Shown: one piece after another, positions 1-34,508 of the stretch
Layout of the letters: every line of letters starts with the position of its first letter
Position numbering within the stretch: position 1 is the first letter of the stretch
Origin: Spirochaetota bacterium
GTDB lineage: Bacteria; Spirochaetota; Spirochaetia; ARS1246
Direction of reading: 5' to 3'
Assembly: GCA_024275515.1 (NCBI GenBank)
Contig: JAJRYZ010000124.1
Span: forward strand, 1-34,508
DNA: 34,508 bases
Translations under genes and position numbers: made by a program
The notes under the pieces: model-generated
What the model saw: the letters and a program-made list of their open reading frames with translations, nothing else
Database searches by the model: none
Told to the model about the DNA's origin: nothing

Positions 1-559
1 GCAATCGAATATTGGCAGCCTTGAGATCGAGATAGGTTCTCCCGCATCTGCTCGTCGAGTCCTCGGAGTGAAAAGACGCCGCACGCTCCGGCGGCACGGC
101 GTAACAGCACGGTCCGATTCCCGGACCTATCACGGCCACGACGTCGGCGGGGTCGACCCGGGCCACGCGCCCAAGACGGTCGAGCCCGACGGTCACTATT
201 CCCGTTCCACGCCAACCCGAATGGACGATTCCGAACCCGCCTCCCCGGTCGGCGTACAAGAAGATCGGAAGGCAATCGCCAACGGAAACGGTCAGCACTT
301 TTTCCCCGTCGCGGGTCACCATCCCGTCGGCCTCGGCTCCGGCCGTGTACTCCTCGGGCACCTCCAGCACACGCCGCGAGTGGATCTGCTTCAGAAAGCA
401 CACCCGGCCGGCCGCGACGCCGAGGTGCCGGCGGACGACGTCTCGACGGTCGACACCGGTCAGGAGCGCAAGCGACGGCCGGACGCCGTCGCGGCGCGTT
501 TGCAGTCGAAAGATCCCGTTCTCGTCGGGATGACCCAGGGAGACATGAACGATGCGCAC
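1..559 (-). CDS. Laccase-domain (YlmD/PgeF, YfiH family) protein, 3' end missing
   Basis: This gene is absent from the ORF track because it starts with GTG and runs off the window edge. Reading the minus strand from GTG at 559 gives 186 open codons with the family hallmarks: QIHS near residue 64, ADGMVT, VGDCLPI, HSGWRGT and GPGIGPCCY. In this family the conserved Cys and His residues bind a metal and act on purine nucleosides (phosphorolysis or deamination of adenosine and inosine); some members are described as cell-wall-editing factors. The GTG lies 11 bases after the stop of the upstream hypothetical gene, so the two are probably co-transcribed. No strong Shine-Dalgarno is visible, which leaves the exact start moderately sure. 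The family assignment is strong; the substrate in this organism is inference. Confidence 0.87.
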   Translation of the reverse strand, partial: MRIVHVSLGHPDENGIFRLQTRRDGVRPSLALLTGVDRRDVVRRHLGVAAGRVCFLKQIHSRRVLEVPEEYTAGAEADGMVTRDGEKVLTVSVGDCLPIFLYADRGGGFGIVHSGWRGTGIVTVGLDRLGRVARVDPADVVAVIGPGIGPCCYAVPPERAASFHSEDSTSRCGRTYLDLKAANIRL

Positions 560-570
560 GCCGTCGTCTC

Positions 571-2262
571 TCAGTCCCGACCGTGTTCGAGATCGAAAAT
601 CAGATGCAGCAACCGCCTGGCCTCGGCAAAAGCGTCGAGCGCTTCTCCCAGCTTCTCTCGGAACGCTCTGCCGTCTCCCGTCCCGAGCTCGTCCAAGTTT
701 GCCAGCGTGTCGTACGCGCCGCCGCTTTGGCCGAAAAGGACGCCCTTGAGGACCTTAACCATTCGCTCGAGATCCTCCATTCCGCGGTGGATGATGCTCT
801 CCATCGACCTGTCGGCCCGCTCCATGACGCTCTTAATCCCCGCGTCGCGCTCAGACTTTTTTGCCGGCCGCGCATCGACATTACGAATCTCGGCGCCGAG
901 TTCTCCGTCGTCCCGCAGCGACGCGTCGACCGAACGTATCGCTTTCGACAGCTCGCCCAAACCGTTGAACGCGTCGGTCATTTCCGCACGATTCTGCGGC
1001 TTGTAAAACTCTCCATGCACAAGAATGTTCTTGAGGACGGCGTTGTGCGTCACCCCAAACAAAACCTCGGCAAGGGTCAGGAGGAAAGCGGCCGTTTTCG
1101 GGTAGCGAAACGGCTGGGCGGCGCCGACCGGCCGTTCGATGTATCTTTCCGGAGCCACATTTCGCCCGAAAAGCCGGGCGGCCTGTTCGTGAAACTCGGC
1201 GAGACGCCGCTCCCGGAGAAAAAGCGATATATTCTTGTCGGCGCGGTCCTCCCAGTACTGTCTGAAAACCGTAAACCATTCCTCTCCGCCTCCGAGTTTG
1301 TCCGGCGTATAGGCGGGGTTGCGGTTCATCAGTCGCAGTATATCGACGAGCGGAACATTCCTGCCGAACCGGGTAATCTCGTCAAGCGCAACGGCGGCCT
1401 TCCGAGTTTCTTCTTCGATCAACCCCGCGTATCCGTCGTCCGAACGTCTGTCCCGGTAATGGAACATGATTACCGTTCCGACAACTTCGTCGGCGGGCCG
1501 TACGCCGAGGGAAAAGATGATGTCGGCGAGATCTCCCAGGTCTTTCCGATGCCGGGCGGCGGGAATCTCTCCCACCGGCCCGCCCTCGACGCCGGCGATC
1601 TTCGAAAAGGGAAAAAGAACGAGCTCGTTCAAAAAAAGAAGTCCGCGATAAACGGCATAGAGCCTGGCGCGCGAGTCCTTTTCGATACGCGAAAGCGCGT
1701 CGCGCGTTCCCACCTGCACCTGCTTTCGAATATCGAATTCCGAACCGTCGGCGTTCAACCCCGGCGATCGCGGGTCGCTTGCGCGTTCAAGCATCTCGTA
1801 TTCCGCCGGCAACAGGACGCTGAGAAGAAAAGCGAGATAATCACGCCTCTCCTCGACTATGGCTTGCCGCAGAGGGGCCGCAAGGATCTGCAACCGCTCT
1901 CCCAATTGAAACAGACTTCGAAGAAGCGCCGGCCCCAGAGTCTCTCGCCGATGGTCATACATGCCGGGATACGCGCGGGCGATTTTCCTGCCGATCCGCG
2001 CCAACATGTCTTCGGCGACGAGATCGAGAATATCCCGCTGTACGATTATGTGTCTTAGCCACAAAAAAAAGCGGCGCAACAGCCCGATGCGGCTGTAAGC
2101 CTCTTCGATCGGTCTCTCGTCGGCCTCGTCGCCTCCGGCAAGCAGCAGCGGCGCCTCTCCGGTCGGCTGAAGACTCACCTTCGCAAGCAGGTCACGTCGT
2201 TCTTGCGGCGAGAGGTCGCGGGCAAGCTTGTAGAAGACTTCCGAACCGGCGTCGCCCGGCAT
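571..2262 (-). CDS. Spirochaete-specific hypothetical protein (possibly DUF5312)
   Basis: This is a soluble protein of about 563 residues with no signal peptide or membrane span. The N-terminal stretch LSPQERRDLLAKV and the overall layout resemble a conserved hypothetical family that I associate with Treponema (I think DUF5312; not verified). The central part is helical and charged, and the region around residues 450-560 looks coiled-coil-like. The function is unknown. The track begins at a TTG (2298), but that TTG is the start of a good sigma70 -35 box (TTGACC, 18 bases, TACAAT) read in the same direction. The ATG at 2262 lies 6 bases after the -10, so I place the start there, which would make the mRNA leaderless. 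The gene is divergent from the leuA leader, and a laccase-domain gene follows 11 bases downstream. Confidence 0.7.
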   Translation of the reverse strand: MPGDAGSEVFYKLARDLSPQERRDLLAKVSLQPTGEAPLLLAGGDEADERPIEEAYSRIGLLRRFFLWLRHIIVQRDILDLVAEDMLARIGRKIARAYPGMYDHRRETLGPALLRSLFQLGERLQILAAPLRQAIVEERRDYLAFLLSVLLPAEYEMLERASDPRSPGLNADGSEFDIRKQVQVGTRDALSRIEKDSRARLYAVYRGLLFLNELVLFPFSKIAGVEGGPVGEIPAARHRKDLGDLADIIFSLGVRPADEVVGTVIMFHYRDRRSDDGYAGLIEEETRKAAVALDEITRFGRNVPLVDILRLMNRNPAYTPDKLGGGEEWFTVFRQYWEDRADKNISLFLRERRLAEFHEQAARLFGRNVAPERYIERPVGAAQPFRYPKTAAFLLTLAEVLFGVTHNAVLKNILVHGEFYKPQNRAEMTDAFNGLGELSKAIRSVDASLRDDGELGAEIRNVDARPAKKSERDAGIKSVMERADRSMESIIHRGMEDLERMVKVLKGVLFGQSGGAYDTLANLDELGTGDGRAFREKLGEALDAFAEARRLLHLIFDLEHGRD

Positions 2263-2268
2263 AGTCGC

Positions 2269-2298
2269 ATTGTAGGGTCTGTAGAATTGGGAGGTCAA
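2269..2298 (-). promoter_or_regulatory. Sigma70 promoter for the hypothetical gene, apparently leaderless
   Basis: On the minus strand the -35 is TTGACC (2298-2293), the spacer is 18 bases and the -10 is TACAAT (2274-2269). The predicted transcription start falls on or next to the ATG at 2262. Its -35 lies 11 bases from the -35 of the divergent leuA leader promoter, so the two polymerase sites are back to back. Confidence 0.6.
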
Positions 2299-2309
2299 GA
2301 TTCGTTCGC

Positions 2310-2338
2310 TTGACCATTCGCGTCTGTTGGTTTATAAA
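2310..2338 (+). promoter_or_regulatory. Sigma70 promoter of the leu/ile leader
   Basis: The -35 is TTGACC (2310-2315), the spacer is exactly 17 bases and the -10 is TATAAA (2333-2338). The predicted start is about 2345, only a few bases before the ATG of the leader peptide at 2349. The transcript would therefore have almost no 5' untranslated region before the leader peptide. Confidence 0.72.
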
Positions 2339-2348
2339 TGTAGTCGAC

Positions 2349-2417
2349 ATGAGTTCGTCAACGCTCGGCATCATCATTATTCTACTCACCGCAGACTACG
2401 CGGCCCGAAGGGGATGA
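2349..2417 (+). CDS. Leader peptide of the leuA-cimA attenuator (22 aa, Ile/Leu-rich)
   Basis: This small ORF is too short for the ORF track. It encodes 22 residues, with the run TLGIIIILLT in the middle: Leu, Gly, four consecutive Ile codons (ATC ATC ATT ATT) and two Leu codons (CTA CTC). It starts just after a sigma70 promoter and stops (TGA) 26 bases before a strong Rho-independent terminator, which precedes leuA and cimA. This is the classic layout of ribosome-mediated attenuation. Known leader peptides for amino acid operons carry runs of the codons for the end product; leuA feeds leucine and cimA feeds isoleucine, and exactly these two residues are repeated, with no valine. No Shine-Dalgarno is visible, so translation may be leaderless. 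The coding call is inference from context, but the fit is close. Confidence 0.75.
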   Translation: MSSSTLGIIIILLTADYAARRG

Positions 2418-2443
2418 TCCGAGCGCCATTACCATGGTGACAT

Positions 2444-2477
2444 AAGGCCGTTCCCGCCGGGGACGGCCTTTTTTTTT
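2444..2477 (+). terminator. Rho-independent attenuator terminator before leuA
   Basis: A 12-base-pair stem (AAGGCCGTTCCC pairing with GGGGACGGCCTT, one G-U pair) with a 3-base loop is followed by a run of nine T. It sits inside the leuA transcript, between the leader peptide and leuA, with no other plus-strand gene upstream. A possible antiterminator strand is GCGGCC at 2400-2405, inside the last codons of the leader peptide, which can pair with GGCCGT (2446-2451) in the 5' arm. A ribosome stalled on the Ile/Leu codons would leave it free; a ribosome at the stop codon would cover it. Confidence 0.85.
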
Positions 2478-2492
2478 AAGGAGTTAGACGTT

Positions 2493-2636
2493 ATGTGGGT
2501 TATCGACGCCTTTCGAGGCGTGTCGCTGAGGAAAGAAGTCCTACCCGGCCGCACGATGGCCGTACGATTCACCAAGACACGGTTATTTTTATTACGAACA
2601 GGAGTGATATTTCATGGATACATTAGCAGTTTTTGA
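2493..2636 (+). CDS. Possible small ORF (47 aa) between attenuator and leuA
   Basis: This ORF starts at an ATG 9 bases after AAGGAG, the best Shine-Dalgarno in the region and better than many real genes here. It runs 47 codons and overlaps the leuA start by 23 bases in another frame (MWVIDAFRGVSLRKE...). It contains a short stem-loop, ACGCCT-TTCG-AGGCGT. I do not recognise the peptide. It may be a chance ORF in the leuA 5' region, or a second translated leader coupling ribosome flow to leuA. The ribosome binding site is the only positive evidence. Confidence 0.22.
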   Translation: MWVIDAFRGVSLRKEVLPGRTMAVRFTKTRLFLLRTGVIFHGYISSF

Positions 2637-4137
2637 TACGACGCTTCGCGACGGAGAGCAGTCGCCCGGAGCATCGATGAGCATAGAGCAGAAATGCGAA
2701 ATCGCGGCCCAACTCGCGCGGCTCGGCGTCGACGTAATCGAGGCCGGGTTTCCGATTTCCTCTCCGCGTCAGTTCGAGGCGTGTCGGCTTATCGCCGAGC
2801 GCGTGGAAGGTCCGGTGGTCGCCGCTCTCGCGCGAGCGCTCGACGAAGATATCGAGGCCGCCGCGGAGGCGGTTCGAGGCGGGAAGAGGACGCGCATACA
2901 TACCTTCATCGCCACCTCACCGATTCACATGGAGCACAAACTCGGGAAAAAACCGGAGGAGGTGCTTGAAATGACGGTGAGAGCGGTGAAGCTCGCCCGA
3001 TCGTTCACCGACGATGTCGAGTTTTCCCCCGAAGACGCGACGCGAAGCGAAATCGATTTTCTCTGCCGCGTGGTGGAGGCCGCCATCGACGCCGGCGCCG
3101 GCGTTATCAACATTCCCGACACCGTCGGATACGCAGTACCTCACGAGTTCGGCGATTTCATCCGTACTATCAGAGAAAAAGTGCCCAACATCGACAAAGC
3201 GATCATCTCGGTGCATTGCCACAACGACCTCGGTCTCGCGGTCGCGAACACCGTGAGCGCCGTGGAAAACGGCGCCCGGCATGCCGAACTTACCGTCAAC
3301 GGAATCGGCGAGCGCGCGGGGAACGCCGCGCTGGAGGAGTTCGTCATGGCGCTCAAAGTACGTTCCGACATAATGTCGTACCGAACCGGTATCGACACTC
3401 ATCAGATCTACAACACCTCGCGCTTGGTGTCGAACATCATCGGTTTCCCGATCCCGAGAAACAAGCCGGTCGTGGGAGATAATGCTTTCGCCCACGAAGC
3501 GGGAATTCATCAACACGGAGTCATCAAGCGCCGTGAAACCTACGAAATCATGACGCCCGAGTCGGTCGGGCGCGATTTTTCTAACATCGTCCTCGGGCGC
3601 CACTCGGGAATGCACGGATTCAAGAAGCGTCTCGACGAACTCGGCTTGGCGCTTACCGACGACGAGCTTGCCTCGGCATACGCGCGGTTTCTCGAAATCG
3701 CCGATCGCAAAAAGGAGGTTTTCGACGACGACCTCTACGCCATCATAGGCGAAGAGTTGGGTAGACAGGCCGCGCGCTACAGTCTGGAGTATTTCAACAT
3801 CATCTCGGGGAACGTCTCGGTACCTACCGCCACCGTCCGCATTCGGACGGGCGATGAGGTAATCGAAGAGGCAGCGACGGGCGACGGGCCGGTCGACGCC
3901 GTTTTTATCGCGATCGACCGCGCTCTCGGCGTCAAGACCACGCTCAACGAATACACCGTCCAGGCGGTCACGCCCGGGAAGCAGGCGCTCGGAGAGGTGA
4001 CCGTTGTACTTGAAATAGACGGCGAGCACTGCGTCGGCCGAGGATCGTCGACCGACATTCTCGAAGCGAGCGCGAGAGCGTACGTAAACGCACTCAACCG
4101 CTACGAGCTCATCAAGCGCAACGGAGACCGACGATGA
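2614..4137 (+). CDS. leuA: 2-isopropylmalate synthase LeuA
   Basis: LeuA condenses acetyl-CoA with 2-ketoisovalerate, the committed step of leucine synthesis, in the cytoplasm. The 507-residue length is normal. The N-terminal TIM barrel carries the metal and substrate motif TTLRDGEQSPG (residues 8-18), EFSPEDATRS near 137, and the metal-binding HCHNDLGLA near 200. NGIGERAGN and the HEAGIHQHG loop follow. The C-terminal third (about 385-500) is the LeuA regulatory domain that mediates leucine feedback in the family. AGGAG lies about 9 bases upstream of the ATG. The last bases overlap the cimA start (ATGA), so translation of the two is probably coupled. An Ile/Leu-rich leader peptide and a terminator upstream suggest attenuation. 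Related paralogues (homocitrate or citramalate synthase) are less likely, because cimA is the next gene. Confidence 0.95.
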   Translation: MDTLAVFDTTLRDGEQSPGASMSIEQKCEIAAQLARLGVDVIEAGFPISSPRQFEACRLIAERVEGPVVAALARALDEDIEAAAEAVRGGKRTRIHTFIATSPIHMEHKLGKKPEEVLEMTVRAVKLARSFTDDVEFSPEDATRSEIDFLCRVVEAAIDAGAGVINIPDTVGYAVPHEFGDFIRTIREKVPNIDKAIISVHCHNDLGLAVANTVSAVENGARHAELTVNGIGERAGNAALEEFVMALKVRSDIMSYRTGIDTHQIYNTSRLVSNIIGFPIPRNKPVVGDNAFAHEAGIHQHGVIKRRETYEIMTPESVGRDFSNIVLGRHSGMHGFKKRLDELGLALTDDELASAYARFLEIADRKKEVFDDDLYAIIGEELGRQAARYSLEYFNIISGNVSVPTATVRIRTGDEVIEEAATGDGPVDAVFIAIDRALGVKTTLNEYTVQAVTPGKQALGEVTVVLEIDGEHCVGRGSSTDILEASARAYVNALNRYELIKRNGDRR

Positions 4138-5735
4138 GCCTGATTACCGTCTACGACACGACGTTGCGCGACGGAATGCAGGGAATCGAGGTCAGCTACA
4201 CGCTTAACGACAAGCTGCAGATCGCGCACAAGCTGGATGAGTTCGGCGTCGACTATATCGAAGGGGGTTTCCCGCTGTCGAACGACAAGGAGGCCGCTTT
4301 TTTTGAACGCGTGCGCCGCGAACGTTTCGATCGGGCGAGAATCGTCGCTTTCGGCTCGACGCGTCGCCCCGGTCGTCGTGCGGCAAACGACGCGCACATC
4401 ACCGCCCTTCTCGAGGCCGAGACGGAAACGGTTACCGTCGTCGGAAAGACCTGGAAGGCTCACGTCACCGAGGTGCTCGGAACGACGCCGGAAGAGAATC
4501 TTGAGATGATCCATGATTCGCTTTCGCATCTAAAAGCCGAGGGTCGCGAAGTTGTTTTCGATCTCGAACATTTTTTCGACGGCTACAAGGACGATCCGGC
4601 GTATGCTCTTCACGTTCTGGAAACCGCGACCGACGCCGGCGCCGACGTTCTCGTTTTGTGCGACACCAACGGAGGCACGCTGCCCGATGAAGCGTCGGCG
4701 ATCATCTCGGCGCTGCCGCAGGAACGATTAAGCAAACTCGGCGTCCATTTTCACAACGATTCCGGAACCGCCGATGCGAACTCGCTGGCCGGCATCCGGT
4801 GCGGCGCCGTCCACATTCAGGGAACCGTCAACGGTTGGGGAGAAAGATGCGGAAACGCGAACCTGTGCGTTCTTGTGCCGAACATCTGCCTGAAGACCGA
4901 CTTCGAAGTTTCGATGGCCGACCGGCTGCGGCACTTGACCTCGCTGTCGCGATTCGTCGCCGAAAAAGCCAACATGATCCCGGAGAAGAGGCAGCCGTAT
5001 GTCGGAGAGGCCGCGTTCAGTCACAAGGCCGGCCAACACGCCGACGTCATCCAGAAGGCGGCGCATTTGATAGAACATATAGACCGGGTGCTCGTCGGCA
5101 ACGAGCGGCGTGTCATCCTTTCCGAGCTCGCGGGTAAATCGACCATCGTCAGAAAGCTCGCCCGCTACGGCGCTTTCGATAAGAACTCGAAGACGGTCGC
5201 CGAGCTGATCGACATTCTGAAAGAAAAGGAACGGCTCGGATACGAGTACGAGGCCGCCGAGGCCTCCTTCGACATCGTCATACGAAAATGCCTCGGACGC
5301 TACCGTCCCCTTTTCGAGCTGGGGAATTACCATCTCGAATCGTACAAAACCGGCGACGTTCCGTCAAAGACGGTGGGGCGTATCTTTCTTTCCTGCGCGG
5401 GAAAGCAGATCATGGGCGCGGGTGTCGGCATCGGCCCGGTCGAAACGCTCGACCGGGCGCTGCGCGACGCGCTCACGCCTTTCGCCGACTTCCTGCAGCG
5501 CATCTCGCTCATCGATTACCGGGTGCGCGTTCTCAATCCGGAGGCCGCATCCGCTTCCAAGGTGCGGGTCTTTATTACTTCTTCCGATCACGAGCACACC
5601 TGGGACACCGTCGGTGTGTCGGAAAACGTGATCGAGGCCTCCTGGGAAGCGATGGTCGACAGCATCGAATACTACTACAACAACTACGTTGTCGAGGATG
5701 CAAAGCCGGGCACAGAGATTAGGCCCGGGGCGTAG
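4134..5735 (+). CDS. cimA: (R)-citramalate synthase CimA
   Basis: CimA condenses pyruvate with acetyl-CoA to citramalate, a route to 2-ketobutyrate and isoleucine that bypasses threonine. The 533-residue length fits the CimA family. The barrel shows TTLRDGMQG (residues 9-17), the metal-binding VHFHNDSGTADANS near 206, and NGWGERCGNANL. A C-terminal LeuA-type regulatory domain begins near residue 395. The DGMQ variant in place of LeuA's DGEQ, and the GYxxxxAxASF-like linker, mark the citramalate or alpha-isopropylmalate/homocitrate subgroup rather than LeuA. It overlaps leuA by four bases (ATGA). At its 3' end it overlaps the convergent carB by 17 bases, leaving no room for a terminator between them. 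Leader-peptide attenuation with Ile codons fits this enzyme. Confidence 0.93.
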   Translation: MSLITVYDTTLRDGMQGIEVSYTLNDKLQIAHKLDEFGVDYIEGGFPLSNDKEAAFFERVRRERFDRARIVAFGSTRRPGRRAANDAHITALLEAETETVTVVGKTWKAHVTEVLGTTPEENLEMIHDSLSHLKAEGREVVFDLEHFFDGYKDDPAYALHVLETATDAGADVLVLCDTNGGTLPDEASAIISALPQERLSKLGVHFHNDSGTADANSLAGIRCGAVHIQGTVNGWGERCGNANLCVLVPNICLKTDFEVSMADRLRHLTSLSRFVAEKANMIPEKRQPYVGEAAFSHKAGQHADVIQKAAHLIEHIDRVLVGNERRVILSELAGKSTIVRKLARYGAFDKNSKTVAELIDILKEKERLGYEYEAAEASFDIVIRKCLGRYRPLFELGNYHLESYKTGDVPSKTVGRIFLSCAGKQIMGAGVGIGPVETLDRALRDALTPFADFLQRISLIDYRVRVLNPEAASASKVRVFITSSDHEHTWDTVGVSENVIEASWEAMVDSIEYYYNNYVVEDAKPGTEIRPGA

Positions 5736-8700
5736 CGCGCTCGATCTGCAGGAAACTTTCGTCGTTCGCGAGCGCGCGCACGACGGTCGCGTTGCTTTTG
5801 AGATGTCGAATCCCCTCGACGGCCGCGCGCGCGGCCGATGTCGTCGTCGTGTAGGGAATACGTCTTCGGACCGCCTCGATCCGAATCATCTCATCGCCCT
5901 GCTGCGAGAATCTTCCAAGCGGCGTGTTGATGAGCAGGTGTATCTTCCCCGCGCGCATCTGATCGATAACGTTCGGGTGTCCCTCGTGTATTTTCAGCAC
6001 AACTTCCGGGAAAAGGCCGTGCTCGAAGAGAAACTGCGCCGTCCCGCGAGTCGCGCATATCGCGAACCCGAGCGCCTCGAGATCCTGAACCATCGGCAGG
6101 ATCGTCTCCTTGTCCTCCCTGTGAACCGAGACGAACACCTTACCTTCGGTCGGCAGAACAGTTCCCGCCGCCGCCTCGGCCTTGGCATACGCCTCGCCGA
6201 AAGTGGCGCCGGTGCCGATAACTTCGCCGGTCGATTTCATTTCCGGACCGAGAAGCGGATCGATCACATGGAAGCGTTCGAAACTGAAAACCGCCTCCTT
6301 TACCGCCCATCCGGTTCGACACTTCCCCTGCCCGATTCCGTTGCTCGTTAACCCCTGCGCTTCCAGATCTTCGCCCAGCCATATCCGCACGACGGCGTCG
6401 ACCAGATTCACCCCCGACGCCTTCGACAGGTACGGCACGGTGCGCGAAGCACGTGGATTGACTTCAAGCACGTACAGCTCGCCGGCCTTGACGGCGAACT
6501 GAATATTGAGAAAACCGCGAACACGTATCTCCCCGGCGATCCGAGCGGTGGCCCGGATCATTTCGTCGAGCAGATGAGGATCGGATTTGTACGCGGGGAA
6601 AACGCAGGCCGAGTCTCCGGAGTGAATCCCCGCGGCTTCGATATGCTGCATGATTCCGGCAACGTAGACGTTCTCGCCGTCGGACAACGCATCGAGGTCG
6701 TACTCGAAGGCGTCTTCCAGAAACTGATCCACCAAAACCGGGCGCTCCCGCGACATCCGGATGCCCTTGCCGAGAAAGGTAGTGAGTTCCTCCGGATTGA
6801 AAGCGATGAACATGCTCCGTCCGCCGAGTACAAAGCTGGGTCTCAGCAACACCGGGTAGCCGATTTCCCGCGAGAACTCTTCGACCTCCTCCGGGCTCGA
6901 CGCCATGCGATTCATCGGCTGTCTCAGGCCGACTTTGCGGACGAGATCCGAAAAAAGACCGCGGTCCTCCGCGTCGAGAATGTTCTTCACTTCGGTTCCC
7001 ACCACACGCGCCCCGTGCTCGGTCAAGGTCTCGGCCATGTTCAACGGCGTCTGTCCGCCAAGCTGAACTACCACGTCCCACACGTCTTCCTTCCGCATGA
7101 CCGCCAGAACATCCTCGGGCGTAAGCGGCTCGATATAGAGACGGTCCGATATATTGAAATCGGTCGACACGGTTTCGGGATTTGAGTTGATAATAATCGG
7201 GTGCACACCGTGTCGACGATACGACAGCGAGGCGAGAGTACAGCAGGTGTCGAACTCGAGTCCTTGACCGATCCGGTTCGGCCCACTCGCCAGGATGATC
7301 ACCGCAGGGGGCTCGATTCGCCCGCCTTCGTCTATTTCTCCGAACGTCGAGTAGAAATAGGGCGTGTCTGCGGTAAACTCGCCGGCGCACGTGTCGACGA
7401 AATGGTAGGCCGCGTGGATCTCATTCTCGTCTCTGAGGCCCCGTACGTCGAGCAGCGACGTCTTTCCCAAACGGGCGATTCTGCGGTCCGAAAGGCCGCA
7501 TCGCTTCGCCTCCAACAGCAACCGAGGCGTGAGCGCGCCCGAAGAGATCCGTTGCTCGAGGCGGGTCTGAACGAGCAGCTGATGCAGGAACCACGGGTCA
7601 TATCCGGTTTTTTCACGCAGAGAGTCGAGCGCACGTTCGCCTTCGCGCGAGAGCACCGTGTAGATCGCGAAGAGCCTCATCGGGTGCAGCGTATCGAGCA
7701 TTCGGTCAAGCCCGTCGTAACCGATTTCGAGCTCGGTTACGCCTTCGTACCCGATTTCCACCGCCCGAACGGCCTTATTGAGCGCCTCGATGAAAGTCCG
7801 TCCGAGCGCCAGGGATTCTCCCACGGATTTCATCTGAGTACCGAGCTCTTCGTACGCCGCAGGAAACTTCTCCAGCTCGAACCGGGGAACTTTCACCGCG
7901 CAGTAGTCGAGCGCCGGTTCGAAACACGAAACCGTTTTCCCGGTGATATCGTTGATGATTTCGTCCAGGGTAAAGCCCACGGCGAGCCTCGCCGCACACC
8001 GGGCGATGGGAAATCCGGTCGCCTTGCTCGCGAGTGCGGAGGAGCGCGATACGCGTGGATTCATTTCGATGATGATCATCCGGCCGGACTGCGGATCAAC
8101 GGCGAACTGCACGTTGGACCCTCCGCACTCGACACCGATCGCCCGCAGGACCTCGATCGACGCGCTTCTCATAACCTGGTATTCCCGATCACTCAGGGTC
8201 TGAATCGGCGCGACGGTAATGCTGTCGCCGGTGTGGACCCCCATTGGATCGACGTTCTCGATTGAGCAGATGATAACGGCGTTATCCGCGCTGTCCCGCA
8301 TCACCTCCATCTCGAACTCTTTCCATCCGACGAGCGACTCTTCGATCAACGCCTCGTGAACCGGGCTTTCATCCAGCGCTCGTTCCAGAAGGCTGCGAAA
8401 CTCACCGGCGGTCACGGCGATGCTTCCGCCTTGCCCCCCCAACGTGTAACTCGGTCGGATAACAACGGGCAACCCCACTTCGTCGATAAAGCCGAGCGCC
8501 GCTTCCACCGATTTGGTGGTAATCGAACGAGCCACGTCGAGACCGATCGATCGAGCCACCTCTTTGAACTTTCCCCTGTCCTCGGCCCGCTCTATCGCCT
8601 CGATGCTCGCGCCTATCACCTCGATGCCGTACCGATCCAAAACGCCCTCATGGGCGAGCAGCATCGAGAGGTTCAGGCCGGTCTGCCCCCCCATCGTCGG

Positions 8701-8961
8701 AAGCAGCGCGTCGGGCCGCTCTTCCCGAATGATCGCCTCGACGTACTCGGGCTGCAACGGTTCGAGATAGATGCGGTCGGCAATGCCGGGGGTAGTCATG
8801 ACCGTCGCCGGGTTGGGATTGATCAGTATGACTTCATACCCCTCCTCCCGCAGCGCGCGTACCGCCTGTGTACCCGAGTAGTCGAACTCGCACGCCTGAC
8901 CGATCACGATCGGACCCGACCCGATAACAAGGATTCTGTGTAGATCAGCTCTTGCCGGCAT
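5719..8961 (-). CDS. carB: Carbamoyl-phosphate synthase large subunit CarB
   Basis: CarB makes carbamoyl phosphate from bicarbonate, ATP and ammonia delivered by CarA, for pyrimidines and arginine. The 1080-residue length is full size and uninterrupted. It has the two homologous ATP-grasp halves: the first begins with ILVIGSGPIVIGQACEFDYSGTQ, with MGGQTGLNL and ATVMTTPG nearby. The second begins near residue 555 with ILASGPNRIGQGLEFDTCC and carries LGGQTPLN. The last 140 or so residues form the MGS allosteric domain. The ATG overlaps the carA stop by one base (TAATG), so the subunits are coupled in translation. The 3' end overlaps cimA on the other strand by 17 bases. Confidence 0.97.
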   Translation of the reverse strand: MPARADLHRILVIGSGPIVIGQACEFDYSGTQAVRALREEGYEVILINPNPATVMTTPGIADRIYLEPLQPEYVEAIIREERPDALLPTMGGQTGLNLSMLLAHEGVLDRYGIEVIGASIEAIERAEDRGKFKEVARSIGLDVARSITTKSVEAALGFIDEVGLPVVIRPSYTLGGQGGSIAVTAGEFRSLLERALDESPVHEALIEESLVGWKEFEMEVMRDSADNAVIICSIENVDPMGVHTGDSITVAPIQTLSDREYQVMRSASIEVLRAIGVECGGSNVQFAVDPQSGRMIIIEMNPRVSRSSALASKATGFPIARCAARLAVGFTLDEIINDITGKTVSCFEPALDYCAVKVPRFELEKFPAAYEELGTQMKSVGESLALGRTFIEALNKAVRAVEIGYEGVTELEIGYDGLDRMLDTLHPMRLFAIYTVLSREGERALDSLREKTGYDPWFLHQLLVQTRLEQRISSGALTPRLLLEAKRCGLSDRRIARLGKTSLLDVRGLRDENEIHAAYHFVDTCAGEFTADTPYFYSTFGEIDEGGRIEPPAVIILASGPNRIGQGLEFDTCCTLASLSYRRHGVHPIIINSNPETVSTDFNISDRLYIEPLTPEDVLAVMRKEDVWDVVVQLGGQTPLNMAETLTEHGARVVGTEVKNILDAEDRGLFSDLVRKVGLRQPMNRMASSPEEVEEFSREIGYPVLLRPSFVLGGRSMFIAFNPEELTTFLGKGIRMSRERPVLVDQFLEDAFEYDLDALSDGENVYVAGIMQHIEAAGIHSGDSACVFPAYKSDPHLLDEMIRATARIAGEIRVRGFLNIQFAVKAGELYVLEVNPRASRTVPYLSKASGVNLVDAVVRIWLGEDLEAQGLTSNGIGQGKCRTGWAVKEAVFSFERFHVIDPLLGPEMKSTGEVIGTGATFGEAYAKAEAAAGTVLPTEGKVFVSVHREDKETILPMVQDLEALGFAICATRGTAQFLFEHGLFPEVVLKIHEGHPNVIDQMRAGKIHLLINTPLGRFSQQGDEMIRIEAVRRRIPYTTTTSAARAAVEGIRHLKSNATVVRALANDESFLQIERATPRA

Positions 8962-10127
8962 TATCTGCTACTCCCCGTCCGCGCAAGAGCGACGAACTCG
9001 TCGAATATCCAGCTCGAATCCCTCGGACCCGGCGCCGCCTCGGGATGGAACTGCGCGGTCAAGATTGAGCGGTCGTCGATCCTGACACCCTCGATCGTGC
9101 CGTCGTTTGCGTTCTTGAACCAAATCGTCGCTTCCTCCGGAAGACTCGCTTCATCGACATCAAACCCATGATTCTGAGAAGTAACAAAAACGCGACCGGT
9201 CAATTCGTCGCGCACCGGATGGTTGACGCCGTGATGCCCGAATTTCATTTTCCGTGTCCGCGCCCCCACGGCCCGGCAGATCAACTGGTGCCCGAGACAA
9301 ATCCCGAGGACCACGACATTTCCTATGAGCGATTCGATCGTCTCGACGTTCTTGACGAGTTCCGCCGGGTCTCCCGGACCGTTCGAAAAGAGCACGGCGT
9401 CGGGTTTCAGAGCCAGAATCCGGCCCGCATCGAAACCACACGGAACCACGTCGACTCGGCACCCCCGAAGCTCGAACTCCCGCACTATGTTCGCCTTGAC
9501 ACCGCAATCGATGAGAACGAAACGCGGCGCCCCGGACCGGTTAATGACCATCGGATCGTCCGACCCTACCTCCGCTACGAGGTTTCGACCTTCCATCCCG
9601 GGAAAACTCTCCAAGAAATCGCGACAGAGTGAAAGCTCCCGTTTCGAAAGACCTTGGTTCGATTCCGAGGAGACGATAACACCGTTCGCGCTGCCGCCGT
9701 CACGCAGACGAAGCGTCACACCGCGGGTGTCGACCTCATGAATTCCCGGCACGCCTTGCCGCAACAGAAATCGGTCCAAGGTCTCACGACCGGCGGGAAC
9801 AGGGCCGGCGTAAAACGAGCGCACGACGAGTCCCGCGGCCTTGATGACGCTGCGCGTGTCGTTTCCCGGACCGACCTCGTCCCACTCCGCGTCGTCGCCG
9901 TAGTTTCCGATCATCGGATAGGTCATGGTGACGATCTGGCCGGTGTACGACGGATCGGTCAGGATTTCGTGATATCCACACATGCCCGTATTGAACACGA
10001 CTTCACCGGCCGCGCGAAGTGGTTCGGTTCCGGGTTCAAGCGTTTGCGGCGCGGGCGCCGAAGCGCCGCACGCCTCGCCCGGAAATACCGTGCCGTCGTC
10101 CAGTACGAGGAAACGTGGTTCGTTCAT
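8961..10127 (-). CDS. carA: Carbamoyl-phosphate synthase small subunit CarA (glutaminase)
   Basis: CarA hydrolyses glutamine and passes ammonia to CarB. The 388-residue length is typical. The N-terminal CPSase small-chain domain contains VFNTGMCGYHEILTDPSY (about residues 44-61). The C-terminal class I glutamine amidotransferase domain carries the nucleophile cysteine in GICLGHQL (about 279-286), and the His-Glu pair in QFHPEAAPGPRD near residue 361. An AAGGAGG ribosome binding site lies just upstream of the ATG, and carB follows with a one-base overlap. It lies downstream of the tRNA-Gln/tRNA-Glu pair on the same strand, but a terminator separates them. A weak TTGTAT-N18-TAAGTT pair in the gap may be its own promoter. 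Confidence 0.97.
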   Translation of the reverse strand: MNEPRFLVLDDGTVFPGEACGASAPAPQTLEPGTEPLRAAGEVVFNTGMCGYHEILTDPSYTGQIVTMTYPMIGNYGDDAEWDEVGPGNDTRSVIKAAGLVVRSFYAGPVPAGRETLDRFLLRQGVPGIHEVDTRGVTLRLRDGGSANGVIVSSESNQGLSKRELSLCRDFLESFPGMEGRNLVAEVGSDDPMVINRSGAPRFVLIDCGVKANIVREFELRGCRVDVVPCGFDAGRILALKPDAVLFSNGPGDPAELVKNVETIESLIGNVVVLGICLGHQLICRAVGARTRKMKFGHHGVNHPVRDELTGRVFVTSQNHGFDVDEASLPEEATIWFKNANDGTIEGVRIDDRSILTAQFHPEAAPGPRDSSWIFDEFVALARTGSSR

Positions 10128-10176
10128 GCGCCCTCCTTAAGCGGAACTTACACAGCGTCGAAGCGAGGATACAAGA

Positions 10177-10199
10177 AAGGCCGGCACTGAGCCGGCCTT
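10177..10199 (-). terminator. Terminator downstream of tRNA-Glu
   Basis: On the minus strand AAGGCCGGC-TCAGT-GCCGGCCTT forms a perfect 9-base-pair stem followed by TCTT. It lies 3 bases beyond the tRNA-Glu gene and ends the tRNA transcript before carA. The T tract is short, so termination may be incomplete. Confidence 0.7.
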
Positions 10200-10202
10200 G
10201 AG

Positions 10203-10274
10203 TAGTCCCTAGGGGAATCGAACCCCTCTTTGAAGACTGAGAATCTCCCGTCCTAGCCGATAGACGAAGGGACC
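10203..10274 (-). tRNA. tRNA-Glu (anticodon CUC)
   Basis: The 72-base sequence folds as a cloverleaf. The acceptor is GGTCCCT with AGGGACT (closing G-U), and the D arm is GTCTATCGGCTAGGAC. The anticodon stem is GGAGA with TCTTC, with loop TTCTCAG, giving anticodon CUC. The T arm contains GGTTCGATTCC. The discriminator is A, and CCA is not encoded. It follows tRNA-Gln by 8 bases and is probably co-transcribed with it. Confidence 0.93.
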
Positions 10275-10282
10275 AGCAACCG

Positions 10283-10353
10283 CTGTCCGGGGAGGACTCG
10301 AACCCCCACAACAAGAGCCAGAATCTTGCGTGCTACCATTACACAACCGGACA
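10283..10353 (-). tRNA. tRNA-Gln (anticodon CUG)
   Basis: The 71-base sequence folds as a cloverleaf. The acceptor is TGTCCGG with CCGGACA, starting with the unpaired-type U1 seen in tRNA-Gln. The anticodon stem is CAAGA with TCTTG, with loop TTCTGGC, giving anticodon CUG. The T arm contains GGTTCGAGTCC. The discriminator is G and CCA is not encoded. It lies just downstream of a consensus promoter. Confidence 0.93.
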
Positions 10354-10363
10354 ATCCGCGGGC

Positions 10364-10392
10364 AGAATACTAAAAGCGGCGTTGTTTGTCAA
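10364..10392 (-). promoter_or_regulatory. Sigma70 promoter of the tRNA-Gln/tRNA-Glu unit
   Basis: On the minus strand a perfect -35 TTGACA (10392-10387), a 17-base spacer and -10 TATTCT (10369-10364) lie 10 bases upstream of the mature tRNA-Gln 5' end. This is the strongest sigma70 promoter in the window, as expected for a tRNA operon. Confidence 0.8.
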
Positions 10393-10491
10393 TAATGGAA
10401 CGATTCTCGACACGGTCCGCCTCGCCGACGGACGCGCGGGCGGTCGTCGGCGGCTCTGCCCGAAGAACGCAACCGCAAAAGGCGCACGATT

Positions 10492-11037
10492 CTACCGAAC
10501 GACGCTCTCGCTTTCATATTCGATCAACGTCCGTACGTCGGCGCCTTTCAACGCCTCGCGATACCCGAGAAACGGAAGCCCGATAACCGCGAACACGGCG
10601 CGGACCGACCCACCCGCCTCGTCGATAAGATCGACCGCGGCTCTCGCGGTGCCGCCCGTGGCGAGCAGGTCGTCGACGAGGAGAACGTTCCACCCACGTC
10701 GTACGTCGCCGGCGTGGATTTCGATCGTGTCGCGTCCGTATTCCAACTCGAAAGACCTGCCGACGGTCGGACCGGGAAGTTTCCCCGCCTTGCGAATCGG
10801 TAGCAGCGGCAGTCGATTCTCGGCGGCAAAAGGCGCGGCGAAAAGAAAACCGCGCGCCTCGATCGCGACAACCGCGTCGATGGCCTCACCGTCGTAGAGC
10901 TGGTGCATTTTGTCGATGCAAAAGCGAAACACGTCTGGGCGCGACAAGACCGAGGTGATGTCGTAAAACAGGATGCCCGGCTTCGGAAAATCGGGCACCC
11001 GGCGAATCGCGTCGTCGAGAAAAGTCCTATCATCCAT
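10492..11037 (-). CDS. apt: Adenine phosphoribosyltransferase
   Basis: Apt converts adenine and PRPP to AMP in purine salvage, in the cytoplasm. The 181-residue length is typical. Visible motifs are PDFPKPGILFYDIT at the N-terminus, AIEARGFLFAAP (residues 59-70), and the PRPP-binding loop VLLVDDLLATGGTA (about 118-131). It starts 12 bases after tsaD, with AAGGAGC as ribosome binding site, so it is the last gene of the sigma factor-deacetylase-tsaD-apt unit. About 140 bases separate it from tRNA-Gln. They hold a GC-rich inverted repeat (CGCCGACG...CGTCGGCG) but no clear T tract. Confidence 0.95.
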   Translation of the reverse strand: MDDRTFLDDAIRRVPDFPKPGILFYDITSVLSRPDVFRFCIDKMHQLYDGEAIDAVVAIEARGFLFAAPFAAENRLPLLPIRKAGKLPGPTVGRSFELEYGRDTIEIHAGDVRRGWNVLLVDDLLATGGTARAAVDLIDEAGGSVRAVFAVIGLPFLGYREALKGADVRTLIEYESESVVR

Positions 11038-11049
11038 CGGTAATGCTCC

Positions 11050-12060
11050 TTACGGATAACGTCGCCTGAACTCCGGAACGCGCGAGAACGCGTTTTCGTC
11101 AAGTTGCGAAACGCGACTGTGGCGTACGTAGTGGTACCCGAGTCCGGCGATCATCGCGCCGTTGTCGGTGCACAAGCGAAGCGACGGGATGAACGCCTCG
11201 TACTTTTTCCGGACGAGTTCGCGGCGCAGGTAGGTGTTGGCCGCCACTCCGCCTCCGACCACCACCCGCCTCATTCCGGTATCCGCAACGGCGCGATCGA
11301 TTCGCCGAAGGATGATGTCGATTGCGACACGCTCGAACGACGCGGCGATGTTTTCTCGCGTGGGTTCGTATCCGTCGCGGAGGAATCGGTCGAGTTGATT
11401 GACGACCGCGGTCTTCAATCCTGAATACGAGACGTCGTACCGGTGATCGCCTTTGTGAAGCGACGGGTCGGGGAAAGAGAAGGCGTCCGCCTCTCCGTTC
11501 CGTGCCAAATCATCGATCGCTTTTCCACCGGGAAAACCGAAATCGTAATGTTTCGCCACCTTGTCGAAGGCCTCTCCGCAGGCGTCGTCGATCGTCGTCC
11601 CGACGACTTCCATACGAAAAACATCCTCGACGACTCCGATCAACGTGTGCCCGCCCGAAATGATGACGCCGAGATGCGGATAGGGAACGGCCCCCTCGAG
11701 CTGCGGCGCATAGAGGTGCGCTTCGACATGATTGACCGCAACGAAAGGAACGCCCAGCCCGTACGAAAGCGCCTTCGCGTATGAAAGTCCGACGAGAAGC
11801 GAGCCGACGAGTCCCGGTCTATTGGTGACGGCCACCGCATCGACATCGCCGAAAGTCATTTCCGCCCCGGAAACCGCGCGCTCGACGACAGGAACGATTC
11901 GCTCGGTATGCGTCCGCGAGGCGAGCTCGGGCACGACCCCGTAGTAGGGTCTATGCACATCCACCTGGGTGGCAACGACGTGGCTGCGGACTTCCCGCCC
12001 GTCGACGACCACGGCGGCGGAGCATTCGTCGCACGAGCTTTCTATACCTAATACTCTCAC
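11050..12060 (-). CDS. tsaD: tRNA N6-threonylcarbamoyladenosine transferase subunit TsaD
   Basis: TsaD (formerly Gcp/YgjD) transfers threonylcarbamoyl to A37 of tRNAs that read ANN codons, with TsaB and TsaE. The 336-residue length is normal. The ASKHA-type fold shows MRVLGIESSCDECSAAV at the N-terminus, the metal-binding HVEAH near residue 110, ISGGHT near 134, and SYSGLKTAV near 211. The end, FRRRYP, is typical of the family. It starts with GTG, overlapping the stop of the deacetylase gene by four bases (GTGA). Its TAA stop is followed by AAGGAG for apt, which shows that TAA is a normal stop codon here. No TsaB or TsaE gene is visible in the window. Confidence 0.96.
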   Translation of the reverse strand: MRVLGIESSCDECSAAVVVDGREVRSHVVATQVDVHRPYYGVVPELASRTHTERIVPVVERAVSGAEMTFGDVDAVAVTNRPGLVGSLLVGLSYAKALSYGLGVPFVAVNHVEAHLYAPQLEGAVPYPHLGVIISGGHTLIGVVEDVFRMEVVGTTIDDACGEAFDKVAKHYDFGFPGGKAIDDLARNGEADAFSFPDPSLHKGDHRYDVSYSGLKTAVVNQLDRFLRDGYEPTRENIAASFERVAIDIILRRIDRAVADTGMRRVVVGGGVAANTYLRRELVRKKYEAFIPSLRLCTDNGAMIAGLGYHYVRHSRVSQLDENAFSRVPEFRRRYP

Positions 12061-12962
12061 CTGTCGCTCCGATAGTACTTCTGAAGCGCAGGATACTCGC
12101 TCAGCGGCCTGAAAGAAAAGCCCTGCTCGATTGAGCGGGAGTACTCGCGGCGAAGAACCTCGACCAACGTGTCGCTATGAACATGCCCGATCAACACCGC
12201 CGAACTTTCCCGTCTCGCCCGGTCCAGCCCTTCCGCAAACGCCGATCTTACGACATCGTATTCGGCTTCGTTGTCCAGAAACGGTCCGGTACGTTCGGCA
12301 AACGCCACCTCGTAGACCTCCGCGACCATGCCCGCGACCGACGAATTCGTGGTAACGCTGTCGAGAAAGAACATTCCGCGATTTGAAAGGTAATCCATCA
12401 CGTAGCTCATCGTCTCCGCGTCGGCGGTCACTTTTGAACCCATGTGATTGTTGATTCCGCGAATGCTTTCCAGTCCCGCCAGATTTTCATCAAGGATCGC
12501 ATCGACCTCTTCTCGGCTCATCCCGGCGTACAGCGCACCGACTCCCGGATCGGAGGATCCGACCGGCTCCATCGGCTGATGCAGTATCACCACCTGCCCC
12601 GCGGCGCGGATCCGTTCGACCGCCTCTCTGGTGTAGCGACGACGCGGCATCACGGCGAAAGTGAGAGCAAAGGGAAAATCGAGAAACCGTTCCAACTGTT
12701 CCATGCTGTTGCCCACGTCGTCGATGACGAGATAGAGATCGCCGCCGCGCGGTTCTTCGGGAGCCTCCGGTCGTGGTTCAGGCTTCGGAGCAGCACCGTC
12801 GACTTCGGCCGGCGCGACCGCCGTTGGTGTCGCCGGCCGCCGCGGCGCCTGAAAGAGTAGAAGCACCAGCACGAGACATGTGGCAACGACGGCGAGTAGC
12901 ACGATCGCCGTTCGCACCTTTCGCCGCTGACGCCCGAGGGAGGTTGTTCTTTTGTATGCCAC
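12057..12962 (-). CDS. Divergent polysaccharide deacetylase (YibQ/DUF610 family)
   Basis: This 301-residue protein has a basic N-terminus, one membrane anchor (about residues 18-40, AIVLLAVVATCLVLVLLLF), and a Pro/Ala/Glu-rich linker to about 72. The C-terminal domain is of the divergent polysaccharide deacetylase family. Motifs are DLYLVIDDVGNS (about 76-87), MPRRRYTREA, LHQPMEP (about 129-135), the conserved NNHMGSKVT, FLDSVTTNSS and IGHVHSDT. The domain probably faces the periplasm. The biochemical role of the family is not settled, and a cell-envelope function is inferred. The start codon is GTG. It begins 31 bases after the sigma-factor stop, across a 16-base palindrome, and overlaps tsaD by four bases. 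Confidence 0.85.
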   Translation of the reverse strand: MAYKRTTSLGRQRRKVRTAIVLLAVVATCLVLVLLLFQAPRRPATPTAVAPAEVDGAAPKPEPRPEAPEEPRGGDLYLVIDDVGNSMEQLERFLDFPFALTFAVMPRRRYTREAVERIRAAGQVVILHQPMEPVGSSDPGVGALYAGMSREEVDAILDENLAGLESIRGINNHMGSKVTADAETMSYVMDYLSNRGMFFLDSVTTNSSVAGMVAEVYEVAFAERTGPFLDNEAEYDVVRSAFAEGLDRARRESSAVLIGHVHSDTLVEVLRREYSRSIEQGFSFRPLSEYPALQKYYRSDR

Positions 12963-12976
12963 CGATCCCCATGCCT

Positions 12977-12992
12977 TGAGTCCGCGGACTCA
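12977..12992. repeat. Perfect 16-base palindrome after the sigma factor gene
   Basis: TGAGTCCGCGGACTCA reads the same on both strands and begins one base beyond the sigma-factor stop codon. It could form a stem of up to about 6 base pairs in RNA, without a T tract, or be a dyad binding site. It lies between the sigma-factor gene and the deacetylase start. Confidence 0.5.
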
Positions 12993-12993
12993 C

Positions 12994-13836
12994 TCAGTTG
13001 TATACGTAGTCCCTTAATTCATCGGCATGGCGTCGCAGTTTTTTTATGGCGCGCATCTCGATCTGCCGCACCGTTTCGGGAGAAATACCAAGCTTCTCAC
13101 CGACCGACTTCAGCGTGTACTTTTTGCCTCCGTAGAACGCAAAGCGGTACATCAGGATTTGCCGCTCCTTGTCGAGCAGTTGCTCCAGAAACCGCATCGT
13201 CTCCTCACGCATGCTCTTCTGCATCAGGTCCCGATCCGGGTCGAAAGAATCATCTTCGCACAGATCGATCAACCTGCCCGACTGCGTCGTCAGCTCGCTG
13301 TCGAGCGAACTTACCGCCGCCGATGCGTTGAGTATCGCGGACACGTCTTCGGGGTTCATGTTCAGCTCGTCGGCGACTTCCTCTATCGAGGGCTTGCGAA
13401 CAAGCTTCTGATTGAGCAGGTAGAAGGTTTTTTGTATCTTTTTGAGAGCTTCTTCCTTCCTGTGAGGCAATCGAATAGGTCGCCGCTTGTTCGACAGCGC
13501 TCGTACGATTGACTGTTTGATCCACCACGCCGCGTACGTCGAGAACCTGACTTTCTTGCGGTAATCGTACTTCGAAGCCGCTTTGATGAGCCCCAGATTC
13601 CCTTCCTGGATCAGGTCGAGAAACTGCACATCCGGTGTCAGATATCCCTTGGCGATCTTTACCACCAGACGAAGATTCGACTCTATCAGTCGCTGCTTCG
13701 CCGCCTCGTCGCCGCCCTGTATCCGTCTCGAGAGCTCAAGCTCCTCTTCAAAGGAAAGCAGCGGCGTGCTCTTGATCTGATGGAAATACGACTGAAGGGC
13801 GTCGGTTCGCTCACTGTTATCGGTTTTTCCACCCAT
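12994..13836 (-). CDS. rpoS: Sigma70-family sigma factor, RpoS/RpoD-like (group 2)
   Basis: This 280-residue sigma factor lacks the long N-terminal extension of the housekeeping RpoD. It has region 1.2 (ALQSYFHQIKSTPLLS), region 2 with the core-binding and -10-recognition segment (LIESNLRLVVKIAKGY, FLDLIQEGNLGLIKA, FSTYAAWWIKQSI; residues 55-115), and region 3 (about 130-190). Region 4.2 ends with the helix-turn-helix GISPETVRQIEMRAIKKLRR. The size, and its place directly after flgF-G-A-I-J and before a deacetylase and tsaD, match the rpoS locus of Borrelia as I remember it. A perfect sigma54 promoter lies 22-38 bases upstream of the ATG, as for Borrelia rpoS. The ribosome binding site is GGGAGA. 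It is certainly a sigma factor; calling it RpoS is inference from synteny and promoter. Confidence 0.85.
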   Translation of the reverse strand: MGGKTDNSERTDALQSYFHQIKSTPLLSFEEELELSRRIQGGDEAAKQRLIESNLRLVVKIAKGYLTPDVQFLDLIQEGNLGLIKAASKYDYRKKVRFSTYAAWWIKQSIVRALSNKRRPIRLPHRKEEALKKIQKTFYLLNQKLVRKPSIEEVADELNMNPEDVSAILNASAAVSSLDSELTTQSGRLIDLCEDDSFDPDRDLMQKSMREETMRFLEQLLDKERQILMYRFAFYGGKKYTLKSVGEKLGISPETVRQIEMRAIKKLRRHADELRDYVYN

Positions 13837-13857
13837 GACTGTCTCCCACGAATAATA

Positions 13858-13874
13858 AGCAATTACCGTGCCAG
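13858..13874 (-). promoter_or_regulatory. Sigma54 (RpoN) -24/-12 promoter of the sigma factor gene
   Basis: On the minus strand CTGGCACGGTAATTGCT (13874-13858) matches the sigma54 consensus YTGGCACGRNNNTTGCW at every defined position, with GG and GC exactly spaced. The predicted start is about 13847, which gives a leader of about 11 bases containing the GGGAGA ribosome binding site before the ATG at 13836. No comparably good sigma70 promoter is visible in this gap. Confidence 0.85.
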
Positions 13875-13948
13875 GACGCCGAAGAGATAATCATGAAGCG
13901 ATAACTCCCGATGGAATAGTAAATTATCGTCGGCGGGGGAAGTCGCTA

Positions 13949-14019
13949 GTACAACAAAAAAAAGCGAATGTATGGTTTTCTATAACTCTAGCGATCGGGA
14001 TGTGTATCTTTTTTTGTAC
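13949..14019. repeat. Inverted A/T-rich arms upstream of the sigma54 promoter
   Basis: GTACAACAAAAAAAAG (13949-13964) and CTTTTTTTGTAC (14008-14019) are imperfect inverted copies with a 43-base gap. They lie about 75-150 bases upstream of the sigma54 promoter, where enhancer-binding activators often bind. They could also be part of the 3' end of the flg operon transcript. No clear GC-stem terminator for that operon is visible between 13875 and 14087. Confidence 0.35.
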
Positions 14020-14087
14020 AATAGATCCGGTTATCATATGCTCGTCCCGACGACGCGTCCGGGAAACCCGCGCCGCAGGCGTCTCTG

Positions 14088-14402
14088 TTACAGATACCGA
14101 CTCATCTGGTCGTAGAGCATGCGAGCGATGCCGAAATCGGCGGTTCGCGCCATTCGGGACGAATACTCGTCGTACAGCATGTCTTCGTAGATCTTTTCCG
14201 CAAAACCGCCGTCGATCAGCCCTCCCTTGGGCACGGTGCGCCGCATGCTGTCCAGCATCTGCTTGAGAAAAAGCGCTTCGAAGTCGCGTGCCGCTTCCAG
14301 CAAACGGCTCTTCTCCCGAGCTCGTGCCGTCCGCGATGCCTCGTCCATCATCCTGCGCGTCCGCACGTCCGTCGCTTGAAACAAAAGACCGTCTGTATTC
14401 AT
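14088..14402 (-). CDS. flgJ: Rod-binding protein, FlgJ N-terminal domain only
   Basis: This 104-residue protein corresponds to the rod-binding (N-terminal) half of FlgJ: ARDFEALFLKQMLDSMRRT (about residues 39-57) is the family hallmark, followed by GGFAEKIYEDMLYDEYSSRMA. The C-terminal peptidoglycan-hydrolase domain of gammaproteobacterial FlgJ is absent, as in many other phyla. The protein caps or assists rod assembly in the periplasm. It starts 9 bases after flgI and ends the flgF-G-A-I-J operon. The next gene on this strand, the sigma factor, has its own promoter. Confidence 0.85.
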   Translation of the reverse strand: MNTDGLLFQATDVRTRRMMDEASRTARAREKSRLLEAARDFEALFLKQMLDSMRRTVPKGGLIDGGFAEKIYEDMLYDEYSSRMARTADFGIARMLYDQMSRYL

Positions 14403-14411
14403 CGCGCCGTC

Positions 14412-15446
14412 CTACTCGACAACCAGCGTGCCGTACAATGCTCCCGCCTTGTCGATCAGTTTCAGTATCTCTATCACCGTGTCGGTGTCGACCCCGAGAT
14501 CCTGCAGGAGAAGAACGAAGTCCGAAACACCGGCGCTTCGCTCTATCACGAAAGAGGTTTCCTTCCGCTCCCCGTACACACGCGCCGGCCGTACCTTCAA
14601 ATCGTTATTGCGGTAAGAAATCCCGACCGGTCCAATCCGAACGTTGCCCCCGAGGACCACAACCCCGGCGCGCTGATTGACGACCACCCGAGCCGGAACG
14701 TCCGGCCGGACGGACAATTGTTCGACGGCCGAAATGAGCGAAACCAACTCGCCGTCGTACTCTTCGCTCGGACGCACTTCTATCACGGCCGCATTTATCG
14801 CCCGAACCTCTGCGTCCGAAAAGGCCGACTTCACCGCCTCGGAAACCGCAAAGGCGGTGGAGAAGTCGGGCCGATTGAGAACGAGGACAAGAGTCCGGTC
14901 CCGGAAAAGATCCGAGCTTACCGCGCGCTCGATGATCGCACCTCGCGGTATCGTACCGACGGTCCGGCCCGATCCCTCCGTCGCGTCGGTCGCGATCACT
15001 CCCTGAGCCACCGCGTAGGTATTGCCGTTGGCGGCGCGCAGATTGGTCTGCAGAAGAATCCCCCCGAGCAGATCGGTCGCGTCACCCAGACTGGCGACAT
15101 GCACCGACACGTGATCGCCGGGCGCGGAGAACGCCGGGATTGTTGCGGTGACGGTTACGACGGCCGCGTTTTTCGCGCGTATCTCCTCGGGATCAAACGA
15201 CAGGCCGAAAGCGTCGAGCAGATTCGCCACGCTCCGTTTTGTGATGGCGGAGTTCGTCGAATCTCCCTTTCCCGCCAGGCCCGTAACCAAGCCCACTCCG
15301 ACGAGCTGGTTCTCCCGGACGCCCCGGACCACCGCGATGTCTTTGATGCGAGCGAGACCACCGTCCTGCGCCGTCACCGACGCCGCGAGCACGAAAAGCG
15401 CGACCGCCGGCGCGGCGATTCTCCCCGGTCTAATCGAGAAGGACAT
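14412..15446 (-). CDS. flgI: Flagellar P-ring protein FlgI
   Basis: FlgI forms the ring around the rod in the peptidoglycan layer. The 344-residue length is typical. A signal peptide spans about residues 1-26 (VALFVLAASVTAQ). Family motifs are ARIKDIAVVRGVRENQLVGVGLV, GLAGKGDS, KNAAVVTVTATIP and LGDATDLLGGILLQT. GVVVLGGNVRIGPVGIS follows near residue 265, and the C-terminus is DLGVDTDTVIEILKLIDKAGALYGTL. The start lies inside flgA (17-base overlap), so translation is coupled. A P-ring gene is retained although the L-ring gene flgH is missing from the operon. Confidence 0.95.
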   Translation of the reverse strand: MSFSIRPGRIAAPAVALFVLAASVTAQDGGLARIKDIAVVRGVRENQLVGVGLVTGLAGKGDSTNSAITKRSVANLLDAFGLSFDPEEIRAKNAAVVTVTATIPAFSAPGDHVSVHVASLGDATDLLGGILLQTNLRAANGNTYAVAQGVIATDATEGSGRTVGTIPRGAIIERAVSSDLFRDRTLVLVLNRPDFSTAFAVSEAVKSAFSDAEVRAINAAVIEVRPSEEYDGELVSLISAVEQLSVRPDVPARVVVNQRAGVVVLGGNVRIGPVGISYRNNDLKVRPARVYGERKETSFVIERSAGVSDFVLLLQDLGVDTDTVIEILKLIDKAGALYGTLVVE

Positions 15447-16338
15447 CCACTCTCCCCCGGTCGGCGACTCTTCCGACGATTCTTGCCCCCGACAGATCTA
15501 TTCGCACGGGAATCGCGTCGCCCATCGCGCCGCCCGACAACGCCGTTCCGTCGAGCTCGACCTCGACCGTGCCTCGCCGCACGGTCACCCGGATCGGTTT
15601 ACCGCGCTCGACGATCTCCACCCGACCGACGTCGTCCCGCCGAATTATCGCGCCGGCCGGGACCGGACGTGAAGGATAGTGGAAAGCCACCCGCACTTCA
15701 TACCACGCGGCTTCCGACAGGACGGGGACTCGCTCGAGATCGTCCCGATCGAACGCCGCCCCCGCATCCAGCTTCCTCACCGCTCGGTACCCCCAATAGT
15801 AGCGTCGCACGGTCGCTTCGAAACGTCGGTATGCAGCAGTACTGTTAGTGCGGAACAATACCGACAGCCTGCGTCCGTCCGGATCGACCGGCCTTATCCG
15901 AACCTCATTCCATCGTTGCGAAACCAGTCGTCCGCCGTTGGGGACTCCCAAGAGGTCGACGCGAATCGCGCCGTGACCGACCAAGCCTTCCAGCTCCTCG
16001 GTCAGGTCGAGGTAGTTCTCCAGAGTGACTCGTGACGGCGGTTCGCCCGGGCAAAAGAGATACCAGAGGGGCTTCTCGCTGTTTTCGGCAAACCGCCCGC
16101 CGACACCCTCACGCACGTAGTCGCGACGCATGATCGAAAGAAAGACGTCCGAGCCCTCCGGATCGACGAACCGACGTGCGCCGGCGGAAGGAAGGCTCAA
16201 GGACTCCGGTGAACCGGACGCAGAGGCCCGATAGTAGAGCTTTTCGGCGTCAAACGCGGCCCGATCGCTCCACGCACCCGCGAGAAACGTCACAAGGAGC
16301 AGAAACATCGACTGAACGCGGAGCGTATTCCGCCGCAT
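15430..16338 (-). CDS. flgA: Flagellar basal body P-ring formation protein FlgA
   Basis: FlgA is the periplasmic chaperone that helps FlgI assemble into the P-ring. The 302-residue protein has an N-terminal signal peptide (about 1-24, SMFLLLVTFLAGAWS). Its C-terminal half is a SAF-like domain: LDAGAAFDRDDLERV (about 196-210), PVPAGAIIRRDDV and the terminal VRIDLSGARIVGRVADRGRVDV. The N-terminal 150 residues are diverged, which is usual for FlgA. The identification rests on the C-terminal motifs and on the position between flgG and flgI, overlapping flgI by 17 bases. Confidence 0.85.
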   Translation of the reverse strand: MRRNTLRVQSMFLLLVTFLAGAWSDRAAFDAEKLYYRASASGSPESLSLPSAGARRFVDPEGSDVFLSIMRRDYVREGVGGRFAENSEKPLWYLFCPGEPPSRVTLENYLDLTEELEGLVGHGAIRVDLLGVPNGGRLVSQRWNEVRIRPVDPDGRRLSVLFRTNSTAAYRRFEATVRRYYWGYRAVRKLDAGAAFDRDDLERVPVLSEAAWYEVRVAFHYPSRPVPAGAIIRRDDVGRVEIVERGKPIRVTVRRGTVEVELDGTALSGGAMGDAIPVRIDLSGARIVGRVADRGRVDVLLD

Positions 16339-16342
16339 CGGA

Positions 16343-17137
16343 CTACCGTTTCAGATTGTTGGCGATACCCAGCATACTGTCGGAGGTCTGTATCGCTTTC
16401 GAATTGAGCTCATAGGCTCTTTGCGCGACGATCATATTGACCATCTCGTCCACAACGGAGACGTTCGATTGCTCCAGGAACTTATGCACCAGTTTCCCCA
16501 TCCCGTCGAACGCGGGTCTGCCGGCTATCGCGTCTCCGGAGCCGTTGGTCACCTTGAACAGGTTCTCGCCGATCGCTTGCAGTCCGGCCGGATTGACAAA
16601 CCGGTAGAGCTCCATCCGGCCGACTTCCACCGCCTCGTCGCTTCCCGCGACTTTCACCATGACTCTGCCGTCCTGAGTGATTGTGAGACTCTCTTGAACG
16701 AAATCGTCGGGAAGCACGATTTCAGGCATAACACGATAGCCGTTTGAAGTGACGAATTGCCCGCTTGAATCGACTTTGAAGGATCCGTCGCGCGTATACC
16801 CGTAGGCGCCGTCAATCAACATAACTCGAAAGAAACCTTCTCCCTGGATCGCGAGATCGGAGACGACGCCTGTTTGTTTCAGGGCGCCCTGCGTGAACAT
16901 CTTTTGCGTAGACGCGACGCGCACACCATGCCCGACTTGGATTCCCGTCGGAGCAACGGTCAGCTCGGTAGCGGGAGTACCGGCTATTCGTCTGTTCTGG
17001 TACAACAGATCCTCGAACTCGGCCCTGTTTTTCTTAAACCCGGTGGTGTTTACATTCGACAGGTTGTGTGAAATCGTGTCGATATTGAACTGCTGTCCCG
17101 TCATGCCGGACGCCGCCGTCCACAGTGATCGCATCAT
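16343..17137 (-). CDS. flgG: Flagellar distal rod protein FlgG
   Basis: FlgG builds the distal rod of the periplasmic flagellum. The 264-residue length is exactly typical. The N-terminus shows MMRSLWTAASGMTGQQFNIDTISHNLSNVNTTGFKK-type residues, including the flg_bb_rod motif. LAIQGEGFFRV (about 92-102) and YTRDGSFKVDSSG follow. The C-terminus has the flagellar helix motif LEQSNVSVVDEMVNMIVAQRAYELNSKAIQTSD. It lies 12 bases after flgF, with a GGGAG ribosome binding site, and 4 bases before flgA. Confidence 0.96.
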   Translation of the reverse strand: MMRSLWTAASGMTGQQFNIDTISHNLSNVNTTGFKKNRAEFEDLLYQNRRIAGTPATELTVAPTGIQVGHGVRVASTQKMFTQGALKQTGVVSDLAIQGEGFFRVMLIDGAYGYTRDGSFKVDSSGQFVTSNGYRVMPEIVLPDDFVQESLTITQDGRVMVKVAGSDEAVEVGRMELYRFVNPAGLQAIGENLFKVTNGSGDAIAGRPAFDGMGKLVHKFLEQSNVSVVDEMVNMIVAQRAYELNSKAIQTSDSMLGIANNLKR

Positions 17138-17149
17138 CTCTATGACTCC

Positions 17150-17998
17150 CTAGACTCTGATCGCCCGGTTGATAAGCGTCCCGGCAAGCGAGTCCTGTGT
17201 TTGTATGACTTTTTGATTCGCCTCGTAGGCGCGGTTCACTTCGATCATGTTGACCATCTCACGAACCGGATTGACGTTCGATCCCTCCAGAAAACCCTGG
17301 TAAACCTTCGGGCGTTCGCGCTCGGCGAGCTCGACTGCCGGCCCCGATTCGAATGGCGTCATCCACATCGAATCGCCCTGTTTTTTGAGATACCTCGTCC
17401 GGTCGAAACCGACGATCCGGAGCGTATCGACCAGCTCGAGGTTCTCCCATTCATTCTCTTCCTGCGAAACGAGTCGTTCGGGGTCCGCCGCCAAGGCTGC
17501 GTTCCGCCACACCCGCCCCTGCGAGTCGATGACGAAGTTGTTCTCCTTGATGCGAATGAACCCGTTTTGTCCGAGCACCGGATTGCCTTCCTTCGTCAGG
17601 AGCAGACCTTCGGAACCAAGAACGAAGCTTCCGTTTCTCGTGTATCGTTCGCCGTTGTCCGTGTAAATCGAAAAAAAGCCGTCGCCGTCAAGAGCAAGGT
17701 CGAAAAAGTTCCCGGTCTCCTTCAGGGCGCCCTGGTCGAAAACGGTGTACGACTCATTCAGCTCGACGCCCGTTCCCAGCTTCCCGACGACCGGCCCGAC
17801 CTCGATCGATCCAAAGGGAAAAAGGTATACCCCGTCGTCCGACAGCCGTCGAATAAGCAACTCCGGAAACGCCTTCCGGATAGTCGTGTCGCGTTTGTAC
17901 CCGGTAAGGTCGACGTTCGCGAGATTGTTTGCGAGCGCGTCCATTCGGTGCATCTGCGCAATCATTCCGCTTGCGCCGGTGTAGATTCCCCGAAGCAT
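17150..17998 (-). CDS. flgF: Flagellar proximal rod protein FlgF (FlhO-like)
   Basis: This 282-residue rod protein is homologous to FlgG and probably forms the proximal rod. It begins MLRGIYTGASGMIAQMHRMDALANNLANVDLTGYKRD, has LALDGDGFFSI near residue 101 and YTRNGSF. It ends with LEGSNVNPVREMVNMIEVNRAYEANQKVIQTQDSLAG. In spirochaetes this gene is often named flhO or flgG1. It is the first gene of the operon, with GGAGGG as ribosome binding site and a possible sigma28 promoter 32-59 bases upstream of the start. Confidence 0.9.
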   Translation of the reverse strand: MLRGIYTGASGMIAQMHRMDALANNLANVDLTGYKRDTTIRKAFPELLIRRLSDDGVYLFPFGSIEVGPVVGKLGTGVELNESYTVFDQGALKETGNFFDLALDGDGFFSIYTDNGERYTRNGSFVLGSEGLLLTKEGNPVLGQNGFIRIKENNFVIDSQGRVWRNAALAADPERLVSQEENEWENLELVDTLRIVGFDRTRYLKKQGDSMWMTPFESGPAVELAERERPKVYQGFLEGSNVNPVREMVNMIEVNRAYEANQKVIQTQDSLAGTLINRAIRV

Positions 17999-18029
17999 TT
18001 TCCCTCCGCGTGTCTCTGTCTACTTCTAC

Positions 18030-18057
18030 ATATCGGAGTGTTGGCTGTTCGGCTTGA
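18030..18057 (-). promoter_or_regulatory. Possible sigma28 (FliA) promoter of the flg operon
   Basis: On the minus strand TCAA (18057-18054), a 16-base spacer and TCCGATAT (containing 18036-18030) resemble the flagellar sigma28 consensus TAAA-N15-GCCGATAA. The -10 core CCGATA is exact; the -35 has one mismatch and the spacing is one base long. It lies just upstream of flgF. Confidence 0.45.
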
Positions 18058-18079
18058 CGCCGGGAAGAAGCGGCCGCGC

Positions 18080-18108
18080 TTGATTATTTGGACGCCTTCG
18101 GATACTTT
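18080..18108 (+). promoter_or_regulatory. Probable sigma70 promoter of tRNA-Thr
   Basis: TTGATT (18080-18085), a 17-base spacer and TACTTT (18103-18108) lie 28 bases upstream of the mature tRNA-Thr. Both boxes match the consensus only partly, but the position is right and no better pair is seen. Confidence 0.45.
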
Positions 18109-18136
18109 TTCAACGCCGTCGTCAAACGGACACCGG

Positions 18137-18208
18137 GCCAGAATAGCTCAGTGGCAGAGCAGCTCACTCGTAATGAGCAGGTCATGGGTTCGAGTCCCAT
18201 TTCTGGCT
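18137..18208 (+). tRNA. tRNA-Thr (anticodon CGU)
   Basis: The 72-base cloverleaf has acceptor GCCAGAA with TTCTGGC, D arm AGCTCAGTGGCAGAGC, and anticodon stem GCTCA with TGAGC. The loop CTCGTAA gives anticodon CGU. The T arm contains GGTTCGAGTCC. The discriminator is T and CCA is not encoded. It is a lone tRNA between the flg operon and the cNMP-binding genes. Confidence 0.94.
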
Positions 18209-18311
18209 TTCCCGTGATCGGCACGGGACCGCCCCGCCGCGGTAGGCGTGGGGCGGCCCTCCGCCGGCACGTTACGCGCGCCGGAGGGAGAGGCGACCAC
18301 GACGCCTTTTT
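18209..18311 (+). terminator. Tandem hairpins and weak terminator after tRNA-Thr
   Basis: Four inverted repeats follow the tRNA: CCCGTG-ATCGG-CACGGG, CCGCCCC...GGGGCGG, CCCTCCG...CGGAGGG, and AGGCG-ACCACGA-CGCCT followed by T5 (18307-18311). Only the last has a T tract, so it is the likely terminator. The others are GC-rich stems in the tRNA trailer. Confidence 0.4.
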
Positions 18312-18334
18312 CACGGCGCACGTTCTCGTCGGGC

Positions 18335-18985
18335 TTATTCACCTTTCTGCGAGTTCCGCCGCGACTGCACGAAGCGGGCGAAGTCGTTGATGTTTTGCAC
18401 GATGATCTTGTCCGGATAGAGTTCGATCCGGCGCTGCGAGGCGAAATGGTTGAGTATTCCCCGGCACGTGTCGGGGGACATTCCCGCCCAGTGGGCGATG
18501 TCGTCGATCGACGACCTGAACTCGCGTACGTTCGACTCGTCGGACCCGGCGGGATTTGTTTCATCGAGCATCAGGAAAACGTCGGCAACTCGCGCCTGGA
18601 TGTCCTCAAGAGTCAGTATCATAAACCGTAGCTTCTGGTCGTATATCCGTTTGGTGAGCAGTTTGAGCAACTTCAAGGCGATCTGCGGGTTGCCCATCAT
18701 TAACACTTCGAAATTCTCGCGGTTGAACTCGAGCGCTTTGACGGCGTCAAGAGCGATGGCCGAAGCGCTTCTCGGCGCCTCCTCGAGAATGGCCATCTCT
18801 CCGAATATCTCGCCGGGGTTCAGAATGTCGATGATCTTCTCGATGTCGTCCATGATCTTAACGATCTGGACGCGACCGGTTTGGATCAGATAGAAAGTGT
18901 CGCCCGGCTCGTATTCACAAAAAACGATATCTCCTGGGTCAAACGTAACCGCAAACCGCTCGAACAGGGACATATCCAACGCCAT
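18335..18985 (-). CDS. Crp/Fnr-type cyclic-nucleotide-binding protein
   Basis: This 216-residue protein has an N-terminal cNMP-binding jelly roll (about residues 8-120). The phosphate-binding cassette reads GEIFGEMAILEEAPRSASAIA, with the Glu and Arg-Ser that contact cyclic nucleotides in CRP-like proteins. A long helix (LKLLKLLTKRIYDQKLRFMIL) follows, then a C-terminal domain with a possible winged helix (SSIDDIAHWAGMSPDTCRGILNHFASQRRIEL, about 158-190). It is probably a transcription regulator that senses cAMP or another nucleotide. It starts 10 bases after the restored stop of the upstream cNMP/TPR gene, with GGCGGAG as ribosome binding site, so the two form an operon. DNA binding is inferred. 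Confidence 0.8.
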   Translation of the reverse strand: MALDMSLFERFAVTFDPGDIVFCEYEPGDTFYLIQTGRVQIVKIMDDIEKIIDILNPGEIFGEMAILEEAPRSASAIALDAVKALEFNRENFEVLMMGNPQIALKLLKLLTKRIYDQKLRFMILTLEDIQARVADVFLMLDETNPAGSDESNVREFRSSIDDIAHWAGMSPDTCRGILNHFASQRRIELYPDKIIVQNINDFARFVQSRRNSQKGE

Positions 18986-18995
18986 GCAACTCCGC

Positions 18996-19103
18996 CTATA
19001 GCTTCCGCAACGCTTTCTTCGCTTTCCGGTGCGCAGACGCCTCTTGAGACGTCATGCTCAGAATCTTCGTATAGAAACTCTTCGCCTTCGCCGTATTGCC
19101 GTT
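18996..19103 (-). pseudogene. In-frame 3' remainder of the cNMP-binding/TPR gene beyond a TAA
   Basis: Directly after the TAA at 19106-19104 the same frame stays open for 35 codons (NGNTAKAKSFYTKILSM...KKALRKL) and ends at TAG (18998-18996). The residues complete the interrupted TPR unit: helix A, DALFYVGRCYE, lies before the stop and helix B, NTAKAKSFYTKILSM, after it. The ribosome binding site of the next gene sits right behind this second stop. This was therefore coding sequence until recently, or is translated by readthrough, or the TAA is a sequence error. One base change (GAA, AAA or CAA to TAA) explains it. Confidence 0.75.
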
Positions 19104-19985
19104 TTATTCGTAGCACCTACCGACGTAGAACAACGCATCGGGTAAGTCCGGGTGTTTGGGAAATTTCTGAATCATCGCGGTGAAATGTCTCACACACCCG
19201 TCGTAGTCTTCCAGAGAAAAGAGGCAGCGACCGATCTCGAAAACTGATTTGACCGCGTATTCTTGATCCCCCCCGGAATTAACGATACGCTTGAACTCCG
19301 CGAGAGCTTCCTCGTATTTCTGTTGGCTGAAAAGACTTACGGCGTTGTAGTATTCCTTCGCCGCGTCGGACATCGATGCGCCGCTTTGGCTTGGAGACGC
19401 GCTCGTAGTCCCGCTCGACGCCGCGGCGGGCCGCGACCCTCCGCCGCCCTGAACGTATTTTTCGCACAGCTGTATCGAATCGTTCGCATCTGCGGCGAAT
19501 TTGCCCGAGGGATAGTAGGTAAGATACCTGCGAAAGGCGTACAGCGCCTGGCGATACTTTTTGGTGTTGAGGTAGTATTGCCCGATATTGTAGAGGCCTT
19601 CCTCGGGGCTGACCTGCTCTCCCGTGGCGAGTAGATTCCGAACTTGCTTGTGAATCCTTCTCAGTTGCGTAGAAAAAACCTTGAGCATTTTCACGATAAT
19701 GCGTGTGTTCTTCATCGCGATCTGCTCGAACTCGGGCACGGTGAAAGTGATCATCGAAGAGTCCTGCACGACAACGGCCGTCTCTTCGCGCGGGTATTTT
19801 CCGAGCGCCGATTTCACACCAAAAAACTCGCCGGTCTTGATAACGTCTTGCATCTCCTGGCCGGTCTCGATGTCGTTGTACTTCAAAACCACGCGTCCGC
19901 TCTTGAGTATGTATACGCGCTCGTTGAGATCTCCGCGGAAATAAACGATCGAGTTGGCCTTGTACTGAGCGGCTTTTGGCGACAT
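19104..19985 (-). CDS. Cyclic-nucleotide-binding protein with TPR repeats, truncated by in-frame TAA
   Basis: This 293-residue protein has an N-terminal cNMP-binding domain (about residues 10-120: ANSIVYFRGDLNERVYILKSG and GEFFGVKSALG). The canonical PRSA-type arginine cassette is replaced by PREETAVV, so nucleotide binding may be altered. TPR units follow (EEGLYNIGQYYLNTKKYRQAL near 150 and a later set from about 210), separated by a Gly/Ser/Ala-rich linker (QGGGGSRPAAASSG). The C-terminus stops in the middle of a TPR unit at a TAA; the frame continues for 35 more codons. The ribosome binding site is GGAAGGAG. The combination with a second cNMP-binding gene downstream resembles a conserved spirochaete pair. 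Its role is probably signalling or scaffolding; the target is unknown. Confidence 0.8.
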   Translation of the reverse strand: MSPKAAQYKANSIVYFRGDLNERVYILKSGRVVLKYNDIETGQEMQDVIKTGEFFGVKSALGKYPREETAVVVQDSSMITFTVPEFEQIAMKNTRIIVKMLKVFSTQLRRIHKQVRNLLATGEQVSPEEGLYNIGQYYLNTKKYRQALYAFRRYLTYYPSGKFAADANDSIQLCEKYVQGGGGSRPAAASSGTTSASPSQSGASMSDAAKEYYNAVSLFSQQKYEEALAEFKRIVNSGGDQEYAVKSVFEIGRCLFSLEDYDGCVRHFTAMIQKFPKHPDLPDALFYVGRCYE

Positions 19986-19995
19986 AACTCCTTCC

Positions 19996-20011
19996 CGACA
20001 ACCCGTTGTCG
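19996..20011. repeat. Dyad CGACAAC/GTTGTCG at the cNMP operon start
   Basis: CGACAACCCGTTGTCG is a 7-base-pair inverted repeat separated by two bases. It lies between the predicted transcription start and the GGAAGGAG ribosome binding site of the cNMP/TPR gene. It could be an operator, perhaps for the encoded Crp-like protein, or an RNA stem limiting access to the ribosome binding site. Confidence 0.5.
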
Positions 20012-20017
20012 AGAATC

Positions 20018-20046
20018 AGAATATCAGAAATCTACATGCGTTACAA
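20018..20046 (-). promoter_or_regulatory. Possible sigma70 promoter of the cNMP-binding operon
   Basis: On the minus strand TTGTAA (20046-20041), a 17-base spacer and TATTCT (20023-20018) lie 33 bases upstream of the ATG at 19985. Each box matches four of six consensus bases. Confidence 0.45.
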
Positions 20047-20085
20047 TGAATCTTACTCCACGACCATCTGCGTCGTCGTGCGCTC

Positions 20086-20115
20086 GCTCTTTCGGCAAAG
20101 AATTGCCGAAAGAGC
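20086..20115. repeat. Perfect 13-base-pair inverted repeat in the divergent gap
   Basis: GCTCTTTCGGCAA and TTGCCGAAAGAGC are exact inverse complements around a 4-base AGAA loop. The repeat lies between the divergent cNMP operon and the 20139 gene. No T tract follows on either strand, so it is not a normal terminator. A long-dyad operator or a stable RNA stem are the alternatives. Confidence 0.75.
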
Positions 20116-20138
20116 CGATTCAGAGATAGACTACCTGC

Positions 20139-20567
20139 ATGAGGGCGATCCTGGAGACGATGCTTTTCGGCGTTCGGAAGCTGTATGCGGCGCTACTCTC
20201 GACAATTGCGGTCGCCGGATTGGTCACCGTTGTCGCGTTGATCGTCACCTTTCCCCTGTGGTGGGTCTCGTCTCGCGCTCCCGGGCTTTTTTCGGCGGCC
20301 GTAGTGGGAAGTGCGGTCGTCGCGATAGCGGCGTTCGTCGTGGCTCGCGTTCGCGGCTCGATCAGAACCTCTCCCGGTTCGGCAACCGTCTGGACCGTGG
20401 CGGTGAAGCCCGTGCTGCTTTTTTTTCTTCGGGCTGCGGCCGTGTCGGCCGCTGTCTATCTCACCGCCGGTTCCATTTCAGCCGGCAAAACGCCGGCCGC
20501 ATTGCTCGGAGGCGCGGTGACTGTCGTCCTGCTCTCCTTTCTGCTCGGGCGGCATACACGTGAATAG
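20139..20567 (+). CDS. Small membrane protein of unknown function
   Basis: This 142-residue hydrophobic protein has about four membrane segments: about 16-40 (LYAALLSTIAVAGLVTVVALIVTF), 50-69, 85-112 and 118-137. Charged residues between them are few (RVRGSIRT). I do not recognise the family. Its stop overlaps the GTG start of the M23 peptidase gene by 8 bases, so it belongs to the same operon and may serve the envelope. The start could also be the ATG at 20160, which has GGAG close upstream. A weak TTGCCG-N18-TAGACT pair would put the transcription start on the first ATG. Confidence 0.65.
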   Translation: MRAILETMLFGVRKLYAALLSTIAVAGLVTVVALIVTFPLWWVSSRAPGLFSAAVVGSAVVAIAAFVVARVRGSIRTSPGSATVWTVAVKPVLLFFLRAAAVSAAVYLTAGSISAGKTPAALLGGAVTVVLLSFLLGRHTRE

Positions 20568-21474
20568 TTCTCGCTCGTCTGCGGCGGCGATTTTGCTTCT
20601 TCTTTTTCCGTTGTTCTCGATCACGGCCGACCCCTATCCCACGATCGAAACACTTGACTCGAAGGACGCGCTCTATCGTCAACTCCAAAGCGATATCGCG
20701 GATTTCCATATTGCCGCCGCTCGCGGCCGGGTTCCCCGGACCGTTTCGTTTTTTTCATACCATCCTCGGCCCACCGACGACCTGTTCAGCGTCGCCGCGC
20801 GGTTGAACACGGGCATTCAGACGTTGGCGACGGTCAACCGTCTGAGCTCTCCGGACGTTTTCTCGAGCCGAAAGGTCCTCGTGGTACCCAATGTCCCGGG
20901 ACTCTACGTCGCCGAGGAGCCCCGAAACGATCTCGAATACATGCTCAACGCCACGTACGCCGCCGAGTTGGTCGTCGCCGAAAGCGTCATAGCCTACACG
21001 CCGTCTGCGACCCGCTATCGTGTTCTTCCCGGAGTCGAGTTTTCCGGTATGGATACGGCCTTTTTCCTCGACATCCTCTTCAGGTTCCCTCTTCCGTCGG
21101 GGGTGGTTTCGTCGTGGTTCGGAGAACGCGCCGATCCGTTTACGGGAAACATACGTTTTCATAACGGTATCGATATTGCGGCGCCGGCGGGTACCGCGGT
21201 TTACGCGTCGCAATCGGGAACCGTCGCGGAGGCGGGCTACGACGGCGTCCTCGGCCGTTACTGCATTATCGAACATCCGTCGGGCTACCGCACCGTCTAC
21301 GGACACCTGTCGCGGCTCGACGTCGAGCCGCAAGAAGAAGTGGAGTCCGGAAACCTCGTCGGGGCGGTCGGCAGTACGGGACGCTCGACCGGTCCCCATT
21401 TGCACTTCGAAATACGAGGTCCGAACGGAGCAAACAACCCCGCTTCCTTTCTGCGCCTGCCGGAGAATCAATGA
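20560..21474 (+). CDS. M23-family metallopeptidase, exported
   Basis: This 304-residue protein has a signal peptide (about 1-23, AAAILLLLFPLFSITA), a LysM-like segment near residues 60-105 (DDLFSVAARLNTGIQTLATVN), and a C-terminal LytM/M23 domain (about 190-295). The zinc and catalytic motifs are complete: HNGIDIAAPAGT (His and Asp) and HLHFEIRG (HxH). VYASQSGTV and YGHLSRL are also typical. It is predicted to cut peptidoglycan cross-links or act as an activator in the periplasm. It starts with GTG inside the upstream membrane-protein gene and overlaps the next gene by ATGA, so three envelope genes are coupled. Confidence 0.92.
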   Translation: MNSSRSSAAAILLLLFPLFSITADPYPTIETLDSKDALYRQLQSDIADFHIAAARGRVPRTVSFFSYHPRPTDDLFSVAARLNTGIQTLATVNRLSSPDVFSSRKVLVVPNVPGLYVAEEPRNDLEYMLNATYAAELVVAESVIAYTPSATRYRVLPGVEFSGMDTAFFLDILFRFPLPSGVVSSWFGERADPFTGNIRFHNGIDIAAPAGTAVYASQSGTVAEAGYDGVLGRYCIIEHPSGYRTVYGHLSRLDVEPQEEVESGNLVGAVGSTGRSTGPHLHFEIRGPNGANNPASFLRLPENQ

Positions 21475-22448
21475 AGAGACCACGGCGGATCGGCGCATTA
21501 ATAGTCCTTCTGCTCGCATCCTACGCTCCGGCGGCGTCCGCAGAGCGTGTGCGCGGCCCGGTCGTCGAGAGCCGGACGATAGAAGGACCGGGCGCCGTCG
21601 AAATAGCGCTCAAGGCCAACGATCTCGCGGCGGTCTTTTTGGAGAGCGATCCGCGATTGCTCCTCGGAATCGAGCTTGACGTCGAGATTCCTGCACGAGC
21701 GCGCAGCTTCGGGGCGGCCTTTCTTCTGTCCCTCTATTCGGGGGTTACCCCGTCCCCGTCTTCGGCGCGTATGGATTATCACGCGACGACGAAAAGGTTC
21801 GTCCGGCTGGTTCCCGACCGGACCAACACCATTATTGTGCCGTTCTCATTGCCGGCGTCGGTCGAACGTCGTACGCCGGTTCTTGACGGCGTGTCGTACG
21901 ACGCTTCCCCCTTCCTTCTTTCCGTCGAACCGTTTTCAAAGGCGCTTCCCGACAGCTTGGCGGCCGCAACGTTCCGAATCACCGTGCGCGGAGTTTTCGC
22001 AGACTCAGGCGTGCTGGCGCTCGACCTTCAAACGCCGTCGGGTTCTTTTCCGCCCTTCGAAGTAACACTCGACGGAGAAAAGAAACAATACGAACGGAAC
22101 GGCTACGTGCTCGGCCCCGGTGTCCACACGCTGAAAATCACCGCGGAACCCTCTTTCGAATCGATTCGGAACGTGCTCATCAAGGCGGGGCGCGTCAGTC
22201 GAGTGGTCGTCGTGTTCGAAACGGAGAATCCCACCGTTCGAATCGAAGCTCCCGAAGGGGCGGCGATTTATCTGGACGGACAACGTTATCTGCCGGCGAC
22301 GCACCGAACCGTCGAAGTCGTGCCGGGAGAGCATAGTGTGCTCATTCAACTCGGCGATTATGCGATCAGCCGCCGATTCACCGTAGAAAGCGGAAAAGAC
22401 TACACAATCGAGCTGATTCTTGATATTATTGTTGAAGAAACACGATAA
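21471..22448 (+). CDS. Exported protein with C-terminal PEGA-like domain
   Basis: This 325-residue protein has a signal peptide ending near residue 24 (LIVLLLASYAPAASA). A beta-rich body of unknown family (about 30-240) follows. The C-terminal part resembles PEGA-type domains: VRIEAPEGAAIYLDGQRYLPATHRTVEVVPGEHSVLIQL (about 258-296). Such domains are found in surface-associated proteins and may bind carbohydrate or peptidoglycan. It overlaps the M23 peptidase by four bases, which suggests a joint role in envelope maintenance. No lipobox is seen. The exact function is unknown. Confidence 0.7.
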   Translation: MKRPRRIGALIVLLLASYAPAASAERVRGPVVESRTIEGPGAVEIALKANDLAAVFLESDPRLLLGIELDVEIPARARSFGAAFLLSLYSGVTPSPSSARMDYHATTKRFVRLVPDRTNTIIVPFSLPASVERRTPVLDGVSYDASPFLLSVEPFSKALPDSLAAATFRITVRGVFADSGVLALDLQTPSGSFPPFEVTLDGEKKQYERNGYVLGPGVHTLKITAEPSFESIRNVLIKAGRVSRVVVVFETENPTVRIEAPEGAAIYLDGQRYLPATHRTVEVVPGEHSVLIQLGDYAISRRFTVESGKDYTIELILDIIVEETR

Positions 22449-22497
22449 TTCGCGTCAATTTCTGTTTATCTTTTTCGCTTTGACGACGATAATAAAC

Positions 22498-22555
22498 ATG
22501 TCGGCATTTTTAATATAGTTCCCCTCCCAGTTTACTATATTATGTACCGGCATTA
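22498..22555. repeat. AT-rich structured island before the terminator
   Basis: TAATATAG (22511-22518) and CTATATTA (22535-22542) form an 8-base inverted repeat with a 16-base gap holding CCCCTCCC. They are flanked by near-direct copies ATGTCGGCATT and ATGTACCGGCATT. Base composition is much more A/T-rich than the neighbouring genes. No protein is convincing on either strand. Confidence 0.4.
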
Positions 22556-22590
22556 CGGCCGATTCGAAAGAATCGGCCGGCTTTTTTTTC
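22556..22590 (+). terminator. Rho-independent terminator
   Basis: A perfect 10-base-pair stem CGGCCGATTC/GAATCGGCCG around a GAAA tetraloop is followed by GC and a run of eight T. It ends the membrane protein-M23-PEGA operon, about 110 bases after its last stop, and lies about 75 bases before the PBP start. Confidence 0.92.
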
Positions 22591-22665
22591 TCGCGCCCGC
22601 CACATCGAGATACGTCATGAGGAATCTTGACAAAGCATCCGGCGAGCCCTACCGTACCCGTGAAC

Positions 22666-25158
22666 ATGAAGAAATCCGTCCGAATCGCCGTCGAACTGCT
22701 TATCGGCTCGTGTCTGTTCATAGCCGTAGCCTTTGGTGTCGCGCTTGGGACGGCGCTGGCCGCAAGCAAGAATCTTGAAATCTCGGGCACGCTCGGCGAG
22801 CAAAGGCTTGCACTCCCGTCTCAGATTCTCGATCGCAACGGAAAGCTCATTACCGAGTATTTCGCCGAAGAGAAACGCGATATCGTGTCGATTGACGAGC
22901 TCCCCGCGCACCTGATCTACGCGATGATCACGGCGGAGGACCGAAATTTCTTTTCTCACCGCGGGATCGACGTTCTGGGTACCGTACGAGCCTTCTGGAA
23001 TAACCTTCGCGGTACGTATTTTTCCGGCGCCTCGTCGATCACGCAGCAGGTCGCCGGCGAGCTTTACACCGACCGAAGCGTTATTTCCTACCGGCGCAAG
23101 CTCATCGAACTTTGGTACGCTTTCCAGATGGAGCGGCAATTAACGAAATACCAGATACTCGAGTTGCACATGAACACCGTCTATCTGGGGCACAACACAC
23201 ACGGTGTCGAAGCGGCTTCTCAATTCTACTTCGGCAAATCGGCCCGAGATATCACCTTGGCGGAGGCGGCGATTCTGGTTGTCCAGCTGCGAAGTCCCGC
23301 ACGATACTCGATGCTCAATCATCCGAACGTCGCCCGGGACCGTCAACGGTTGCTTCTCGATCAAATGGTCGAGCTCGGCTACGTAACACAGGAAGAAGCC
23401 GATCGCTCTTTTGAGCTGTTCTGGGACAGCTATGACGTGACGCGCGCCAATACGGCGACGGCCTATTTCGCCAACCGGAGCAAAGCGCCCTATTTCTCCG
23501 AGTACGTCCGTTTGCAACTCGAAGATATTCTTTACGGGTCGCTCGTGGACATTAACCGGGAAGGTTTTGTCATCCATACGACGCTTGATCTCGATATTCA
23601 ACAGGCCGCCGACGAGCAGATGAAAGACGGAATCTTCGGAATCAACGCCCGATATCGGTCCGATACGGCGGAAAGGCTTGAAGCCGCAGATATTTATCAC
23701 ATGCCCGTCATCAACGCGTTGTCGTTGCTGTTCGACATGGAGCAGATCAACGTGGCCGGCACGAAACGGCGCAGAGACGCGGAGCGGTACTACTACTCCA
23801 CGGTCAACCCTATTCTCGATATTCTCTCGATCGAGCTTGACGACACGCGACTTCGGAACCTTGTCCGGGAGGCGCACGGCAAACGCGAGAGCAAGATAAA
23901 ACAGACGACGGTGGAAGGCGCGCTGATTACGCTTGAGAACGGTACCGGACATATTCTTGCAATGGTCGGCGGGAGCGATTTCGAGACGAAGCAGTACAAC
24001 CGGGCCGTCGACGCAACGGTACAACCCGGGTCGGCCTTCAAGCCGCTCTATTACTCCGCGGCGATTTCGTCGCGAATCTTCACCCCGGCGACAATGATCA
24101 TCGACGCCCCCGTGGTCTTTTTCAACGCCGACGGCGAGAAATACGAGCCGACAAACTATCTGGGCGTCTGGATGGGGCCCGTCCGTCTTCGTTTCGCGCT
24201 CGCCAACTCGATGAATGTTCCTTCGGTCAAAGTTCTCGACGCGATCGGATTCGATATGGCCATCGAGCGAGCATCGAGGCTTCTCGGGATGTACGAGTTG
24301 CGCAACGACGAAAACCTGTTTCCACGAAAATACCCGCTCGCGCTCGGCGTGGTCTCGGTCGCGCCGATCAACATGGCGCGGGCGTTTTCGGTTTTCGCCA
24401 ACCAGGGTCGCGCCGTCGACCCGATTGCCATTCGATATATCGAGGATCGCAAGGGCAATATCATTCTTAGATACGAAGAAGAAATGATAAAGGAGCGGCG
24501 GCGCAAAAGTGAGCAAGAGCTTCAGATCCTGACGCCTCAGGAGGCGTATATCATGGTCAGTCTGCTTCAAAGCGTTGTGCAGGAAGGGACCCTGTACCGA
24601 CGTCGCCTGAGCGTCGGCGGTTTCGACGGAATGCCGATGGCGGGAAAGACCGGCACGAACACCAACTGGGCCGACGCGTGGACCGTCGGCTTCTCTCCTT
24701 ACTACACGACGGCCGTCTGGTTCGGCTTCGATCTGCCGGGAGAGTCGCTTGGACGCTATCAGACGGGTGCGACCGCGGCCGGTCCCGTCTGGGCGAAATA
24801 CATGAAGGAGATACATCAGGGTTTGCCGATTCGGGAGTTCGTAAAGCCGGATTCCGGTCTCATTACGCGGCGGGTATGTGCGGTCTCCGGCCTGCTGCCT
24901 ACCGAGTATTGCGACGACGGAATAATCGAAGAGATTTTCCTTGCCGGAACCGAACCCGATACCTTCTGCGACATCCATCCCTACGAGGCCAAGCGAAACG
25001 CGTTTCTCGAGCAAAAGTTGAAGGATCGACTGCTTCTACAGGATTTCTCGATACCCGCGTTCGATCTTCCTTCGTTCGACCTCGGTGGAACCGAGGGCCC
25101 GTCCGAGACGGATCGTCCCGCGGGCGAATCCGGCCAGGCCAATCCGCTGTTGGACTGA
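22666..25158 (+). CDS. Class A penicillin-binding protein (PBP1A family)
   Basis: This is a bifunctional peptidoglycan glycosyltransferase/transpeptidase of about 830 residues. An N-terminal anchor (VRIAVELLIGSCLFIAVAFG) is followed by the GT51 domain with AEDRNFFSHRGID (catalytic Glu near 91), GASSITQQ and LYTDRS, and the helix KYQILELHMNTVYLG. The transpeptidase domain has SAFK (Ser near 456), SMN (near 515) and KTGT (near 661). The C-terminal tail carries four Cys (CAVSGLLPTEYC...C) and a Pro/Asp-rich end. The track starts at TTG 22627, but that TTGACA looks like a -35 box. MKKSVRIAVELL at ATG 22666 is a better N-terminus; GTG 22660 is another option. The gene follows a terminator and is therefore a new transcription unit. 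Confidence 0.93.
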   Translation: MKKSVRIAVELLIGSCLFIAVAFGVALGTALAASKNLEISGTLGEQRLALPSQILDRNGKLITEYFAEEKRDIVSIDELPAHLIYAMITAEDRNFFSHRGIDVLGTVRAFWNNLRGTYFSGASSITQQVAGELYTDRSVISYRRKLIELWYAFQMERQLTKYQILELHMNTVYLGHNTHGVEAASQFYFGKSARDITLAEAAILVVQLRSPARYSMLNHPNVARDRQRLLLDQMVELGYVTQEEADRSFELFWDSYDVTRANTATAYFANRSKAPYFSEYVRLQLEDILYGSLVDINREGFVIHTTLDLDIQQAADEQMKDGIFGINARYRSDTAERLEAADIYHMPVINALSLLFDMEQINVAGTKRRRDAERYYYSTVNPILDILSIELDDTRLRNLVREAHGKRESKIKQTTVEGALITLENGTGHILAMVGGSDFETKQYNRAVDATVQPGSAFKPLYYSAAISSRIFTPATMIIDAPVVFFNADGEKYEPTNYLGVWMGPVRLRFALANSMNVPSVKVLDAIGFDMAIERASRLLGMYELRNDENLFPRKYPLALGVVSVAPINMARAFSVFANQGRAVDPIAIRYIEDRKGNIILRYEEEMIKERRRKSEQELQILTPQEAYIMVSLLQSVVQEGTLYRRRLSVGGFDGMPMAGKTGTNTNWADAWTVGFSPYYTTAVWFGFDLPGESLGRYQTGATAAGPVWAKYMKEIHQGLPIREFVKPDSGLITRRVCAVSGLLPTEYCDDGIIEEIFLAGTEPDTFCDIHPYEAKRNAFLEQKLKDRLLLQDFSIPAFDLPSFDLGGTEGPSETDRPAGESGQANPLLD

Positions 25159-25173
25159 CGGAGGGAGGAGACG

Positions 25174-25545
25174 ATGACGAAATACTCCGGAGATCATCTC
25201 TGGATACGACAGGAGTCCGACGGCTTTCGCGTAGGTCTCACCGACTATGCCCAAAAGGAACTTGGAGAGATCACCTACGTCGAGCTTCCGGAGACCGGGT
25301 TCCATGTCGACGAGGGGGACGTGTTCGGATCGCTCGACTCGCTAAAATCCTCAAGCGATCTATACGCACCCTTTTCCGGCACGATAGTGGCCGTCAACGA
25401 TAAACTAACCGCCCCGGGAGGCGCCGCCCGAATCAATGCCGACCCGGACGGAGACGGTTGGATCGCGATTATTCGTCCGGACGACCGAACTGTTTTCCTG
25501 AGATTGATGGACGAAAACGAATACACGAACTACGTCGGAGCATAG
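25174..25545 (+). CDS. gcvH: Glycine cleavage system H protein
   Basis: GcvH carries a lipoyl arm that shuttles aminomethyl groups in the glycine cleavage system. The 123-residue length is normal. The N-terminus GDHLWIRQE is typical, and LGEITYVELPETG precedes the lipoyl site SLDSLKSSSDLYAPFSG, with the lipoylated lysine at residue 58. The C-terminus has GDGWIAIIRP. A strong GGAGGGAGGAG ribosome binding site precedes the ATG, 15 bases after the PBP gene. No gcvT, gcvP or lipoate gene is in the window, so here it stands alone between a PBP and a ParB-domain gene. A role other than glycine cleavage (for example lipoate relay) is possible. Confidence 0.93.
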   Translation: MTKYSGDHLWIRQESDGFRVGLTDYAQKELGEITYVELPETGFHVDEGDVFGSLDSLKSSSDLYAPFSGTIVAVNDKLTAPGGAARINADPDGDGWIAIIRPDDRTVFLRLMDENEYTNYVGA

Positions 25546-25547
25546 GC

Positions 25548-25940
25548 GTGCAAGTCCATGTCGACGAAATCATCGTCAAAGACCGGATACGTAAGAATCT
25601 CGGCGACTTGAGTCGATTGATGGCGAGTATGCAGACCCACGGGCTCTTGAATCCGATCATAATCACCTCCGGCTATCGACTGATAGCCGGTCACCGACGT
25701 CTCGAGTCCGCGAAACGTTTGGGCTGGCCGACCGTCGAGGCGGTGGTCATGAACGACATCGGAAAGATCGACGAATTGGAGATTGAGCTGGACGAGAATC
25801 TGTATCGAAAGGCATTGACGCCGGACGAGCTTGCCGACGGCTACGAACGTCTCGAAAAGCTCAAGACACCGCCGTTCGTCGTACGATTCCGGCGGAGCGT
25901 CGTCGCGTTTCTTAAGAGGCTCTTCGGGCGCCGGTCGTGA
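25548..25940 (+). CDS. Small ParB/Srx N-terminal domain protein
   Basis: The 130-residue protein starts with GTG at 25548, two bases after gcvH, with GGAG 7 bases upstream. The track start 90 bases earlier overlaps gcvH and is unlikely. The sequence follows the ParB N-terminal fold: VDEIIVKDRIRKNLGDLSRLMASM, GLLNPIIITSGYRLIAGHRRLESAKRLGW (about 36-64), and ELEIELDENLYRKALTPDELADGYERL. The nucleotide-binding GxRR-type motif is present as GHRR. The central helix-turn-helix and dimerisation domains of chromosomal ParB are absent; a basic tail (RFRRSVVAFLKRLFGRR), perhaps a membrane-binding amphipathic helix, follows instead. It is not the segregation ParB itself. Its function is unknown. Confidence 0.75.
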   Translation: MQVHVDEIIVKDRIRKNLGDLSRLMASMQTHGLLNPIIITSGYRLIAGHRRLESAKRLGWPTVEAVVMNDIGKIDELEIELDENLYRKALTPDELADGYERLEKLKTPPFVVRFRRSVVAFLKRLFGRRS

Positions 25941-25965
25941 CCGGTCCGTTCGCCCTTCGCTCGAT

Positions 25966-27546
25966 CTACACGTCCCAAATCTCTTCGAACGCGTGAGGTC
26001 TGTCGCAGTATTTGCATACGAAAGTGGAGCTTCCCCGCCGCAGAAATTCCGGTCTGACATGCTGGTGATGCGACGGGTGAGAAACACACGCGTCGTTTTT
26101 GCATGAAATCTCGTCAAAACTGTAGACGCGCGGAGGCATCAAAAGTCGATATTTGTGAACGATACGAGCGTTCTTGATGATATTGAGCGTGCAGCCCGGC
26201 GCAATCGCGCCGAGCATCTTTATCTGCCGTTGATCGAAGGAAAGCACGTCGGGCAGCGAAATAATTCCCTTGTAGACGTTCGGACCTCCCGAATGATAGA
26301 CGCCGTGCGAGCTTCGGCAGTTCAGCCCCATGATCCGACGCACCTTGACGATCTGGTCCCATATCCGTTCGATTTTTCGCCCCTTCCCGATATGATCGAT
26401 GACGATTCCGTTGTCGACGGGTTTGATGCCGACTTTGTATTCCGGCTTGTGAGCCGTGCGCGTCGGCGCCTCCTCGACAAAATCGTCGGGAAACTCCGCC
26501 GCCCTACGAGGTTCGCCGCGGAAATCCTCCCCGAGCGTCCCGGCCACCAACGCGAGCTCGACAATCCGCGTGTAGTATCCGTTGATCGACTGTCCGTCCC
26601 AGCCGTTCATGGGAGTCTCATCGAGAAACGACGGAATCGTCGGATGCTCCCGGTGTCTCGGAAGCGGATGATAAAAGCGTACCCCCCGCGGCACTCCGGC
26701 TCGGAACTCAGGCCTGAAAGTAACCGTTCGTCGGAGATAATCCGCCTTTTCAAGCACGGCTTCTCCCATCCGCTCGAGCTGAAGTCGCGTAAAATACCAG
26801 ATCGGAGCGACATCGCGACCGTCGAGATAAGCCTCGATCGACGGAAAAGTCCTTACCGCGAACCCGTGCTCGGCCATTTTTTGCCTGTAAAAGTCGGGCA
26901 TCGCAAGCTCGGCCGGCGCGATGAGGTCTACGCGGACGTCACCGAATATTCGCAAACCCTCGGCCTTCGTATGCACCGTCCGCCCGTGATGCAAATCGCC
27001 GACCAGGGCGAGATGAATCGAATCGCGTTTCCAACCGAGCCGCTCGAGAAAAGTAAACTGATCGAGATACTCCTGCGTGGGATGCTCATGCTTGCCGTCG
27101 CCGGCGTTGATGAAAGCCGGAGGCTTTCGCCCCAGCGAAGCCGCGTAGGCTCCGAGGGCCGTTTCGAGCCAACGGCAAACGCCTTCGAGCTTCGATCGCA
27201 CGACGAAAACGGAACAATCACCATAGCCGAAAAGCATCTTCACCGTGTCGGTAATGCTCTCCTTCTTGGTGGTTATCGAAGAACTCTGCGCGTGAAAATC
27301 GTTGAGTTTGACACGATGAAATTTCGCCGCGTTTCGGAAGGACTCCTTCGTTCGCGTCGAGTCTTCAAGAAAAACCAGGTAGATCCCCAGCTCCTCACGA
27401 TCGATCCGAAACGCGTCCAGACCGTCGCCGGTGCGAATCGCCTCTTTTAGCCGTCGCGTTTTTTCATAGAGATAGATTTGCTCGTCGGTACTCAGATCTC
27501 CTACGACCGAAATCGTCCTGTTTCGAAAACAACTCTCCGCACACAT
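25966..27546 (-). CDS. pyrB: Fused aspartate carbamoyltransferase, catalytic plus regulatory (PyrBI)
   Basis: The enzyme joins carbamoyl phosphate and aspartate in pyrimidine synthesis. The catalytic part (about residues 1-350) shows the carbamoyl-phosphate loop EDSTRTKESF, GDGKHEHPTQ and FYHPLPRHREHP. The regulatory part (about 375-526) follows in the same chain: VGIKPVDNGIVIDHIGKG, IMGLNCRSS and a four-cysteine zinc site, CKNDAC...CKYC. In most bacteria these are two proteins, pyrB and pyrI; fusions are known in spirochaetes and some thermophiles. The track starts 60 codons too early, inside the P83 gene. The ATG at 27546 is 5 bases after that gene's stop and gives a normal N-terminus. It complements carAB at 5719-10127. 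Confidence 0.93.
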   Translation of the reverse strand: MCAESCFRNRTISVVGDLSTDEQIYLYEKTRRLKEAIRTGDGLDAFRIDREELGIYLVFLEDSTRTKESFRNAAKFHRVKLNDFHAQSSSITTKKESITDTVKMLFGYGDCSVFVVRSKLEGVCRWLETALGAYAASLGRKPPAFINAGDGKHEHPTQEYLDQFTFLERLGWKRDSIHLALVGDLHHGRTVHTKAEGLRIFGDVRVDLIAPAELAMPDFYRQKMAEHGFAVRTFPSIEAYLDGRDVAPIWYFTRLQLERMGEAVLEKADYLRRTVTFRPEFRAGVPRGVRFYHPLPRHREHPTIPSFLDETPMNGWDGQSINGYYTRIVELALVAGTLGEDFRGEPRRAAEFPDDFVEEAPTRTAHKPEYKVGIKPVDNGIVIDHIGKGRKIERIWDQIVKVRRIMGLNCRSSHGVYHSGGPNVYKGIISLPDVLSFDQRQIKMLGAIAPGCTLNIIKNARIVHKYRLLMPPRVYSFDEISCKNDACVSHPSHHQHVRPEFLRRGSSTFVCKYCDRPHAFEEIWDV

Positions 27547-27551
27547 CACGA

Positions 27552-29141
27552 CTACTCGGACTTTCGTGTCAGCGCCAATGTCGCCGTCGACAAGGCGATT
27601 ATTCCGCCCTCCGGACTCTGCGTGTACACGACACCGTCTGCAACGCGAAAAACCGCGTAGGGAAGGACCGGTACGGTAGATCGCGTGGTCATGTCGAGGT
27701 TGCCGTCGAAACGGCCGATCCACCACGCGCCTGCGTCCAAGACGACCGCAAGCACGGTGGCGCCGTCCGGCTCCACTTCGATCCAGCTCTCGCCGAACAC
27801 CGGTTGTGTTCCAACGGTACCCGTTTCAAGTTTCTCGACGTCGACCAAAACCAGATGCGCCTCCTCGTCCGGCTCGCCGGCCACGGCGAGAAGCGATTCA
27901 CCGAACGAATAGACGCGACGACCGCGTATCGTGTCGACCGACGACTCGGCGACTATCACGCTCGTAGCCGGATCAAGATAGACGAGTCGTGCCAAAACCA
28001 CGCCCGATTCCACCCGCGTCGACAGCAGCAAGATCGTCCTTGACGCCGCGGACGCGGCGCCCACGCCGGAGACGAGCCCGCTCGGAACTTCCTGTTCCTT
28101 CAGCTTGCGCTCGTCGGCGGCAATCGCCTCGCGCTCCTGCTGAATACGCTCGATGCGCGCGGCTTGCTCCGCCTCCTGCAAAGCCAGTTTCTGCTCCTCG
28201 CGGCGCAGTTCGGCTTCCTGATCGCTCAGCTCCCGATCACGGACGTCGAGTTGCGCTTCACGCGGTTGGCTCGTTTCCCCCGTGTCGCTTTGCGCGGCGC
28301 CCTCCGCCGCCTTTTCCCCGTCCTCCGCAAGCGCGGACCGCTCGGCTTCAACCGCCTCCCGCTCGCGGCGTACGCGCTCCATATCCGCATCTACCCGGGC
28401 GCGTTGTTCCTCTATCCGTTTGAGCTCCTGATCTACTTCTCGTTCCTTAAGTTCGGTGATTTCTTTGCGAACCGGGATGCCGCGGTCTTCCCTGGCGCGC
28501 AACTCCTCGATCACCTCTTTCTCGGTGAGAACATCGCTGTCAAGCGATCCTAAGCCTCCCACGTCGGCTCGTTCGGAGAGAGGTATGACCAGCTGGGTTT
28601 TGCCGGGCCACTCGGAGTATACCGTGTCTATGCCGACGGCGCCCGCGTCGAGATGAGATACCACCGCGGGTTTGTAGCGCTCCTCAAAATACGACAGTCG
28701 ACCACGATATACGGCGTTGTACACGGTAATGAACTCGGAGAGAAGCAACGCGTCGGCCAGAGTGTACGAATACGCCCGTTCCAGGTAGCCTCCGAGAATA
28801 CGGCGCAGGTTCACGACGTGATCGACCTCGGCGGCGGACGTCAGCTCCAGGATGTCCGCGTCAAGCGCTCCGGTCGCGGCGGGATCCACCGCGTGAATAA
28901 TACGATATTTGCCTGCGTAAGTCGCCGTGCCGGAGGCGTTCCCGGCGAGAGAAGCGAGCGCCCTCCCGATGCCGAGAATCTGTTCGATCGTGTCGATCCG
29001 GTCGTGCGGGCCCTCGTAGTTGACAAACTCGACGGAGGTGCCGCCGACGCTCTTGAGCTCCTCTTCGGCGACGTCCAACGTCCACGCCTGCGCCGCAGCC
29101 AGGACCAATGCGACGATTCCCATCTTCCTGCCGGTCTGCAC
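27552..29141 (-). CDS. P83/100-family exported protein
   Basis: This 529-residue protein belongs to the family of the Borrelia P83/100 antigen and its Treponema homologue. It has a signal peptide (about 1-20, MGIVALVLAAAQAWT), an N-terminal domain with VEFVNYEGPHDRIDTIEQI and YNAVYRGRLSYFEERYKPAVVSHL, and a long highly charged coiled coil. The coil (about 205-355, rich in Glu, Arg, Ala and Gln) is followed by a beta-rich C-terminal domain (about 365-529, VYSFGESLLAVAGEP). The order of domains is that of the family, which is spirochaete-restricted as far as I know and of unclear function. It lies between the PQQ-propeller gene (20 bases upstream) and pyrBI (5 bases downstream). Confidence 0.85.
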   Translation of the reverse strand: MQTGRKMGIVALVLAAAQAWTLDVAEEELKSVGGTSVEFVNYEGPHDRIDTIEQILGIGRALASLAGNASGTATYAGKYRIIHAVDPAATGALDADILELTSAAEVDHVVNLRRILGGYLERAYSYTLADALLLSEFITVYNAVYRGRLSYFEERYKPAVVSHLDAGAVGIDTVYSEWPGKTQLVIPLSERADVGGLGSLDSDVLTEKEVIEELRAREDRGIPVRKEITELKEREVDQELKRIEEQRARVDADMERVRREREAVEAERSALAEDGEKAAEGAAQSDTGETSQPREAQLDVRDRELSDQEAELRREEQKLALQEAEQAARIERIQQEREAIAADERKLKEQEVPSGLVSGVGAASAASRTILLLSTRVESGVVLARLVYLDPATSVIVAESSVDTIRGRRVYSFGESLLAVAGEPDEEAHLVLVDVEKLETGTVGTQPVFGESWIEVEPDGATVLAVVLDAGAWWIGRFDGNLDMTTRSTVPVLPYAVFRVADGVVYTQSPEGGIIALSTATLALTRKSE

Positions 29142-29161
29142 GATGGTATACCTCCGTTCAA

Positions 29162-30862
29162 CTAATAGTATCGTATGCTGCGCATCGCATCCAGCGCGGC
29201 TTGTCGAACAGATCGTGGATAATCGCCGCGCAAGATCCCGAGCAGTGCGTCCATTCCCGCAGAGTCGGTCGGAGTGCCGTGATACCGGATGATACCCGCA
29301 AGCCCTTCGACCGCCGCACTCCCGAGCAAGCCGTCGAAGCCCACCGCAGAACCCGCTCCGGCCGCAACGATTCGTGCGATGGCTCTTGTCATCGCGCCGT
29401 CGGGGTCGCTTCCGATTCTTCCGGCGGCGCGCATCATCGCCGCCGTCGCGCTAACGTCGTATTCGTATTTCAGCAATCCGGCGATAAACGCATTCGTCCG
29501 GATGCCCGCGACCGGCGCGATCAGCTCGGCGGCACGCGCACGAATATCGGGGCGATCCGCGCCGGCTCCCGCCGCAACGTCCACGCGCATCGTTCCTTCG
29601 GCCATCAGTCGCTCGAGAAACCACCTGAGATACCGATACCTCCCGGTCGAACCGGCTTCGCCGAGGAGAGAAGCGATCACACTCAAAACCGTCTCCCACT
29701 GATCATGACCGTCCGACGCGAGCAAAGCGTCAAGGAACAAGAAGTCGGGATCTCCGGCGTAGCTATCCCGCATCTTCCGCTCCGTGAGAGCGATATCACG
29801 GCTCGAGTTGTGACGGGAATCCTTTCCGACCTGCGACCAGTCTCCGGCGGGGACCGTCTTGGATCTGAACCCGTAAACACTCCAGTCGTTCGAGCCGACG
29901 ACGACCGTCCCGTCGTCGGCCATCACCGCGCCGGCCGACCCGCCGACGAGAATGAGCGGATCTCCGACGACGCCGCCCGGCCCCACACGGAGAAGCGCAC
30001 CGCCGGCCGTTTCGGCAACTACCCACCCGCTGGAATCGCACACGGGATAACCGACGAAATCGGCGCCGGTCTCCCGGCGCCACACGACGGAACCTTCGAC
30101 GTCAATCCGCAGCGCCGTTCCGCCGTAGGTAAGCGCGACCGCCTCGCCTCCGAAAAGTACCACGGGAAGGAAGCCGCCGCTTTCGATATAGTCCCATAGT
30201 ATCGCACCGCGCGCCGAAATCGCCACCACACTGCCGTAGTCGGTGGCGACGACGAATCCGCCCTTGCTTCTCGCCGCCGCCCGCGAAGGCACGCCGGCGA
30301 GAACGACGTTCCACATGCGTTTCCCGACCGAATCGAAGGCGTATACGTTCCTGTCGACCGACGGGACAAGAATCGTTCCCGCCGCGCTCAGAGTCGGTCC
30401 GTCCGACGGGCGGGCCGGCAACGAACGCTCAAAGCGGTGTTCACCCAGATGAGAAAAAGCATGGAGCGTTCCGTCTTCAGCCGAAACGTATATCGTACCG
30501 TCAAAAGCGACCGCCGGATCGCCGACGATTGCCGCCTCGAGGCGAACCCGCCAGATTTCCATCCCGCCGGGGTTGACCGCGACCAACCAACCACGTCGTG
30601 TGCCGAGGTAAATTGTGCCGTCGGGCCCGACGGACAAGGAACCGTTCGGACGATCCTCGACATAGGTGCGCCACAGCATCTTCCCGCTCTCGACTTCAAG
30701 CGCATAGAGGTGACGGTCTTCGGAAGGTACGTACGCCACCCCACCGGCGACGGCCGGGCGGCCCGGGATCGCGCCGCCGGTGGTAAAACTCCACGCCGGC
30801 TGCGACTCGGTCGAAGACGAGCAAAGAAGAAGCAGAGCCAACAGCATCGCGTGTCGCTTCAT
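29162..30862 (-). CDS. PQQ-type beta-propeller protein with C-terminal helical repeats, exported
   Basis: The likely start is ATG 30862, giving 566 residues; the track adds 117 unsupported residues. The N-terminus KRHAMLLALLLLCSSST is a signal peptide with a possible lipobox (LLLLC, Cys 14). Its Leu at -1 is unusual, though spirochaete lipoboxes are relaxed. Residues about 25-330 are PQQ/outer-membrane-assembly-like propeller repeats: LYALEVESGKMLWRT, GTIYLGTRRGWLVAVNPGGMEIWR and VYAFDSVGKRMWNV. Residues about 350-566 are alpha-helical and HEAT-like (LLGEAGSTGRYRYLRWFLERL, AALDAMRSIRYY). It may be a periplasmic or outer-membrane scaffold; no enzyme motif is seen. It leads the P83/100-pyrBI group. 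Confidence 0.78.
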   Translation of the reverse strand: MKRHAMLLALLLLCSSSTESQPAWSFTTGGAIPGRPAVAGGVAYVPSEDRHLYALEVESGKMLWRTYVEDRPNGSLSVGPDGTIYLGTRRGWLVAVNPGGMEIWRVRLEAAIVGDPAVAFDGTIYVSAEDGTLHAFSHLGEHRFERSLPARPSDGPTLSAAGTILVPSVDRNVYAFDSVGKRMWNVVLAGVPSRAAARSKGGFVVATDYGSVVAISARGAILWDYIESGGFLPVVLFGGEAVALTYGGTALRIDVEGSVVWRRETGADFVGYPVCDSSGWVVAETAGGALLRVGPGGVVGDPLILVGGSAGAVMADDGTVVVGSNDWSVYGFRSKTVPAGDWSQVGKDSRHNSSRDIALTERKMRDSYAGDPDFLFLDALLASDGHDQWETVLSVIASLLGEAGSTGRYRYLRWFLERLMAEGTMRVDVAAGAGADRPDIRARAAELIAPVAGIRTNAFIAGLLKYEYDVSATAAMMRAAGRIGSDPDGAMTRAIARIVAAGAGSAVGFDGLLGSAAVEGLAGIIRYHGTPTDSAGMDALLGILRGDYPRSVRQAALDAMRSIRYY

Positions 30863-30985
30863 GTTCCGACGGTAGCATGAAGCCGGCGCGTCGTAAATCA
30901 AAGAATCCGTGGGAGCGGTGTCGGACCAAGCGCCGACCGGACGGTCTCGACGCCGAAAGGCAAGTTGACTTTTACCCGACCGGGT

Positions 30986-31960
30986 ATGATGTTTGATGCA
31001 ATGATTGCACCGGTCAGACAGCATCCGTCGGTCGATATCATCGGCACCGTCGACTCGTCCATGCACGGAGCCCGTATCGCTCTGGGAATATGTGGAAGCG
31101 TCGCGTGCGTGCGTGCGGTCGACATTGCGCGAACGTTGATGCGACGCGGAGCGGAGGTCGTGCCGATCATGACGAAGGCGGCGACCGAATTGATGCACCC
31201 ACGCCTTCTTCACTGGGCAACGGGAGTTTCACCTGTGTGCGAACTCACAGGCGCCGTCGAGCACGTCGCCGTCGCCGGAAACGTCGACGACCGGGCCGAC
31301 GTTGTGCTCATCGCTCCCGCAACGGCCAACACGATAGGCAAAATCGCATCCGGGATCGACGACACGCCCGTAACGACAGTCGTTACCACCGCACTGGGGC
31401 AGCGAATTCCGGTCGTCATCGTTCCCGCGATGCACGAGCCGATGTACCACCATCCGATAGTCCGCGACAACATGCGGCGCCTGCGCGAAATAGGAGTCGA
31501 CTTCGTGACGCCGACGGTCGAGGAAGGCAAAGCGAAGATGGCGCCGATCGAGGAGATCGTGGCGGCCGTGCATGCCCGACTTCTGTATCGCGACCGGGAG
31601 CCGCCGCTTTCGGGTGTAAATGTTTTGATTACCGCGGGCCGAACCGTCGAATACATCGATCCGATTCGGTGCATCACCAACAACAGTAGCGGCAAGATGG
31701 GTATGGCCGTCGCCTCGGCTGCGCTCGCCGCCGGCGCCGCCGTGACGATCGTCTACGGCAAGGGCACGGCGCCGCCGCCCGGTCGCGCAAAAACGATCTA
31801 TGTCGAGACGGCCGAAGAGATGAAGCGGGCCGTGTACGATCGTCTCGCCGAAGAACGCGTGGATGTGTGCATTGCAGCCGCGGCCGTCGGAGACTGGACA
31901 CCCAAATCCAAAGCACGGCGAAAAATCAGCACCGACAAAAACGGCTCGCTTACGATCTAA
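30986..31960 (+). CDS. coaBC: CoaBC (PPCDC/PPCS), N-terminal part, interrupted by in-frame TAA
   Basis: CoaBC makes 4'-phosphopantetheine from phosphopantothenate and cysteine for coenzyme A. This part holds the CoaC flavoprotein decarboxylase (ALGICGSVA, APATANTIGKIASGI, VPAMHEPMY) and the start of CoaB (VLITAGRTVEYIDPIRCITNNSSGKMG, near residue 210; AAAAVGDWTP near 295). The N-terminal HPSVDIIGT extension looks like the archaeal-type enzyme (from memory). The frame stops at TAA (31958-31960) inside CoaB, yet continues in frame for 110 codons of good CoaB. The start is uncertain; ATG 30986, ATG 30989 and ATG 31001 are possible, and the track's TTG 30965 looks like a promoter box. CoA synthesis is normally essential, so the break is notable. 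Confidence 0.85.
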   Translation: MMFDAMIAPVRQHPSVDIIGTVDSSMHGARIALGICGSVACVRAVDIARTLMRRGAEVVPIMTKAATELMHPRLLHWATGVSPVCELTGAVEHVAVAGNVDDRADVVLIAPATANTIGKIASGIDDTPVTTVVTTALGQRIPVVIVPAMHEPMYHHPIVRDNMRRLREIGVDFVTPTVEEGKAKMAPIEEIVAAVHARLLYRDREPPLSGVNVLITAGRTVEYIDPIRCITNNSSGKMGMAVASAALAAGAAVTIVYGKGTAPPPGRAKTIYVETAEEMKRAVYDRLAEERVDVCIAAAAVGDWTPKSKARRKISTDKNGSLTI

Positions 31961-32290
31961 CTCGTCGCGACGCCGAAAATCATCGACGGAATAAAACGTT
32001 TGTCCCCGGGCACTTTTCTGGTCGCCTTTCGCGCTCTCAGCGGGCTGTCCGAGGAGCAACTGATCGACAATGCCTTTCGCCGACTCGAAAAGGCCGGCGC
32101 CGACCTGATCGCCGTCAACGATACGGAGAGGCCGGGCGCCGGATTCGAAGGCGAAACCAACGAGCTCTATCTGATCGACGCCGCACGCAACGTAGAACAT
32201 ATTCCTCTCATGAAAAAGACCGAGGCCGGCGCTTTGCTGATCGACCGCGTGGCGCACTCTATCGCCTCGAATAACGGAGGGAACAGGTGA
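31961..32290 (+). pseudogene. coaBC: CoaB C-terminal remainder, in frame after the TAA
   Basis: The frame continues from the TAA as LVATPKIIDGIKR, FLVAFRALSG and AGADLIAVNDTERPGAGFEGETNELYLI, and ends GGNR at TGA. These are the expected C-terminal CoaB motifs (the LVxTPDI, GFxAET and AND segments of the family). The residue at the stop is usually Glu, Lys or Gln, each one base away from TAA. The fragment overlaps the next gene (GTGA), as an intact CoaBC would. A TTG at 32000 is the only early restart and would miss part of the domain. It may be a natural nonsense mutation, a sequence error or readthrough. Confidence 0.75.
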
Positions 32291-33774
32291 AGGACGACAC
32301 GCAGATCAAGTCCGCGCCCAAGGTGGAGCGCAAGGTCATGTCCGCTTTGAAGAACAGCGACCGCGCAGCCACCGTGGCCGACGTCGTCGCGGCGACGTCG
32401 CTTCCTATTCGAGAGGTGGAATCGACGCTCAAGCGAATGCTCGACGAGTACCGCGGCGCCTTGCGAGTTACCGAGACCGGAGAACTCCTCTACTATTTCC
32501 CGCAAGGCTTTCGAAGCGCGTCCACCGGTTTCTTGCCGCGACTCAAGCGCGCCGCCCGCCGCGCCGGCGGCGCCGTGCTTAGGACGGCCCGTTTCCTGTT
32601 CAAAATCTGGATTGTCGTAATGCTGGTGGGATATTTCGCTCTCTTCCTTGCTCTCCTCGTCGCCGCAGTGGTCGCGTCGACCGCAGCCTCGGTCGCCGGC
32701 CGCGGAAACGACTCCCGCTCCCGAGGACGTGGGGGTGGGTTCGGCTTGTTCTATCTCAGCACACGGCTGCTTCAGACTTTTTTCTTCCTGTGGGTGTACA
32801 GCAGCCCCGGCAAGACGCGGAAGCGTCGCGGGCGCCCGTTGCACCAATCGGTCTTCGCGTACGTGTTCGGCGAGGGCGATCCCAACAGGGAGTGGGAAGA
32901 GAACGCACGAAAGGCAATCATCCGCCATATTCAGCGTCACCGTGGAATCGTTACCACGTACGAGGTGGCGTCGATGACCGGGTTGCCGCTCGCCGAGAGT
33001 CAGGCGATGATTCACCGGATGCTGCGCGAATACGACGGAGACCCGGGAGTGACGGACGACGGCACGCTCTACTACGCGTTTCCCGGCCTCATGGCGCGGA
33101 GCGAAACGGAAATCGATCGAGCCCGATCGCACAACGGCGCGCCGAAAAAGCAACTGATGCCGTTCAACCGGAATCCGAAAAAGCTGAACCGTTGGATAGG
33201 ATTCTTCAACGGTTTCAATCTGATTTTCGGCGCGTATTTCCTGACGTTTGCGAACGTGGCCATTCCCCGCGTCGGCGAGCCGGCCGGCATCGGGAGCTTC
33301 GCCTTGATCGTCCGGCAACTCTTAAGTTTTATCCCCAATCCGGTCCTATTCATGTTCTACGGGTTGGGCGTGGTACCCATCGTGTTTTCGGTGTTGTTTT
33401 TTTGTACGACCGCGACGCGCCGGTACCGGGAGCGCGCGAGAAATCGCGCCGCCCGCAACGACAACTTCCGGCGCCGTGTTTTCGCCTCGGTCGTCGATCG
33501 CCCGGAACGTCTGCGGCTCGACTCTATCGTCCCGACCAACGACGATGAGCGCGCCGACGAACCGGACAGAATCAGGGACGAAGTAGTCGTCGAGCTGCAG
33601 ACGTTGGGAGATGTCACCATTTCCGAGGAGCCGAACGGCGCGCTACTCTACGATTTCACCGAGCTCGGTAGGTCTCAGCGGGACATCGCCTCGTTTCGTG
33701 AGTCGATCAACCCACGCGATTTTGATATCGGCTCGGTGATATACGACTCGGGTTCCGACGCGTCGACATCCTAA
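32287..33774 (+). CDS. Membrane protein with repeated winged-helix-like units
   Basis: This 495-residue protein starts with GTG, overlapping the coaBC stop (GTGA). It contains at least two copies of a unit of about 60 residues. The first is about 10-75 (RKVMSALKN...LPIREVESTLKRMLDEY...ELLYYFPQGF) and the second about 210-280 (KAIIRHIQRHRGIVTTYEVASMTGLPLAESQAMIHRML...TLYYAFPGL). A weaker third lies near the C-terminus (VELQTLGDVTISEEPNGALLYDF). The units look like winged helices. Hydrophobic membrane segments lie between them at about 103-135, 155-172, 300-325 and 345-380. I do not recognise the protein beyond this; similar hypothetical proteins may occur in other spirochaetes. Its function is unknown. 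Confidence 0.75.
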   Translation: MKDDTQIKSAPKVERKVMSALKNSDRAATVADVVAATSLPIREVESTLKRMLDEYRGALRVTETGELLYYFPQGFRSASTGFLPRLKRAARRAGGAVLRTARFLFKIWIVVMLVGYFALFLALLVAAVVASTAASVAGRGNDSRSRGRGGGFGLFYLSTRLLQTFFFLWVYSSPGKTRKRRGRPLHQSVFAYVFGEGDPNREWEENARKAIIRHIQRHRGIVTTYEVASMTGLPLAESQAMIHRMLREYDGDPGVTDDGTLYYAFPGLMARSETEIDRARSHNGAPKKQLMPFNRNPKKLNRWIGFFNGFNLIFGAYFLTFANVAIPRVGEPAGIGSFALIVRQLLSFIPNPVLFMFYGLGVVPIVFSVLFFCTTATRRYRERARNRAARNDNFRRRVFASVVDRPERLRLDSIVPTNDDERADEPDRIRDEVVVELQTLGDVTISEEPNGALLYDFTELGRSQRDIASFRESINPRDFDIGSVIYDSGSDASTS

Positions 33775-33861
33775 CCGTCGCGTTTTTGGCAGAAGCCACT
33801 GTGGACACGGACCTGAGTCGACGGCGTAGAGAGCCGCGACGGTCGGTCGTGTCGGCCGCCG

Positions 33862-34508
33862 TCATCTGCCGGTTTCGCGCGAAGCGATCACCGATTGCGC
33901 TGCGGCAAGCCGGGCGATCGGAACTCGATACGGGGAACACGATACGTAGTTTAGATTGTTCCGATAACAAAACTCGATCGACGCGGGGTCCCCGCCGTGC
34001 TCGCCGCAGATGCCCATTTTCAGATCGGGTTTGACGCTTCGACCCTTCTCGACGGCGTTCCGGATCAGTTGGCCGACTCCGACCTGATCGAGCGTCTGGA
34101 ACGGATCGTGATCGAGAATGCCCTTCGCCAGATACTCATGAACGAAGCTCCCGACGTCGTCGCGTGAGTATCCGAACGTCATCTGAGTCAGATCGTTCGT
34201 TCCGAAGGAAAAAAAGTCGGCGTACGCCGCGACCTTATCGGCGGTAAGCGCCGCGCGGGGAATCTCAATCATCGTGCCGATTCTGTAGGCAACGCGCGCC
34301 TTTTTCTTCCGGAGGACTTCCCGTGCCGTTTTCTCCGCTTTTTCACGAAGCATCTCGAGCTCACGATGGGTACCGACGAGCGGTATCATAATCTCAGGCA
34401 GAACCTTGGTTCCTTTCGCCGCGACCTCGCAGGCGGCCGAAACGATCGCTTCCACCTGCATGGTGTAGATCTCCGGATATGTTACGCCCAGACGGCATCC
34501 GCGGTGCC
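33862..34508 (-). CDS. ppdK: Pyruvate, phosphate dikinase, C-terminal part (5' end outside window)
   Basis: PpdK interconverts pyruvate, ATP and phosphate with phosphoenolpyruvate, AMP and diphosphate, in a central pyruvate/PEP step of many anaerobes. Only the C-terminal PEP/pyruvate-binding barrel is present. The frame is open beyond the track's internal Met (34461) to the window edge as [16 protein letters not shown], a family signature. It then shows [43 protein letters not shown] and the catalytic cysteine in [13 protein letters not shown]. The gene is convergent with the membrane-protein gene, 87 bases away. That gap holds an inverted pair CCGTCGCG/CGCGACGG but no clear terminator. Confidence 0.95.

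Follow-up and report, generated by a model that had tools for sequence, protein, structure and literature searches.

The window analysed here, a complete contig of 34,508 nucleotides (C72) of the draft genome of a Spirochaetota bacterium (4.2 Mb in 329 contigs; 94.84% complete, 6.51% contamination), carries a coaBC frame with an in-frame TAA in its CoaB domain, followed by a gene that overlaps it (Table 1). Translation of 30986-32290 gives 324 residues, the TAA, 109 further residues and a terminal TGA at 32288-32290. The original prediction had placed the TAA within CoaB, as the translation and the register of the PF04127 and TIGR00521 matches confirm, and had counted 110 in-frame CoaB codons up to the overlapping stop, which we find to be 109 codons plus the TGA itself.

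Table 1. Features of the coaBC locus, other genes with internal stops in the same genome, and archaeal-type CoA genes of relatives. Positions are those of the window unless a locus (L number) is given.
Feature	Position	Strand	Remarks
coaBC reading frame	30986..32287	+	interrupted once; translation and domain matches
CoaC decarboxylase domain	about 31073-31576	+	inside the coaBC frame
CoaB/DFP domain	about 31607-32176	+	inside the coaBC frame
In-frame TAA in CoaB domain	31958-31960	+	translation, alignment to relatives
coaBC 3′ part	31961..32287	+	109 in-frame CoaB codons, coding-like
First candidate restart codon (TTG) downstream of the TAA	32000..32002	+	39 bases downstream; no clear ribosome-binding site
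Next gene	32287..33774	+	start GTG at 32287; 4-base overlap with coaBC stop; no Pfam match
Cyclic-nucleotide-binding/TPR gene, C-terminal TPR part	19104-19106	-	internal TAA
galM	L111:7404		internal TAA
pyrG	L112:10407		internal TAA
gltX	L136:10395 (contig 19)		internal TAA
DUF898 gene	L123:13933		internal TAA; match short or weak
mttB(-like)	L112:8013		internal TAG
ArsC-family gene	L236:8309		internal TAG; match short or weak
pdhB	L221:11749		internal TGA
pstS	L235:9679		internal TGA
Band_7 gene	L153:2358		internal TGA
Archaeal-type CoA genes by archaeal-like coaBC	L003:194-1872; L025:2743-3444; L027:2732-4229; L028:546-1472; L031:2744-4021		class relatives

An otherwise intact CoaBC frame

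The 5′ part of the frame encodes a complete CoaC domain and positions 1-110 of the DFP profile (PF04127), of which positions 118-186 match the 3′ part in register with the 5′ half. The same holds for a single family model spanning both halves: TIGR00521 matches with positions 3-294 before the TAA and 300-391 after it, and its score rises from 279 bits for the truncated protein to 340 bits for the read-through one (curated cut-off 219.7). The domain order is that of CoaBC, Flavoprotein (PF02441, CoaC) followed by DFP (PF04127, CoaB); the one departure is that the deposited sequence is not a single uninterrupted frame. The 109-residue piece matches the CoaB domain on its own (E = 4.5e-09) and the TAA is the single lesion in 1.3 kb, with no frameshift, so that the match beyond it is not a matter of chance. 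Nor has the coding signal faded in the 3′ half, where the codon-usage score is as good as before the TAA and GC3 is 0.725 (0.722 in the 5′ half).

At the position of the TAA the 14 closest relatives have E, D, T or K; all are open there, and none has a stop at the same place. None of the relatives returned belongs to the same genus. Ten relatives from the class with this type of CoaBC have it uninterrupted, at 49-58% identity, and the nearest matches outside the spirochaetes are archaeal. Conservation in at least 13 of these 14 relatives marks 106 columns, and of these the window's CoaBC, the TAA aside, deviates at four, in each case mildly. A second coaB elsewhere in the genome, one of the ways out that the original prediction had suggested, did not materialize: searches with the protein itself, PF04127 and TIGR00521 recovered no other CoaB, the remaining matches falling far below the cut-off.

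In-frame stops elsewhere in the genome

We scanned stretches of the genome totalling 1.21 Mb, non-exhaustively, for stops with strongly coding flanks in the same frame on both sides, and tested the candidates against Pfam and, in alignments, against solved structures. This recovered in-frame stops within 11 conserved genes including coaBC, namely six TAA, two TAG and three TGA (Table 1). In most of them the match spans the stop; for gltX and pdhB, where the Pfam domain gives out near the stop, the structure alignment carries on through it. The TPR gene of the window, when read through its TAA, yields a frame that runs to within about 10 bases of the next gene. A URO-D-like gene (L112:12415) is likely to be interrupted as well, its Pfam match stopping short of spanning the stop. 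Several other candidates were dropped: the L25/pth junction (L156), the LemA gene (L105), L154 and L139 as gene boundaries or unproved, and an IS21-like gene (L215) for want of a Pfam match. At the first of these (L156:4982, minus strand), a ribosomal-protein-L25-like gene terminates at a TAG that lies directly 5′ of a pth-like frame with no ATG, GTG or TTG for 36 codons; either this frame begins at an atypical start codon or a further base error is present.

The interrupted gltX is the only copy in the genome above the family cut-off. A cell without glutamyl-tRNA synthetase is not viable; the stop in gltX can therefore not be a true null, and some at least of these stops have to be errors in the consensus, which is also the most economical interpretation of the set as a whole. 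In structure alignments, the residues at the places of the stops are D, R, Y and S in GltX, T or E in PyrG, and R in PdhB. This mixture does not bear out a suspicion that the lost residues are mostly Glu, as a single type of mutation would have it, and we accordingly claim no single mutation type.

The same scan of two relatives gave one candidate in 0.57 Mb (a response regulator in G011, with the stop in a linker) against about 9 per Mb here. The contrast of 11 with 1 has a P of about 0.065 (calculated by hand; 0.034 when two weaker cases are included) with bins unmatched for quality, and this makes the higher count here suggestive but not strong. The stops lean to TAA (6/11; P about 0.05, by hand). 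The base preceding the stop is C in 9 of 13 candidate internal stops (G000; P = 0.025 against third-position composition), and this may be a trace of the way in which the errors came about. Three interrupted genes (mttB-like at 8013, pyrG at 10407 and URO-D-like at 12415) lie on the 16.8 kb L112 (contig 87), possibly a contaminant or a contig of poorer quality.

Accounts of the internal TAA

On these sequence comparisons, the organism probably has an intact, ordinary bifunctional CoaBC, the TAA being a single wrong base in the draft consensus: a thinly covered or mixed-strain position would have been called wrongly, turning one sense codon into TAA. A sequence error was the case that the original prediction had set down as its own refutation; it is now the most likely one, given that comparable stops turn up in other parts of the assembly, among them one in the only full gltX, a gene that cannot be lost. 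The base error is further supported by the single copy of coaBC with its single lesion, by the occurrence of all three kinds of stop inside the 11 conserved genes in 1.21 Mb, and by the lack of recoding signals. Counting against it, the higher number of stops than in the two relatives is no more than suggestive, a plain error model does not predict the lean to TAA, and CoaBC may be dispensable here, given that PPS and two types of pantothenate kinase were not found. If the TAA is an error, draft metagenome genomes can mimic the loss of an essential enzyme where none has happened. The TAA resembles nonsense errors in draft metagenome assemblies, which likewise are isolated stops within conserved genes that are intact in other respects, essential ones included. 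A literature search for premature stops in metagenome genomes gave no match.

The main rival to the base error is a real and recent null, which we consider unlikely. Under it, phosphopantetheine would no longer be made de novo, a CoA precursor would be imported, and CoaB would be at the beginning of its decay while CoaD is kept. The genome has CoaD, and searches of it found neither PPS (PF02006, the archaeal-type phosphopantothenate synthetase), nor type III PanK (PF03309), nor type I PanK (TIGR00554), so the cell may salvage CoA precursors; at 94.84% completeness, however, missing genes may simply be unsampled. A family-mate (G001) lacks matches to both CoaB and PF03309, but is only 81% complete. 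Four members of the class whose genomes are at least 95% complete (G009, G014, G015 and G018) give no PF04127 match to CoaB, which is therefore not universal in the class. Type III PanK and CoaD are present in all four of these. A coaBC deletion of B. subtilis grows on pantethine via CoaA (PMC11487621); yet this known bypass requires a CoaA-type kinase, and the search for type I PanK found none here. The alternative source of phosphopantetheine raised by the original prediction keeps some plausibility, both from the near-complete members of the class in which PF04127 detects no CoaB and from the lack of enzymes upstream of CoaBC in this genome. At odds with a null are the solitary lesion, with conservation and coding signal intact beyond it, and the same kind of stop in the single-copy gltX.

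That the UAA is read through or recoded to give a full-length CoaBC is very improbable. Six of the 11 internal stops are UAA, including those of gltX, pyrG and coaBC, and would fit such decoding; however, ARAGORN and Rfam found no UAA-decoding tRNA among the 41 tRNAs of the 94.84% complete genome, the sequence 3′ of the TAA is no more stably folded than its shuffled versions (z = 0.74) and so offers no stimulatory RNA structure, no downstream base is common to the internal stops, and the relatives have no stop at this place. The readthrough put forward by the original prediction is thus left unsupported by tRNAs, RNA fold or relatives. Moreover, TAA terminates 70 of 408 long ORFs in a sample of the genome and is therefore a working stop codon here, which rules out a genome-wide reassignment of UAA. 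A variant in which low-level decoding of UAA as an amino acid takes place throughout the genome, such that gltX, pyrG and coaBC tolerate it while other genes still end at it, strikes us as more remote still. Were the TAA real, it would mark a spirochaete that lives on imported CoA precursors or one with tolerant decoding of UAA.

We give equally little credence to a split enzyme, in which the 5′ part would yield CoaC together with half of CoaB, the remainder being made from a restart: separate CoaC-like and CoaB-like genes do occur in some class members (e.g., G004, G006, G008 and G030), but their splits sit between the two domains rather than within CoaB, and a protein begun at the TTG, which has no clear ribosome-binding site, would be missing 13 residues at the start of the 3′ part. 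None of the restart codons downstream of the TAA comes with a convincing ribosome-binding site, and the restart option of the original prediction is poorly supported accordingly.

Archaeal-type CoA genes and known CoaBCs

The more durable result lies in the related spirochaetes, in which genes of the archaeal CoA route stand beside an archaeal-like CoaBC. PPS (PF02006, up to 233.7 bits) adjoins this type of CoaBC at L003, L025 and L027; PanB does so at L003, an MfnA-type decarboxylase at L031 (TIGR03812, 410 bits), and a pantoate-kinase-like GHMP protein at L027 and L028, for which the best NCBIfam models are pantoate kinases, with scores far below their cut-offs. Type III PanK was not found in at least four such genomes (G011, G012, G013 and G020). 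The paper that completed the archaeal pathway called PoK and PPS unique to archaea (PMC6650551). Judging by these gene neighborhoods and domain matches, what we see looks like an archaeal-type CoA route in spirochaetes, the genes of which were perhaps transferred. The genome of the window is different in this regard, with no PF02006 match in contrast to the PPS adjoining coaBC in relatives, and its coaBC lacks the PPS, PanB, PoK-like kinase or MfnA-type decarboxylase neighbors of several archaeal-like coaBC genes.

Set against the bifunctional CoaBC family (TIGR00521; structures 6tgv, 1u7u and 5int), the window's protein carries the two domains in the order of the family and in register with it, with a score above the curated cut-off, and its deposited gene differs by one in-frame TAA in the CoaB domain. 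Among the archaeal-like CoaBCs, it is about 49-58% identical to those of the spirochaete relatives (L002, L003, L025-L034) and about 45% identical to those of Hecatellales archaea (L004, L005). All of these are uninterrupted, unlike that of the window, and to both groups its likeness extends to the region around the stop.
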